From: a virus
DNA length: 48,986 nt
Virus record (IMG/VR): IMGVR_UViG_3300042924_003196
Span: 1-48,986 of that record
Direction: 5' to 3' (one strand)
Part shown: positions 1 to 48,986 of the stretch, piece by piece
Layout: every line of letters starts with the position of its first letter
How positions within the stretch are numbered: position 1 is the stretch's first letter
The notes under the pieces: model-generated
Databases searched by the model: none
Seen by the model: only the letters and a program-made list of their open reading frames with translations
Told to the model about the DNA's origin: nothing
Translations under genes and position numbers: made by a program

Positions 1-3000
1 TGCTTGAACTTGACTTGTAAATTTTACAAAAGTATTTCCAACCATAGACATTTTACCAGCAGATGCTAGTAGCAAATCAAGTTGTTTTTGAGCTTGTTCT
101 GGCTTAAGTTGTCCGATTGCAACTTGTGTTGCAATAAATGCGTTTGCTATTTTAATAATTTTTTCTGGATCGTTTTCTTTTTCTAATCCTTCAACTAAAT
201 CTCTTAATGGATTATTTTCTGGAAGAGATTCAATTAACGCTATAAATCTAGATAGTTCTTCATTTGTGTAACCAAATGATTTACCAGCATTTCCTGCTGC
301 TGCATCAAGTGTTGTTATTGAACTTGTAAGCGATCCTACTTTAATAGTTGTATCAACAACTGCATTACCAAAAAATGTTGCAACGTCAGCACTTGACTTA
401 AATACTGCTTCATTCATTGCCTTTAATTGCTTTTGCTTTTCTATTAATCCAGCAATAGCAGTTGATACTAATCCTATTGCAGCGCCTGCTGCTTGACCAT
501 ATGGTCCAAACATCATTCCAAGGTTTGCTCCTGCAAGTGCTCCCTGTGCCATACCCTTTCCAGCAAAATCTGGTAGCATTGAAAGCCCCATGTTTGCTCC
601 AAGAAGCCCCATTCCGCCACCAAATGAATTCATTCTGTTTCCTACAGATTTTACTCTGCCTACAGCTGTTGCTTTTGCTTGTCTTCTAGATTCTCTGCGA
701 GATTCTGATTCTGTTAATGGTGCAACTATTGATAGCTGACTTGTTCCTGTTGGCACTACTGGCCCTATTGGTGCTGGCCCTTGTGCTCTTGTTGCAACAC
801 GACGTGCTTTACCACTTTGTGTCATCTGCTTCTTTTTTGCATCCTCATATGCAATTGCATCTTCTTTACCATGCTTAGCAGCTAATGGATGTGGACTGCC
901 TCTATCTAGGCTTGCAACATAAGGATCTTTAACTGATTCTTTGACACCCTTTTCGTATGCCTTGCCATCTTTCTTGCCTCTGTCTAAAATTTTTGCTGCT
1001 GATGCGACTGCACCAGATCTTCTTGGATCTGCTTGAAGTGTTGATATGTCTTCTTGTATTGGACCATAGACATGTCCCATTTGTAATGAATCAGATGACT
1101 GCCCAGTCATTCTTGAGAACAACTTTTTTGCACCTGGACGAATTGCAGTATAAGATCTAAACCCAGCTAACCTTGCTTTAAATGCTCCACGACGTGCTCT
1201 ATTTGGAGTAGTTCCTCCAGCCTCTCTAGAGTCTGTAGGTATTGTTCCATACTCATCTCTTTCAAGACCAAAGGTTTTTCTAACAACGCCTCTTTCTGTT
1301 TCTGACTTAATAGTATCAACTTGCTCTGCTACATGCTTTCCAGCAGATGACCAAGACTTTTGCATTCTTTCATTTTCGTCCTTGATGTCTGCAAATGTTT
1401 CATTATACTCACTGTTAAGTTTTTCAACAAACCTTGTTGTAATATCTTCATATTCTTTGTATATATTGTCAAAACTTCCAGAGCTGATCTGTGATGATGT
1501 TGGAGCAATCCCTCTTGCTTCTCCAATTCTTAAAGCAAGTGGTGCCAAAACATTTGGAACTCCAGTTGTTCCAGATCTTTGACCCATATTTTCTGCTGCG
1601 TCTTGAAGTCTTAGTGCATACTCTGGGTACATAGAAACTTGTCCTGGTTTTCCAAATTCATATCCAGGAATACTGTCTGCAATCATTCCATTAATTAATG
1701 AACCATACTTCTTGCTCATCTTTGTTGGAATTACTGTTTCTCCAGGCATTAAGAGTGCTAGTTCTGAATCTTTATTTCCTGTACCGCCAACAACTGCTGG
1801 CTTACCCTCTGCTCTCTTTGTTATTGGACCTCTGACCATTGGTCTAGCAGATGGAACAAATTGAGCCTGAGCAGCAATAGATCTTTGATATGCTCTTGTA
1901 AGAGCATCAACTGCAGATGCTTCTGCAGTAAATGTTTGTGCAAGAGTTCTGTGTACTTGATCAAGAGATGCTGCTACCGCTGCTGCATTTCTTTGCTCAA
2001 GTGTCATATATTTAACTTCGGTGCCCAAAGTTGCAGATGATTGCCCAGTCTTATTAAACAGGGTTTTCATAAATGTAAAGCCCTTAATTATGTTTGCTAC
2101 ACCATTTGCAAGCAAACCAAATGTCATAAGAAGTACTGGTCCAAGTCCAGCTACTACTGCTGTTAAAGTAATTATTATTTTTTTAGTACCTGCTCCAAGA
2201 TTATTAAAACCATCTAAAATTTTTGTAACAAACTCAGCAATTGGAGTTACGGCCTTTAAAAATTCTTCTCCTACTGGCACTAATGCTAGCTTTAGATTTT
2301 CAACAGCACCCTTAAATTTATTCATAGCAGACTCTGATGTCATGCCTAATTCTTTTTCAGACATAGCTGCTAAGTCTTGAACAGATGCTGAAGCTAAGTC
2401 AAGAACACGGGCTGCCTGTGTACCATCTTTAGTAACGTTTGCAAAAAGTGTTGATAGACGAGCAAACTGAAACTTTCCAAACATTTGCTCAATAACCTGA
2501 GCTCTATTAAGTGGATCAAGTTCATTTAAAGCTGATGCAAAATCAATAACGGTTTTCTTTAGGTTTCCTCTATTGTTTTCTACAATTTTCTTTGCATTAA
2601 TACCAAAGCTTAAAAGCATATCGTTTGCTTTTCCAGTTGGATTAATCAAAGATGCAAGACCAGACTTTAAGGCGTTAGCGCCTTCTGATGCATTGATTCC
2701 ACCTTCCTTCATTGCAGTCATAAGGAATGCTAAATCTTTTACATCTCCACCAAGCTGTTGTACTACTGGGGCTGCTTTTGGAATTGCAGTTGACATGTCA
2801 TCAAGTGACAATACTGTTTGGTTTTCTACTGCGTTAAGGAAATCAATAGATTCCGCAAGATTATCAGATGACATTGCAAAAGCATTTTGTAATGCAATTG
2901 TTGTTTCAAGTGCTTTTTGACTTTCTACTTGACCAAGAATAGATAGCTTTGTTGCTGCAGTAGTCTGTCTTTGTAAATCAAGTCCCTTAAAGCCTGCAGC

Positions 3001-3804
3001 TGCTGCCTCTGCTGCAAGTCCTACGGTGCTTGATACTGCGATTCCATACTTTGTAAACTCTTTACCAAGATCTTTAATGTCTTCTAAAGCTTGCTTTGAT
3101 TCTGCTTGTGGTGTAAATAAATCTCCATAAACTTTTTTAAATCTAATTGCTTGTGTTTCCATATCCATAAATGCTTTTGCTGCTGCAGAACCTGCAGCCA
3201 TTAATGGAATTGTAAAACCAACCATGAGCTGACGACCAGCCCACTGTGTATTTTTACCAAAGTTTAATAGATTTGTAGAACCTTGTTTTAAAAGTTGGTT
3301 GAGCAATGCCTGTTTTTCAGAAGCAATCATTGTTTTTGTTGCAAGATCATTCATGTCCAAAGACAGAGGTCTTACAGAGATTGCTCTCATGGCACCGTTT
3401 GCATCACGGCCCATCTTGATATATTGTGTCTGAAGGTCTTTTACGTTTTCTCTTGCTACCTTGTTTATTGTTTCAAACTCAGTTTTAAATAATCTACCAA
3501 AACTTTTAGAAGCTCCGCCAGCGTATCTAAAATACTCTCCCAAAGAAAACTTGTTTTTTTGTAAAGAGTCTGTAAAAGATTCAGTGGTTGTTCTTATTGT
3601 TCTCATTTGGGCAGAGAACTTGCCTGTTGCATTTATAGAGTTAATTAAATTTTGCTGCATTTGAGCAGTAACTGCATTTGCTGCAGCACCACTTTGTGCC
3701 ATTGATGTGTGAAAGGCTGATATCTGTCTCTGTAAGTTTTTGATACTGGCAAGTGCTCCAGTAGTATCAATACTTACTTTAATATTGGACTGAGCATCAG
3801 CCAT
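1..3804 (-). CDS. Tail tape measure protein (3' end outside window)
   Basis: The reading frame is open from an ATG at 3804 down to base 1 without a stop, giving at least 1268 codons; the C-terminus lies outside the window. The protein starts MADAQSNIKVSIDTTG and is rich in Ala, Gln, Lys and Thr with long helical stretches. A hydrophobic stretch lies near residues 540-575 (KKIIITLTAVVAGLGPVLL), and a Gly/Ala-rich segment lies near residue 1100 (GPYGQAAGAAIG). Extreme length, composition and position directly after two tail-assembly chaperone genes are typical of TP901-type tape measure proteins, which set tail length and occupy the tail tube. A Shine-Dalgarno-like AAAGAGGTG lies just upstream of the ATG. 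No internal frameshift was seen in the parts translated. Confidence 0.9.
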   Translation of the reverse strand, partial: MADAQSNIKVSIDTTGALASIKNLQRQISAFHTSMAQSGAAANAVTAQMQQNLINSINATGKFSAQMRTIRTTTESFTDSLQKNKFSLGEYFRYAGGASKSFGRLFKTEFETINKVARENVKDLQTQYIKMGRDANGAMRAISVRPLSLDMNDLATKTMIASEKQALLNQLLKQGSTNLLNFGKNTQWAGRQLMVGFTIPLMAAGSAAAKAFMDMETQAIRFKKVYGDLFTPQAESKQALEDIKDLGKEFTKYGIAVSSTVGLAAEAAAAGFKGLDLQRQTTAATKLSILGQVESQKALETTIALQNAFAMSSDNLAESIDFLNAVENQTVLSLDDMSTAIPKAAPVVQQLGGDVKDLAFLMTAMKEGGINASEGANALKSGLASLINPTGKANDMLLSFGINAKKIVENNRGNLKKTVIDFASALNELDPLNRAQVIEQMFGKFQFARLSTLFANVTKDGTQAARVLDLASASVQDLAAMSEKELGMTSESAMNKFKGAVENLKLALVPVGEEFLKAVTPIAEFVTKILDGFNNLGAGTKKIIITLTAVVAGLGPVLLMTFGLLANGVANIIKGFTFMKTLFNKTGQSSATLGTEVKYMTLEQRNAAAVAASLDQVHRTLAQTFTAEASAVDALTRAYQRSIAAQAQFVPSARPMVRGPITKRAEGKPAVVGGTGNKDSELALLMPGETVIPTKMSKKYGSLINGMIADSIPGYEFGKPGQVSMYPEYALRLQDAAENMGQRSGTTGVPNVLAPLALRIGEARGIAPTSSQISSGSFDNIYKEYEDITTRFVEKLNSEYNETFADIKDENERMQKSWSSAGKHVAEQVDTIKSETERGVVRKTFGLERDEYGTIPTDSREAGGTTPNRARRGAFKARLAGFRSYTAIRPGAKKLFSRMTGQSSDSLQMGHVYGPIQEDISTLQADPRRSGAVASAAKILDRGKKDGKAYEKGVKESVKDPYVASLDRGSPHPLAAKHGKEDAIAYEDAKKKQMTQSGKARRVATRAQGPAPIGPVVPTGTSQLSIVAPLTESESRRESRRQAKATAVGRVKSVGNRMNSFGGGMGLLGANMGLSMLPDFAGKGMAQGALAGANLGMMFGPYGQAAGAAIGLVSTAIAGLIEKQKQLKAMNEAVFKSSADVATFFGNAVVDTTIKVGSLTSSITTLDAAAGNAGKSFGYTNEELSRFIALIESLPENNPLRDLVEGLEKENDPEKIIKIANAFIATQVAIGQLKPEQAQKQLDLLLASAGKMSMVGNTFVKFTSQVQA

Positions 3805-3827
3805 TCACTACACCTCTTTATTTAGTT

Positions 3828-4154
3828 TTATTCTTCAATGTTGCTAAAAATTGCTGCTGCGTCTGAAATTGCAATTCCTGATGCTGTTTCAACAATCTTA
3901 TAGACAGTAGGCAAATCAATATTATCTTCTAGATTTGCAAGATCTACATCTAGTCCAGCAGCGTACTGCTCCATAGCGATTAATACACACTGCATTAAAA
4001 GATTAATTGACTTATCATTATCATCTACTACTGCTGCAATACCCTCAAACTTTTTCATAAACTTTCGTAAAAGTGAAATTTTAAGCGGTCTTAGAGTAAT
4101 TTCTGTACCATCAATTAGCTTAATCGTTTGCGCTTCATGCACGGTTGTTGCCAT
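3828..4154 (-). CDS. Tail assembly chaperone, short paralogue
   Basis: This 108-residue protein lies immediately before the tape measure gene, the usual place for gpG/gpGT-type tail chaperones that coat the tape measure during tail assembly. It aligns over its whole length with the N-terminal half of the neighbouring 245-residue protein: both have DGTEI, PLKI, LR-FM and the shared block LEDNIDLPTV near residues 75-84. It lacks the C-terminal extension. A strong ribosome site (AAGGGAGGG) precedes the ATG and a TATAAT lies about 20 bases further upstream. The pair looks like a gene duplication rather than the usual frameshifted product. The family assignment rests on position and size. Confidence 0.7.
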   Translation of the reverse strand: MATTVHEAQTIKLIDGTEITLRPLKISLLRKFMKKFEGIAAVVDDNDKSINLLMQCVLIAMEQYAAGLDVDLANLEDNIDLPTVYKIVETASGIAISDAAAIFSNIEE

Positions 4155-4200
4155 CTTGATCCCTCCCTTAGGTTTGTATTAATTATAGCATACAAAGGGT

Positions 4201-4938
4201 TTATTTTATAAGGTTTGGATCTCTTGCATCTTCGTAGTCAAGCCCCATTCCAATACCAAAACCTGCTGATCTAGCATTTTGTCCTTGCAAAGATAGTACA
4301 TCATTGCTATCACTTGTAGCGCCACGACTAAATACTCTTGCTTTAAGATTTTCCCATTCTTTTTGACCACGCTCTTCATTTCCGTCAGACTCTAGGTCAA
4401 CACCCTGTATTGCTGCAAAAAATTTCTTTTCTTGATAATCTAATTCTCTTTTGCTTGATAGGATTGCTGATATCTCTGCTAACGATAAAGACTCTTCTAG
4501 CTCATTATAGTCTTTCCATATACCCAGCAAAAAAACCTCCGACTCAATTTTTGCCAGATCAAACTCTTCCCATGAGGGACCTGCTTCGCTTTTTTGTGCC
4601 TTAGACTTAATGTCTTGACTTTCTTGACTTTTTTCATTTTCTTCTGTTTGATCAATCTTGATATTAGCAGCAATATCCAATATTGTATGAACAGTTGGCA
4701 AGTCTATGTTGTCTTCAAGATCTTCTATGCTTTTAGATATTTGAGGATAATATTGTTTCATTGCTATTCTTGTACATTCCGTTAAAACCATCATTGACTC
4801 ATCATCATCTTGTGCATACTTTATCTTATTAAATGCATCCATAAACTCTCTAAGGTACTTGATCTTAAGAGGCATTATCTCTATTTCTGTTCCGTCAAAT
4901 AGATAAATATTTTTTGTTTTATAAATTGATGTCGCCAT
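4201..4938 (-). CDS. Tail assembly chaperone, long form
   Basis: The protein has 245 residues. Residues 1-100 match the short neighbour (LFDGTEIEIMPLKI, LEDNIDLPTV). A charged linker follows (about 100-120, ENEKSQESQDIKSK), then a second domain with SWEEFDLAKIESEVFLLG, a DYQEKKFFAAIQGVD block and a C-terminus ending MGLDYEDARDPNLIK. This layout corresponds to the fused G plus T protein that siphophages usually make by frameshifting, but here it is encoded in one continuous frame. It lies between the major tail protein and the tape measure gene. No Shine-Dalgarno sequence is evident before the ATG at 4938, so initiation may be leaderless or weak. Confidence 0.7.
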   Translation of the reverse strand: MATSIYKTKNIYLFDGTEIEIMPLKIKYLREFMDAFNKIKYAQDDDESMMVLTECTRIAMKQYYPQISKSIEDLEDNIDLPTVHTILDIAANIKIDQTEENEKSQESQDIKSKAQKSEAGPSWEEFDLAKIESEVFLLGIWKDYNELEESLSLAEISAILSSKRELDYQEKKFFAAIQGVDLESDGNEERGQKEWENLKARVFSRGATSDSNDVLSLQGQNARSAGFGIGMGLDYEDARDPNLIK

Positions 4939-4954
4939 GATATATCAAGTTTAC

Positions 4955-4993
4955 CACAAAAACAACAAAGCCCACCTCGTTATGAGATGGGCT
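4955..4993 (-). terminator. Rho-independent terminator after major tail gene
   Basis: On the minus strand a 10-base stem (AGCCCATCTC with GAGGTGGGCT, one G-T pair) with a 5-base loop is followed by TTGTTGTTTTTG. It lies just past the stop of the major tail gene and would reduce read-through into the chaperone and tape measure genes. Confidence 0.8.
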
Positions 4994-5015
4994 AAGTCGT
5001 ATTATTAAGTTGTTA

Positions 5016-5651
5016 TTATGATTGGTCGCCCCATGTGCGATCTACGATCTTACCGTATGATCCACCATCTTCTGGAAGAAGACGGAATGAAACCTCAAAC
5101 ATTGAAGCTTCTTCACGCTTAGCAGATACTGTTACATTTTCAATTGAAAGTGCACGGTATCCAACATAAACACGCTCTACATATGCAGAGTCTACGCAGT
5201 CACCAGTTCCTGGTCCAACTGCAACGATTCCTCGCTCAACTGGGCATTCACCGATATCTCCTGCTGACAAGTCCATTGTCTTGTCTCCATTAAGTGCTGT
5301 AGTAAGCTTTGAATCGCCATATGCTAGAGCCAATAGAAGATTTTCTAGTGTGGCTTCAGCAAATGCTGTTGCAAGATTAACTTGCATTCCTTGCTTGTAA
5401 AGCTTAGCAACGTCAAGAATTTGGTCAACCTGTACTTCACCGAAGTCAGGCTGGAACTGCAATTCAAGACCATTCATAGTGTAACCTACGTTTGTAAAGT
5501 CTGAATCATCTGCAAGAGTTTCTCTGTATGATTCAGTGTTATCAAATGCTGGAAGAGCGTTAGCTCCTGTAGGTGCCAATGTAGTGTCTGCAATAAATAA
5601 TGCTGCTGCACCAACGATAATGTTGGTAGACGTTCCACGACTATATGCCAT
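5016..5651 (-). CDS. Major tail (tube) protein
   Basis: This 211-residue protein (MAYSRGTSTNIIVGAAALF) stands between the neck/tail-completion genes and the tail chaperones, where siphophages place the tail tube subunit. It is beta-rich and acidic, has no signal peptide, and contains a repeated tube-like pattern (QFQPDFGEVQVDQILDVAKLY; SVSAKREEAS-like strands near residue 185). Expression features suit an abundant protein: its own TATAAT box at 5715-5720, a good ribosome site (AAAGAGGTGA) and a terminator directly downstream. The function comes from synteny and size, not from a recognised motif. Confidence 0.75.
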   Translation of the reverse strand: MAYSRGTSTNIIVGAAALFIADTTLAPTGANALPAFDNTESYRETLADDSDFTNVGYTMNGLELQFQPDFGEVQVDQILDVAKLYKQGMQVNLATAFAEATLENLLLALAYGDSKLTTALNGDKTMDLSAGDIGECPVERGIVAVGPGTGDCVDSAYVERVYVGYRALSIENVTVSAKREEASMFEVSFRLLPEDGGSYGKIVDRTWGDQS

Positions 5652-5714
5652 TTATTTCACCTCTTTCTGTAAGAATAGATATTAAGTTGTACGGCGTTGT
5701 GTTTCCTCAACTCA

Positions 5715-5720
5715 ATTATA
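5715..5720 (-). promoter_or_regulatory. -10 box of major tail gene promoter
   Basis: TATAAT (minus strand) preceded by TGC lies in the 77-base gap before the major tail gene. The predicted leader is about 60 bases and carries the ribosome site AAAGAGGTGA. No good -35 hexamer is visible. Confidence 0.5.
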
Positions 5721-5728
5721 GCAGTGTT

Positions 5729-6352
5729 TTATAGGACTATTTTTGTGGCTAATTTAGGCTCTGGCTGCCAGTCTCTGGCTGTTAGGTCTGGCATTTGATG
5801 GTAGTCAAAGTCAATAATTATCTTATTACCCCCATATGTACGGGCTGTGCCAAAGTCTATAATATCTCTGGTCTCCTCAAGCTGGTATACCTTGAAGTTA
5901 TGGAAGTAAAAAGCATTGTCTACCTCTGTTCCATCATCTAGGGTAATTCTTCTATTGCTGCACCAGTTATTTATCTCTTCTGCAGTTTCATCAAATCGGT
6001 CCATTAGTCTAAGAACTGCCTCTTGAATCTTTACCATCTTGACAATTGGATCATCTCCTGTTGCATAAAAATAATATAGCAATTGTTCACATTTAATATG
6101 TGGAAAACCCTTACGATTCATCTTGATAAGTCTGTCCCAGGTAGCAGCTACCCCCTGTGTACTTTGTCCAAAGTATTCTGTTAGATCATCTATAGTAGAC
6201 GGAGTTGAAGGAAAGAAAGGAAATGTAGCAAAATCATCTCCGCTGTCTGATTGAAAAATTCCAGATATTTGAGCTTGCAAATACCTATTAATCCAAAGAA
6301 CTGGAGTATTTGCTATGTTGGCTGGTCCAACAAGTATTGTTGCATATGTCAT
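5729..6352 (-). CDS. Tail completion / neck protein, putative
   Basis: The protein has 207 residues and no motif that I recognise. It starts MTYATILVGPANIANTPVLW. Its middle (KIQEAVLRLMDRFDETAEEINNWC) looks helical and its C-terminal part is beta-rich (IIIDFDYHQMPDL). It overlaps the upstream gene by one base (TAATG) and lies directly before the major tail gene, where tail-terminator or tail-completion proteins are found. The role is inferred from position only. Confidence 0.5.
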   Translation of the reverse strand: MTYATILVGPANIANTPVLWINRYLQAQISGIFQSDSGDDFATFPFFPSTPSTIDDLTEYFGQSTQGVAATWDRLIKMNRKGFPHIKCEQLLYYFYATGDDPIVKMVKIQEAVLRLMDRFDETAEEINNWCSNRRITLDDGTEVDNAFYFHNFKVYQLEETRDIIDFGTARTYGGNKIIIDFDYHQMPDLTARDWQPEPKLATKIVL

Positions 6353-7023
6353 TATCTAATCCCCGCATTCGCTATCCATCTATAACCTACTTGGTATCCC
6401 TTGATCTTGCCAGAGGACTTGCCTGCTGATAAATTCTTTCTGTATACATCTGCATTATTAAAATATTGGTAAATACCGCTTGACTTTAAAAATGCCTGAG
6501 TAAAATATCTAGTAAAAAATGCATCTACTACTTTCTGGAAAGATCCAGTTGTTGCTGTTCCTCCAGGTGACTGTACTACAACCTCGCCTTTAGTAAAGAC
6601 TGTTTCTCCACCATCTTCAAAAACCAAAACGTCTGATCTTTCTGGTCTAATGGTTACTGGAGTGCCTTCTTCCATTATTTTTGCCTTGTTATAAAAAGGT
6701 ACTGATGAGCCATCCTTAATTGATGTTGATTGCTTAAATGTTGACACAAACGAAAGGCCAAGGTTGCTTATTGTATAGTTTATATTGTATAGACGTGCAT
6801 CAGGACTTCCCACTTTAGACCATTCGTATATATGGTGTAGTGCTTCTGGATTTACCCTGGCATTTGAGTCTATATATTGTTCTAGAATTTCTTTTGTCAT
6901 TACTCCAACATTATTTAAAAACTTTACTTTTCCTGCTTGTACGCCTTCTAAAAATCCAATTGAGTAGTTCATGATATTCTTCATGTCTTTTTTAAAAGCA
7001 GCGTCATTCATTATAACTTTCAT
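6352..7023 (-). CDS. HK97 gp10-like minor structural protein, putative
   Basis: A 223-residue protein with a helical N-terminus (residues 1-55), a central segment with EGTPVTIRPERSDVLVFEDGG, and a basic C-terminus (KSSGKIKGYQVGYRW). Size and order (connector, stopper, this protein, tail completion, major tail) fit the gp10/neck family of HK97-like phages. Its start overlaps the stop of the preceding gene at 7023, so the two are translationally coupled. The assignment is positional. Confidence 0.5.
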   Translation of the reverse strand: MKVIMNDAAFKKDMKNIMNYSIGFLEGVQAGKVKFLNNVGVMTKEILEQYIDSNARVNPEALHHIYEWSKVGSPDARLYNINYTISNLGLSFVSTFKQSTSIKDGSSVPFYNKAKIMEEGTPVTIRPERSDVLVFEDGGETVFTKGEVVVQSPGGTATTGSFQKVVDAFFTRYFTQAFLKSSGIYQYFNNADVYRKNLSAGKSSGKIKGYQVGYRWIANAGIR

Positions 7024-7469
7024 TATAGGTCACTTGCCTGATTCTCTGATCTTCTTAAGACTACCTTGTAATACTCTACACTGCCAAACGGACCAACTAT
7101 AGCTTCAGTTGATGCTATTTCATATATAGTTGAGCGTCCGTTTCTTGGACCAGAGGTTTCTAGGTATACGTCTTCTTGCTGTGGTGTTCTTATATTTGTT
7201 ACGACTACGTTAGTTACTGAGTTTCTGTTGTTTGATGAGGATACTCTAAGGTCTGTCTTGGTTCTTCCTAATAGTATATTTTCTTTAGTTATATTAACAT
7301 TTGGCTTAACATCTTCAGTTGCTGACTGACCAGTAGGTGCAAAGTTGCAGGCAATTGATCTGTCAAGAATCCACTGCTTTTTTACGTTACCGTATGCTCC
7401 TTGGTCTACTATTGGATAGTAGACATCTGCAAGCATTGGGTATAAAAAGTCTGTTGGCTCGCATTGCAT
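7023..7469 (-). CDS. Head-tail stopper / joining protein, putative
   Basis: A 148-residue, beta-rich protein (MQCEPTDFLYPMLADVYYP) that is start/stop-coupled on both sides within the connector operon. Small head-tail joining proteins normally follow the adaptor gene, which matches this location. It carries the polar segment SSSNNRNSVTNVVVTNIRTP and shows no catalytic motif. I cannot assign a named family with confidence. Confidence 0.5.
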   Translation of the reverse strand: MQCEPTDFLYPMLADVYYPIVDQGAYGNVKKQWILDRSIACNFAPTGQSATEDVKPNVNITKENILLGRTKTDLRVSSSNNRNSVTNVVVTNIRTPQQEDVYLETSGPRNGRSTIYEIASTEAIVGPFGSVEYYKVVLRRSENQASDL

Positions 7470-8431
7470 TAAAGAATACCTATTCTTGTTATACTCTGCT
7501 TATACTTATCAAGGATCTTATCAACAAGCATATTTCCAGTACCGTCAAGAACTGTCTTATCAAACTGAACCCTAAACTGCTCTGTATTGTATGATGTCAC
7601 GTATCTCTTGTAATAGTCTATTTTTCCACACTTGATGTCTTCAATAAGCATTGATGCTGCTTCATATATATCATGAGGAACAACCTTGTATCCCATTTCA
7701 AGTAAGAATAGGTAATCCCATCCTTCTGGAAAATGTGATCCAGTTGAGAATGTGTATGCATTTTCACTGTAATCTGTATCATAAACATTAAATGAATCTG
7801 ATGAAGCAGTACTAATAGTTGAGCTCTTTTGCTCAGATCTATTGCCAATCATTCCTGCTTCTTCTGTATTTTTAATTATGGCAGTTTTATCTTTTGTTAA
7901 TTCGTATACCCATTCACCAAGAACAGGAGATTCTAAACTTGCATCATAAACTAGCAATGAGTTTTCGTATGCCTTTAAGATCTTGTAAGTTCTGTCCCAA
8001 ATAGGAAGGTAGTCCGTTCCTTGTCCAGTCTTATCAAGCCACTCAACCTTGTAGTAAAATCCACCAGTAATTGAGTCAATTATGGCTCTTGCAATTCTTT
8101 CATACTGTGCATACTCTGCAATCTCAGACGCTGTTGTTGCTAGTCTAGCAGGGTTTACATATGGTCTTTTTATTTCTAAGTTATCTTCAACAACAATTAA
8201 GTCTTGATCTACAGATTCCTGGTAAACAACCAGATAGTAGCTATCGTCATACTTAGTAAAATCCCCAGAAACTTCTATAGCAATCTTTGCGTCTGCAGAA
8301 GACTCTACTTCATACTCTGCAAGTATATCGTTTCTGTCTTTGTCCTTGATATGAACTATATGATCCGTGTCTGGCTCTGCAACGGTATACGTTACAAGAA
8401 TAGGATATGGTGGTAATCTTAAAGCTTCCAT
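7469..8431 (-). CDS. Head-tail connector (adaptor) protein, putative
   Basis: A 320-residue protein encoded just downstream of the capsid gene and one small gene. The N-terminal third is beta-rich (PILVTYTVAEPDTDHIVHIKD). The helical C-terminus contains ASEIAEYAQYERIARAIIDSITGGFYY near residues 100-128 and IYEAASMLIEDIKCGKIDYYKRYV near 252-275, both resembling the helical core of gp6-like adaptor proteins. It is longer than typical adaptors (about 100-150 residues), so it may be a fusion of an N-terminal decoration-like domain with the adaptor. The role is inferred. Confidence 0.5.
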   Translation of the reverse strand: MEALRLPPYPILVTYTVAEPDTDHIVHIKDKDRNDILAEYEVESSADAKIAIEVSGDFTKYDDSYYLVVYQESVDQDLIVVEDNLEIKRPYVNPARLATTASEIAEYAQYERIARAIIDSITGGFYYKVEWLDKTGQGTDYLPIWDRTYKILKAYENSLLVYDASLESPVLGEWVYELTKDKTAIIKNTEEAGMIGNRSEQKSSTISTASSDSFNVYDTDYSENAYTFSTGSHFPEGWDYLFLLEMGYKVVPHDIYEAASMLIEDIKCGKIDYYKRYVTSYNTEQFRVQFDKTVLDGTGNMLVDKILDKYKQSITRIGIL

Positions 8432-8434
8432 GGG

Positions 8435-8773
8435 TTACTTACCGTATGCTCTCTTCACTTCTTCTGGAGAAGCTGTGCGTACAGACTTGTTTGTTATCCA
8501 TTTATCAGCATCCTCCTTAGTGACTATGTTATACCCCTTGGTTAACTCACCAACACCATTCCAGTAAAGATTGCGAACTGAATAAACTGCTACCTTCTCT
8601 TTTGGCTCTTGCTTTTTAACCACTAGCTCTGATGACTCTTTAGGCACAAAGCTAAAAATTACCTCTAAAATATCATTTTTTGTACTTACCCCAAATAGGT
8701 CAATGTTATTTTTTTTTGCGTATGACTTTAGTTCAAAGACAGTCTTACTTTTTAATTCATCTATTAATGACAT
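8435..8773 (-). CDS. Small protein with SAP/Rho-N-like N-terminus
   Basis: The start is set at the ATG at 8773 because an upstream in-frame GTG lies inside the ribosome site (GTGGAGG, five bases before this ATG). The 112-residue product begins MSLIDELKSKTVFELKSYAK and has the pattern YAKKNNIDLFGVSTKNDILEVI (split here at residues 17-38), which resembles SAP or Rho-N helix-extended-loop-helix motifs used for nucleic-acid contact. The C-terminal half (YSVRNLYWNGVGELTKGYNI) is a small beta domain. It lies between the major capsid and connector genes. Such short proteins often occur there as head-completion or cement proteins, but the function is unknown. Confidence 0.6.
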   Translation of the reverse strand: MSLIDELKSKTVFELKSYAKKNNIDLFGVSTKNDILEVIFSFVPKESSELVVKKQEPKEKVAVYSVRNLYWNGVGELTKGYNIVTKEDADKWITNKSVRTASPEEVKRAYGK

Positions 8774-8810
8774 TGTATCCTCCACTGCTATTATATCAGA
8801 ATATGACTAA

Positions 8811-8836
8811 GGGAGACAGTTTTTACGCTGTCTCCC
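8811..8836 (-). terminator. Hairpin after major capsid gene
   Basis: A perfect 9-base stem (GGGAGACAG with CTGTCTCCC) and 8-base loop lie right after the capsid stop codon. No long U-tract follows on the minus strand, so it may act as a partial terminator or as a 3' mRNA stabiliser for the capsid transcript. Confidence 0.6.
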
Positions 8837-8855
8837 TCGTCAAGTTAATTTGAGA

Positions 8856-9983
8856 TTATGACTCTACTGCAGCATCTGCGTAAGCAACTGCATCAAGCTC
8901 TTCCCATTGTAGACCAAAGCGGACGAATACTGTGTACTCAATTGTGTCCTTCTTTGGCTGGTATGTGCGGTTTACAGTGATATCTCTCTGGAATCCCCAT
9001 ACACGGTTTGAAGGGAATGTAAGATCTACATAGCCTGCTGGGTAGTATGGAACTTCCTGAACGTCAACACCAAGAACACGTGTTGTACGTGCTCCACCAA
9101 ATGTCTGTGCTCCACCATCTAGGTAAGCCTGACGATTAGCCTGTGTTGATCCTGCAATCTGTCCTGCAAATGCTTCTGCAACTGCATCAGCAAGTGTACC
9201 GTTATTCTTAACGATTCCCTGGAATGCATCTGTACCTGCGTAGAACTTTAGATTGTTCTTGATAGCACGGTACTTGCGTGGCATTGCTAGGATGATATCC
9301 TGCATAACTTCTGGTGTCCATGCGTTATCTGTTACAGTAACGATTGACTCATGTGCTCCACCATCTGTCTTAACACGGTTTACGAAACCTTCCATAATTG
9401 AAAGGAAGTCACCTGTTGAACCATCACCATTAATGGCAAGGTCTTCAATATCATTTGCGAATGCATTGGTCATCAAGCGAACTAGATGATCCTCAAGTGC
9501 TGCGCCTTCAATATTGTCTTCTAGTGCTTCTGTTGAAACTTCCCAGTCAAGACGAATCTTCTTGGTTGTAAGTTCTACCTTAGAGAATGTTGCACCTGCA
9601 TTTGTAAATGTAGGCTGTGCCTGTGCTGCTGCACGAATGACACGCTCTCCAACGTTGACCTTCTCAAGTTCCATTGTGTTGGCACGCATTGTAACTCTAC
9701 GACCATCCTTGGCTAGTACAGTTGCATCCCATACATAATCAATGAAGCGACGAGCCTGCTCTGGTGCAAGAATACCACCTGGTGTACCAGTTGGGTTTAC
9801 TGCGTTTGCGCCTGTTGTTAGTCCGTAGTTTGCTGTAGCAATATTACCAAGCGAAGCTGCTGGACTTAGATTTCCGTCAGGTCCTTGTGCTACTGCACCA
9901 CCAATTCCACCTGATACGGCAACGCCATCACCTGTGGGATGATTAAAAGACTTTTGAAGATCTGTGTTTGTTGTTTCTGACAT
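8856..9983 (-). CDS. Major capsid protein (HK97 fold)
   Basis: The start is the ATG at 9983 (MSETTNTDLQ), preceded by a near-perfect AGGAGGTG; a GTG nine bases upstream is part of that ribosome site. The 375-residue product has a flexible Gly/Ala-rich N-terminus (residues 10-70), then APEQARRFIDYVWDATVLAK, the strand/helix block RVIRAAAQAQPTFTNAGATF, the long helix EDHLVRLMTNAFANDIEDLAINGD and a C-terminal DTIEYTVFVRFGLQWEELDA. These suit the HK97-type coat protein. It follows the protease/scaffold gene by 26 bases, and its strong ribosome site fits an abundant virion protein. Confidence 0.88.
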   Translation of the reverse strand: MSETTNTDLQKSFNHPTGDGVAVSGGIGGAVAQGPDGNLSPAASLGNIATANYGLTTGANAVNPTGTPGGILAPEQARRFIDYVWDATVLAKDGRRVTMRANTMELEKVNVGERVIRAAAQAQPTFTNAGATFSKVELTTKKIRLDWEVSTEALEDNIEGAALEDHLVRLMTNAFANDIEDLAINGDGSTGDFLSIMEGFVNRVKTDGGAHESIVTVTDNAWTPEVMQDIILAMPRKYRAIKNNLKFYAGTDAFQGIVKNNGTLADAVAEAFAGQIAGSTQANRQAYLDGGAQTFGGARTTRVLGVDVQEVPYYPAGYVDLTFPSNRVWGFQRDITVNRTYQPKKDTIEYTVFVRFGLQWEELDAVAYADAAVES

Positions 9984-10009
9984 ATTGTTCACCTCCTAGT
10001 GATTTTGTT

Positions 10010-10558
10010 TTAGTTAAATAGGTCGGAATTTGTGAGGAAACGTCCGCCCCATAGGGATTTCTGAATCACTTTAGGTGATTCCTGTACAATCTCGCCGAGA
10101 TCGCCAGACTTGCGGAAAGCGGTATCTGCAACTACGGCATCTACGGTCTTTCCAAACTCATTAAAGCTTCCCTTAACTTCCTTAACTTCCTCTGTTACGG
10201 ATTCAAGAGACTTTGTAATTGCATCAACGTTGGCTTGCATAGCCTTTACTGTTGCTGCAAGATCGCTCAAGGCATTAGTTACAGAGTTCTGAATTTCAGA
10301 AACTGCTTTGGCAACTTCTGCTGTTGCTGTTGCAACCTCAACGATTGCTTCGTCAGCCTTCTCTGTTACTTCTTCAATAGAAGGAGCACTAACCTCTTCA
10401 ACAACTGCATCTGACTTTTCTGCTACAACTTCTTCTGTAACTTCTAGTGACTTTGCAACTGCCTCTGCAGGAGCCTCTGGAGCAACCTCAACTTCATTAA
10501 CTACCTCTGATGCTGGTGCTTCTGGAGCATCAACAACTGCTGTTGTTTCTTCTGTCAT
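10010..10558 (-). CDS. Nested in-frame scaffold protein (internal start)
   Basis: An in-frame ATG (codon 254 of the protease gene) is preceded at eight bases by AAAGGAGGA, one of the best ribosome sites in the window. Translation from it would give a separate 182-residue scaffold (MTEETTAVVDAPEAP...) that shares the C-terminus of the protease fusion. Phage lambda makes Nu3 from within gene C in the same way. The arrangement gives many scaffold copies per protease copy. The sequence evidence is the ribosome site and frame; production of the protein is inferred. Confidence 0.7.
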   Translation of the reverse strand: MTEETTAVVDAPEAPASEVVNEVEVAPEAPAEAVAKSLEVTEEVVAEKSDAVVEEVSAPSIEEVTEKADEAIVEVATATAEVAKAVSEIQNSVTNALSDLAATVKAMQANVDAITKSLESVTEEVKEVKGSFNEFGKTVDAVVADTAFRKSGDLGEIVQESPKVIQKSLWGGRFLTNSDLFN

Positions 10559-11317
10559 AGGATTATCCTCCTTTGCTATCTTAATTGTTCTAATGCCTTT
10601 TGCACTATCAACTAAGAACTTTATCATTTCTGTTTTTTCTGAATCATTTTTTTCAACAAAACCAATGTTTTTCATTTCTTCGCCAGTGACTGGACTTACC
10701 TCTGATTCATTTGCTGACAAAGTTACTAGGCCAGACTCTGAATCGTAAAATACATTTTCAACAACTACATTAACTGATGATCCTGTTAGTGTGTCTACTC
10801 CGTCAACCTTTTCAACGGATACAATATTTGCAAACTGATTTGCTGGGGAATCTACAAGACTCAACTCAATCAAATCGTATTCCTTAATAACTCTAATTGT
10901 CTTATCTGCTTTTTCATCATATGCATCGTCCCACTTGTTCATTCGTCCCCCAATAGAAAAACCAGTGTATGTACCATCAAGAACCTTTTCCCAGGCATCC
11001 TGTGCGCCCTTTGAAATATAGGCTGAAACAAAAACACCCTTGTAGAACTTCTTTGACTCTGTATCAAAATACTTTTCTTCTTTAAATGAAACCATCTTGC
11101 CTACTGCTGATGGCTGATGCATTTCTCTAATGTTGCCACGGAACTTTGCAAATGCTTCCATTGATGCTTCTGTTGTAACAATATCATCTTGCTTATCAAG
11201 GTTGTCCAAAGATGCAAATCCAGAAACGATGCGCTTCTCTTTGTCTACTTTTGTAAGAGGCATTGACAGACGTACATTATCGCCGTCTGTTGACCAATGT
11301 GCTTTATTTATATTCAT
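10010..11317 (-). CDS. Prohead protease fused to scaffold domain
   Basis: A 435-residue protein. Residues 15-170 form an HK97-type (S78) prohead protease. The putative catalytic residues are His67 (REMHQPSAVGK), Ser121 (GFSIGGR) and Glu151 in the typical IELSLVDSPANQFA block. Residues 255-400 are Ala/Glu/Val-rich and coiled-coil-like, as expected of a scaffolding (delta) domain. The protease would cut the scaffold during head maturation. It lies between portal and capsid, the classical order. A TATAAT sits nine bases before the ATG and there is no Shine-Dalgarno sequence, so the mRNA is probably leaderless or nearly so. A nested start exists at 10558. Confidence 0.88.
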   Translation of the reverse strand: MNINKAHWSTDGDNVRLSMPLTKVDKEKRIVSGFASLDNLDKQDDIVTTEASMEAFAKFRGNIREMHQPSAVGKMVSFKEEKYFDTESKKFYKGVFVSAYISKGAQDAWEKVLDGTYTGFSIGGRMNKWDDAYDEKADKTIRVIKEYDLIELSLVDSPANQFANIVSVEKVDGVDTLTGSSVNVVVENVFYDSESGLVTLSANESEVSPVTGEEMKNIGFVEKNDSEKTEMIKFLVDSAKGIRTIKIAKEDNPMTEETTAVVDAPEAPASEVVNEVEVAPEAPAEAVAKSLEVTEEVVAEKSDAVVEEVSAPSIEEVTEKADEAIVEVATATAEVAKAVSEIQNSVTNALSDLAATVKAMQANVDAITKSLESVTEEVKEVKGSFNEFGKTVDAVVADTAFRKSGDLGEIVQESPKVIQKSLWGGRFLTNSDLFN

Positions 11318-11357
11318 GACGATTCTATTATACCAAACCTTTTAAACATTTTCTCAA

Positions 11358-12962
11358 CTATTGAGACGCTCTGCCTTCACCCTGTGGATTGCGTCCAGTT
11401 GTGGTTGCAGGTCCATCAGATTGACTATTGTTTCGTTCAGTATCTCTTGCTCTGTTTCCAGATGCGTTTGCTCTAGCATCTGTTGCTTGTCTTGGAGACA
11501 TTTCAAATGGAGTATCTCCGTCTGGATGCTGTGGAAGACCAATTGCTTCACGAGCTTCATTTGGCATCATGACCTGAGTCTTGACATATCTTTCCAGAAT
11601 CTGTGATTGAGTGATTTCATCTGTAAGTGTAAGTTCATTAAACTTTAACTCAAGAACGTCTGTTTTTTCTTTGATGATTTTGTTGATTACCTTATTCAGG
11701 TGTCCTTGAGCAGGACGAGAAACTTGCTCTTTAAATGTTCTATCTTGTGCAATTGATGCTGCGATTGCTGCTGAGTCAGTACCGCCAAGTTTTGAAATTG
11801 GCACCTGATGAGCAACAAGAATATCGTCACGATTTTGCTTTCGGTACTCCTTAAATGAACCATCTTGAATACCATTCTCAATTGGCTCCATCTTAAACTC
11901 AACCTTATTCTGGTCAGTATCTCCAGGAAGTGGGATGTAAAGAGTTCTGTGAGACTGTGCCTTGAGGCCTGTCTGCAAAAAGCGGAACATCTTGTCCTCT
12001 GCTTCTCCAGAAAGCTTTGCGCCCTTTAGGGTTACGACATATCTTGGAACAGCTTTGTTCTCAAAGTAGTCAATATTATATTGTGATGCAAGCTGATCAC
12101 CAATAAGTGAAGGAAGTGCTGCAATAATATCAGGAATTCCATAGAAAGTGTTTAGTGGAGAATACTCCTTGATATGAATAATCTCATTTGGCCGTGGGTC
12201 TTCTGTAACTGGATTAGGGTTGGTTGCACCAAAGTTTCTAAAGTAAACAATCTTTTGTGCAATGATCTGCATGTATCCATCACGCAAACGGCGTACACGA
12301 ATTGTTGTTGATGGTATATGACCAACATAGCCAATATCTCCATTTACTGTACGACCTATTTCAAGGTATCCATTTCCAGTGGACTCAACATCTGTGTAAA
12401 CTTTTTCCATTGTCTTAGTAAATGAATCATCATCATTAAGGTTTTCTAGCCAGTCACGCATCTCAAGCTTCATTCTTTCCATACGCTTACGTGCTTTATC
12501 GGTAGCGCTTTGTTCTTTACCCTCAAAAGAAAGCATAGTACGATCTGTTGGTTCAAATGAATATCCAAGTCCAACAATGTTTGCAACCTTTGCATCAATA
12601 GCAGCGTGGTTAGCAAAAGATGTATCATAAAAATTTGCAAGTTCATATAGATTATATGGAGGAGTAATTACGTCAAATAGTCCGTAACCATTTCTGTATA
12701 CCGTTCCAGGATTAATCTGCTTTGATGAAGCATCTACACCTGATGGTGTAACATTTGCAGAATCTAGATATCCTGCATTATTTACATCTGCAAACTTATT
12801 AAGGTTTCTTGCTGTTCTACGGCGAAAGTTTTGTTCTAGTCCAGAGAAGTCTTTTAGCATTTCCCATGACTTGTTAAATGGGTCTTGGTCTCTAAAAACA
12901 TTTTCTTTTTCATCTTGCGTGTTTAAACTTGCAGAGATATACTGATACTCGTTATTATCCAT
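11358..12962 (-). CDS. Portal protein
   Basis: The start at 12962 (MDNNEYQYISASLN) overlaps the upstream stop by eight bases (ATGGATAA); an alternative upstream start at 13019 would overlap by 65 bases. The product has 534 residues. It has portal features: PPYNLYELANFYDTSFANHA near residue 85, an extended domain with GYLEIGR and IIHIKEYSPLNTFYGIPDII, and a C-terminal helical part, followed by a polar tail ending in GRNPQGEGRASQ. Position before the protease and capsid genes and the HK97/SPP1-like size support the call. It forms the 12-fold ring for DNA packaging. Confidence 0.85.
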   Translation of the reverse strand: MDNNEYQYISASLNTQDEKENVFRDQDPFNKSWEMLKDFSGLEQNFRRRTARNLNKFADVNNAGYLDSANVTPSGVDASSKQINPGTVYRNGYGLFDVITPPYNLYELANFYDTSFANHAAIDAKVANIVGLGYSFEPTDRTMLSFEGKEQSATDKARKRMERMKLEMRDWLENLNDDDSFTKTMEKVYTDVESTGNGYLEIGRTVNGDIGYVGHIPSTTIRVRRLRDGYMQIIAQKIVYFRNFGATNPNPVTEDPRPNEIIHIKEYSPLNTFYGIPDIIAALPSLIGDQLASQYNIDYFENKAVPRYVVTLKGAKLSGEAEDKMFRFLQTGLKAQSHRTLYIPLPGDTDQNKVEFKMEPIENGIQDGSFKEYRKQNRDDILVAHQVPISKLGGTDSAAIAASIAQDRTFKEQVSRPAQGHLNKVINKIIKEKTDVLELKFNELTLTDEITQSQILERYVKTQVMMPNEAREAIGLPQHPDGDTPFEMSPRQATDARANASGNRARDTERNNSQSDGPATTTGRNPQGEGRASQ

Positions 12963-13365
12963 TTTCGTACGCTTCTCTTCCATGTGTATTGAGTGTATCC
13001 TTTGCAGCTTTCCAAGCACCTAGGTCATTCTTAGATGGGATTAAACCATTGACCATACGATCCAGTTGCTCTGAGTGCTCGTCTTCTGAAATACGTGTAA
13101 GTCCAGGTACAAAGATTGCTTCTCCATCCCCTGGATCTCCGTAGTGCTTTGCTGCACTTTTTAACTCAGATATCTTTGAAATATCACTACGCATAGATTC
13201 AATGTTAAGCACATTTCCGTTACCATCAGTAAACCAACGACCATTTGCCTTTTTGTAGACATAGAGTCCCCAGTCGTAGTTCTTCTCAATGACCTTTTTG
13301 CGTACGTTTCCAACAATTGGTAAACCAGTGTTTGGATTAATTAGTGGATTATTTGTATTACTCAT
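12955..13365 (-). CDS. Unrecognised protein upstream of portal
   Basis: The product has 136 residues, beginning MSNTNNPLINPNTGLPIVGN. A TATACT lies exactly seven bases before the ATG at 13365 and there is no ribosome site, which indicates a leaderless transcript beginning the head operon. It contains NYDWGLYVYKKANGRWFTDGNG and a helical C-terminus with SEQLDRMVNGLIPSKNDLGAWKAA, and its stop overlaps the portal start. In many phages a small terminase subunit or packaging accessory protein sits here, but nothing in the sequence proves that. Confidence 0.6.
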   Translation of the reverse strand: MSNTNNPLINPNTGLPIVGNVRKKVIEKNYDWGLYVYKKANGRWFTDGNGNVLNIESMRSDISKISELKSAAKHYGDPGDGEAIFVPGLTRISEDEHSEQLDRMVNGLIPSKNDLGAWKAAKDTLNTHGREAYENG

Positions 13366-13412
13366 AACCACAAGTATACCATAATGATGCTAATGTGTAC
13401 CACTAGTTACCA

Positions 13413-15446
13413 TTAATACAGCTTAATCTCACAAGCATCAGTTGAGCAATATGCTTCACCCTCAGCCTCAAGATTCTCTACACCATCATAAATAGCAGAC
13501 CAATCAATCTTGCCAATTGTTCCTACATATGCGTTGTATTCTTCTCTAGAAATCTCAGTGTACGGTTGCTGAGGATATGTCTTATTGCCCATTGGAAGGA
13601 ATGAGACTGCCTTAAGCTGTCCCTCATACATGTTGAGTGCTGGAGCTACAAACTGCTTTTCTGTTTCTTTGTCAAATGAGAGTGTTACAGAAACACCATT
13701 GTCTGACCAGTACTTCTGAGCTGTTGCTGCCAAACCAATCTTCTCAAACAAGCTTACCTGCTTCTCAGCACGCTTATGTCCTGATGCAACTGGGAAGTAT
13801 ACTACTGAGGTATTTGCTGATACTAGGTCTGCTTCAATTTTATACCCTGCAGCTTTGAAAAGATGAAGCATTGGATCAGTGTTTCCAAAACGAATTGCAC
13901 GAAGGTAGAACTCTCCACCAGGTCCCCAGTGAACACCAGGTGTTGCACCAGAAAGAAGTGATACAGATCCTGATGGCTTAACTGTTGTTACACGAACTGA
14001 TTCACGCACACATAGCCACTCTGAGTACTTGTGATCATAATGGCGAATCTTTTTATATCCTTCGTCCATCCATTCACGAGTTGTTGGAAGACCATATGTA
14101 TCTGCAAATGATGCAATACCTGTCAATGATGTACCAATACGACGGTTTCTTTGCATAATACCGTTTGTCTGCTGCCAATGTGTAGGCATAAGAGTTACAG
14201 TCTTTCCGTAAAGGTATGCAAACTTCAACGTCTTGAGGAAGTCCTCCTTGGATTCATGACGATTTAAGTGCACCTCTACAAGTGTACAAAGTTCGTATGA
14301 CTCTAATGGCTGCTCCGCACAAGGGTTGAAGCCCATAATACGTGCATCTTTATAATCAGGTGCGTCCGCAAGACGGCCATAATCACGAGCAACATCAAGC
14401 CATATAAATCCTGGTTCTCCGTTGTCCGCAATTAAATCTACATAGTCTTCATATTTTGTTCCAACTGTTGCTGCAATAGAGTTATTTGACATCCATGCCC
14501 AACCTGGCTTTTCTGGATCATATGAGTTACGCTCTGGAAATACTTCTGGATTCTTTAAATTAATAAAACCATGGTCTTCTGGTGTGCCAAGTGCAAGGGT
14601 AGCAGAACGACGAACATTACCAGAAACAACACAAGTACCAATAAGATTTACAATATCTACAATGGCACGGCTATCAAGAATTTCTCCTGCTCTAGAGCCA
14701 ATTACATTGCGAATACGTGTATGGAGATCAATAAGTGGTGCTGGACCGCTTGCAACCCCTCCAAAACCCTTAATAGGAGCACCTAGAGGACGGATAAGGT
14801 CATAGTTGAAAAGCTGAATTGATTGATTCTGGCGCAGGAATGAGTTAATCAAAAGACGAACTGATTCAACCCATCCTTCACGAGTATCAGGAATATCATA
14901 AGTTGATGCTGGTTCTGTTGGTGCATAGATAGGCATCTGCTTATCTTGTCCAAGGGTATCAAATCCAACCCCAATACCCAACATTAATGCATCCATTACC
15001 CAAGCAAATAATGCACCAGGATCATTACGATCAAGGTCTCTTGTAGACACCATTGCACAATTTTGAAGTGATGCAGAGTTACGCTTCTCCATAGTCATAG
15101 GTGTACCAAATGCCCAAAGACCACGACCTGGTGGAGTCCACTTTAATTCAAACATTCTTTGAAAGGCTTCTTGTGCAGACTTCTGTGCTTTGTTATCATT
15201 CCATGGTAGACGATTATCTTTAGCATGATTTTTTTGTACTGAATACATACCCTCAATTACACGGCGACAAACCTCATGCCAGCGTTCTTTAGTTCCATCT
15301 TCTTTGACACGAGAATATGTGCGAATAAATGTGATCTCTCCTAGCGAGTTAGACCCTGCATCTGAGAATCCAAATGGTGCTGGAATTAACTGATATTTAT
15401 TTACAAACTCATCTGACAAACGAAATGAAAATACACTTTCTGACAT
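13413..15446 (-). CDS. nrdJ: Adenosylcobalamin-dependent (class II) ribonucleotide reductase, monomeric
   Basis: A 677-residue enzyme that reduces ribonucleotides to deoxyribonucleotides, supplying DNA precursors. It resembles the monomeric triphosphate reductase of Lactobacillus leichmannii. The key residues keep that enzyme's spacing: Cys130 (QNCAMVS), radical Cys376 and Glu378 (NPCAEQPLE), Cys387 (ELCTLVEV) and the C-terminal redox pair Cys667/Cys672 (CSTDACEIKLY). The cofactor would be host B12. A GAAAGG ribosome site precedes the ATG and a TATAAT lies about 25 bases upstream. Its placement between tail-fibre and head genes is unusual, since nucleotide-metabolism genes are normally in early regions. 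No key residue is missing. Confidence 0.93.
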   Translation of the reverse strand: MSESVFSFRLSDEFVNKYQLIPAPFGFSDAGSNSLGEITFIRTYSRVKEDGTKERWHEVCRRVIEGMYSVQKNHAKDNRLPWNDNKAQKSAQEAFQRMFELKWTPPGRGLWAFGTPMTMEKRNSASLQNCAMVSTRDLDRNDPGALFAWVMDALMLGIGVGFDTLGQDKQMPIYAPTEPASTYDIPDTREGWVESVRLLINSFLRQNQSIQLFNYDLIRPLGAPIKGFGGVASGPAPLIDLHTRIRNVIGSRAGEILDSRAIVDIVNLIGTCVVSGNVRRSATLALGTPEDHGFINLKNPEVFPERNSYDPEKPGWAWMSNNSIAATVGTKYEDYVDLIADNGEPGFIWLDVARDYGRLADAPDYKDARIMGFNPCAEQPLESYELCTLVEVHLNRHESKEDFLKTLKFAYLYGKTVTLMPTHWQQTNGIMQRNRRIGTSLTGIASFADTYGLPTTREWMDEGYKKIRHYDHKYSEWLCVRESVRVTTVKPSGSVSLLSGATPGVHWGPGGEFYLRAIRFGNTDPMLHLFKAAGYKIEADLVSANTSVVYFPVASGHKRAEKQVSLFEKIGLAATAQKYWSDNGVSVTLSFDKETEKQFVAPALNMYEGQLKAVSFLPMGNKTYPQQPYTEISREEYNAYVGTIGKIDWSAIYDGVENLEAEGEAYCSTDACEIKLY

Positions 15447-15520
15447 TTTATATACCTTTCAAAGTAAAATTATATGAGTACTTCATGTTTTCTGAAGTAG
15501 TACCTAAGTATAACATACTT

Positions 15521-15552
15521 TAAAAAGAAAAACACGCTCATAGAGAGCGTGT
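15521..15552 (-). terminator. Terminator after large tail-fibre gene
   Basis: On the minus strand ACACGCTC and GAGCGTGT form an 8-base stem with a 5-base loop, followed by TTTTTCTTTTT. It lies about 45 bases past the fibre stop codon and before the reductase gene. Confidence 0.85.
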
Positions 15553-15563
15553 AAATCTTTAGT

Positions 15564-15587
15564 ATAGAGTTAGCACTCTATTTTTTT
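15564..15587 (+). terminator. Plus-strand terminator-like hairpin
   Basis: ATAGAGT and ACTCTAT form a 7-base stem with a TAGC loop, followed by seven T. In this orientation it would stop plus-strand (antisense) transcription before it entered the fibre gene. No plus-strand gene is seen upstream, so its use is unclear. Confidence 0.5.
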
Positions 15588-15594
15588 ATAAGTA

Positions 15595-18318
15595 CTATGC
15601 TTTTAAGTCTCCAATAAGTAGCCAAGCATCTGTTGTTACTTTGGTAAGTGTTGCTGATGAATATAGAGCTCTTAGAATTGCTCCTGGAGTTGCATATATC
15701 GTTACTCCAGCAGCTGCTGCAAAGCTTGCTCCACCTGCTCCAGATGATTGCCAGAAACTTATTGATGTTCCTACTGGGAATGCGGTTGTTGCATTTGTTG
15801 GAACTGTAACTGTATGTGCGCCTGAGATTTGAACCAGCTGATCACGAAGAGTAAGTCCACCTGTTGAAAGGTTGTAAGCTCCTGAGATTGTAGTTGTTGT
15901 AGTTGTAAGTGATGGAACGCCAGCCTTTGTTTGTGTACCGTCTGTAAACGCAACTCCATTTGCTGCAACTGTTACTGTTCCAGTGAATGTTGGTGAGGCA
16001 AGTGGTGCCTTTGCTGCAAGACTAGTTGTCACTGTTGTTGCGAAGTTTGCATCGTCACCAAGTGCTGCTGCCAGTTCGTCAAGTGTGTTAAGTGCTGCTG
16101 GGGCTGATGCAATTACTGCATTTACCTGTGCTGTTGCATCTGCGATTGCTTCTGACTTAGCAGTTGCAATTGCTGTAGCCTGTGCAGTTGAGACTGGCTT
16201 ATCTGCATCTGATGTGTCATTGACATTGGTTAGACCAACCATAGCCTTAGTTATACCAGAAACAGTGCCTGTAAATGTTGGGTTAGCGATTGGTGCGTAT
16301 GTTGAAGCTGCAGTTGCAGAAGCAAGCTTAGCATCCAAAGCAGTCTGTGTATCATCAGAGATTGGCTTATCAAGGTCTGCTGTGTTATCAACATTTCCTA
16401 GACCAACCATAGACTTGGTTATACCAGAGACTGATCCTGTAAATGTAGGAGAATCAATAGGAGCCTTATCGTCTAATTGATCCTGAATGCTAGATGTAAC
16501 ACCATCAACATATCCAAGCTCTGTAGCAGAAACTGTTGAAGATACCTGTAGCTTTGTCCATTCAATTGAACCATTTAGCTTCTCATTTGTAACTGAATCA
16601 GCAGCAAGCTTTTCAGCTGTTACCGCTAGATTTTGAAGTTCAGCAGTTCCTACTGAGCTATCATTCATCATAGATTGTGAAATAGTGTTAGCTGGAAGAG
16701 TTACTGTACCAGTAAATGTTGGTGACTCACTTGGTGCCTTAAGATCAAGGGCTGCTTGTGTCAGTGTAGAAATTTCCTTATCAGCATCGCTTGTGTTATC
16801 TACATCACCAAGGCCAACCATTGCCTTTGTAATTCCAGCAACAGTGCCTGTAAATGTTGGTGACTCAAGAGGTGCATAGGTTGATTCTGCATCTGTAATA
16901 TCAAGCTTTAGATCAAGCTCAGCCTGAACAGCTGTTGATGTTGGCTTATTTGCATCTGAAGTATTGTCAACATTTCCAAGTCCTACCATCGCTTTTGTAA
17001 CTCCAGAAACTGTTCCTGTAAAGGTAGGTGAAGCAATTGGTGCATATATAAAACCTGCAGCTGTAGCTCCAAGCTTTGAAGAAAGTTGTTCTTGAATTGA
17101 TCCTGTAAGACCTTCAAGGTATCCAATTTCTGTATTTGAAACATCTCCTACTGTAAGTGATGTTGCCTCAAGTGCACCTACTGCAAGAGCATCAAGTGAA
17201 CCTTCACCAAAAGCCACTACAGTTGATGGTTCTGTAGATACATCCTTAAATAGCTTCCACTTAGATTCAGATACGTCTCTAACGATACCTGCGTGCTTTC
17301 CTGTACCGTCGTTGTAAGATACAACAATACCTAGGTCTACCGTATTTGCTGCATTTTGATGTGCAAGTTGTACCATATTGTCTTCAATGGTAATTGATGT
17401 TGCACTTGCTGCAAAGTTAGTTCCATTTACAGTTAAGTCACCTTCAACTACAAGGTCATTACTTACTGTAAGATCAGGAATAATTACACTTCCTGTAAAC
17501 GTAGGGGATTCAATATCAGCCTTTAGGTCAAGTGCTGTTTGTGTAGCAGTTGAAACTGGCTTGTCAGCATCTGCTGTATTTGTTACATTAGCAAGACCAA
17601 CCATTGCCTTTGTTATACCTGATACTGTTCCTGCAAAAGTAGGGGAATCAATTGGAGCCTTTAGATCCAAAGCTTGTTGAGTTGCTGTTGAAATCTGCTT
17701 GTTAGCATCTGATGTATTATCAACATTTGAAAGTCCAACCATTGATTTTGTAACACCTGATACAGTACCAGTAAATGTTGGATTTGCAAGTGGAGCCTTT
17801 AGATCTAGAGCATCTTGTGTTGCAGTTGAAATAGGCTTAGCAGAGTCTGAAGTGTTGTCTACAGATCCTAGTCCTACCATAGACTTAGTGATACCTGAAA
17901 CGGTACCTGTAAATGTTGGAGACTCAAGTGGTGCCTTAAGTGCTAAGCCTGAGTTTACGGTTGATGTTAAGGCAAGTGCTGAAGTATCGGCAATACCGTG
18001 AATATTTGTTGTGTCTGATTGGTGGTTTGAAAGATTTGTTGCTACTGTTGTAAAGAAAGCTGGGTCATCACCAATCGCTGCAGCTAGCTCATTAAGGGTA
18101 TCTAATAGTTGTGGTGCTCCGTCAATAAGGTCAGAAATTGCATCATTGTTAGCAAAGTAAGGAAGATCTACCCAGTGATTTACGCCATCACCAATCTTAA
18201 ATCTATTGTTGTCTATTTCAAAGCCAATTTCGCCAGCGTTAAGTACTGGACCGTCCCCACCATTTGTAGAGACCCACTGAGCTGCGGTACCTCTACGCTG
18301 TTGCATTCTTGTTGCCAT
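15595..18318 (-). CDS. Large repetitive tail fibre protein
   Basis: The product has 907 residues. The N-terminus (QRRGTAAQW; GEIGFEID; FKIGDGVNHW) resembles the phage-fibre N-terminal fold seen in Mtd-like tropism proteins. The body carries about nine copies of a repeat of the form SPTFTGTVSGITKSMVGL-NVDNTSDADKPISTATQ-ALDLKAP, typical of trimeric fibre shafts. The C-terminus (from about 800) is a beta-rich tip with SLTTTTTTISGAYNLSTGG. It would attach to the baseplate and bind the host surface. A ribosome site (AAGGAGA) and a TATAAT precede the ATG. The repeats make this gene prone to recombination. Confidence 0.85.
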   Translation of the reverse strand: MATRMQQRRGTAAQWVSTNGGDGPVLNAGEIGFEIDNNRFKIGDGVNHWVDLPYFANNDAISDLIDGAPQLLDTLNELAAAIGDDPAFFTTVATNLSNHQSDTTNIHGIADTSALALTSTVNSGLALKAPLESPTFTGTVSGITKSMVGLGSVDNTSDSAKPISTATQDALDLKAPLANPTFTGTVSGVTKSMVGLSNVDNTSDANKQISTATQQALDLKAPIDSPTFAGTVSGITKAMVGLANVTNTADADKPVSTATQTALDLKADIESPTFTGSVIIPDLTVSNDLVVEGDLTVNGTNFAASATSITIEDNMVQLAHQNAANTVDLGIVVSYNDGTGKHAGIVRDVSESKWKLFKDVSTEPSTVVAFGEGSLDALAVGALEATSLTVGDVSNTEIGYLEGLTGSIQEQLSSKLGATAAGFIYAPIASPTFTGTVSGVTKAMVGLGNVDNTSDANKPTSTAVQAELDLKLDITDAESTYAPLESPTFTGTVAGITKAMVGLGDVDNTSDADKEISTLTQAALDLKAPSESPTFTGTVTLPANTISQSMMNDSSVGTAELQNLAVTAEKLAADSVTNEKLNGSIEWTKLQVSSTVSATELGYVDGVTSSIQDQLDDKAPIDSPTFTGSVSGITKSMVGLGNVDNTADLDKPISDDTQTALDAKLASATAASTYAPIANPTFTGTVSGITKAMVGLTNVNDTSDADKPVSTAQATAIATAKSEAIADATAQVNAVIASAPAALNTLDELAAALGDDANFATTVTTSLAAKAPLASPTFTGTVTVAANGVAFTDGTQTKAGVPSLTTTTTTISGAYNLSTGGLTLRDQLVQISGAHTVTVPTNATTAFPVGTSISFWQSSGAGGASFAAAAGVTIYATPGAILRALYSSATLTKVTTDAWLLIGDLKA

Positions 18319-18361
18319 TTAAAATCTCCTTAGGGTGATGTAATAGTATTATATCAGATAA

Positions 18362-18820
18362 TTAATTAAAATTATCTATTGGTGTTCCGCCATCCCATGT
18401 ACTTTCCCATGAGTTGGTATTATAACTGCCAGCACTTACTAGAACACCAGGTTCGTCGTAAGACCCACCAGAAACAAAAGTACTGACAATTAAACCAGTA
18501 CCGTCAATTGCAGTATCGTGGATGTGATCCTGCAAAACTTCTGAGTCAGCCAATGTTGCAATTGCTAACCATTCACCACTATAATAAACATGAACTCGTT
18601 CAGTTACACTATCAAACCACAAATCTCCATTTGTAGGAGATGATGGAGCATCATCTGATACTGGAATAGATGGTGCACCCGTTAGGTTATCAACATATTC
18701 CTTGGTTGCAGCGTGGTTTGCAAGTGTTGGAGTTGCAACACTAACCACACCTCCAAAGGATGCACCAAGGCCAACGATTAACCCGTTTTTTACTTTAAAA
18801 TCCTTATTAACCGTTGACAC
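18362..18820 (-). CDS. Short tail-fibre protein sharing N-terminus with neighbour
   Basis: A 152-residue protein from a GTG start (MSTVNKDFKVKNGLIV), chosen because AAGGAGAA lies at proper distance. Its first 16 residues are nearly identical to those of the 682-residue fibre encoded next to it, so they are probably a common attachment peptide. It continues with a helical TKEYVDNLTG segment and a beta domain (DLWFDSVTERVHVYYSGEWL), resembling a fibre-attached tip. It is likely a virion component; which surface it binds is not evident. Confidence 0.7.
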   Translation of the reverse strand: MSTVNKDFKVKNGLIVGLGASFGGVVSVATPTLANHAATKEYVDNLTGAPSIPVSDDAPSSPTNGDLWFDSVTERVHVYYSGEWLAIATLADSEVLQDHIHDTAIDGTGLIVSTFVSGGSYDEPGVLVSAGSYNTNSWESTWDGGTPIDNFN

Positions 18821-18840
18821 TTGGCTTCTCCTTTGTTAGA

Positions 18841-20889
18841 TTACTTCAGTAGTGTTCCAACAACCGTAATTGTTGAAGTATTATTAGCAGTAGTTACTAG
18901 AAGTCGTACATTTGATCCGTCAATGTCTGCTGAGATAGTCATTGCTGTACCATTTGTTCCGATTGTTCCGTACTCTGTTATTGCAATGTTATCAGAAGTA
19001 TCAAGTGTCAAAAGTACCTTTGATATTTCTGTGTGAGTTGAGTAAGCAGTCTTTACCAAGAACTCTGCTGAGCGATAGTCTGCCTTAGCAAAAGAGTATG
19101 CTACGTTATTAGAGCTTGCTGTTGGTACAGATACTGTTGCAGCTACCTGTGTTGCAAGTGAGTTAATATCTACTTCAGTGAAGTTAGGAACAACTGCTTC
19201 AAGAGCAGCTACTGCACGAGCATTTGTGAAGTAAAGGTTTGTTCCTTCTGCAAGATCAGTAGTTGTAGAATCTGCTACACCGTTTTCTGCGGTGATAGTA
19301 AGTCCTGCACCTGTTCCTGTAATTGTAATGTTTGTCTTAGTTGCAGCTACAAGAAGTTCTGCTGCTGCTGACTTAGCACGAGATGATGTATGATAAAGGT
19401 TTTCTGTTCCTTCTTCAATATCATCTGTATCAAGTGCATTAATTGCACTTGTAATTGTTCCACCTACAGCGTCAATTGCTCTCTGGTTTGTGAAGTAAAG
19501 GTTTTCTGTACCCTCTGCTACATCATCTGTATCAAGAGCATCTGCGTGTGCAATTGCTGCTGCTTGTGCAAGACCAATTTCTGTGCCTGTCTTATATGCT
19601 GACCAAACTTCTGCTGAAGAAGATGAGGCATCATTGATCAAGTCGTCTGCGTAGTCTTTTGCATCTTGTTCTGCTATATCAGCGTATGACTGGTAAGCAG
19701 TTGTAATTGCTGTCTCACGGCCATCTGTGTAAGAATTTGCTGATGTTACTGCATCTGATTCGGCTGCATCAACATATTGCTTTGTTGCTGCTCCAAGGTT
19801 TGCTGATGGATCTGCTGAAAGGACAAGAAGTCCAGTCATTGTATCGCCAGCCTTGGCTACCTTTTCTCCTGCTAGTGTGGTAAGTGTTGAAGCGAAGTTT
19901 TCATCATCATTAATTGCTGCTGCTAATTCATTAAGTGTATTAAGAAGAGCAGGGGCACCATCCACAATTGCTGCTACTGCTGCATCAGCATATGCTGTTG
20001 TTGCAATTTGAGTATTGTTTGTTCCTGGTGCTGCTGTTGGAGCCAACGGAGTTCCAGTTAGTGATGGGGATGCAAGTGGTGCCTTGTCATCAAGTTGACC
20101 CTGAATACCAGATGTTACTCCGTCTACATAGTTCAACTCAGTAGTTGTTGCAGTTACTCCATCAAGAAGGTTAAGTTCTGCAGTTGTTGCAGTTACTCCG
20201 TCAAGAAGATTAAGTTCTGCTGCAGATGCAGTTAGGTCTGAAACATTTGCAACCTGAACTGTGATTGTGTTGTCTGCATAAGAAATTGTCTTATTTGAAA
20301 GTGACTGTGTATCAGATGTTCCAACAACATTACCAGTTACACCATGGATACCAGTTGTTGCTGTTTGGTGTGTTGTAAGGTTTCCAGCAACTGTGCTTGC
20401 TGAACCTGCTGCATCGTACCAAGTATCAACTGTGTCACGATCTACAACAATTTGACCACTTGTAATTTCAAGACCTGTTCCAAGGTCTGCAGAAATTGTT
20501 CCTGATGAGTATGAAATTCCATCTCCACCTGATAGGTGGTTATCAACTAGACCTGTTGCAAAGTATTTATTTGTAGTTCCTTCAGTTAGGTCATCTGTGT
20601 TATGGTTTGAAATATCTGAAACTGTACCAGTTACATTACCAGTTACGTTACCTGTTACGTTACCAGTTAGGTTTGCTGTGATTGTTCCAGCAGCAAAGTT
20701 TCCTGAACCGTCACGCTTTACAACTGTGTCTGCAGTGTTAGCAGATGTTGCTGTTCCACCAATAAGACTAACAATGTAGTCTTGATCTGCTTGCTTCTTT
20801 GTAAGAATGTCAAAATTGTTGACCCTGGCAGTTGTGCCTTCAACAATCAGCCCATTCTTTACCTTAAAGTCTTTATTTACTGTTGCCAT
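18841..20889 (-). CDS. Tail fibre protein
   Basis: The 682-residue product starts MATVNKDFKVKNGLIVEG, the shared attachment peptide. It has NLTGNVTGNVTGNVTG repeats near residue 75, repeated AELNLLDGVTATTAEL units near 225-255, EGTENLYFTNQRAID-like repeats (three copies) and a helical alanine-rich section (residues 330-420). The C-terminal domain (from about 600: ISKVLLTLDTSDNIAITEYGTI) also occurs at the end of the 148-residue neighbouring protein. Its ribosome site is AAGGAGATA. The modular reuse of N- and C-terminal blocks suggests fibre diversification by recombination. Confidence 0.82.
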   Translation of the reverse strand: MATVNKDFKVKNGLIVEGTTARVNNFDILTKKQADQDYIVSLIGGTATSANTADTVVKRDGSGNFAAGTITANLTGNVTGNVTGNVTGTVSDISNHNTDDLTEGTTNKYFATGLVDNHLSGGDGISYSSGTISADLGTGLEITSGQIVVDRDTVDTWYDAAGSASTVAGNLTTHQTATTGIHGVTGNVVGTSDTQSLSNKTISYADNTITVQVANVSDLTASAAELNLLDGVTATTAELNLLDGVTATTTELNYVDGVTSGIQGQLDDKAPLASPSLTGTPLAPTAAPGTNNTQIATTAYADAAVAAIVDGAPALLNTLNELAAAINDDENFASTLTTLAGEKVAKAGDTMTGLLVLSADPSANLGAATKQYVDAAESDAVTSANSYTDGRETAITTAYQSYADIAEQDAKDYADDLINDASSSSAEVWSAYKTGTEIGLAQAAAIAHADALDTDDVAEGTENLYFTNQRAIDAVGGTITSAINALDTDDIEEGTENLYHTSSRAKSAAAELLVAATKTNITITGTGAGLTITAENGVADSTTTDLAEGTNLYFTNARAVAALEAVVPNFTEVDINSLATQVAATVSVPTASSNNVAYSFAKADYRSAEFLVKTAYSTHTEISKVLLTLDTSDNIAITEYGTIGTNGTAMTISADIDGSNVRLLVTTANNTSTITVVGTLLK

Positions 20890-20907
20890 TTTTTATCTCC
20901 TTGTTGG

Positions 20908-21354
20908 TTAAGCCTTTAAACCCATACGAGCAAATCGTACGGTTATAGGCGTAATACCCACTGCTGGCGTTACAGAAAGATTTACTGTATTCGCCACCCT
21001 AGAGACACTAATGGTGCCAATGTTCCCATCGTTGTCTATTGTTCCATACTCGCTAACGGAAACACCGTCTCCATCAACAAGTATTGTCATTTCTGTTGCA
21101 TAAAACTTGTTATCTCCATTTGTTGTCTTCTTTATGGAGACTAAGTACTTGACCATTCGCCAAACAGTTGCATCAAAGTTATCAATAACTGTTGCATTCT
21201 GAATATCTGAAATAGTGTTCTCATTGTTTCCAGACGATCCTAAGTCTGTTGACTGAGCAGCTGTAGTATCAATCAGGTTCTCATAATCTGTCTGTGTAGG
21301 ACGATCTCCTGTTTGAAATGTTGACTTTATTGAGCTAAGTGGTAGTCTGGACAT
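20908..21354 (-). CDS. Small virion protein with fibre-type C-terminal domain
   Basis: A 148-residue protein (MSRLPLSSIKSTFQTGDRP). Its N-terminal 60 residues look like a short attachment helix. From about residue 65 it matches the C-terminal domain of the adjacent 682-residue fibre (ATEMTILVDGDGVSVSEYGTI against SKVLLTLDTSDNIAITEYGTI). A TATAAT lies six bases before the ATG and no ribosome site is present, indicating a leaderless mRNA. It is probably a baseplate or fibre component. Confidence 0.65.
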   Translation of the reverse strand: MSRLPLSSIKSTFQTGDRPTQTDYENLIDTTAAQSTDLGSSGNNENTISDIQNATVIDNFDATVWRMVKYLVSIKKTTNGDNKFYATEMTILVDGDGVSVSEYGTIDNDGNIGTISVSRVANTVNLSVTPAVGITPITVRFARMGLKA

Positions 21355-21377
21355 ATGCTTATTATAGCATATTTATA

Positions 21378-21602
21378 TTAAAGTATATAATTACTGTAGC
21401 CAATAATTTGAAGCGGAATTGGAGGAACAGCACTTGCTCCACCTGCTTCAATGCGAATTGCTGTTAGTCTAATTCTAAAAGGTAGTGTAGAGTTTATAAC
21501 TACATTTTTGCTTGGAGCACTAATACTTGCTCTAATTGCAAAGTCTTGCTCAATTCTTTTTGTAAATACTGGCCTGTCTTCATATATCTTAACAGTAGCC
21601 AT
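21378..21602 (-). CDS. Small hypothetical virion protein
   Basis: A 74-residue protein (MATVKIYEDRPVFTKRIEQD) whose start overlaps the previous stop by one base (TAATG), so it is translationally coupled to the BppU-like gene upstream. It appears beta-rich with an Ala/Pro-rich stretch near residues 54-62. It belongs to the baseplate/fibre operon by position. No function is recognised. Confidence 0.6.
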   Translation of the reverse strand: MATVKIYEDRPVFTKRIEQDFAIRASISAPSKNVVINSTLPFRIRLTAIRIEAGGASAVPPIPLQIIGYSNYIL

Positions 21603-22015
21603 TATGCAGTTACATCCTCAAGGACAATGAGTTTGCCTTGAGCTACCGTCCAAACTATTGCATCCTGATCAAGTGAAACCTCAATATCAAAAATATCATT
21701 GGTTTGAAGATTAGCTGTTTGTGATGCTGTCAAAGAAACAGTAAACTCTCCAACAAGGTCATCTGCATCTTGAATTGGTGTTAATGTGTAAATAAGTGTT
21801 GCTGTATCTGTTATTTCTCCAGGAACTACTGGGTTTGTAGTAGGACGCTTAATCTGCATAGAAATGTTCCAGTCAGGGATAACCAAAGGAACTTTAGCAT
21901 CATCAGTTAAATAAACCTTAAAAGCTGCTGTGTCGCCCTTAACAAAAGTCCAGTTTACGAATGGTGGTCTTTCACCAATGTCGTATGTAGATGCTTGTCC
22001 TCTGAATGTAGCCAT
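21602..22015 (-). CDS. BppU-like baseplate protein, N-terminal domain type
   Basis: The start is placed at 22015 (MATFRGQASTYDIG) because a TATAAT box lies exactly six bases upstream, marking a leaderless start; the longer frame from 22045 would include that promoter. The 137-residue product contains NWTFVKGDTAAFKVYLTDD and a beta-sandwich-like C-terminus (FDIEVSLDQDAIVWTVAQGK). The same layout recurs in the protein at 32508-32909, so the two are paralogues. The pattern resembles immunoglobulin-like N-terminal domains of upper-baseplate proteins. Confidence 0.65.
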   Translation of the reverse strand: MATFRGQASTYDIGERPPFVNWTFVKGDTAAFKVYLTDDAKVPLVIPDWNISMQIKRPTTNPVVPGEITDTATLIYTLTPIQDADDLVGEFTVSLTASQTANLQTNDIFDIEVSLDQDAIVWTVAQGKLIVLEDVTA

Positions 22016-22076
22016 TTTTATATTATACCACGATGAAAACAACAAATAAAATAATTTAAAAAAATATTACAAAAAC

Positions 22077-22106
22077 TTGCCTTTTGGGTCAATTTCATGT
22101 TATACT
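22077..22106 (+). promoter_or_regulatory. Lysin promoter, sigma-70-like
   Basis: TTGCCT, an 18-base spacer and TATACT, preceded by TGT (extended -10), lie in the divergent gap before the lysin gene. The predicted start is near 22113. Confidence 0.65.
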
Positions 22107-22113
22107 TAGATAG

Positions 22114-22131
22114 TGCTACCAACTGGTAGCA
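22114..22131 (+). other. 5' leader hairpin of lysin mRNA
   Basis: TGCTACC and GGTAGCA form a perfect 7-base stem around AACT, beginning within one or two bases of the predicted transcript start. Such 5'-terminal stems protect mRNAs from decay. The ribosome site TAGGAGG follows about 12 bases later. Confidence 0.6.
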
Positions 22132-22157
22132 TCTTTAGTCTCTAGGAGGTTATTATT

Positions 22158-22730
22158 ATGAGAAGAGATAAAAAGATTTGGATTGGAATCCTTGCTGCAC
22201 TTGGGCTTATTGCACCACTAAGTAATGCAGCTAACGCTTTAAGTACTGAAAATAATCTGAGTAAACCAGCTTTAGCTGAACCTTCAACCGCCAAGGCGGT
22301 TTTTTTGGTTTCTAAGCCTAAAAGTTTGGTAGCAGTAAAAAAGAACCTAGATGTTCTATATAAATATCAAGATGCTGTTAGCCTTACAGATCGTCAGCTA
22401 AAGGAGCTTTTGCATGCCGTTGGTTTTCGTGGTGAAGGCCTAGTCAAGGCTTGGGCTGTAGCCAAGAAGGAGTCTAATGGACGACCACTTGCTTTCAATG
22501 GCAATGTAAAGACTGGAGACAATTCTTATGGTATCTTCCAGATCAATATGCTTGGAATGCTAAAAGAAGGTCGTCAAGATAAATTTGGGCTCAACTTTAA
22601 CAGTGAGCTTTTAAACCCTGTCATTAATGCACAGGTTGCATATCATATGAGTAATGGTGGAAAGAACTGGTCTGCTTGGCATGGCATTACGCCAAAGACT
22701 AAAGTTTGGATGAAGAAGTTTCCAATCTAA
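22158..22730 (+). CDS. Secreted lysozyme/transglycosylase-like endolysin
   Basis: A 190-residue protein with an N-terminal signal-like segment (RRDKKIWIGILAALGLIAP, ending near ANA at residue 27), a low-complexity linker (30-60) and a lysozyme-like domain from about residue 75. The putative catalytic Glu105 lies in AVAKKESNG, followed by the typical SYGIFQINM block (123-131) and HMSNGGKNWSAWHG. It should cleave peptidoglycan glycan strands, reaching the wall through the host Sec system. It is the only plus-strand gene in the left and middle regions, and its stop overlaps the convergent oxygenase stop by four bases. The ribosome site is TAGGAGG. Confidence 0.82.
   Translation: MRRDKKIWIGILAALGLIAPLSNAANALSTENNLSKPALAEPSTAKAVFLVSKPKSLVAVKKNLDVLYKYQDAVSLTDRQLKELLHAVGFRGEGLVKAWAVAKKESNGRPLAFNGNVKTGDNSYGIFQINMLGMLKEGRQDKFGLNFNSELLNPVINAQVAYHMSNGGKNWSAWHGITPKTKVWMKKFPI
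22286..22306 (+). terminator. Intrinsic terminator inside the lysin gene
   Basis: AACCGC and GCGGTT form a 6-base stem with a CAAG loop followed by seven T. It lies in the coding region at about codons 43-50, in the linker between signal peptide and enzyme domain. See the matching finding. Confidence 0.6.
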
Positions 22731-23305
22731 AAAGGAAGATCTTTATTGAGCGTTGTTGGGTATTCATCGTTACCCCTCATAAATACTGTTGAAAAGTATC
22801 TTGTAGAATCACTTAAAACTGGCAAAGAGCCATGCAGGATTTCTCCTCCGTGGAGTAATGCTGAACCTGCCTTTGGCTTTATAGTGATACCAAGCTCTGG
22901 ATAGTCAATTTCTCCTCCAAGATAGTCATCATTATAATAAATTACCAAACCATAACCTAAATAGTAGCCTGCTGGTGTTGTATCATTATCACGATGAGCC
23001 TTAATTTGATCATCCTTTTTAAATCTAGATATTTTTAACTCTGTTTCACAATAAAAATATGAAGAAAATATATTTTTAACCTTGTCAAAAACAATCCTAT
23101 TGCATAAATCGTAATGATCAGATAAAAACAAGCTTTTACCATACCAAAAGTCTTTAGTATTTGATATGTGATTTGTGTCAAACCAGCTTGTTGATGGTTC
23201 ATTCTCTATAACTTCCAAAATACTATTTAGTTCATCTTGACTTAAAAAGTTTTCAATCTCATAAACATCTTCAGCAAGCTTATTGATTATAAAGTCATAC
23301 TTCAT
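22727..23305 (-). CDS. 2OG-Fe(II) oxygenase (prolyl hydroxylase type) 1
   Basis: The start at 23305 (MKYDFIINKL) follows the dehydrogenase stop closely; an earlier frame start would lie inside that gene. The 192-residue product has the metal-binding His104-x-Asp106 (KAHRDND), the family block YYNDDYLGGEIDYP (123-136), distal His158 (EILHGS) and 2-oxoglutarate-binding Arg169 (STRYFSTVF). Enzymes of this type use Fe(II), oxygen and 2-oxoglutarate to hydroxylate, most often, proline or other side chains. It is the last gene of the oxygenase cluster. Substrate unknown. Confidence 0.85.
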   Translation of the reverse strand: MKYDFIINKLAEDVYEIENFLSQDELNSILEVIENEPSTSWFDTNHISNTKDFWYGKSLFLSDHYDLCNRIVFDKVKNIFSSYFYCETELKISRFKKDDQIKAHRDNDTTPAGYYLGYGLVIYYNDDYLGGEIDYPELGITIKPKAGSALLHGGEILHGSLPVLSDSTRYFSTVFMRGNDEYPTTLNKDLPF

Positions 23306-23306
23306 T

Positions 23307-23975
23307 TTATCCAAACTTACTGCTATGAATATGGTTAAGTTCAATGTGATTAATGTTTACGTGACTTGGCAACTCAGACACCCAGCGAATACACTCTGCC
23401 ATATCTTCTGCAGTTATTGCACTATCCCGCTTTTCTTCTTGAGTATCAATAGTTCCTGGACAAATTTCTGTTATCTTAATATTATAGGCTGGAAACTCTA
23501 GACGCATTGTATCTACAAGAGCCATTTGGCCTCTTTTGGCGTTGATGTAGTTACCACCAGAACGGTATGGTACTTTTCCACCTAAAGAGCTAATGAATAT
23601 GATAGTTGGAGATTGAGATTTTTTCATTGCTGTAACAAACAGCTGAGAAAGATACATTGGTCCTGTTACATTAATGTCATACGCTGTTCTAAAATTTGCT
23701 GGAGTTTCGTTTATTATCATTGTTGGACTTGCACCACCACCAGCATTATTTACTAAAAGATCTAAAGATATATCTTTATATTTTTCAGCAAAGTCTTCTA
23801 TCTGCTTAGAGTCAGTTATATCTAACTGGTAAATTTCAACATTATCTGAAACTAAGTCTGACATCTTAGATAAATTTCTTGATACAGCTATAACATGATA
23901 CCCATTTTGAGACAACAACTTAACTGTTGCACGACCAACACCTTTGCTTGCCCCTGTTACAATAGCAGTCTTCAC
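23307..23975 (-). CDS. Short-chain dehydrogenase/reductase
   Basis: A 222-residue classical SDR with NAD(P)-binding TGASKGVG (7-14), NNAGG (76-80), Ser130 (FISSLGG) and the catalytic Tyr143-x3-Lys147 (NYINAKRGQ). Residues after the Rossmann core (ICPGTIDT) are also typical. It would oxidise or reduce a hydroxyl/carbonyl group with NAD(P). It is wedged between two oxygenase genes without a gap, so it may act on the same or a linked substrate, for example by oxidising a hydroxylated product. SDRs also act in sugar metabolism, so the substrate is open. Confidence 0.88.
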   Translation of the reverse strand: MKTAIVTGASKGVGRATVKLLSQNGYHVIAVSRNLSKMSDLVSDNVEIYQLDITDSKQIEDFAEKYKDISLDLLVNNAGGGASPTMIINETPANFRTAYDINVTGPMYLSQLFVTAMKKSQSPTIIFISSLGGKVPYRSGGNYINAKRGQMALVDTMRLEFPAYNIKITEICPGTIDTQEEKRDSAITAEDMAECIRWVSELPSHVNINHIELNHIHSSKFG

Positions 23976-24707
23976 TTACATACTTTCGTTGCGATTAAGA
24001 CTCATGTTGTTGTGAATCCAGTGTCCAGGAACCATATACTTATGTCCAGACTTTACAACATGGGCTGTGTGAAAATATGGTGCTGATGCTGGAAATATTA
24101 TTACACTGTTTGCTTTTGGTTTAACACCAAAATCTATTGATTTATCAGCAACTGCTACATCGTAGTCTAAATCAACAGCTGGTGCGCCACGCACCCATCC
24201 ATCAGAACTAGTCCACCCACCATCATAATCTTTTAACTGAAAAGAAATCTCTCCGCCTTCACAGTCATCATTTAAATACATAACAAGCGAATATCTTAGT
24301 GTTTGATCTCCATCTAACTGATCAAAATGTGCACCCATACCCATTCCAGAGTTGTATTTTTTAATGTTAAATGTTGGAAATAGTCTTGGCTCGTCAAAAT
24401 CTCCTAAAGATGATGCATAGTCCTTGCATATATTAGTAAATGTTGTCATTACGGCATCATAAATATATTTGCTTTTTTCTCCAACCTCACCCTTTATTTG
24501 TTCAATTGCTGATAGATCAAATGTTTTAGTTTGTCCATAAATAAAAGTTTTATCATTAGAAGATGTCCAGTTATCCCAAACATTAACATTAAAGTCATTA
24601 GAAGATTCTAGTTCATCTAGCTCCAGGAGCGTCTGCTGAAACTTATCAAAATTATCAATTGCATCAGTATAGTAATAAACTTTTGGATCTAGAATCTCTT
24701 TATTCAT
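23976..24707 (-). CDS. 2OG-Fe(II) oxygenase 2 (Lys in place of Arg)
   Basis: The second of two adjacent ATGs (24707) is preferred because AAGGAG lies five bases before it. The 243-residue protein has His127-x-Asp129 (GAHFDQLDGD), MYLNDDCEGGEISF (143-156) and distal His213 or His216 (YFHTAHVVKSGHKYM). The position that usually holds the 2-oxoglutarate-binding Arg is Lys223. It has an insertion of about 35 residues between the conserved block and the distal His (DYDGGWTSSDGWVRGAPA). Lys at this site occurs in collagen-type prolyl 4-hydroxylases. It is part of the oxygenase array. Confidence 0.83.
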   Translation of the reverse strand: MNKEILDPKVYYYTDAIDNFDKFQQTLLELDELESSNDFNVNVWDNWTSSNDKTFIYGQTKTFDLSAIEQIKGEVGEKSKYIYDAVMTTFTNICKDYASSLGDFDEPRLFPTFNIKKYNSGMGMGAHFDQLDGDQTLRYSLVMYLNDDCEGGEISFQLKDYDGGWTSSDGWVRGAPAVDLDYDVAVADKSIDFGVKPKANSVIIFPASAPYFHTAHVVKSGHKYMVPGHWIHNNMSLNRNESM

Positions 24708-24716
24708 CATATCTCC

Positions 24717-25376
24717 TTAGTACTTATTTTTCTCATAAAAGTTTTTTTCTTTAACAAATCCAACCAGAACATATCTTATTGGACCGTCTCCTACTGGAAC
24801 TACTCCGTGATGGAAGTCGCTAGTTCCTGGGAATATTATTAAAGATCCCTTTTTTGGCTTTATCGTAAAGTCAAATTTCTCAAAGAATAGCTCTCCGTCA
24901 ACATATTCATCATTAAGATAAAGTATGGTTGCATATCTGATTGATGGATCTGTATCTTGGTCTGTATGAGCCTTCAGCTCAACACCAGTTTGCATTCTTT
25001 GCAGTGTTGCTAATCCGCTAAGCTCTAGAGTTGGATCTGAATAATGTACAATATCTGCCAATCTGCGATAAACTTTACGATAAATCTCTGTTCCACCAAT
25101 AACTAAATTTTTATCTGCCCAACCCTGCGTTATTTCAAATTTTCCTTCTGCAACAAGATTATCAACATCATCTCTTCCAAACTTTTCCATACAGAATCTT
25201 TTAAGATTTTTTGTATATTCTATATGCCAATCTTCTTCTGGAGTATTGTTAATAATTTTCATGTATTCTGATAACTCTTCTTCAGATACAAAGTTTTCTA
25301 TCAAAATAACATCCTTTGTTATTTCATTAAACTCTATACCAAACTCTTCTAGCTCTTTTGAAAGATATGCGGACAT
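24717..25376 (-). CDS. 2OG-Fe(II) oxygenase 3
   Basis: The start is 25376 (MSAYLSKELEEFG) with GAGGAGGGA upstream; the preceding gene stops two bases away. The 219-residue protein has His137-x-Asp139 (KAHTDQD), LYLNDEYVDGELFF (152-165), distal His190 (DFHHGVV) and Arg201 (IRYVLVGF), so all expected ligands are present. It is closest in layout to oxygenase 1. Its N-terminal ITKDVILIENFVSEEEL is the helix-strand entry seen in P4H-like domains. Confidence 0.85.
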   Translation of the reverse strand: MSAYLSKELEEFGIEFNEITKDVILIENFVSEEELSEYMKIINNTPEEDWHIEYTKNLKRFCMEKFGRDDVDNLVAEGKFEITQGWADKNLVIGGTEIYRKVYRRLADIVHYSDPTLELSGLATLQRMQTGVELKAHTDQDTDPSIRYATILYLNDEYVDGELFFEKFDFTIKPKKGSLIIFPGTSDFHHGVVPVGDGPIRYVLVGFVKEKNFYEKNKY

Positions 25377-25377
25377 A

Positions 25378-26127
25378 CTAGATTCCCTCCTCTGGCTTGT
25401 ATTTGTTTCCATCTTTATCTAGCTTCCACCCCTGCTTAAGCAGCTCTTGCCACTCTGCTCTTTCAACCTCTTGCTTTGCTCTTGTTTCTTTCATTTCTTC
25501 TGCCCAAGCATCTCTTAGTTCTTGTGGGTATGCATCTTCTTCTCTATCATCCCAGAATGATCCTATTGTATATCTTACACCCTTAGTAATAAGTGATACC
25601 TCGTGCATATTGTTAAATCCCCCGTCAAAAACGGCAAGCATACCAGTCTTTGGTTGAATTTCTATATTCTGGGCTGGGAACCTTAAAAGACCACCCTCAA
25701 AGTCATCGTTTAAGTATAAGAAACCAGCATATCTACTTCTTGTAAATGCTCCAGAATTACCCTTCTCGTCTGTGTTATCAGAGTGTAGTCTTGCATATGC
25801 TCCTGGCTCCCACTTTTGAGTGTGGTATCCAATTTTTGAAATTATCTTAGGGTCAACATCATGGACTGATGCAATTGCCTCTGGCATCTTGTTTTCAATA
25901 TCTGAAAAAATAGTTGGAGATAGTCCAGCATCAACTACTTCTTGGTCATTGTCTTGTGGCAGTACAGAAGAGTATGACTCATAAAAAGAAATAGGCATCC
26001 ATGTAATTGCTCCATTGTCTGCTTGAGCGTCTAGTGCCTGAATCATTTTTTTGCAGTCTTCATCACTGATAAAGTTTTCATAAACAACAATGTCTTTTGT
26101 AAGCCTATGCTTATTGTTTAGGTTCAT
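25378..26127 (-). CDS. 2OG-Fe(II) oxygenase 4 with charged C-terminal tail
   Basis: A 249-residue protein with DIVVYENFISDEDC at the N-terminus, His115-x-Asp117 (RLHSDNTD), LYLNDDFEGGLLRFP (137-151), distal His175 (NNMHEVS) and Arg185 (GVRYTIGSFW). After the catalytic fold it carries about 50 highly charged residues (EEMKETRAKQEVERAEWQEL) that look helical and could serve as a docking tail. Its start overlaps the upstream gene by four bases. Confidence 0.87.
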   Translation of the reverse strand: MNLNNKHRLTKDIVVYENFISDEDCKKMIQALDAQADNGAITWMPISFYESYSSVLPQDNDQEVVDAGLSPTIFSDIENKMPEAIASVHDVDPKIISKIGYHTQKWEPGAYARLHSDNTDEKGNSGAFTRSRYAGFLYLNDDFEGGLLRFPAQNIEIQPKTGMLAVFDGGFNNMHEVSLITKGVRYTIGSFWDDREEDAYPQELRDAWAEEMKETRAKQEVERAEWQELLKQGWKLDKDGNKYKPEEGI

Positions 26128-26993
26128 TTTACTCTTACCGCTCCTTCTATAATATGTCTTTGTGGATTATCTCTTCTAAACTGTTCTTCTAGTTCTGGCT
26201 GCATGGCGTACCAAGATTCTTTACCAAATTCCTTTTCTTTTGCATACCATTCATCCGTGCCTTTTTGATATTTTTGCCAATACATTCTTGATAAAAATTT
26301 ATGATTGTTATAAGATGGCATAACACCATGTAGGTATGGCTTACCGTCTTCTGTAAGGTAGTCTGGATGTCCTGATGGAAAAACTAAAAGATCGCCTGCA
26401 ACTGGCTTATACTTAACAAGTTTATCACCCATAGCAAAATCAACCTCTCCTCCCTCATAGTCATCATTAAAGTAAATTGTACATGTAATTATGAACTTAT
26501 ATCCTGGAGCACTTCCTTGCTCTCTCATATAGTCTGAGTGATATCTCATTCCATGTTGCTCTGTTTCATTACTTATATGATATTTTCCTATTGTTCCGCC
26601 TGCCCATCTCCAGGTTGGTACAGTGTTTCCACTTTCGTCTACAGAGGCTGCATCAAAATCTACATCAACATTATATCTTTTTATATAGTCTTCAGTAACT
26701 AAATAAAAATTTTCCATCATTTCCATGACAAAGTTTTTCTGGTCTTCTTGAGTTTGTGTGCTTGTTTCAATATTTTTCAAACCAGCATACTTATCATCCA
26801 AAATCATTCCAGGAAATATTGGATTTAGATAGTCACCAAAAATAGACCATTTTGTCCAATTACTAAAAAGCCTGTCTTCTGACTCTACTAAAGAATCAGT
26901 TAATACCTTGTAAGACTTTGAGATATCTTTAAACATGTTCTTATAAACAAGAATATGTGGATAGATTTCTATAGCCTCAAGATTTGTACTCAT
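26124..26993 (-). CDS. 2OG-Fe(II) oxygenase 5 (Lys in place of Arg)
   Basis: The largest of the set at 289 residues. It has His152-x-Asp154 (MRYHSDYMRE), IYFNDDYEGGEVDF (173-186), distal His222 (YLHGVMP) and a Lys232 (NHKFLSRMYW) where Arg is usual. The N-terminal 120 residues are an extended domain (FSNWTKWSIFGDYLNP) and the C-terminus is charged (KEKEFGKESWYAMQPELEEQ). It overlaps the next gene by four bases and follows oxygenase 6 directly, so they share one transcript. Confidence 0.85.
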   Translation of the reverse strand: MSTNLEAIEIYPHILVYKNMFKDISKSYKVLTDSLVESEDRLFSNWTKWSIFGDYLNPIFPGMILDDKYAGLKNIETSTQTQEDQKNFVMEMMENFYLVTEDYIKRYNVDVDFDAASVDESGNTVPTWRWAGGTIGKYHISNETEQHGMRYHSDYMREQGSAPGYKFIITCTIYFNDDYEGGEVDFAMGDKLVKYKPVAGDLLVFPSGHPDYLTEDGKPYLHGVMPSYNNHKFLSRMYWQKYQKGTDEWYAKEKEFGKESWYAMQPELEEQFRRDNPQRHIIEGAVRVK

Positions 26994-26994
26994 A

Positions 26995-27669
26995 TTAAGG
27001 TTTTCTATCTCCAGTATGCTCTGTTATCTCCCAGAAAAATGGGCAGGTAAATCTAAGTCCACTTTTAATTTCTGTTACACCATGAATATAGTTCATGTCT
27101 CCAGGGAAGAAGTAGGCTGCACCCTTTTTAGGCTTAAATTGAACACCTTGATTTGGAAAGTATAACTCTCCTCCTTCATAGTCATCATTTAAATAAAATA
27201 AACTAGATAGGTCATAGTTTGGAAAATCATTTGGAAGTCCAGCATCTGGCCCTTCATGTAATTCTTTGTCAGCATGAGGCTTTTGGAATTGTCCTGGAAG
27301 CCACTTTACAATAGTAGTTCCAGTTGGTATAACCTTTACCTTATAAAAATCTTCTACGATTGGTTGTAATCTTTGAAATAGTCCAGCGATGACTGGTGAG
27401 ATGTTTGGATCATTCTTGTCTAAGCTTGGCTGTGTTGCAACTCTGTCTTTCCAATAGTCTGAGTCATATACCACAGTACCGTTTTCATTTACGTGACTTT
27501 CTGTTACATCCCAAACTGTTATAGACTTTGCAGACTTTTCTAAAAAGTCCATTTCTTCTTGAGTCATAAAGTTTTCTAGTTCAACAATCATCTCTTTTCC
27601 ACTGCCAAACCAGCCAGATGGGGTCAATGAAGGCTTTCTAACTACAACAGAAGCATTTATGTTTTCCAT
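26995..27669 (-). CDS. 2OG-Fe(II) oxygenase 6
   Basis: A 224-residue protein with ELENFMTQEEM, His132-x-Asp134 (QKPHADKELH), FYLNDDYEGGELYFP (158-172), distal His196 (NYIHGVT) and Arg206 (SGLRFTCPFFW), i.e. the full ligand set. A TATAAT box lies exactly six bases before the ATG and no ribosome site is present, so it probably starts a leaderless sub-operon for oxygenases 6 to 1. Confidence 0.87.
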   Translation of the reverse strand: MENINASVVVRKPSLTPSGWFGSGKEMIVELENFMTQEEMDFLEKSAKSITVWDVTESHVNENGTVVYDSDYWKDRVATQPSLDKNDPNISPVIAGLFQRLQPIVEDFYKVKVIPTGTTIVKWLPGQFQKPHADKELHEGPDAGLPNDFPNYDLSSLFYLNDDYEGGELYFPNQGVQFKPKKGAAYFFPGDMNYIHGVTEIKSGLRFTCPFFWEITEHTGDRKP

Positions 27670-27671
27670 AA

Positions 27672-28400
27672 TTAGATTATACCATTTCCCTTATTTTGTG
27701 TATTATCTGTAACTGAAAGACGTAAAACCTTAGTCTCATGTGATCCAACGCTTTCGCCTTTTTCATTAACCGCATCTCTATACCAGTCAGTCCACTCTCC
27801 AGACTTGTTAATTACTTGAGCTGCCTCTCCGTAAGACTGATGTGCCTTTTCTCTTTTTCTTTCTGGGTCGGAATAATCAAAGATTTGAATTGATGTATTA
27901 TCCATAGCACTTAAAGAAACTGGAACTAGTGTTGCAATAGGGGTTCCTGCTTTTATAGTAATTTCTTTATTGGCAGACCGTGCTTTAATTGCTAAAGGAA
28001 AGCCAGTGTCTAGCCAAGATGTGCTTATTAATGAAGACATAGTTTCAAAATCATCATTAAAGTAGTTTACTGGATTGATAGTAAACATACTAACATTTTG
28101 TTCAGACCTGAAGGTTAATCCTGTATTAATACTCACAGTGGACTGACCTCTTCCAGTATAAGTGAAATTGTTACCCTCTAAGATTGTAACATTGTCTGAG
28201 TTTGTATCATTTATGCCGTTCCAAATAAACTTAATGTCTTCCTTGCATGAAAGATTCCACCCAATCATATTTGCTTGAGTAACAGGAAAGCATCTGTATG
28301 CATGCTTTTCTGGTGTTACATCCATCCAATCTCTTTTAATTGACATTGGAGAAATAACAATTTTTGAATCTGGAAATCTTTCAACAGAAATATTAAGCAT
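27672..28400 (-). CDS. Unrecognised cluster protein, copy B (possibly DUF6065-like)
   Basis: A 242-residue protein with no oxygenase motif. Early landmarks are HAYRCFPVTQANMIGWNLSC (33-52) and KFIWNGIND; a central beta region has NPVNYFNDDFETM; a later block is IKAGTPIATLVPVS (about 152-165). The same plan is seen in the protein at 29065-29841 (KACPAIMDAFSTGYVL; IPAGTPYVQILPFKRE), so I call them paralogues. The FPVTQAN-GW pattern resembles the uncharacterised DUF6065 group, from memory only. It alternates with oxygenase genes and its start overlaps the stop of the oxygenase upstream, which suggests a joint function. Confidence 0.7.
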   Translation of the reverse strand: MLNISVERFPDSKIVISPMSIKRDWMDVTPEKHAYRCFPVTQANMIGWNLSCKEDIKFIWNGINDTNSDNVTILEGNNFTYTGRGQSTVSINTGLTFRSEQNVSMFTINPVNYFNDDFETMSSLISTSWLDTGFPLAIKARSANKEITIKAGTPIATLVPVSLSAMDNTSIQIFDYSDPERKREKAHQSYGEAAQVINKSGEWTDWYRDAVNEKGESVGSHETKVLRLSVTDNTQNKGNGII

Positions 28401-29056
28401 TACCGATTATCCTCAGTATACATTTCTGGTGTATGGAACTTCTTGTTATAATCTAACATTGTAACAATAGAGTACTTTGTTCCAGATGTTACTGGCATTG
28501 CACGGTGTGGATACATGTAGTTAGATGGGAATATGTACAAGTCTCCTGCATCTGGCTTAATTGATAAGTTTTGAAGTCTAAAGTATAGCTCTCCACCCTC
28601 ATAATCATCATTTGGATAAGCAACCAATGATACTGTACAGTTATAAGAGAAGCCATGATCATGGTGCTCTTGGAAATGTTGTCCTGGACCATACTTAATA
28701 AAGTTAAACGCTTCCCAATACTTTAGGTCCATGATGTTATAGTCTTTTCTATAGTCATCAACTGCTGCAGATTTAACATCATAAAGGTCTTGCCATAACT
28801 CTTGTAGCTTAATTGAGTCTGGACTAGTGTTTAACTCAATGTCTGACTTTTTATATTTAAAGTCTACGCAGTCTCTGTAGTCAGGAATTAGTTGTTGATA
28901 ACCAACATATGCTGGCTGCCATGTAAACTGATCCTTTTCTCCCAAAGGCTTTACTACTGCCTCAATCCTATTAATAACATCAATATCTTTGTTGATTACA
29001 CCCTTGTAACATACAATTCCGTTTCCAAGGTTTACTTTTTCTGTCCAAGTTTTCAT
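28400..29056 (-). CDS. 2OG-Fe(II) oxygenase 7 (Lys in place of Arg)
   Basis: A 218-residue protein with YWEAFNFIKYGPGQHFQEHHD leading to His131-x-Asp133, AYPNDDYEGGELYF (146-159), distal His184 (MYPHRAMP) and Lys194 (SGTKYSIV) at the 2-oxoglutarate site. It is clearly paralogous to oxygenase 8 (YYEAFNFVKYEGEGKHF, and both have FPSNY-Y and SGTKY). The ribosome site GGGGGAAAC lies close to the ATG. It appears as the first gene of a duplicated pair with the DUF6065-like gene that follows. Confidence 0.86.
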   Translation of the reverse strand: MKTWTEKVNLGNGIVCYKGVINKDIDVINRIEAVVKPLGEKDQFTWQPAYVGYQQLIPDYRDCVDFKYKKSDIELNTSPDSIKLQELWQDLYDVKSAAVDDYRKDYNIMDLKYWEAFNFIKYGPGQHFQEHHDHGFSYNCTVSLVAYPNDDYEGGELYFRLQNLSIKPDAGDLYIFPSNYMYPHRAMPVTSGTKYSIVTMLDYNKKFHTPEMYTEDNR

Positions 29057-29064
29057 GTTTCCCC

Positions 29065-29841
29065 CTATTTATATTCTCTTCTAGACCAAACTTTATTCTT
29101 ATAAACTCCACCGTCAGGCTGTCTATAAAAGTTAGCATTCTTCATCATTCTATCATATATCTCTGTTGACCCTATAAAACTAATATCATGTGACCAATCT
29201 TCTCTTTTAAATGGAAGGATCTGAACGTATGGAGTTCCTGCTGGAATAGTTCCTTCCCAACCTTCTGCAATAAAAAATGGAAATGTTCCAAGAAGATGAA
29301 CACTATCGTTGTCAACAATTCCAGTGGTATTCATGAATGGTAAGTCAAAACGATTCATAGGTGTCATAAACAATGCACTATATCCTTCTGGTAGCTCTAA
29401 GCCCCAATCTGGATACCAGGCAAAATGATCCCTATAAAAACCTTTTGGGTGCTCAAATTGTGGCATAGCAAGTCTTTTGCTACAAAAATCTTTATGGCGT
29501 GCATCATCTATTCTTACATCTATTGAACCACCAGCTGTTTTAAAAAAAGTAAGATCACATGGAGTCTTAAGAACATAGCCTGTTGAAAATGCATCCATTA
29601 TTGCTGGACATGCTTTCCATGTAGGAATTTTTCCATAGTCATCAGTTGTTCCCTCTTTAGGAAAAGGACAAACTTCTTTTGGCGCTTTGTAATATTCTCC
29701 AACTGCATTCTTAGCAAATCTATCTGCATCTTTATACCATTGAGGAATAACAGATTGTGTTGGAGATGGAACAGAAGGACTATCCTTGGTTATCCACGGT
29801 CTGTATGCTGTAAACTTTGCAATATTTTCTTTGATTGTCAT
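29065..29841 (-). CDS. Unrecognised cluster protein, copy A
   Basis: A 258-residue protein (MTIKENIAKFTAYRPWITKD) with no recognised enzymatic motif. It has PSPTQSVIPQWYKDADRF, KACPAIMDAFSTGYVLKTP (about 73-91), a Phe/Trp-rich middle (FYRDHFAWYPDWGLELPEG), and IPAGTPYVQILPFKREDW (about 194-211), shared in outline with the protein at 27672-28400. It follows oxygenase 8 with a one-base overlap (TAATGA). The repeated pairing with an oxygenase suggests that it binds, presents or modifies the oxygenase substrate; this is inference. Confidence 0.68.
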   Translation of the reverse strand: MTIKENIAKFTAYRPWITKDSPSVPSPTQSVIPQWYKDADRFAKNAVGEYYKAPKEVCPFPKEGTTDDYGKIPTWKACPAIMDAFSTGYVLKTPCDLTFFKTAGGSIDVRIDDARHKDFCSKRLAMPQFEHPKGFYRDHFAWYPDWGLELPEGYSALFMTPMNRFDLPFMNTTGIVDNDSVHLLGTFPFFIAEGWEGTIPAGTPYVQILPFKREDWSHDISFIGSTEIYDRMMKNANFYRQPDGGVYKNKVWSRREYK

Positions 29842-30554
29842 TACTTGTGACCTAGCTCATTAATATCAGTCATTATAACAACACAATATTTTGTTCCAGA
29901 CCTCATTGGTAATGATGCATGCTCATAAATATAGTTTGATGGGAATATTGCAATATCTCCTACCTTTGGAGTAAGCGTATATCCATCTAGTCTTGGGAAC
30001 TGAATTTCTCCGCCTTCATAATCATCGTTAATATAAATAACTGCAGAAACTGTTGCGTTATATGCTGGTCCATGGTCTGCATGAATGTTGAAGTGTTTTC
30101 CTTCTCCTTCATATTTTACAAAATTAAATGCTTCATAATATACAACATTGATTCCCCAATATTTTGCGTAGTCATCAATACAATACTTTAGCTTCTCATA
30201 TATTTCTTGATGTAGATCAATAAGCTCAGAGTTATGCTCATCTCTTGGTCCTAAATTTTCTTGCTTAAATCTAAAATCAACACAGTCTCTTGCTCTTTTT
30301 ATAGGTGTAGAAGAATTTGTTACTTGTGCTTCTGACCATCTATATTTTTTATTACCGCTTAGGTTTGACTCAAGAATATCAATATATCTTTTAGAGTCTT
30401 CTAATGAAAAAACATTTCTGTAAACATTTAAACCAAGTCCTGGATTCTCTACTAGAATGCCATTGTCTATAGTTTTTGCAGCAACCCTATTTAATGCTGT
30501 TTCAGATCTATCTTTTGTAAACCAAGGGTTTTCGTTTTCATCATAAAATTCCAT
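29841..30554 (-). CDS. 2OG-Fe(II) oxygenase 8 (Lys in place of Arg)
   Basis: A 237-residue protein and first gene of the array. His158-x-Asp160 (NIHADHG), IYINDDYEGGEIQFP (173-187), distal His212 (YEHASLP) and Lys222 (SGTKYCVV). The N-terminal 40 residues are extra relative to oxygenase 7. A good ribosome site (AAAAAAGGAGA) and a TATAAT about 30 bases upstream mark the start of the oxygenase transcript. A terminator for the upstream Phe-Pro repeat gene separates the two units. Confidence 0.87.
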   Translation of the reverse strand: MEFYDENENPWFTKDRSETALNRVAAKTIDNGILVENPGLGLNVYRNVFSLEDSKRYIDILESNLSGNKKYRWSEAQVTNSSTPIKRARDCVDFRFKQENLGPRDEHNSELIDLHQEIYEKLKYCIDDYAKYWGINVVYYEAFNFVKYEGEGKHFNIHADHGPAYNATVSAVIYINDDYEGGEIQFPRLDGYTLTPKVGDIAIFPSNYIYEHASLPMRSGTKYCVVIMTDINELGHK

Positions 30555-30660
30555 TAAAATCTCCTTTTTTATTCATTATACACCATCTTGATTTAAATTT
30601 CAACCAAACAATATAGAAAAACATTATTTTAAAATAATATGAGTGCCACCCCTATAAAAC

Positions 30661-30684
30661 AAAAAAAGCCAAACTATGTTGGCT
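30661..30684 (-). terminator. Terminator between Phe-Pro repeat gene and oxygenase array
   Basis: AGCCAA and TTGGCT form a stem with a 6-base loop, followed on the minus strand by seven T. It lies about 20 bases past the stop of the Phe-Pro repeat gene and about 107 bases before the oxygenase 8 start. Confidence 0.8.
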
Positions 30685-30704
30685 AATTTTGTATTATCTG
30701 ATTC

Positions 30705-31661
30705 TTACCAGACACCAGGTAAAGTGAAGTATGGGAAGTACGGTGCAGCTGGTCCAAAACTTGGGAAGTATGGAGGGAAGAATGGGAAGAATGGGAAGTA
30801 CGGGAAGAACGGTGGGAAGAATGGGAAGAATGGGAAGTACGGGAAGAACGGTGGGAAGAACGGGAAGAATGGGAAGAACGGGAAGAACGGTGGGAAGAAC
30901 GGGAAGAATGGGAAGAACGGGAAGAAAGGTGGGAAGAATGGTGGGAAGAATGGGAAGAACGGCGGGAAGAATGGTGGGAAAAATGGCGGGAAGAATGGAG
31001 GGAAAAATGGCGGGAAGAATGGAAAGAATGGAAAGAATGGTGGGAAGAACGGACCAAATGTAGAAACAACAGAGTTAGATGGTTGAGAGAAATCAGATAC
31101 TCCATTATTGTTAGTTGCAGTAACTCTATAAGTATATGTTCCTGCTGCTGTTTCTGTAATTGTAATTGGTGAAGATGAACCATTTTGTGTTTTAGTAGAA
31201 GAAGATGTTACAGTATATCCTGTTATAGGTGAGTTTCCACTGTTTGGAGCTGTAAATGTAACTGATACAACACCAGAAGTTCCACCAGATGCTGTTCCAA
31301 TTGTTGGAGCGTTTGGCTTAGATGTTGGAACAACTGCAGAAGTTGCAGCAGAAGCATCAGATGTTCCTATTGCATTTCTTGCAGTAACAGTAAAAGTGTA
31401 ATTTGCTGGAGTTCCATCTGTTGATAATCCTGTTATAACGATTGGTGAAGATGATCCAGTTGCTGTTTGTCCGCCAGATGAAGTTACAGTATAATCTAAA
31501 ATAGGGGACTTACCATTAAATGATGGAGCTGTAAAAGATACAGAAACCTGTCCATTGTCATATGTGCGTCCAGTGCCCTGATCTGTACCTGTGCCAATAG
31601 TTGGTGCATTCGGCTTTGACTTCTTTGATGAATCGGTGGTACCAGTATTTTGTGAGCTCAT
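30705..31661 (-). CDS. Fibronectin III protein with long Phe-Pro repeat
   Basis: A 318-residue protein. After a Ser/Thr/Lys-rich start it has two fibronectin type III-like domains (about 16-112 and 115-200, each opening with KPNAPTIGT). Residues 203 to about 293 consist almost only of FFP, FFPP and a few YFP units. It ends APYFPYFTLPGVW. Fibronectin III domains are common on phage tails. The aromatic/proline repeat is far outside normal composition and would form an extended polyproline-like rod. A TACAAT box seven bases before the ATG, with no ribosome site, indicates a leaderless mRNA. It is a plausible substrate for the hydroxylases encoded right after it. Confidence 0.82.
   Translation of the reverse strand: MSSQNTGTTDSSKKSKPNAPTIGTGTDQGTGRTYDNGQVSVSFTAPSFNGKSPILDYTVTSSGGQTATGSSSPIVITGLSTDGTPANYTFTVTARNAIGTSDASAATSAVVPTSKPNAPTIGTASGGTSGVVSVTFTAPNSGNSPITGYTVTSSSTKTQNGSSSPITITETAAGTYTYRVTATNNNGVSDFSQPSNSVVSTFGPFFPPFFPFFPFFPPFFPPFFPPFFPPFFPPFFPFFPPFFPPFFPFFPFFPFFPPFFPFFPFFPFFPPFFPYFPFFPFFPPFFPYFPFFPFFPPYFPSFGPAAPYFPYFTLPGVW
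30762..31050. repeat. Tandem short DNA repeat encoding the Phe-Pro tract
   Basis: About 290 bases consist of 9- and 12-base units of the type GGGAAGAAC and GGTGGGAAGAAT (plus strand), nearly free of T on that strand. The strong strand asymmetry and short unit favour slippage and length variation. Confidence 0.9.
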
Positions 31662-31701
31662 AGCAGTAATTGTACCATAAGATTATACAGTTTTTGATAT
31701 T

Positions 31702-32412
31702 TTATCTAACAAATATATACATAGATTTTACGACCATTGAAGCATCGTTATCTGTTAGGATTTGAGGGAATGCCCCGTAATTTCTCATTATATCACTTTC
31801 TATAGCAAAAGTATGCTCTAGTGATAGGTCATAGGAAAACTGATATTTAAGGTTTGCGCCAAAGCTGGTTGGGCCAGAGTCTGATTCTGGAATGTAGGTT
31901 CTAAACCAAACCTCTGTATTATTACTAAATGTTGTCAAAATAATATCATAACGAACCGTTATTATTGAACCAACCTTTAAAGATTTTAGGTTTATTTTTT
32001 GAGATTCTGCATTATATAAAGAAACGTTATTTTCTGGAAGGTATAACTCATTATTTTTACCCTTGCAATCAAAGTTAAATCTAACCCAACCATCATTTCC
32101 TTTAGTGGCACCCAACGTGATATCTTTTTGATTTTTATTTGTGTATAGTGCCCAACCAGTTCTTTGTCCTGATGGTGACAGACTGCTTTCTCCTGGTTTT
32201 CCGTCCTTACCATCTTTTCCAGGCCTTCCAGCATCTCCTTGAGGTCCCTGCTTACCTTCTGGTCCAGTCTCTCCTTTATCGCCCTTTGGTCCTTGTTCTC
32301 CTTGCGGACCTGGAACTGCTATAAAAGATACTTGTTGCTCAAGCTGATAAGAGTTATTTATGTTGTCAGAATATTTTTTAGACTTACCTGGAAAATCCAT
32401 GCTTGTTGCCAT
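31702..32412 (-). CDS. Collagen-like tail appendage protein
   Basis: A 236-residue protein (MATSMDFPGKSKKYSDNINN). Residues 35-76 form 14 uninterrupted Gly-X-Y triplets (GPQGEQGPKGDKGETG...). Proline is in the Y position, the site hydroxylated in animal collagen, at Pro64 (GRP) and Pro73 (GKP). The C-terminal 150 residues are a beta-rich, probably trimeric head domain (WALYTNKNQKDITLGATKGN; VWFRTYIPESD). Phage collagen-like segments are trimeric fibre rods. The gene sits next to the fibronectin/Phe-Pro gene and upstream of eight prolyl-hydroxylase-like genes. Confidence 0.85.
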   Translation of the reverse strand: MATSMDFPGKSKKYSDNINNSYQLEQQVSFIAVPGPQGEQGPKGDKGETGPEGKQGPQGDAGRPGKDGKDGKPGESSLSPSGQRTGWALYTNKNQKDITLGATKGNDGWVRFNFDCKGKNNELYLPENNVSLYNAESQKINLKSLKVGSIITVRYDIILTTFSNNTEVWFRTYIPESDSGPTSFGANLKYQFSYDLSLEHTFAIESDIMRNYGAFPQILTDNDASMVVKSMYIFVR

Positions 32413-32421
32413 GGAACCACT

Positions 32422-32508
32422 CTATTTCTTTACCTTAAAAACCTTTTTACCAATTTTAATAACTGGTGGAAGGTTTACTTGAGATACCTCAACTTTAACG
32501 ACAGGCAT
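32422..32508 (-). CDS. 28-residue basic peptide
   Basis: The peptide starts MPVVKVEVSQVNLPPVIKIG and ends with a Lys-rich tail (KKVFKVKK). The start codon overlaps the upstream stop (TAATG) and a strong GGAGG lies six bases ahead, so translation is likely despite the small size. It sits between the BppU-like and collagen-like genes. No function is recognised; it may be a small virion or linker peptide. Confidence 0.6.
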   Translation of the reverse strand: MPVVKVEVSQVNLPPVIKIGKKVFKVKK

Positions 32509-32909
32509 TATAAACCTCCAGGAGTTACGTCACCTAGAACACAAATTGTTCCAAGTACTGGAGTCCAAACAGTTGGCTCTATATCATCTTCTCCAGCAGG
32601 TATTGTTGCCTGTAGGTCAAATGGAAGTTCAGAAACTATTGATGTATATTTTGTTCCCCAGTTTTTTGTTAGATCTGCTGATGCAAAAATTGTTGCTGTA
32701 TGACCAGAAACTGTAACTGTTAACTCATCAAGAAAATCACCAGACACGTCATAGGCCGTTGCTGCAAAGTCCCAATCCTCTATATCCCAGCCAGTGGCTT
32801 CATTATCTTCAAGAAATTGAACTGCTAGGCTTGACGAATCTCCACGAACAATGGTCCACTGGATGTGAGCTGGAGTTGCTCCTAATTTTTCTATTGCTGG
32901 GGTACACAT
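32508..32909 (-). CDS. BppU-like baseplate protein, second copy
   Basis: A 133-residue beta-rich protein with IQWTIVRGDSSSLAVQFLED near the N-terminus and a closing VWTPVLGTICVLGDVTPGG, matching the plan of the 21602-22015 protein (NWTFVKGDTAAF; IVWTVAQGKLIVLEDVTA). It is probably an immunoglobulin-like attachment domain that anchors the collagen-like and fibronectin fibres encoded downstream. A TATAAT lies exactly seven bases before the ATG, without a ribosome site. Confidence 0.65.
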   Translation of the reverse strand: MCTPAIEKLGATPAHIQWTIVRGDSSSLAVQFLEDNEATGWDIEDWDFAATAYDVSGDFLDELTVTVSGHTATIFASADLTKNWGTKYTSIVSELPFDLQATIPAGEDDIEPTVWTPVLGTICVLGDVTPGGL

Positions 32910-32934
32910 GTAACTGATTATACCATTAAATAAA

Positions 32935-32980
32935 GCTAGTACTCAGACGCAGTGGGGTGGGTTAGAATCTGAGTACTAGC
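32935..32980. repeat. 13-base perfect inverted repeat
   Basis: GCTAGTACTCAGA and its exact complement are separated by 20 bases containing a G-rich run (GTGGGGTGGG). On the minus strand the stem is followed by TTTATTT, so it could terminate the transcript of the membrane protein gene upstream. It could also be a protein-binding site just upstream of the leaderless promoter of the BppU-like gene. Confidence 0.6.
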
Positions 32981-33229
32981 AGGCTTAAAGTATAACATTA
33001 TTTATTTAAGTATATACAATTTGGACATTTCAGACATAAAAATTTTATAAGGCCAGGGTATTTGGAATTGTTACCAAAAAGTTATAATTACTGATATACC
33101 AAATGTCCATTTTATACACATTAGTAGAAATAACCTTATGCTATACTTAAAATATATAAAGAAAAGAAGTATATCTAAACAAGGTTTTTAAAAGATATAT
33201 TATATATAAAGGAAAATAGGAAAATTAGG
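32981..33229. other. AT-rich gap, no convincing gene
   Basis: With the inverted repeat this gap spans about 320 bases. I see only very short frames. It holds two AAATGTCC-type elements in opposite orientation (33023-33030 and 33101-33113, the latter AAATGTCCATTTT) and several TATACT/TATAAT-like words. It may be a regulatory region or carry a small RNA. Confidence 0.5.
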
Positions 33230-33496
33230 TTATTTGTTAGTTTTAGCAATATGATCAATTAAAATTTTATACATTTCGTCAAGTTTTTTTTCTTGACGAT
33301 CTCGTGACAGGATAGAATCAACTCTTTGATCCTCTAAAGCATCCTCTAGCCTATTAATTTGATCTTTTAGCGAAGATCCACCATTGGTTTTAAGTTCGCT
33401 CAAGTAATGTTTTACAAGCCACTTGATTGCAAGCCCAAGTGATGAGACAATTGTAAGAATTGCTACAATTAACGAAGCCCAATCTTGAATTGTCAT
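33230..33496 (-). CDS. Small membrane protein, holin-like
   Basis: An 88-residue protein with one N-terminal transmembrane helix (about 7-30, SLIVAILTIVSSLGLAIKW) followed by a charged coiled-coil (LKDQINRLEDALEDQRVDS) and a Lys-rich end. Many phages encode such proteins as holins or tail-associated membrane proteins. It lies at the edge of the late minus-strand block, about 10 kb from the lysin. TATAAT lies nine bases before the ATG without a ribosome site. The lysis role is a guess from topology. Confidence 0.6.
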   Translation of the reverse strand: MTIQDWASLIVAILTIVSSLGLAIKWLVKHYLSELKTNGGSSLKDQINRLEDALEDQRVDSILSRDRQEKKLDEMYKILIDHIAKTNK

Positions 33497-33645
33497 AATA
33501 AGATAATTATATCATTATTTAAGATAAAGTTCGGCGGGTGGATACAAAAAATCAAAGTGCTGCCTTTAAGTTTCGCCAGCAAATGAATTGCATTAAAGTC
33601 GTCGCCGAAATAGAGATATCAAACCATTACACAGACACATCTGGA

Positions 33646-33675
33646 TTGACACCATCCAAGCATGTCTGATACAAT
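33646..33675 (+). promoter_or_regulatory. Rightward promoter at the divergent switch
   Basis: TTGACA, an 18-base spacer and TACAAT, with the ATG of the first plus-strand gene eight bases after the -10 box. The 187-base divergent gap (33497-33683) separates the minus-strand late block from the plus-strand small-gene block. It also contains AAGTTCGGCGG at 33528, which is seen inverted near 48520. Confidence 0.7.
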
Positions 33676-33683
33676 GGAACTCT

Positions 33684-34289
33684 ATGCTTGATGAAATTAA
33701 AAATACTCTCATTGGTGGTTTGCTATCAAAATTAGCAATCCATCATTCTGTATATCGTTTACCTTGTACAAGTGAATTTTTAGAAGAGCTTGTATCTGAT
33801 GTGCTAAATCAAAACGGTATGCCAAATGACTGGAAGCCTGATAGAAGCCATAGCGTCAGTATAGACATGACTTTGGACTCAGGTGAGAGTATATCTGTCA
33901 AGTCAGGAAGATATGATCCAGAGAAGGCTACATTGGTTATATCTGGGTCTAGGCTTGGCAAACACGAGACATTAGAGAAGATGGTAGAGTCTGTTGCTTC
34001 TACACATGCTGATTACTATGTGTGTTTAGCCAAAGCAGACCAGGATTGGTCCTCTATCCCGTCAAAAAATGAGATCAAGACATATCATCTATTTGTCTTT
34101 GAAGCATCAAAATTAGATTATGGTTTTGAGCATTGGTCAAGAAAAGAATCTAAGCATGGCAAAGGTTATAAGTACGTAATGGATATACCAGGTATGTCAG
34201 CTACTATACGTCCTACTATGTCTCATCAGTTGTGGACTACGGTATCTTGTGATATCATTGGTATACCGACAAAATTGGAGATACTGTGA
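33684..34289 (+). CDS. Unrecognised protein, possible restriction-nuclease fold
   Basis: A 201-residue protein. The central pattern HSVSIDMTLDSGESISVKSG (about 51-70), followed by LVISGSRLGKHETLEKM, resembles the core of PD-(D/E)XK nucleases, where a strand with Asp is followed by a strand ending in Lys (VKSG). The usual acidic residue two before the Lys is Ser here, so this is weak. It heads the rightward operon, starts a few bases from the predicted transcript start, and overlaps the next gene by four bases (GTGA). Confidence 0.5.
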   Translation: MLDEIKNTLIGGLLSKLAIHHSVYRLPCTSEFLEELVSDVLNQNGMPNDWKPDRSHSVSIDMTLDSGESISVKSGRYDPEKATLVISGSRLGKHETLEKMVESVASTHADYYVCLAKADQDWSSIPSKNEIKTYHLFVFEASKLDYGFEHWSRKESKHGKGYKYVMDIPGMSATIRPTMSHQLWTTVSCDIIGIPTKLEIL

Positions 34290-34483
34290 GCGACGATGTT
34301 CGTCCTTGGGATCTGTTTAACGGATCTCCTAGAAGCCCAGAAGAGCTTGCAGCATACCGTCTACAAATTTGTACTGGATGTGAATTCTTTCGTAAGAGAA
34401 CACAGACATGCAGAAAGTGTGGATGTTTTATGAAACTAAAGACGACACTGGAACAAGCCACGTGTCCTATACAGAAATGGTGA
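34286..34483 (+). CDS. Small zinc-binding protein
   Basis: A 65-residue protein from a GTG that overlaps the previous stop (GTGA). Four cysteines form a zinc-ribbon-like pair, CTGCEF and CRKCGCF, with a further Cys in ATCPIQKW near the end. This C-x2-C...C-x2-C-x-C layout is common among phage small proteins of unknown role. The basic, folded character suggests nucleic-acid or protein contact. Confidence 0.65.
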   Translation: MSDDVRPWDLFNGSPRSPEELAAYRLQICTGCEFFRKRTQTCRKCGCFMKLKTTLEQATCPIQKW

Positions 34484-34489
34484 TACAAT

Positions 34490-34675
34490 ATGAATGATCA
34501 AGAAATAGTTGCGTTTATGGTTGATAGTCTCAATGCAGACAATCGTGCTATATGTCAAAACAATGGAATGGATCCAGCAGAGATTGAGAAATCAATTGAG
34601 CAAAGCCAACAGTCACTCGTCTTTATGATGGGTAACTTATACGTCAAGATGAAGGAGAAAAACCTAATTGCGTAA
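34490..34675 (+). CDS. Small hypothetical protein
   Basis: A 61-residue, mostly helical protein (MNDQEIVAFMVDSLNADNRA) with a Met-rich C-terminal helix (VFMMGNLYVKMKEK). It lies six bases after the previous stop and its 3' end overlaps a TTG-started gene by eight bases. No function is recognised. Confidence 0.55.
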   Translation: MNDQEIVAFMVDSLNADNRAICQNNGMDPAEIEKSIEQSQQSLVFMMGNLYVKMKEKNLIA

Positions 34676-34847
34676 ACACTACTACCATCTAAAAGATGAA
34701 GTAATTGAAGGAACTAAGCTTGAGCTTCTAGGTAAGCCAGACACTGTAGTTCTTGTTGTTACAGCACACACAGAAGATCAAGCTTTTGAGCTTGCAATGC
34801 ACAACATCAATATGAATAACTGGCAGCTAGATCACGTTGAAGAATAA
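34668..34847 (+). CDS. Small protein from TTG start, paralogue of next gene
   Basis: This frame has no ATG at its beginning. A TTG at 34668, with AAGGAGAAA about ten bases upstream, gives 59 residues (MRKHYYHLKDEVIEGTKLEL). The next protein has the same plan: Tyr-rich start, KDEVEAT, then LVVEA followed by a helix and a W-L-(x)n-E end. That similarity supports the TTG start. The two genes overlap by one base. Function unknown. Confidence 0.6.
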   Translation: MRKHYYHLKDEVIEGTKLELLGKPDTVVLVVTAHTEDQAFELAMHNINMNNWQLDHVEE

Positions 34848-35056
34848 TGACAAAATATACATATTCAACAATTAAAGATGAGGTTGAAGCTACCTATCTA
34901 CATAATGCAAAAGTGAACGTATATACTTCACTTGGCGATGTTGATTTTAGTAAAATATATCTAGTTGTTGAGGCTGCTGATGAAAAAGAATCAGAAGCTA
35001 TGCGTAAAGCTGTTACAGATATACGTATGTGGGAATTATATAAGATAGAGGATTAA
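34847..35056 (+). CDS. Small protein, second paralogue
   Basis: A 69-residue protein (MTKYTYSTIKDEVEATYLHN) similar in outline to the protein just upstream (KDEV near residue 10; KIYLVVEAADEKESEA against VVLVVTAHTEDQAFEL). It is probably a beta-beta-alpha fold made by tandem duplication. It ends convergently with a minus-strand small gene, overlapping by four bases. Confidence 0.6.
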   Translation: MTKYTYSTIKDEVEATYLHNAKVNVYTSLGDVDFSKIYLVVEAADEKESEAMRKAVTDIRMWELYKIED

Positions 35057-35223
35057 ACCTCTTTTACTTCTTCCCAAAACTTGTCTCTACCCATGTTGTC
35101 TTTATTAGGCATATGGGTAGATTCTTTTTCAGAGCAATTTTGACATACCGTTTCTGAAAAAATTTTTGAAGCCAGGTTTTCTTCGTTTTCTAAGAAGCTT
35201 TCTAGATTATCTAATATGGACAT
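35053..35223 (-). CDS. Small acidic protein, leaderless
   Basis: The start is placed at 35223 (MSILDNLESFLENEEN) because a TATAAT box lies exactly six bases upstream. The 56-residue product has one CQNC pair and a His-containing segment (ESTHMPNKDNMGRDKFW), so metal binding is possible. No function is recognised. Confidence 0.6.
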   Translation of the reverse strand: MSILDNLESFLENEENLASKIFSETVCQNCSEKESTHMPNKDNMGRDKFWEEVKEV

Positions 35224-35317
35224 ATTTTTATTATACACCAAATCTGAAAATTTTTTTAATTTTTGAATATGCAAAGCAATCACCCAATGTAAGGGTCAAA
35301 CACTGATAAGATTATTA

Positions 35318-35416
35318 TTACTTCTGAGGCTTTGAAAGATGAGGATCTTCGCATGTGCATCCAGCACAGCAAAAGTACTCTCTTGGGATTGCCACAGGTT
35401 TTGGTGTTTCTTCCAT
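35318..35416 (-). CDS. 32-residue Cys-rich peptide, leaderless
   Basis: The frame reads MEETPKPVAIPREYFCCAGC and continues with TCEDPHLSKPQK. TATAAT lies exactly six bases before the ATG. Cysteines at 16, 17, 20 and 22 plus His26 could hold one metal ion. It is too short for routine gene calling, but its promoter geometry equals that of the neighbouring genes. Confidence 0.55.
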   Translation of the reverse strand: MEETPKPVAIPREYFCCAGCTCEDPHLSKPQK

Positions 35417-35619
35417 GATTTTATTATAGCACAGAATATGCTATTTTCAATTCCCCAAAAATCTGAATATTTTGTAGCTTTGTATGATACATGAAAAAAA
35501 TAAAATAAATAGAAAAAAATAGTGAGCACACTGTTCGCATGCCCACAATCTTAATCTAGTGTAGTGCCACCTTTTTATTTAGCTGGGGTGCCACCTTTTG
35601 TTTTTGGTGTACTACCCTC

Positions 35620-35721
35620 TTAGCATTTGCAAGGGTCTATGCGTGTAGTACCCTCATCAAAAATAATAATACCAGTATCCCCACACGCCTCGCATGTGTG
35701 TGCGTACATTGCTGATGTCAT
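35620..35721 (-). CDS. 33-residue zinc-knuckle-like peptide
   Basis: MTSAMYAHTCEACGDTG followed by a beta strand (IIIFDEGTTRID) and PCKC: a C-x2-C...C-x-C arrangement that resembles a minimal zinc ribbon. It starts right after the stop of the membrane peptide gene (TAAATG), so it is in the same minus-strand operon (36278 to 35620). Downstream there are two GTGCCACCTTTT-type words (35571 and 35587) and no terminator that I can see. Confidence 0.55.
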   Translation of the reverse strand: MTSAMYAHTCEACGDTGIIIFDEGTTRIDPCKC

Positions 35722-35838
35722 TTATTGACCCCACACAATTCCGCCAATAGTGCATAAAGCAACAGCAATAAAGGCTGCAATCATTCCTGCTTCTGGGTAA
35801 TCCTCTACCCAGTCAATGAACATAGTGAATGGATTCAT
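35722..35838 (-). CDS. 38-residue single-helix membrane peptide
   Basis: MNPFTMFIDWVEDYPEAGM is followed by a transmembrane segment (IAAFIAVALCTIGGIVWG, about 20-37). It starts directly after the upstream stop (TAAATGAA) and is followed by TAAATG. It could be an inner-membrane peptide affecting the host envelope or superinfection; the sequence does not say. Confidence 0.6.
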   Translation of the reverse strand: MNPFTMFIDWVEDYPEAGMIAAFIAVALCTIGGIVWGQ

Positions 35839-36012
35839 TTACTTACCTGCCTCAATCTTTTGAATGTTAGCAGTGAACTTCTTGACCTTGCCTAGTTCGC
35901 TATCGTTGAGTGATGCGATGAGATGGTCAATAGCCTTGACCTCATGTGCGATGTTGTCAATGCTTAGTAGTTTAGAGCCTTGCCAAATTGAGTATGTGAT
36001 TGTCATTGTCAT
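35839..36012 (-). CDS. Small hypothetical protein
   Basis: The start is placed at 36012 (MTMTITYSIWQGSKLL), because the upstream extension would contain the promoter region and a GAAAGAAG ribosome site lies before this ATG. The product has 57 residues with a C-terminal helix (NDSELGKVKKFTANIQKIE). A -10-like TATTAT is at 36047-36052 and a Crp-like palindrome at 36089-36104. Confidence 0.6.
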   Translation of the reverse strand: MTMTITYSIWQGSKLLSIDNIAHEVKAIDHLIASLNDSELGKVKKFTANIQKIEAGK

Positions 36013-36088
36013 TGTCTGTTCTTCTTTCGTTAGTTTGTTTATAGTGATAATACTAGTAGGGATAGGGACAAAAGTCAAGCTTTTAGCG

Positions 36089-36104
36089 TGTGGTGTTGGT
36101 CACA
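36089..36104. promoter_or_regulatory. Crp/GlxR-type palindrome a (one mismatch)
   Basis: TGTGG-N6-TCACA, ending next to the stop of the 36105 gene and about 56 bases upstream of the predicted start of the following minus-strand transcript. Confidence 0.5.
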
Positions 36105-36278
36105 CTACCAGCCATACACACGCTTGCGGTAGGCTTCTACCTCAGCAATCTGCTCTGGTGTAGCGTTGCGATAGGCTTGCACGCTCTCTCTAATCCATGG
36201 TGAGCGTTCCATAGCCTTCTCGTGCTCTACTGCATAGCGAGCCTGTTGCTCTGCTCTTACTCTGTTTAGTGTATCCAT
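36105..36278 (-). CDS. Small hypothetical helical protein
   Basis: The start is set at 36278 (MDTLNRVRAEQQARYAVEHE) after AAAGAAAGG. The product has 57 residues, rich in Arg, Glu and Ala, and probably forms helices (NATPEQIAEVEAYRKRVYGW). Its promoter is the minus-strand TGTCAG-N10-TAGTAT at 36314-36335. It is the first gene of the leftward small-gene operon. Confidence 0.65.
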   Translation of the reverse strand: MDTLNRVRAEQQARYAVEHEKAMERSPWIRESVQAYRNATPEQIAEVEAYRKRVYGW

Positions 36279-36313
36279 TTGATGAACACCTTTCTTTAGT
36301 TTGTTATAGTAGA

Positions 36314-36335
36314 ATACTATCACACTACCCTGACA
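36314..36335 (-). promoter_or_regulatory. TGTCAG-N10 promoter P1 (leftward)
   Basis: On the minus strand TTTGTCAG, ten bases and TAGTAT. The predicted start is near 36307. Palindrome b is centred about 64 bases upstream. Confidence 0.6.
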
Positions 36336-36363
36336 AATGCAAGTCTGAACACGGCGTGTCGCA

Positions 36364-36379
36364 TGTGATGTCGCTCACA
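36364..36379. promoter_or_regulatory. Crp/GlxR-type palindrome b (perfect)
   Basis: TGTGA-TGTCGC-TCACA in the divergent gap 36279-36546, which holds no gene. It lies about 64 bases upstream of P1. Confidence 0.65.
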
Positions 36380-36390
36380 CTGCCCGACAC

Positions 36391-36411
36391 TTATCCACAG
36401 GTTTATCCACA
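36391..36411 (+). other. Two DnaA boxes
   Basis: Two exact TTATCCACA words, at 36391-36399 and 36403-36411, in the same orientation, just after GCCCGAC at 36382-36388. Confidence 0.6.
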
Positions 36412-36425
36412 TGATGTACGTCACA

Positions 36426-36441
36426 TGTGTTCTACGTCACA
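36426..36441. promoter_or_regulatory. Crp/GlxR-type palindrome c (one mismatch)
   Basis: TGTGT-TCTACG-TCACA, centred about 70 bases upstream of the predicted P2 start. Confidence 0.5.
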
Positions 36442-36448
36442 ATGTCCT

Positions 36449-36463
36449 AAATGTCCGTTTTGT
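36449..36463 (+). promoter_or_regulatory. AAATGTCC operator-like element
   Basis: AAATGTCCGTTTTGT, 12 bases upstream of the TGTCAG of P2. The same 15 bases occur inverted at 43303-43317. A partial copy (AATGTCC) precedes it at 36441. Confidence 0.5.
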
Positions 36464-36474
36464 ACCCCTCAATT

Positions 36475-36496
36475 TGTCAGACCCCCCTGTTATACT
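36475..36496 (+). promoter_or_regulatory. TGTCAG-N10 promoter P2
   Basis: TTTGTCAG, ten bases and TATACT preceded by TGT. It drives the 36547 operon; the leader contains AAGAAAGGAAA as ribosome site. Confidence 0.65.
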
Positions 36497-36546
36497 TACT
36501 AGTATAAAGAAAGTTAAAAAGGTTTTAACTAAGAAAGGAAAACAAA

Positions 36547-36771
36547 ATGTTTTCACTAAAATACAAAGTAGAGTATAACTCTAATCCTAACTACCCTCTA
36601 TCAAAAGAGTTTGGTAATGTTTCTCTAACAGTACCTAGCGAAGTATACGCTAATGAGTACTTAGACCTAGTATCTCAAAGAGGTACTATCCTAGAAGTTT
36701 CTCTAACAGAGTTAGAAAACTACACACCTAGCAATCGTCAGGTGTTCGCTACAACTAGAAGTTGGGAGTAA
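36547..36771 (+). CDS. Small hypothetical protein
   Basis: A 74-residue beta-rich protein (MFSLKYKVEYNSNPNYPLSK) with a helix ANEYLDLVSQRG in the middle. First gene of the P2 operon, with a clear AAAGGAAAA ribosome site. Function unknown. Confidence 0.65.
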   Translation: MFSLKYKVEYNSNPNYPLSKEFGNVSLTVPSEVYANEYLDLVSQRGTILEVSLTELENYTPSNRQVFATTRSWE

Positions 36772-36776
36772 TCGTA

Positions 36777-36923
36777 ATGGATACTTATAACAGAATACTT
36801 AAAGAGCAGCAAGAAAAAAGACTTGCTCAATTAGAAAAAAATAAGGCTAGCATAGAGGCTATGTTCTCTAGCAATAGTCGCCCTCTTAATAATCAATACC
36901 TTTTAGAGAAAGAAGAAAACTAA
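36777..36923 (+). CDS. 48-residue helical peptide
   Basis: MDTYNRILKEQQEKRLAQLE followed by KNKASIEAMF and ending LLEKEEN. It is a strongly charged coiled-coil-like helix. It starts five bases after the previous stop and overlaps the next start by one base (TAATG). Function unknown. Confidence 0.6.
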   Translation: MDTYNRILKEQQEKRLAQLEKNKASIEAMFSSNSRPLNNQYLLEKEEN

Positions 36924-37087
36924 TGAGTACTTTTTTACCTTTAGCATCAGTATGCGGTGCTACATCTACAATGGTTGATGTCTATGACTTAGACCTTAAC
37001 CCTCATGGGGTTATCTGTTGTGACAATTGCAAATCAATTGTGTTATGCCGTGAGGCTTGGGACTTTTTATACAAGGAGAATAACTAA
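36923..37087 (+). CDS. 54-residue Cys-containing protein
   Basis: MSTFLPLASVCGATSTMVDV with a putative metal site ICCDNCKSIVLC (residues 35-46) and an aromatic end (WDFLYKENN). It resembles small zinc-ribbon phage proteins. Start and stop overlap both neighbours by one base (TAATG), so it is translationally coupled. Confidence 0.6.
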   Translation: MSTFLPLASVCGATSTMVDVYDLDLNPHGVICCDNCKSIVLCREAWDFLYKENN

Positions 37088-37233
37088 TGAACGAAGTTTT
37101 AACAAAAGACATTGCTACTCTTGCAAAAGAAAAGCATGGAGATAATTATCTTGCATGGCTTTGGGGTGCTTCTCAAGTTTTGCTAAATGAAAAAGATTTG
37201 CAAATGATTTTAGAATTATTGGAGGAAAACTAA
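37087..37233 (+). CDS. 48-residue helical protein
   Basis: MNEVLTKDIATLAKEKHGDN, then YLAWLWGASQVLL and a Leu/Glu-rich end. It is coupled to its neighbours through TAATG overlaps at both ends. No recognised motif. Confidence 0.6.
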   Translation: MNEVLTKDIATLAKEKHGDNYLAWLWGASQVLLNEKDLQMILELLEEN

Positions 37234-37292
37234 TGTTAGTTATTCTAATCGCAATAACTTGTTTTGCTTTTGTAATTGCAATTCATAGTTAA
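37233..37292 (+). CDS. 19-residue membrane peptide
   Basis: MLVILIAITCFAFVIAIHS is almost entirely a transmembrane segment. It is coupled to the previous gene by TAATG, after GGAGGAAAAC, and is followed directly by a strong terminator, which supports it as the last cistron. A comparable 19-residue peptide follows the gp88-like gene at 40543. Confidence 0.5.
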   Translation: MLVILIAITCFAFVIAIHS

Positions 37293-37293
37293 T

Positions 37294-37329
37294 AAAAAAG
37301 ATCGCAGAAATAAAAAGCTGCGATTTTTT
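37294..37329 (+). terminator. Rho-independent terminator of P2 operon
   Basis: ATCGCAG and CTGCGAT form a perfect 7-base stem with a 10-base A-rich loop, followed by six T. AAAAAAG upstream makes it partly bidirectional. Confidence 0.9.
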
Positions 37330-37361
37330 GTCGGGCACTCTCAGTTGACTCTCAGGAATAA

Positions 37362-37377
37362 TGTGTTTAAGGTCACA
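37362..37377. promoter_or_regulatory. Crp/GlxR-type palindrome d (one mismatch)
   Basis: TGTGT-TTAAGG-TCACA, centred about 74 bases upstream of the start predicted for the promoter at 37409-37437. Confidence 0.5.
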
Positions 37378-37408
37378 CGATTATTTCTCCAATTTACGGC
37401 GTGTCGTC

Positions 37409-37437
37409 TTGACTTTTTGGCTTTTGTAGTGTAGTAT
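37409..37437 (+). promoter_or_regulatory. Sigma-70-like promoter
   Basis: TTGACT, 17 bases and TAGTAT. It would make a long leader (about 145 bases) running through the second promoter P3 and the 22-base direct repeats. Confidence 0.6.
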
Positions 37438-37470
37438 TCTACTTATACAATTAAATAAAGATAAATCAGG

Positions 37471-37526
37471 CAGTGAGCCTAGCAAATAAATGTGATGCAA
37501 ATCACAGTGAGCCTAGCGAATAAATG
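37471..37526 (+). repeat. 22-base direct repeat flanking a Crp-like palindrome
   Basis: Copies at 37471-37492 and 37505-37526 (CAGTGAGCCTAGC[A/G]AATAAATG), one mismatch, 34-base period. The palindrome TGTGA-N6-TCACA occupies the space between them. Confidence 0.8.
37491..37506. promoter_or_regulatory. Crp/GlxR-type palindrome e (perfect)
   Basis: TGTGA-TGCAAA-TCACA, centred about 64 bases upstream of the P3 start, the same distance as palindrome b to P1. Confidence 0.7.
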
Positions 37527-37534
37527 CCAAGATT

Positions 37535-37556
37535 TGTCAGCCCCATGAGATAAGAT
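37535..37556 (+). promoter_or_regulatory. TGTCAG-N10 promoter P3
   Basis: TTTGTCAG, ten bases and TAAGAT. It drives the 37589-38201 operon. Confidence 0.6.
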
Positions 37557-37588
37557 AGTCTTATCAACTTAACGAAAGGATGACATCC

Positions 37589-37774
37589 ATGTCATACACT
37601 GTAACACTAGAAACCTTTTCAGGTTCAACAAAAAAAATCAGCCTACCTTCAAAAGGTGCTGTTGCTCAATTCATCACAACTTACCCTAACACTTTACCTG
37701 TTGGCGTATCTGTTAAAGTCGCTTGCGACACTCTAGGAATTACTGGAACACTACGAGGAAAGGCTTCACTATAA
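37589..37774 (+). CDS. Small hypothetical protein
   Basis: The start is the second ATG (MSYTVTLETFSGSTKKISLP), because the first lies within the ribosome site GAAAGGATG. The 61-residue beta-rich product ends in TLRGKASL. It overlaps the next gene by one base (TAATG). Function unknown. Confidence 0.6.
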   Translation: MSYTVTLETFSGSTKKISLPSKGAVAQFITTYPNTLPVGVSVKVACDTLGITGTLRGKASL

Positions 37775-37977
37775 TGAAAATTGAACACAATCTAAAGTTC
37801 GTCACAGAGTTTGCAGAGGGCCACCCTGTAACTGCAAGAATGTCAGCGTTACCTCATGAAATGCAAATAACAATGCTTGAAGGAATGTTGAAAGAGTTAA
37901 TCGCTCCAAAGTTAGGTCCTATCCTTGATGAAATTAACGCAGGCGGGTCCTATGCAATCCTAAAGGTGGCAGAGTAA
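37774..37977 (+). CDS. Small hypothetical protein
   Basis: The start at 37774 (MKIEHNLKFVTEFAEGHPVT) uses the TAATG overlap and an upstream GGAAAGG. The 67-residue product is helical (EMQITMLEGMLKELIAP) and has a Gly-rich end. It is coupled to both neighbours. Function unknown. Confidence 0.6.
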   Translation: MKIEHNLKFVTEFAEGHPVTARMSALPHEMQITMLEGMLKELIAPKLGPILDEINAGGSYAILKVAE

Positions 37978-38201
37978 TGATGACACGCAAAGACTATGTA
38001 GAAACTGCAAAGATTCTAAATAAGTTTATCAACAAAATTGATTCACTAGAATTTCAAGATTTAGTTTTTGAATTCAGTGAGTGGTTTGCTTCTGACAATC
38101 CTAGATTTGATGAGGACAAGTTTTATTCTGCTTGCATGGTAGATGAACAAGATGTGTTTGCACACATGCAACAATCAACAAGATACAATCCTAACCTGTA
38201 A
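37977..38201 (+). CDS. Small hypothetical protein
   Basis: A 74-residue, acidic helical protein (MMTRKDYVETAKILNKFINK; FEFSEWFASDNPRFDEDKFY). It starts at an ATGATG pair that overlaps the previous stop (AAAGGTGG upstream), and it is followed by hairpin H1. It resembles a short host-takeover-type protein, but nothing diagnostic is present. Confidence 0.6.
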   Translation: MMTRKDYVETAKILNKFINKIDSLEFQDLVFEFSEWFASDNPRFDEDKFYSACMVDEQDVFAHMQQSTRYNPNL

Positions 38202-38210
38202 AATAAAAAA

Positions 38211-38234
38211 CCTAAGCAAGTTTTAAAACTGCTT
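38211..38234 (+). ncRNA. Recurrent 24-nt hairpin H1
   Basis: CCT, stem AAGCA/TGCTT and an 11-nt loop ending AAAC, ten bases after the gene stop. It is followed by GATCTTTTTC, so this copy may also terminate transcription. See the finding on the hairpin family. Confidence 0.6.
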
Positions 38235-38263
38235 GATCTTTTTCAAAAAAGCTGCCCGACAGG

Positions 38264-38287
38264 TTTTCCACAGGCTGTTGTGGATAA
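38264..38287. repeat. Inverted DnaA-box pair
   Basis: TTTTCCACA and TGTGGATAA face each other across six bases, directly after GCCCGAC (38254-38260) and 12 bases before palindrome f. Confidence 0.55.
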
Positions 38288-38298
38288 CTTTACGTGGT

Positions 38299-38314
38299 TG
38301 TGATTTTTCTCACA
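38299..38314. promoter_or_regulatory. Crp/GlxR-type palindrome f (perfect)
   Basis: TGTGA-TTTTTC-TCACA, centred about 85 bases upstream of the predicted P4 start. Confidence 0.7.
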
Positions 38315-38363
38315 TTTATTGAGCGTCTCACTATTTGGATTTACTAGCCAGTAATTAGATTTT

Positions 38364-38385
38364 TGTCAGCCAGCCATGATAGGAT
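38364..38385 (+). promoter_or_regulatory. TGTCAG-N10 promoter P4
   Basis: TTTGTCAG, ten bases and TAGGAT, in the gene-free gap 38202-38429. Confidence 0.6.
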
Positions 38386-38429
38386 TACAGAGTAATAAAG
38401 TAATTAAACAAAAAGAAAGAGGTTGCCAC

Positions 38430-38639
38430 ATGGCTACTAAACTATACACAATAGAAAACCTACTTGTAGGAAAAACTTATCGCTCACGAAACCGCCACTT
38501 TGAGGGTGTAATCACACACGCAGAAAAGCGTGAAGGAATTTGGTATGGAGAAAATACTGAGGCGTATGTCGTACAGATTGACACGCCTTCCTATTTGTCA
38601 GACCGCTATGCTACTGTTGCAGTAAAGATTGGAGAATAA
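38430..38639 (+). CDS. Small hypothetical protein
   Basis: The start is placed at 38430 (MATKLYTIENLLVGKTYRSR) after AAAGAAAGAGG; an upstream frame start would overlap the promoter leader. The 69-residue product is a small beta-barrel-like protein (YVVQIDTPSYLSDRYATVAV). First gene of the P4 operon. Function unknown. Confidence 0.65.
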   Translation: MATKLYTIENLLVGKTYRSRNRHFEGVITHAEKREGIWYGENTEAYVVQIDTPSYLSDRYATVAVKIGE

Positions 38640-38642
38640 ATA

Positions 38643-38819
38643 ATGAATACATGGGATTGCATGGATTGCTATGATGAGGGCGTACTCTTTTGGGGTAGCA
38701 CTAATGGCGAATACGACTCAGAATTTTGTGAGTGTGACAAGGGTGTCATGCTTTACAATGAATACACCGCATGGTACGCTAGTAATGAATTAAACGAATA
38801 CACATTGGAGAACGCATAA
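38643..38819 (+). CDS. 58-residue zinc-knuckle protein
   Basis: MNTWDCMDCYDEGVLFWGST and later FCECDKG give a C-x2-C...C-x-C pattern like a DnaJ-type zinc knuckle. The rest is Tyr/Asn/Glu-rich. It starts three bases after the previous stop and overlaps the next gene by one base. Function unknown. Confidence 0.65.
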   Translation: MNTWDCMDCYDEGVLFWGSTNGEYDSEFCECDKGVMLYNEYTAWYASNELNEYTLENA

Positions 38820-39034
38820 TGGAATACCTATACTCTGTCACCGCTACCTATGACTCTGCCTCTGCACCTGTTTGGATTGGTCGTTATAGTGATGCTTTAT
38901 CTGCCGTTGAAACTTTCCAGCAATTTGTTGATAGTGGAGATGCTAAGGAATACGCAACAATTAACTTGTCAGAACCTAGTGGCAAGATGCACACAAAAAC
39001 TCTTTACACAACAGGATTGGTGGTAACACGATAA
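38819..39034 (+). CDS. Small hypothetical protein
   Basis: A 71-residue alpha/beta protein (MEYLYSVTATYDSASAPVWI; YSDALSAVETFQQFVDSGDA). It is coupled by TAATG at both ends. No recognised motif. Confidence 0.6.
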   Translation: MEYLYSVTATYDSASAPVWIGRYSDALSAVETFQQFVDSGDAKEYATINLSEPSGKMHTKTLYTTGLVVTR

Positions 39035-39354
39035 TGGGAAGTAATTTTGCACAAGACTTAGCAGAAAACATTGACATAAGCCTTGAACAGGCTATTGGTT
39101 ATCACTTACAAGGTAATCACTATCCACCAGTACCACTAAGCATGGTGCCAGTATGCATACAGGCTATTGATTTTGCTCATGAGGATAAGTGGGACGAGAC
39201 TATTGAAATGCCAGATGGTATTTCTTACAAGGGCTTAACCTCTGCACCAGTTTGGGCTATCATTGAGCAACACCACCTACACGCATGGTTGCCAGAAAAC
39301 GTTGAAGACTATGATGAAGACTTAGGATTTGAATTAGGATTGGGGTTAGAATAA
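39034..39354 (+). CDS. Hypothetical protein
   Basis: A 106-residue acidic protein (MGSNFAQDLAENIDISLEQA). It has a His/Pro-rich middle (GYHLQGNHYPPVPLSMVPV) and an Asp/Glu-rich end (ENVEDYDEDLGFELGLGLE). It overlaps the previous stop by one base and its own stop directly precedes the next ATG. The charge pattern is reminiscent of DNA-mimic proteins, which is speculative. Confidence 0.6.
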   Translation: MGSNFAQDLAENIDISLEQAIGYHLQGNHYPPVPLSMVPVCIQAIDFAHEDKWDETIEMPDGISYKGLTSAPVWAIIEQHHLHAWLPENVEDYDEDLGFELGLGLE

Positions 39355-39588
39355 ATGAGTGCTACAATAAATGACATGGAACTTGTAAAAGCTGATGCAT
39401 TGAAAGTTGATGCATTGCAGATTGGCGATCTTATTAGTTACAATGATGAAATCGTTGAAGTAACTTTTATTGAATGCGATTCAACAGGAGATAACTATGA
39501 CATTGAAATCACAAATGATTTTGGTGAATCAGAAGTTGTTCAGTTTGCATTTGATGAAGAAGTTGATTGGTACGTTTACTTAGACTAA
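39355..39588 (+). CDS. Small acidic hypothetical protein
   Basis: A 77-residue protein with a short internal repeat (VKADALKVDALQIGDL) and a strongly acidic beta-rich remainder (VEVTFIECDSTGDNYDIEIT). It abuts the previous gene without spacing and is followed by the GGGCCCGAC hairpin. Function unknown. Confidence 0.6.
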   Translation: MSATINDMELVKADALKVDALQIGDLISYNDEIVEVTFIECDSTGDNYDIEITNDFGESEVVQFAFDEEVDWYVYLD

Positions 39589-39590
39589 AA

Positions 39591-39606
39591 AGGGCCCGAC
39601 GGCCCT
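39591..39606 (+). terminator. Hairpin containing the GCCCGAC word
   Basis: AGGGCC and GGCCCT form a 6-base stem around CGAC, three bases after the gene stop. It has no T-run, so termination is uncertain. Confidence 0.45.
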
Positions 39607-39621
39607 GTGATCTACGCCACA
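39606..39621. promoter_or_regulatory. Crp/GlxR-type palindrome g (one mismatch)
   Basis: TGTGA-TCTACG-CCACA, centred about 53 bases upstream of the leaderless start at 39667. Confidence 0.5.
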
Positions 39622-39631
39622 ATTACGTAAG

Positions 39632-39660
39632 TTGATATTTTTCCCCATTTCTGGTAAGAT
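39632..39660 (+). promoter_or_regulatory. Sigma-70-like promoter of a leaderless gene
   Basis: TTGATA, 17 bases and TAAGAT; six bases later comes the ATG at 39667. Confidence 0.6.
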
Positions 39661-39666
39661 TATTAC

Positions 39667-39807
39667 ATGAAGAAAAATGCTGAGGAATTAAGACGATTAA
39701 TGGAATTACGTCGTTCTAATGCAGCCTCCGCTGTCCCAAATAAAAAGAAATACAATAGAAAAAAATGTCAGTCCCAAATGCTAAAATTAAGTAAAGAAAG
39801 CGAGTAG
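39667..39807 (+). CDS. 46-residue basic peptide, leaderless
   Basis: MKKNAEELRRLMELRRSNAA followed by a Lys/Arg-rich stretch (PNKKKYNRKKCQSQ). It is strongly basic with a leading amphipathic helix, so nucleic-acid binding is plausible. The promoter geometry (TAAGAT, six bases, ATG) supports translation from the transcript 5' end. Promoter P8 for the next gene lies inside its 3' part. Confidence 0.55.
   Translation: MKKNAEELRRLMELRRSNAASAVPNKKKYNRKKCQSQMLKLSKESE
39766..39787 (+). promoter_or_regulatory. TGTCAG-N10 promoter P8
   Basis: ATGTCAG, ten bases and TAAAAT, inside the end of the 46-residue peptide gene and about 20 bases before the gp88-like gene start. Confidence 0.5.
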
Positions 39808-39812
39808 CCACC

Positions 39813-40535
39813 ATGACTAAATTACTCAGAAGCAAAGATAGGAAAGTAGCAAATGCCGTCACCCCTAATGGAAAACAAGCAAGTATCGCCAACACGTTTG
39901 GTCTCCCCGCAGGAAAGGCGTACTCATGCCCTGGAGCGACTAGCGTATGCGAGAGTGTTTGTTATGCTGGCAAATTGGAAAAAGTCTTCCCAACAGTAAA
40001 GAAAAACTTATTGCACAATTGGGAATTAGTTAAAGACGCTGATCATGATACGATTGAAGCATTGCTTGAAGAGATGATTAAAGATTTTAAGGCTGATTGT
40101 GTAAAGCGTGAGGCACCTATGCTATTTCGTATTCACTGGGACGGCGATTTCTTTAATGATACTTATACGTTCGCATGGAAGCATGTCATTCTTAATCATC
40201 CTGATATTCAGTTCTGGGTATACACACGTGTGAAGAGTGCAGCAGTAATGTTAAAAGACATTCCTAATCTATCTCTCTATTACTCTACGGATAGTGAGAA
40301 TAAGTCTATTGGCGTTACCCTGAAAAATGATCATGGCGTAAAGCTTGCATACCTTGCTAAGAATTTCTTAGTAGGACAGGCAGACATGAAAGAGATGATT
40401 GGCAAGGTAGGCGCTAAGTGTCCTGAGAATAAGAAGGCTATTCCACTTATCTCTACTAAGGGTTCCGCTTGCGTTTCTTGCTCATTGTGTGTATACTCTA
40501 AGAGTGACATCGTATTCTCATCAAGTAAGAAATGA
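39813..40535 (+). CDS. gp88-like protein
   Basis: A 240-residue protein resembling the actinophage gene product 88 family: SIANTFGLPAGKAYSCPGA, CESVCYAGKLEK, an APMLFRIHWDGDFF block near residue 105, YTRVKSA, and a C-terminal cysteine cluster (CVSCSLCVYSKSD). The Cys-rich ends (SCPGATSVCESVCYAG) suggest a metal or iron-sulfur site. The family occurs widely in mycobacteriophages and other actinophages, but its biochemical role is not established. This supports an actinobacterial host. Confidence 0.78.
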   Translation: MTKLLRSKDRKVANAVTPNGKQASIANTFGLPAGKAYSCPGATSVCESVCYAGKLEKVFPTVKKNLLHNWELVKDADHDTIEALLEEMIKDFKADCVKREAPMLFRIHWDGDFFNDTYTFAWKHVILNHPDIQFWVYTRVKSAAVMLKDIPNLSLYYSTDSENKSIGVTLKNDHGVKLAYLAKNFLVGQADMKEMIGKVGAKCPENKKAIPLISTKGSACVSCSLCVYSKSDIVFSSSKK

Positions 40536-40542
40536 GGACAAA

Positions 40543-40602
40543 ATGGACATGTTCGTTCTATTATCTCTAATAGGGTTATTATTGTTCTTGATAACCCAAT
40601 AA
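40543..40602 (+). CDS. 19-residue membrane peptide
   Basis: MDMFVLLSLIGLLLFLITQ is a single hydrophobic helix. It begins seven bases after the gp88-like stop with a weak GAGGACAAA ribosome site. Its size and position recall the peptide at 37233-37292. It could be a chance frame. Confidence 0.4.
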   Translation: MDMFVLLSLIGLLLFLITQ

Positions 40603-40618
40603 TGTGACCTAAATCACA
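40603..40618. promoter_or_regulatory. Crp/GlxR-type palindrome h (perfect)
   Basis: TGTGA-CCTAAA-TCACA, centred about 85 bases upstream of the P5 start, as for palindrome f and P4. Both are followed by an AGCGTCTCA word. Confidence 0.7.
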
Positions 40619-40667
40619 CCCGCAAGCGTCTCAAATAATGAGAAATACAAGAAATGGAGTTGAAAAA

Positions 40668-40689
40668 TGTCAGTAGGAAATGTTATACT
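40668..40689 (+). promoter_or_regulatory. TGTCAG-N10 promoter P5
   Basis: ATGTCAG, ten bases and TATACT preceded by TGT. Confidence 0.65.
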
Positions 40690-40723
40690 TAATACATACA
40701 ACAAACTAACAAGGAGAAAAAAC

Positions 40724-40891
40724 ATGACAGTAGCAACAAACACATACAAGGTAGGCGACCTCTACACATCTCAGAAGTCAAAGGTAACAGGAACAATTCT
40801 TGAAATCTCACCTACTGCAAAGGACACAGTTCGTGTGAAGTTAGATGTAAATGGCAACACACGCTGGACAACATGGAAGGCTAATGCGTAA
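40724..40891 (+). CDS. Small hypothetical protein
   Basis: The start is 40724 (MTVATNTYKVGDLYTSQKSK) after AAGGAGAAAA. A longer frame from 40667 would begin inside the promoter. The 55-residue product is a small beta-barrel-like protein (VRVKLDVNGNTRWTTWKANA). It is followed by hairpin H2. Confidence 0.7.
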   Translation: MTVATNTYKVGDLYTSQKSKVTGTILEISPTAKDTVRVKLDVNGNTRWTTWKANA

Positions 40892-40907
40892 TTAGTTAGT
40901 TCTATGT

Positions 40908-40931
40908 CCTGAGCATGACTCTAAACTGCTC
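40908..40931 (+). ncRNA. Recurrent 24-nt hairpin H2
   Basis: CCT, stem GAGCA/TGCTC and an 11-nt loop ending AAAC, 17 bases after the gene stop and 10 bases before promoter P6. It is not followed by a T-run, so it is not a simple terminator. Confidence 0.6.
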
Positions 40932-40941
40932 ACACTAAAAA

Positions 40942-40963
40942 TGTCAGACCAACCCCCTATACT
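40942..40963 (+). promoter_or_regulatory. TGTCAG-N10 promoter P6
   Basis: ATGTCAG, ten bases and TATACT. Only a half site (TCACA) lies upstream. Confidence 0.6.
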
Positions 40964-40995
40964 ATAATCAACCACCAAAAGAAAAGAGAAAACAC

Positions 40996-41421
40996 ATGGC
41001 AAGAAACGGGAAATCCATCTCAGTAAAAATCGCAACACCAAAGGTAATCAAGGCACTAGAAACTCGTCTAGCAGAACTAGAAAAGTCTTACACCTCACAA
41101 GAAGCAAACGAAGCAAAGTATAAGAAGGCTTATGAGAAGTGGCAGAAGGAACTTGTTGAGTATGCAGTAGCAAACATCAAGAAGGCAGAAAACTTCCGTA
41201 CTAACTATCGTGCTTGGAACAACACTCTCAACATTGACTTTGACCTGACAGTATCTAAAGAAGGTCTGCCAGTAGAGCCTGAGCGTGAGTTTGAGCAAAT
41301 GGGTCGTCATACCTACCTAGAGCAGAAGCAGGAAATTGAGAACGCTATTCGTATTCTCAAGATGACAGATGAGGAAGTAGTTAATACTTCTACATACAAT
41401 GCTATTGCTCGTTATCTCTAA
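40996..41421 (+). CDS. Hypothetical coiled-coil protein
   Basis: A 141-residue, Lys/Glu-rich protein. Residues 15-70 form a long coiled coil (LETRLAELEKSYTSQEANEA), and a second helix (EQKQEIENAIRILKM) follows residue 105. The ribosome site is AAGAAAAGAG. It has its own promoter P6 and is followed by a terminator. No recognised domain. Confidence 0.7.
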   Translation: MARNGKSISVKIATPKVIKALETRLAELEKSYTSQEANEAKYKKAYEKWQKELVEYAVANIKKAENFRTNYRAWNNTLNIDFDLTVSKEGLPVEPEREFEQMGRHTYLEQKQEIENAIRILKMTDEEVVNTSTYNAIARYL

Positions 41422-41435
41422 TTAGATTGAGAGAT

Positions 41436-41458
41436 GGGGGAGGGTATTTGACTCCCCC
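41436..41458 (+). terminator. GC-rich hairpin overlapping the next promoter
   Basis: GGGGGAG and CTCCCCC form a 7-base stem with a 9-base loop, and the -35 box TTGACT of the next promoter lies within it. Terminator formation and promoter recognition thus share the same bases. Confidence 0.65.
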
Positions 41459-41476
41459 GTCAAAATCTAGTACAAT
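41448..41476 (+). promoter_or_regulatory. Sigma-70-like promoter
   Basis: TTGACT, 17 bases and TACAAT. The start would be near 41483, giving a short leader to the gene at 41511. Confidence 0.65.
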
Positions 41477-41510
41477 TAAATTAACCAAACAAACAGAAAG
41501 CAGGCCCCCA

Positions 41511-41927
41511 ATGGACCAACTAACAAAAGACACACACTACATGACACGAGAATTTCTTGAGTCACAATTAGTATCAAACAAAGAGCGTATTGCTAATCTT
41601 GAATCACACATTCAAACAGTAACTCAGCGCTCATATGGTGAGGCTGCAGAGCGCAACCGTATGCGTAATGAAATGCAAGAGTGGACCTTAGAGGCACTTG
41701 ACAATGCACAAATTACAGAATCAGATGCAGAAGAGATTGCTAGCATCTGTGGCTTTGAGTTAACAAAAGAATTTGAACTTGAAGTTACAGTAATGTATTC
41801 AGTTACAGTTAATGCACGTGATGAAGAGAGTGCACAGAATTTAATTCATGACATTGATTTTGATTCTGTATCATATCCTGAAGGCGTTGCGTACCTATCA
41901 TCCAGTGTGGACCGTATAGATATTTAG
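41511..41927 (+). CDS. Hypothetical protein
   Basis: The start at 41511 (MDQLTKDTHYMTREFLESQL) is downstream of the promoter and a weak AAAGCAGG. The 138-residue protein has an N-terminal coiled coil (LVSNKERIANLESHIQTVTQ) and a C-terminal small alpha/beta domain (FELEVTVMYSVTVNARDEES). It is followed by hairpin H3. Function unknown. Confidence 0.65.
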   Translation: MDQLTKDTHYMTREFLESQLVSNKERIANLESHIQTVTQRSYGEAAERNRMRNEMQEWTLEALDNAQITESDAEEIASICGFELTKEFELEVTVMYSVTVNARDEESAQNLIHDIDFDSVSYPEGVAYLSSSVDRIDI

Positions 41928-41946
41928 TAGGGGGTCTACTAATAAA

Positions 41947-41970
41947 CCTGAGCACGTTTTAAAACTGCTC
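41947..41970 (+). ncRNA. Recurrent 24-nt hairpin H3
   Basis: CCT, stem GAGCA/TGCTC and an 11-nt loop ending AAAC, 20 bases after the gene stop. It is followed by TTTATTTTTATTC, so it could terminate. Confidence 0.6.
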
Positions 41971-42014
41971 TTTATTTTTATTCATGCCGTTGCATAAAAA
42001 TTTGTCGGGCACGC

Positions 42015-42030
42015 TGTGATCAAGCTCACA
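42015..42030. promoter_or_regulatory. Crp/GlxR-type palindrome i (perfect)
   Basis: TGTGA-TCAAGC-TCACA, just after GTCGGGC (42004-42010) and before AAATGTCCATTTT (42054-42066). It is centred about 102 bases upstream of the P7 start. Confidence 0.7.
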
Positions 42031-42096
42031 CTATGATTTACGACACATTAAAAAAATGTCCATTTTCTCCCATTTTTAACTATCTAGATTTGCATT

Positions 42097-42118
42097 TGTC
42101 AGCCCATTCGTGTATGAT
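42097..42118 (+). promoter_or_regulatory. TGTCAG-N10 promoter P7
   Basis: TTTGTCAG, ten bases and TATGAT preceded by TG. Confidence 0.65.
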
Positions 42119-42149
42119 TGTATTAACAACAACAGAAAGAAGAAAACTC

Positions 42150-43166
42150 ATGGCACATGACCTAGAAACACAAAACGGAAAAACATCATTCGCATCTTTC
42201 CGTCAACCTGCTTGGCATGGATTGGGTACCGTATTCACAGAAGAAAAAAATACAGCACAAATGTTAGAGGCTGCTAACCTCAACGGCTGGAATGTTCGTC
42301 TGGAAGATTTGGAAACCCCATCACATTTAACAAGCGACAAAAACTATCAGTACGTATTGCGTACTAACCCAACAGACAATTCACAGACAGACATTCTTGG
42401 TGTCGTAGGTGAGCGTTACCATGTTATGCAGAATGAAGATTTATTTTCATTTGGTGACAACATTCTAGATGGTGGTGGACGATGGGAAACCGCTGGCTCA
42501 ATCAAGGGTGGACGTGTTGTATTTGGTGCACTAGCACTAGAGCGTGAAACAATCCTTGACCCTAACGGAGTTGCAGATAAGGTAAAGACTTATTTACTTA
42601 TCAACACATCACATGATGGCTCAATCGCTATTCAAGCAAGCATTACACCTGTTCGTGTTGTGTGCGCTAACACTCTTAACCTTGCATTGAATACAACTAA
42701 GCGCAAGGGTGGCGTAAAGCAATCTTTCAAGATTCGTCACACACAGACAGCACAAGGTAAGGTCGCTATTGCACGCCAGACATTGGGCATGGCTAACTCT
42801 TACATGGATTCATTTGACATCATGGCTAAGGCAATGATTGAAAAAGAAATCAGTGCTAAGCAATTTAACGACATCATTCTTGCTGCATACCCTCAGCCTG
42901 ACAAGGACACTAAGGGCGCACTAAAGAAGTGGGAAAACAAGGTTGATGTTATCAATGACATCTACACAGGCGAGTTTAATGGTATGATTGCTGGTAACGC
43001 ATGGGGTGCTTTCAATGCACTAACAGAGCGTTTAGATTGGTATCGTTCTGCTCGTGGTGGTTCTAACGAATCTATCCTTGCATCTGCAAGTGGTTTTGAC
43101 CCTGCTATCAATGCAGAAAAAAATCGTTTGCTAAAAGTTGTGCAGAATGTTATGCAACTAGCATAA
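42150..43166 (+). CDS. DUF932-family phage/plasmid protein
   Basis: The start at 42150 (MAHDLETQNGKTSFASFRQP) follows AGAAAGAAG; a longer frame from 42033 would contain promoter P7. The 338-residue protein fits the phage/plasmid-like DUF932 (TIGR03299) family: AWHGLGTVF near residue 22, YVLRTNP, VGERYHVMQNEDLF, the conserved DGSIAIQASITPVRVVCANTL run (about 155-175, split by family landmarks), RHTQTAQGKV and a C-terminal NRLLKVVQNVM. The family is common on phages and plasmids; its role is unknown, with DNA transactions often suggested. It is followed by hairpin H4 and tRNA-Asp. Confidence 0.85.
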   Translation: MAHDLETQNGKTSFASFRQPAWHGLGTVFTEEKNTAQMLEAANLNGWNVRLEDLETPSHLTSDKNYQYVLRTNPTDNSQTDILGVVGERYHVMQNEDLFSFGDNILDGGGRWETAGSIKGGRVVFGALALERETILDPNGVADKVKTYLLINTSHDGSIAIQASITPVRVVCANTLNLALNTTKRKGGVKQSFKIRHTQTAQGKVAIARQTLGMANSYMDSFDIMAKAMIEKEISAKQFNDIILAAYPQPDKDTKGALKKWENKVDVINDIYTGEFNGMIAGNAWGAFNALTERLDWYRSARGGSNESILASASGFDPAINAEKNRLLKVVQNVMQLA

Positions 43167-43174
43167 TAAAAAAT

Positions 43175-43198
43175 CCTGAGCATGATGTAAAACTGCTC
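43175..43198 (+). ncRNA. Recurrent 24-nt hairpin H4
   Basis: CCT, stem GAGCA/TGCTC and an 11-nt loop ending AAAC, between the DUF932 stop and the tRNA, ending three bases before the tRNA 5' end. It may influence tRNA processing or mRNA release. Confidence 0.6.
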
Positions 43199-43201
43199 AA
43201 T

Positions 43202-43275
43202 GGTCTGTTAGCTCAGTTGGTTAGAGCGCTACCCTGTCACGGTAGAGGTCGTGGGTTCAAGTCCCATACAGATCG
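43202..43275 (+). tRNA. tRNA-Asp (anticodon GUC)
   Basis: A full cloverleaf of 74 bases: acceptor GGTCTGT/ACAGATC (one G-T pair), D arm GCTC/GAGC, anticodon arm CTACC/GGTAG with loop CTGTCAC, T arm GTGGG/CCCAT with TTCAAGT. The anticodon GTC and discriminator G both fit aspartate. No CCA is encoded, so the host adds it. It is the only tRNA found. The many Asp-rich small proteins of the right arm may benefit from it. Confidence 0.95.
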
Positions 43276-43302
43276 CAAGAAAAAGGGCCCGACAAAATTT
43301 GG

Positions 43303-43317
43303 ACAAAACGGACATTT
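43303..43317 (-). promoter_or_regulatory. AAATGTCC operator-like element (inverted copy)
   Basis: On the minus strand AAATGTCCGTTTTGT, identical to 36449-36463. It follows GCCCGAC (43287-43293) in the gap 43276-43396, which holds no gene. Confidence 0.5.
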
Positions 43318-43396
43318 AAGAAACTATATAAATAATCTCAGAAATTCTGATTACGGTAGAGTTGATTATTTCCCAGTTTTTGGGTACAATTAATAC

Positions 43397-43558
43397 ATGA
43401 CCCAAACAATGAGAACAATTGATGAACTAGTAAATGAGATGTACATGGATAATGAACAACATCTTGAATACATGGAGAACATGAACGGTGGGGATTGTGA
43501 TTGTGCAATTCACACTACCTTAAACACAATTGTCAAATACTGGTGGGATGAGGAATGA
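43397..43558 (+). CDS. 53-residue protein, leaderless
   Basis: MTQTMRTIDELVNEMYMDNE... ending VKYWWDEE, with a CDC pair near residue 35. TACAAT lies exactly six bases before the ATG. It overlaps the next gene by four bases. Acidic and helical; function unknown. Confidence 0.6.
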   Translation: MTQTMRTIDELVNEMYMDNEQHLEYMENMNGGDCDCAIHTTLNTIVKYWWDEE

Positions 43559-43716
43559 TGCTAGGCTATTGTAAAGAAGATCTAGATGAAATGATTAGCG
43601 CTGTTCAATCTGCTTTAACTACTGTTAATCCTGATGATGACCCATGGCTACATGATAACTTATTTAAAGTAACAGAGTTTATGAATGGCCTATGGGCAGA
43701 AGGGTACTTTGACTAA
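43555..43716 (+). CDS. 53-residue acidic protein
   Basis: MMLGYCKEDLDEMISAVQSA, then NPDDDPWLHDNLFKVTEFMN. The ATGATG start overlaps the previous stop, with GATGAGG as possible ribosome site. The stop overlaps the next start (TAATG). Function unknown. Confidence 0.6.
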   Translation: MMLGYCKEDLDEMISAVQSALTTVNPDDDPWLHDNLFKVTEFMNGLWAEGYFD

Positions 43717-43907
43717 TGTGGACTAAGTATAGTTATGTTTGTACTAACTGTGATGCTCTTATTGAGATCACTACCCTGGCAATTCCTGAAGAGAATGCAT
43801 CTTGCACCTGTATGCGAGGAGCTTGGGTAACACGTACTGCAGTAGAGGCTGTGACTAACATCACACCACCAAAAGTTGTCAAAATCAACACCAACCCCTA
43901 TAATTAA
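43716..43907 (+). CDS. Small zinc-ribbon-like protein
   Basis: A 63-residue protein with YVCTNCDALIEITT at the start and SCTCMRGAW near residue 35: a C-x2-C...C-x-C metal site. The C-terminus (ITPPKVVKINTNPYN) is extended. It is coupled to the previous gene by TAATG. Function unknown. Confidence 0.65.
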   Translation: MWTKYSYVCTNCDALIEITTLAIPEENASCTCMRGAWVTRTAVEAVTNITPPKVVKINTNPYN

Positions 43908-43910
43908 TAT

Positions 43911-44087
43911 ATGGACCTAAATACATTAAGAGAGTATATAAATATTCACAAAATCTCATTGGAGCAAGACATTGAAGACGCTAACAATGATATTCCTATC
44001 AGTGATGATGAGTACTACGAGTCAGACGCTTACTATGAAGGAGCCATTGCTACCTGTAACCACCTATTGGAGTATATAGATGAGTAA
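43911..44087 (+). CDS. 58-residue acidic protein, leaderless
   Basis: MDLNTLREYINIHKISLEQD, then an Asp/Tyr/Glu-rich part (SDDEYYESDAYYEGAIATCN). A TATAAT that overlaps the preceding stop codon lies exactly six bases before the ATG, so this gene has a built-in internal promoter. It overlaps the next gene by eight bases. Confidence 0.65.
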   Translation: MDLNTLREYINIHKISLEQDIEDANNDIPISDDEYYESDAYYEGAIATCNHLLEYIDE

Positions 44088-44355
44088 GGATTATCCTTTC
44101 ATACCGCCGCACCTTGAGAAGGGCTTAGAGGATATCTCTATCCCTTTGATTGACCTTATGCATGGGCACCTAAAGGTAGAAATGCTGGACTGCGAAGAAG
44201 AACTAAATAATCTATCAGAGTTACAAGACGGACCTAGATATCAATATGTACAGGGGTACATGGAAGCCTTGACAAATCTATATGCCTTGACGTATAATTT
44301 AAGTATTGACCGCCAACAAATAGAAAGAGACCACCATGCCAAACTGGGTATATAA
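44080..44355 (+). CDS. Hypothetical protein
   Basis: A 91-residue helical protein (MSKDYPFIPPHLEKGLEDIS; LIDLMHGHLKVEMLDCEEEL). It overlaps its upstream neighbour by eight bases and the next gene by 20. A promoter for the next gene lies in its 3' end. Function unknown. Confidence 0.6.
   Translation: MSKDYPFIPPHLEKGLEDISIPLIDLMHGHLKVEMLDCEEELNNLSELQDGPRYQYVQGYMEALTNLYALTYNLSIDRQQIERDHHAKLGI
44269..44298 (+). promoter_or_regulatory. Sigma-70-like promoter inside gene
   Basis: TTGACA, 18 bases and TATAAT, inside the 3' end of the 91-residue protein gene and 37 bases before the next ATG. Confidence 0.7.
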
Positions 44356-45031
44356 CGGACTGACCATTGAAGGTAGCCCTGACTCTGTAAAGAAGTTAAT
44401 GGAGCAGATGAATACACCATTCGTTCGTGTCCATGATAACTGGAATGTCAAGACACAGCAAATGGAAAAGCAACAGGTAACATATCCAAACCCTGTCTTT
44501 GCATTCTGGAATATAATTAAACCAACTGACATGGAAGCATACGACGGTCCTCAGCCTAAGAATGATAACTTTGAAGAGGCCATGAAGTTTAAGTCAGACC
44601 ATTGGTACGATTGGAATGTTCGCAACTGGGGAACTAAGTGGGATGTAGCGGTCTCATCTCTTGAGACTAATCCTGATACATACATGGAAGATACAGTCAA
44701 TGGTGAGAACCATGTTGTCTACTATAACTTTGAGACTGCTTGGTCTCGTCCTATGACTGCATTGCTTACTCTTTCTGAACAGTACCCTGATTTATTATTT
44801 ACTTTATCATATGAAGAAGAGACTGGCTGGGGTGGCGAATGTGAACTGCTTCGTGGTAAAGTTATCTCAGAGTCACAGTATGACAACATGTGCCGTAATT
44901 GCGACGGTACCTACCTAGATAATGAAATCACTGGTTGTGATGACTGTGGAGACTATCCATGCCCTCTATGTGGCTGGAGCAATGACATGTGTGAACTACA
45001 CCAAACTAGATATGAGGACCAACATGCCTAA
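44336..45031 (+). CDS. YubB/Api92-like protein with C-terminal zinc ribbon
   Basis: A 231-residue protein. The N-terminus MPNWVYNGLTIEG, the middle WYDWNVRNWGTKWD (about 92-105) and the VYYNFETAWSRP block are hallmarks of the Api92/YubB ferredoxin-like family (DUF1281) found on phages and plasmids. Residues 185-225 add a double zinc-ribbon-like tail (CRNCDGTYLDNEITGCDDCG; CPLCGWSNDMC). Function of the family is not established; the Cys tail suggests nucleic-acid or protein contact. AGAAAGAG is the ribosome site. Confidence 0.82.
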   Translation: MPNWVYNGLTIEGSPDSVKKLMEQMNTPFVRVHDNWNVKTQQMEKQQVTYPNPVFAFWNIIKPTDMEAYDGPQPKNDNFEEAMKFKSDHWYDWNVRNWGTKWDVAVSSLETNPDTYMEDTVNGENHVVYYNFETAWSRPMTALLTLSEQYPDLLFTLSYEEETGWGGECELLRGKVISESQYDNMCRNCDGTYLDNEITGCDDCGDYPCPLCGWSNDMCELHQTRYEDQHA

Positions 45032-45266
45032 GACTACTTATCTTATTGAACTAGCCGTTGATGAAGGATGGTTTCATGCTATTAGTGAACTGACTGCAGA
45101 TGTACACGAGGGTGAACTATGCGAATGGGTCAGGGTACAAGCAGAGACTGAGACTGACGATCAAGACTGTGAGAACTGTGAGTCTAATCCTAAAGAGCAC
45201 CCTGAAGGCAAGTGGTGCACATCATGCAGGGATGACTTTAAAGAGTCAGACGAGGACGACGAATGA
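45024..45266 (+). CDS. Small Cys-containing acidic protein
   Basis: The start at 45024 (MPKTTYLIELAVDEGWFHAI) overlaps the previous gene by eight bases and follows GAGGACC. The 80-residue product has a metal-binding-like set CENCESN and CTSC near residues 51-70 and ends in a run of acidic residues. Function unknown. Confidence 0.62.
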   Translation: MPKTTYLIELAVDEGWFHAISELTADVHEGELCEWVRVQAETETDDQDCENCESNPKEHPEGKWCTSCRDDFKESDEDDE

Positions 45267-45343
45267 ACTGGACACAATTAACGTTATTTGATACAATTGA
45301 AGAAACTACTACAGAAAAGGAAACACCATGGGAGCAAGAATAA
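45263..45343 (+). CDS. 26-residue peptide
   Basis: MNWTQLTLFDTIEETTTEKE followed by TPWEQE. The start overlaps the previous stop (ATGA) and the end overlaps the next gene by 16 bases. The coupling suggests translation, possibly to deliver ribosomes to the next gene. No function is seen. Confidence 0.4.
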   Translation: MNWTQLTLFDTIEETTTEKETPWEQE

Positions 45344-45681
45344 ATTTTGTATTTAAAGACGGTACTGATTCAAGCGTCGTACTGTACAGTCACTGGGGCC
45401 AGGATGGATGGGAAGTTGACATTGCCAAAGCTTTAGAACATGCTAAGCCACGCTGGAGTGATTCATCATATGGCACCCGTATGATTATTAGTTATCTTAT
45501 TCAGCATAACGTTTTAGATGAAACAGGTTTTGGTATTTATTCTATTAATAACGTGGGCTCCATGGACCTGGGGGAGCAGACAGTGGTCATTGATTTTGTT
45601 AATAAGACAGTTACTGATTCCGTGCCTGTCAAATGGGATAATTTTATCCAAGCATATTTACCTGAGCACGCAGCGGTATAA
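45328..45681 (+). CDS. Hypothetical protein
   Basis: A 117-residue alpha/beta protein (MGARINFVFKDGTDSSVVLY) with SHWGQDGWEVDIAKALEHAK and a C-terminal domain ending FIQAYLPEHAAV. An AAAAGGAAA ribosome site lies ahead, and it is followed by a strong terminator. Proteins with this N-terminus occur in actinophages as conserved hypotheticals. Function unknown. Confidence 0.65.
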   Translation: MGARINFVFKDGTDSSVVLYSHWGQDGWEVDIAKALEHAKPRWSDSSYGTRMIISYLIQHNVLDETGFGIYSINNVGSMDLGEQTVVIDFVNKTVTDSVPVKWDNFIQAYLPEHAAV

Positions 45682-45695
45682 GCAGACGCTGCAAC

Positions 45696-45739
45696 GGGGG
45701 AGTGCGATTTGTGGTGGGTTGCGCTCCCCCCTTATTTTT
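45696..45739 (+). terminator. Rho-independent terminator
   Basis: A 12-base stem (GGGGGAGTGCGA with TTGCGCTCCCCC, two G-T pairs) is followed by CTTATTTTT. It ends the 44336-45681 operon. Confidence 0.85.
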
Positions 45740-45763
45740 GATACAATGGAGTGAAGGAGAACT

Positions 45764-45973
45764 ATGAGACGAAAACTAATCACCAAAGAGGAAAAGGTTG
45801 CAATCCAACTTTCCAACATCTTGGCAGACCTTCGCCTTGACCTTGACTTAGTGGGACAATACCTTGCAGAGTCAGCACCCAATGTAATCTATAATCGTTT
45901 AATCACAATCACAGACTCAGCGGAACACACACGAGAGGAAAAATACAATGCACACCAGTACAGACTATTCTAA
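45764..45973 (+). CDS. Small hypothetical protein
   Basis: A 69-residue helical protein (MRRKLITKEEKVAIQLSNIL; LDLDLVGQYLAESAPNV). A TACAAT at about 45741 and the ribosome site GAAGGAGAA precede it. It overlaps the next gene by 26 bases. Function unknown. Confidence 0.62.
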   Translation: MRRKLITKEEKVAIQLSNILADLRLDLDLVGQYLAESAPNVIYNRLITITDSAEHTREEKYNAHQYRLF

Positions 45974-46202
45974 GAAATGCGAAATCCTTAACGACCTATG
46001 GATTAATCACATCAACAATGAAATGTTCTATGATTTTATTGAGGTCAACGATCTTGGCTTGCCTATGTCTCATTTTATTTTTGAGGGGATAGTAGAGTCA
46101 ACACCATTGGCACAGGAGATAGTAGAGCAGACATTTGAGGATTTGCTAGAGCTTTTGGAAGTCAAGGACGTAGGGTTCACCAACCTTAAACAAATGATTT
46201 AG
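45948..46202 (+). CDS. Small acidic hypothetical protein
   Basis: An 84-residue, Glu-rich helical protein (MHTSTDYSKKCEILNDLWIN; PLAQEIVEQTFEDLLELLEV). The ribosome site CGAGAGGAAA lies inside the upstream gene. It borders the gene-free repeat region. Function unknown. Confidence 0.62.
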   Translation: MHTSTDYSKKCEILNDLWINHINNEMFYDFIEVNDLGLPMSHFIFEGIVESTPLAQEIVEQTFEDLLELLEVKDVGFTNLKQMI

Positions 46203-46398
46203 ACTTGACAAAAGCCCTGGCAAGGCCCGACAAAACCAAACCATAAAACCTTATTACGATCAAACCTTTTCTTTCCCATTTTCGGACATTACGACAGCTC
46301 AAAAATTTTCTCCTAATTTAGACATTACGAACGATCAAAAAATTTTCCATATTGTAGCCTATCAAACCTTATTTGTCAAACCATGTTATAATGGTTTT

Positions 46399-46623
46399 AT
46401 GCCAAGAGATCATTTTTCTCAAATGAGTAAGAACTCATCTCATCGCCATGATCAACCACATGATATAGAAACCTTCAATAAAGACTTTGGTGCTATATGT
46501 GGTATGTTGTATAGTGTTATAACTCTTAAGTGTTTCTTTCCTAAGTCCCCCGTCCAAAGCGTGACTAATAATCCTGTCACTCATTCTGCGGGACGGTATA
46601 TACAAGAACAACTACCATTCTAA
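46399..46623 (+). CDS. Small protein within the repeat region, leaderless
   Basis: A 74-residue protein (MPRDHFSQMSKNSSHRHDQP), His/Ser-rich at the start, with a hydrophobic middle (ICGMLYSVITLKCFF). TATAAT lies exactly six bases before the ATG and the upstream promoter contains an iteron word (TTTGTCAAACC), so an iteron-binding protein could control it. It might be a replication-linked protein; no motif shows this. Confidence 0.55.
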   Translation: MPRDHFSQMSKNSSHRHDQPHDIETFNKDFGAICGMLYSVITLKCFFPKSPVQSVTNNPVTHSAGRYIQEQLPF

Positions 46624-46773
46624 ATCCCTATAGTATATAAGACATTACGATATCAAACCTTTTCTCCTGGTTTTTGATATATTTTTAAATATTATCAAAC
46701 CTTTATATAATATTATTGGACATTTTGGACGATTTTGTATATGGTTTTTATATGGTTTTTAAGCTATAAAGGT

Positions 46774-46802
46774 TTGACAAATAGAGGTTTGTATGATATG
46801 AT
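46774..46802 (+). promoter_or_regulatory. Promoter in the origin-like region without a gene
   Basis: TTGACA, 17 bases and TATGAT, reading toward the DnaA boxes. No gene follows within 250 bases. It may make a small RNA or an origin-activating transcript. Confidence 0.5.
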
Positions 46803-46971
46803 CCATGCCCCAAAGTAAGGTTTGACAAAAGAAAGGTTTGATGGTAAGGTTTGGCAGGCCCTTTAAAACACCCTGGACATTACGGCCCCATCTGTATAAG
46901 AGCTCAATAACCCATTAGACATTATCAAACCACATGTAAACCATATATAAAAAATATCAGTAAGATTTATA

Positions 46972-47025
46972 TGTGGATAACTTGTGGATAACTATGATAT
47001 TTTAAGCATAAAACCATGTGGATAA
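46972..47025 (-). other. Three DnaA boxes
   Basis: Exact TTATCCACA words (minus strand) at 46972-46980, 46983-46991 and 47017-47025, all in one orientation, with AT-rich DNA on the left side. A fourth lies at 47239-47247. Confidence 0.65.
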
Positions 47026-47055
47026 CTGTTCATCTTGGTGTGCTATCATGGATAT

Positions 47056-47247
47056 ATGCTAACAATAATTTCAATACTAACAACCTGGTATCTCACAAAG
47101 TTATACTATACAAAAACCTTTACTATCCAAACACCAGTAAAAGAAGAAGGTCCTATGGTGCATATAAGATGTGTTAAGTGCTCTCAAACCATCTACACCC
47201 ATAGGGATAATCTTAGAGCTCCATACTACTGTCTAGCCTGTGGATAA
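47056..47247 (+). CDS. Membrane-anchored zinc-ribbon protein, leaderless
   Basis: The start is placed at 47056 (MLTIISILTTWYLTKLYYTK) since TATCAT lies exactly six bases upstream. The 63-residue product has an N-terminal membrane helix followed by a zinc ribbon (CVKCSQ and CLAC near the end). A DnaA box overlaps its stop codon. Function unknown. Confidence 0.6.
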   Translation: MLTIISILTTWYLTKLYYTKTFTIQTPVKEEGPMVHIRCVKCSQTIYTHRDNLRAPYYCLACG

Positions 47248-47274
47248 CTTTAAAAAACGGTACACTCTCTTAGG

Positions 47275-47820
47275 CTATAGCCCAGAGTCTCTGAGTGTCT
47301 TGACCTGATCAAGTAAAGACTCATCTATTTTCATATTGGAGTAATTAGAGACAGCATCAGGTCCTACAAACCTAAAAAATAACATCTTAACATACTCTCC
47401 CTCCTCAAACCTTTTATGAGGTCTCCAGTGTATGTTTGTATTAGGGTTAAATGCTATAGCGTTATTGTCTTCTACTGAGTATAGTTCTGTGTTTATTCCT
47501 AAGTCCCACGAAATATTGGACTCTAGTTGGTAGTCAATAATAATATCAATAGAATCACGATCAATGTGTGGTGGAAGGTTAGGTTCTCCATAAATGCCAT
47601 CGTAATAAGCATATGACATGCTAGATAGCGAAAGCCTCTTATCTGATATATCATTTGCAACCTGAAGAAGTGTACCAAGAATCTCATTTATCTCAACACG
47701 AATAGTACCAACTACTCTACCAAGCGTAGTGTCATTATTAATCTCTGTTGTATCAAGCACTTTCTTAATAACTGATATCTGGCTATCAGTAAATAGATTG
47801 TCTATCTTGTGTACACTCAT
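47275..47820 (-). CDS. 2OG-Fe(II) oxygenase 9 (distant)
   Basis: A 181-residue protein with His85-x-Asp87 (LPPHIDRDSIDII), a SWDLGINTELY strand, AIAFNPNTNIHWRPHKRF with distal His131 or His135, and a basic residue (Lys145 or Arg150) for 2-oxoglutarate. It lacks the NDDYEGGE block of the main array, so it belongs to another branch. TATAAT lies exactly six bases before the ATG (leaderless). It is the only minus-strand gene at the right end and lies close to a sulfotransferase-like gene. Confidence 0.72.
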   Translation of the reverse strand: MSVHKIDNLFTDSQISVIKKVLDTTEINNDTTLGRVVGTIRVEINEILGTLLQVANDISDKRLSLSSMSYAYYDGIYGEPNLPPHIDRDSIDIIIDYQLESNISWDLGINTELYSVEDNNAIAFNPNTNIHWRPHKRFEEGEYVKMLFFRFVGPDAVSNYSNMKIDESLLDQVKTLRDSGL

Positions 47821-47838
47821 TTAAATATTATAGCACCC

Positions 47839-47867
47839 TTGACATACCCTGGCTTTTCTGAGACAAT
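47839..47867 (+). promoter_or_regulatory. Sigma-70-like promoter
   Basis: TTGACA, 17 bases and GACAAT, divergent from oxygenase 9 and about 20 bases before the gene at 47889. Confidence 0.55.
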
Positions 47868-47888
47868 TGGAATGAAAAGGAGAAAAAC

Positions 47889-48041
47889 ATGACAACAATG
47901 ACACAAGAACTACTAGCAGAAATGATCTATCCAGAGCACTCTGGTGGACGTACGGAAGTAAGCATTCAGGCTATGCGAGATATTATTGCAAAGCATGACC
48001 CAGAAGGCTTTAGCGCTTTCAACCCTTACGAACACATGTAG
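47889..48041 (+). CDS. 50-residue hypothetical protein
   Basis: MTTMTQELLAEMIYPEHSGG, then VSIQAMRDIIAKHDPEGFSA. AAAAGGAGAAAA is the ribosome site. Helical and acidic, with no known motif. It is followed by hairpin H5. Confidence 0.6.
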   Translation: MTTMTQELLAEMIYPEHSGGRTEVSIQAMRDIIAKHDPEGFSAFNPYEHM

Positions 48042-48049
48042 TTATGACT

Positions 48050-48073
48050 CCTGGACATGAGCCTAAACTGTCC
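48050..48073 (+). ncRNA. Recurrent 24-nt hairpin H5
   Basis: CCT, stem GGACA/TGTCC and an 11-nt loop ending AAAC, nine bases after the gene stop and about 27 bases before the next start. Its stem differs from H1-H4 at two positions, with pairing kept. Confidence 0.6.
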
Positions 48074-48100
48074 AAACAACTACTATTGAAAGGTTTTACA

Positions 48101-48253
48101 ATGAAGGGTTCACTTTGTGCTCATAAACGTGGAGAGCGTTACTTTACTAGTTATCACTGGTGTAATGAATGTCCTCCTATGGATATCTACCGTGCCATGG
48201 AGCGTCAGCAAAAGCTTGACTGGACTAAGGCTAATGCTAAGAAAGATAAGTAA
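48101..48253 (+). CDS. 50-residue basic protein with Cys pair
   Basis: The start is 48101 (MKGSLCAHKRGERYFTSYHW) after TTGAAAGG; the longer frame from 48044 would include hairpin H5. It has Cys6, CNEC near residue 21, and a Lys-rich tail (DWTKANAKKDK). It overlaps the next gene by one base. Confidence 0.6.
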   Translation: MKGSLCAHKRGERYFTSYHWCNECPPMDIYRAMERQQKLDWTKANAKKDK

Positions 48254-48480
48254 TGGTTAAACCAAATTGTCCAGCACGTAATGATAGGGATGAGCCAAAC
48301 CTATTTTCTAAGGGTAGTAGGGGTGGCAGTAGGGGAAAGGTAAAAGGCCGTCGTCGTAAGCCTCCAAAGTCTAAGCCTGTTATGAAGGTTGGTGGACGGA
48401 AGGTGTCTGCTGCTATTGTTGATAAGACTAAGTATAAGTTTCCAGTGGAGGTTTCGCATATTAAGGATACTAACCAATAG
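48253..48480 (+). CDS. Basic Arg/Gly-rich protein
   Basis: A 75-residue, strongly basic protein. Residues 20-45 are RG/RK-rich (GSRGGSRGKVKGRRRKPPKS), a disordered nucleic-acid-binding composition, followed by a short beta segment (YKFPVEVSHIKDT). The start overlaps the previous stop (TAATG). It may coat DNA or RNA. Confidence 0.62.
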   Translation: MVKPNCPARNDRDEPNLFSKGSRGGSRGKVKGRRRKPPKSKPVMKVGGRKVSAAIVDKTKYKFPVEVSHIKDTNQ

Positions 48481-48495
48481 TGCCCCTTTGGGGCA
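48481..48495 (+). terminator. Small GC-rich hairpin
   Basis: TGCCCC and GGGGCA pair around TTT immediately after the basic protein gene. No T-run follows, so this is a weak terminator at best. Confidence 0.45.
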
Positions 48496-48598
48496 TGAAA
48501 GGTTTGCTACCTCTATATCGCCGCCGAACTTAAAAGCTTAAACTAAAGCCAAAATGTTGGTATACTGTTAATGTTAAGCAAGAGCAAAGGGGTGTGTA

Positions 48599-48986
48599 GT
48601 GAATAAAGTTGTGTTTAATTCTTTTCCAAGATCTGGAAATGTCTATCAAGCTACTGTATGTAAATATTTTTTTGAGCGTTATACAGCTGCTGTCCATATG
48701 CCAGAAATTTTTGGTGTTAAGGAAATAGACAACATTACTATTTTTAGAAAACCAGAAGATGCAATTGCTTCTTTAATAATGAAAGAGTCAAGGCCTGAGT
48801 CAAAAATAGATAAGGACGAAATAATTGGTAGATACTACAAGAATGCAGACATCTACAGAGAATACATGCAGTATGCTATCAAAAATAAGGAAAATATATA
48901 TATAGGTAAGTTTGATGTATTGATTAATGATACAGTAAAACATTTTGAAAACATAGCCAAATATTTTAATATTGAACTTTTAGACA
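48599..48986 (+). CDS. Sulfotransferase-like protein (3' end outside window)
   Basis: A GTG start after AAAGGGG gives MNKVVFNSFPRSGNVYQATV; the frame stays open to the window end (129 codons). SFPRSGN at residues 8-14 matches the 5'-phosphosulfate-binding loop of PAPS sulfotransferases, and FRKPEDAIASLIMKE near residue 52 matches the 3'-phosphate-binding segment (R-x-P...S). Such enzymes move sulfate to hydroxyl groups of sugars or tyrosines. A TATACT is at about 48561. Together with the oxygenases it may modify virion or host surface molecules. Confidence 0.75.
   Translation, partial: MNKVVFNSFPRSGNVYQATVCKYFFERYTAAVHMPEIFGVKEIDNITIFRKPEDAIASLIMKESRPESKIDKDEIIGRYYKNADIYREYMQYAIKNKENIYIGKFDVLINDTVKHFENIAKYFNIELLD

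Follow-up and report, generated by a model that had tools for sequence, protein, structure and literature searches.

The stretch of DNA analysed here (hereafter the window) comprises the 48,986 bases of one virus record, and its minus strand carries a head-tail block that runs from portal, prohead protease, and capsid genes through further head-tail genes to a tail tube gene, a long and a short chaperone-like gene, and a tape measure gene (Table 1). A terminator-like hairpin lies between the tube gene and the long gene, such that the local order is tail tube, hairpin, long gene, short gene, and tape measure. The two chaperone-like genes are found between the tail tube and tape measure genes; the G and T genes of lambda likewise lie just ahead of the tape measure gene. 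The tube gene occupies the position of the annotated major tail protein of Streptomyces phages. The N-terminal part of the tape measure protein found a match in 115 of 121 loci (the thinned set described below), and in five Streptomyces phages this match is exactly the ORF annotated as tape measure protein.

Other genes were also identified in the window. Pfam matches revealed a gene for a B12-dependent ribonucleotide reductase that lies upstream of the portal gene, among the head genes. A 907-aa protein has a major tropism determinant N-terminal domain, two 2OG-Fe(II) oxygenase genes sit in a run of minus-strand ORFs of about 200–290 aa each, and there is a single tRNA-Asp gene.

Table 1 Features of the window, with positions counted from its first base.
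Feature	Position	Strand	Remarks
Tape measure protein gene	1..3804	-	Extends past the window edge
Short gene	3828..4154	-	108 aa, ATG start; stand-alone G-domain paralogue, gpG-like chaperone (probable)
Shine-Dalgarno of short gene	4160..4169	-	Strong; AAGGGAGGGA; read from sequence
Extended -10 like element of short gene	4182..4190	-	TGC-TATAAT; 27 nt before ATG; read from sequence
Long gene	4201..4938	-	245 aa, ATG start; gpGT-like chaperone (probable)
Extended -10 like element of long gene	4948..4956	-	TGG-TAAACT; ends 9 nt before ATG
Terminator-like hairpin and T tract	4969..4993	-	Between tail tube gene and long gene
Major tail (tube) protein gene	5016..5651	-	phrog_2175, 'protein with Ig domain'
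B12-dependent ribonucleotide reductase gene	13413..15446		
Gene of 907-aa protein	15595..18318		
2OG-Fe(II) oxygenase gene	23979..24710	-	
2OG-Fe(II) oxygenase gene	29844..30554	-	
tRNA-Asp gene	43202..43276		

The original prediction for this locus described the long protein as a G-like and a T-like part in a single frame, and the short gene as a repeat of the G-like part. Both ORFs are indeed present on the minus strand, and the long protein is laid out as a G-like part (approximately residues 1–96), a linker, and a T-like part (approximately residues 120–240) that share one frame. A search of the long protein against the window's own record returned two matches only, itself and the short gene; the short protein is 45% identical to the long G part over residues 1–97 (E = 2.7e-22), and the motif LEDNIDLPTV, named in the prediction, is common to both. 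The proposed alignment of the two proteins thus bore out the prediction in showing that their G parts are homologous.

In PHROGs, the short protein and the N-terminal region of the long one both match phrog_10504, and the C-terminal region of the long one matches phrog_10474; these are separate families, neither of which carries a function name. A Pfam search with the two proteins found no family at its cut-off. Both proteins have matches among Streptomyces phage genes that are annotated as tail assembly chaperones (best E = 2e-28 for the long protein; E = 8e-13, the best among the matches listed, for the short one), an annotation that is itself the inference of others. AlphaFold2 models of the two proteins are of low confidence (mean pLDDT 59 and 64). 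A structure search with the long model, a weak query, returned three viral models at E ≤ 0.001, two of which are unnamed; the third comes from an uncultured phage and is named as a tail assembly chaperone (E = 2.4e-4). N15 GT followed in the same search at E = 0.033. A PDB structure search with these low-confidence models yielded nothing significant (best E = 0.92). We infer that the long and short proteins are tail assembly chaperones of a long-tailed phage.

Distribution of the arrangement and of slippery sites

Among the 80 viral contigs closest to the window, the fused gene is present in all 80 and a short gene stands behind it in 79, three of which are truncated where the contig stops. 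In the remaining one (L025) a different ORF follows the fused gene and runs to the contig end. We assembled a broader set by adding to these 80 the loci from five further viral scans, a single hit in genome_contigs, and six phage records, which gave 488 loci including the window and 347 that are distinct by exact DNA, near-copies being counted apart. In 298 of the 347 a fused gene is followed by a short gene, in seven there is a fused gene and the next stretch is unreadable, and in the remaining 42 G occurs once and T is in a different frame. The order of long then short, which the original prediction considered unusual, is thus common among relatives, the other form being a single G with T at -1; its recurrence in 298 loci rules out an assembly artefact or a chance likeness.

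Whole fused GT and whole G genes are found in 282 of the 298 loci, and the other 16 are cut or split (nine with G cut by the contig end, five with the start of the long gene cut, one with the short gene split by an indel, and one with only T before G). The seven unreadable loci stand for nine before duplicates are merged; eight of these stop no more than 119 nt past the GT stop codon, one of them (L111) with the beginning of a G still visible, and the ninth is L025. No fusion with a readable absence of a second G, and no frameshift form with a second G, occurs among the 347 distinct loci. As there is no readable exception among the fetched loci, fusion goes with a second G and frameshifting with a single one. 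Two further scans for intermediate states found none among the best 80 of 341–600 stretches per viral scan; all viral scans were of this depth, and in four of the six the matches may outnumber those listed, such that rarer states may exist. The search for a second G covered the match strand of the fetched DNA. Two loci show irregular reading frames: at L289:3399-3736, on the same contig as L349, an indel splits the short G gene into two frames, which reflects either a sequencing error or a broken gene, and at L142:227-1322 an extended long ORF overlaps the short gene in another frame.

Every one of the 42 distinct single-G loci encodes T at -1 and carries an in-frame heptamer in the overlap. 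The heptamers are GGGAAAC (19), CCCGGAA (12), CCCAAAT (9), and CCCAAAC (2); CCCGGAA, which departs from a strict XXXYYYZ, was put into the search after being seen in the data. The nearest named phages infect Streptomyces. Streptomyces phages have one G place per record in 127 records, and T follows G at -1 in all six that were read in detail. Environmental phages with GGGAAAC are near the fused ones in T, as illustrated by the 77% identity between the T of L123 and that of L193, which lies on the contig of the fused locus L015. The sole genome_contigs hit (L329), filed under an uncultured cyanobacterium, has the frameshift form and is perhaps a misbinned phage contig.

The same signature is lacking in the fused genes. 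Across 184 fused genes the junction has no heptamer at a conserved place: 49 in-frame XXXYYYZ were counted there, with at most six alike at one place. Neither in the window nor in its fused relatives does T lie at -1 behind a slippery heptamer. The search for slippery sequences that the original prediction had called for therefore favours its central proposal that duplication stands in for frameshifting: single-G relatives have T at -1 and a slippery heptamer, and fused relatives have a second G wherever the DNA can be read.

Start signals of the two genes

We then compared the regions upstream of the two genes with those of the frameshift relatives. From 328 loci first classified, 308 passed length filters and 218 were distinct by protein (185 fused and 33 frameshift), with 121 left after thinning at 90%; start signals were counted in the 218, and for the long gene in the 181 of 185 loci in which a start codon was found together with 70 nt upstream. 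The short gene is preceded by TGN-TATAAT in 184 of 185 loci and by a Shine-Dalgarno with a computed duplex energy of -5 kcal/mol or stronger in 183 of 185. The G of frameshift phages has TGN-TATAAT in 28 of 33 loci, an extended -10 at 22–38 nt in all 33, and a Shine-Dalgarno in 20. The long gene has an extended -10 (at least four of six positions) only 5–9 nt before its start in 161 of 181 loci, with TAGAAT (54), TATAAT (35), TAAAAT (34), TAAACT (30), and others as the best hexamers over all 181, and a Shine-Dalgarno in six. In control ORFs a Shine-Dalgarno was found in 534 of 934 and an extended -10 at 5–9 nt in 14 of 934; the latter figure, together with 1 of 181 for shuffled upstream sequences, rules out chance as the source of the -10 at this position. 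These counts indicate that the short gene starts like the G of frameshift phages and that the start of the long gene is of another, leaderless-like kind.

A terminator-like hairpin occurs no more than 110 nt ahead of the first G gene in 170 of 181 fused loci and in 26 of 33 frameshift loci, as opposed to one and none, respectively, in shuffled sequences; the short gene has such a hairpin ahead of it in 1 of 181 loci. In 235 of 281 distinct fused loci the long gene has already ended where the TATAAT of the short gene begins; the stop of the long gene and the TATAAT overlap in 43, the TATAAT falls inside the long ORF in one, and the other two have TATACT in its place. At L029 and L077 a foreign ORF parts the two genes, and TATAAT and Shine-Dalgarno remain beside the short gene. 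The ORFs behind the long gene in individual phages are of several kinds: that of L029 (L029:5759-6298) belongs to the endonuclease VII family (PF02945, E = 1.4e-20), that of L077 (L077:5742-6368) is a methyltransferase (PF13649, E = 8.2e-16), and that of L025 (L025:5746-6222) is weakly like phytanoyl-CoA dioxygenase, below the cut-off.

Both putative promoters are consensus matches, and it is from these that we predict promoter activity; given the spacing of its -10, the mRNA of the long gene would be leaderless or nearly so. A sigma-70 scan of the window listed neither of these sites, presumably for want of a -35 element, and the number of promoters it found in the window is at chance level (8 versus 8.1 expected).

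Origin of the fused gene and competing explanations

The homology of the G parts, the reading frames, the gene order, the co-occurrence of fusion and second G, the lack of a conserved slippery site in fused genes, and the conserved start signals could be accounted for by the following scenario. An ancestor would have had one gene that gave a short G and, through -1 ribosomal slippage, a minority of long GT. In the clade to which the window belongs the G gene would have been duplicated, the upstream copy joining T permanently in frame and the downstream copy being kept as a stand-alone G. The long gene would be transcribed from an extended -10 promoter, usually below consensus strength, into a leaderless or nearly leaderless mRNA, and the short gene would have a TGN-TATAAT promoter and a strong Shine-Dalgarno, such that the G:GT ratio, once set by slippage, would now come from two promoters and two modes of initiation. 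Judged from these signals, short G would outnumber GT, which is also the outcome expected of slippage; the excess would coat the tape measure protein, and the few GT would recruit the tail tube subunit. We consider it likely that ancestral slippage gave way to duplication and fusion, with the ratio now governed by two transcription and translation starts. A fuller version, in which the clade swapped its frameshift for duplication and fusion, sets the ratio through unequal promoters and translation starts, and has a long G that is now a specialised docking domain, is one that we favour on balance and hold less firmly.

The divergence of the two G parts bears on this last point. Within one phage they are about 38% identical on average. 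In a gap-penalised estimate for 35 phages, the mean pairwise identity is 0.48 for long G, 0.66 for short G, and 0.64 for T, and short G is more alike than long G in 575 of 595 phage pairs; in the G tree, long G makes up one clade and short G another (99/90 and 99/96). Such a pattern would also be expected if the long and short proteins had different jobs, for example as a hetero-oligomer of fixed order on the tape measure protein, and their ratio were not the point. Faster change is, however, also expected of a fused G that merely docks, and the higher variability of long G fits a domain with only that need; the ratio, moreover, is reported to matter in lambda and TP901-1 (PMC5009743, PMC4493119, in the parts available to us). 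Different jobs therefore seem to us a rather unlikely key to the arrangement, and one that is compatible with duplication and a ratio set by two starts.

One may also postulate that the long gene still slips out of the T frame to yield a G-only product of its own, the short gene being an extra, specialised chaperone. An in-frame XXXYYYZ does occur somewhere in 154 of the 184 fused genes, and the commonest place, with 64 cases, is the EKKF motif of T. This heptamer is nevertheless no commoner than codon use predicts (63 seen versus 71 expected in 159 genes), which removes EKKF as a hidden slippery site; as it lies inside T, a slip there would give no clean G, and the scatter of heptamers at the junction described above likewise argues against slippage. 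We regard continued slippage of the long gene as very improbable.

Duplication and fusion starting from a frameshift ancestor was then set against the phylogenies. A neighbour-gene tree was built from the tube protein, two proteins encoded upstream of it, and the N-terminal part of the tape measure protein, with G and T excluded; 5 of 60 taxa were left out, having fewer than three of the four proteins. This tree recovered a fused clade of 31 rows (87/78, with long-branch warnings) and, apart from it, an environmental frameshift clade of 14 rows (100/100) and a frameshift outgroup of 10 rows (100/100) that was chosen by us. Single-domain trees did not give the topology expected for the order of duplication and divergence: the free G trees joined long G to the far outgroup (98) and short G to the environmental frameshift G (99/97), and in the free T trees the frameshift clade fell among fused rows. 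When the expected groups were constrained to stay together, the resulting trees outscored the free ones by 29.5, 56.7, 5.7, and 3.6 log units, an indication that the free searches were incomplete, and AU tests of constrained against free trees do not decide (p = 0.789, 0.918, 0.559, and 0.574). Given that the outer rows, including the Streptomyces phages, all have the frameshift form, this form looks older than the fused one, and it is simplest to suppose that the fused form arose once, for which support is moderate. The reverse scenario, in which the fused form is older and the environmental frameshift clade returned to slippage, would suit the free G and T topologies but is the least probable of all, given the frameshift form of every outer row, the separation of the two clades in the neighbour-gene tree, the long branches of long G, which are a known source of such topologies, and constrained trees that scored no worse.

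Comparison with known chaperone systems

According to a review, conservation of the G/GT frameshift is wide among long-tailed phages, with T4 as the exception, and lambda needs G and GT at about 30:1 (PMC5009743, seen in part). Like gpG and gpGT of lambda, the proteins described here are two forms with a common G domain, the longer of which carries a T domain; lambda, however, has one copy of G and obtains GT by slippage at about 30:1 (PMC5009743), whereas here GT is fused and a second gene provides G. The nearest named relatives by T and G sequence are the Streptomyces phages Coruscant, Bmoc, Enygma, and Wofford (Stanwilliamsviridae) and Navo (unclassified in its record), which share with the fused clade the gene order and the TGN-TATAAT and Shine-Dalgarno before G, but differ from it in having a single G, T at -1, and the heptamer CCCGGAA. 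A laboratory mutant of TP901-1 has, like the fused clade, a permanent in-frame GT, and its particles are reported to look whole and to be non-infectious; this mutant fuses its G to T, whereas phages of the fused clade retain a separate G (PMC4493119, as far as the accessible text goes). The fused clade has the same chaperone pair as known systems, made in a different way.

Among the matches listed in a search of the open literature, the accessible text held no prior report of a frameshift replaced by duplication and fusion. The gene duplication described in a paper on phage P1 concerns, in the part available, tail tube proteins and not chaperones. Leaderless mRNAs have been predicted for some mycobacteriophage promoters (PMC4351075, available in part). 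The frameshift of Cluster AN Arthrobacter phages is assumed, its site not yet found according to the available portion of that report (PMC5679792), and the authors of PRFect, in the sections accessible to us, hold that the frameshift is certainly absent from some SEA-PHAGES genomes and attribute cases of two chaperone genes with no joined gene largely to incomplete annotation (PMC10885494). For annotators, the loci described here counsel caution, in that an adjacent pair of chaperone genes need not imply an unannotated frameshift.

That the frameshift is widely conserved despite unlike sequences raises the question of whether slippage itself is needed or only the protein ratio. Close relatives that frameshift, set against a clade that is fused and duplicated, offer a natural replacement experiment on this question; if our explanation is true, it would predict that selection keeps the ratio of the two chaperones and not their coupling.
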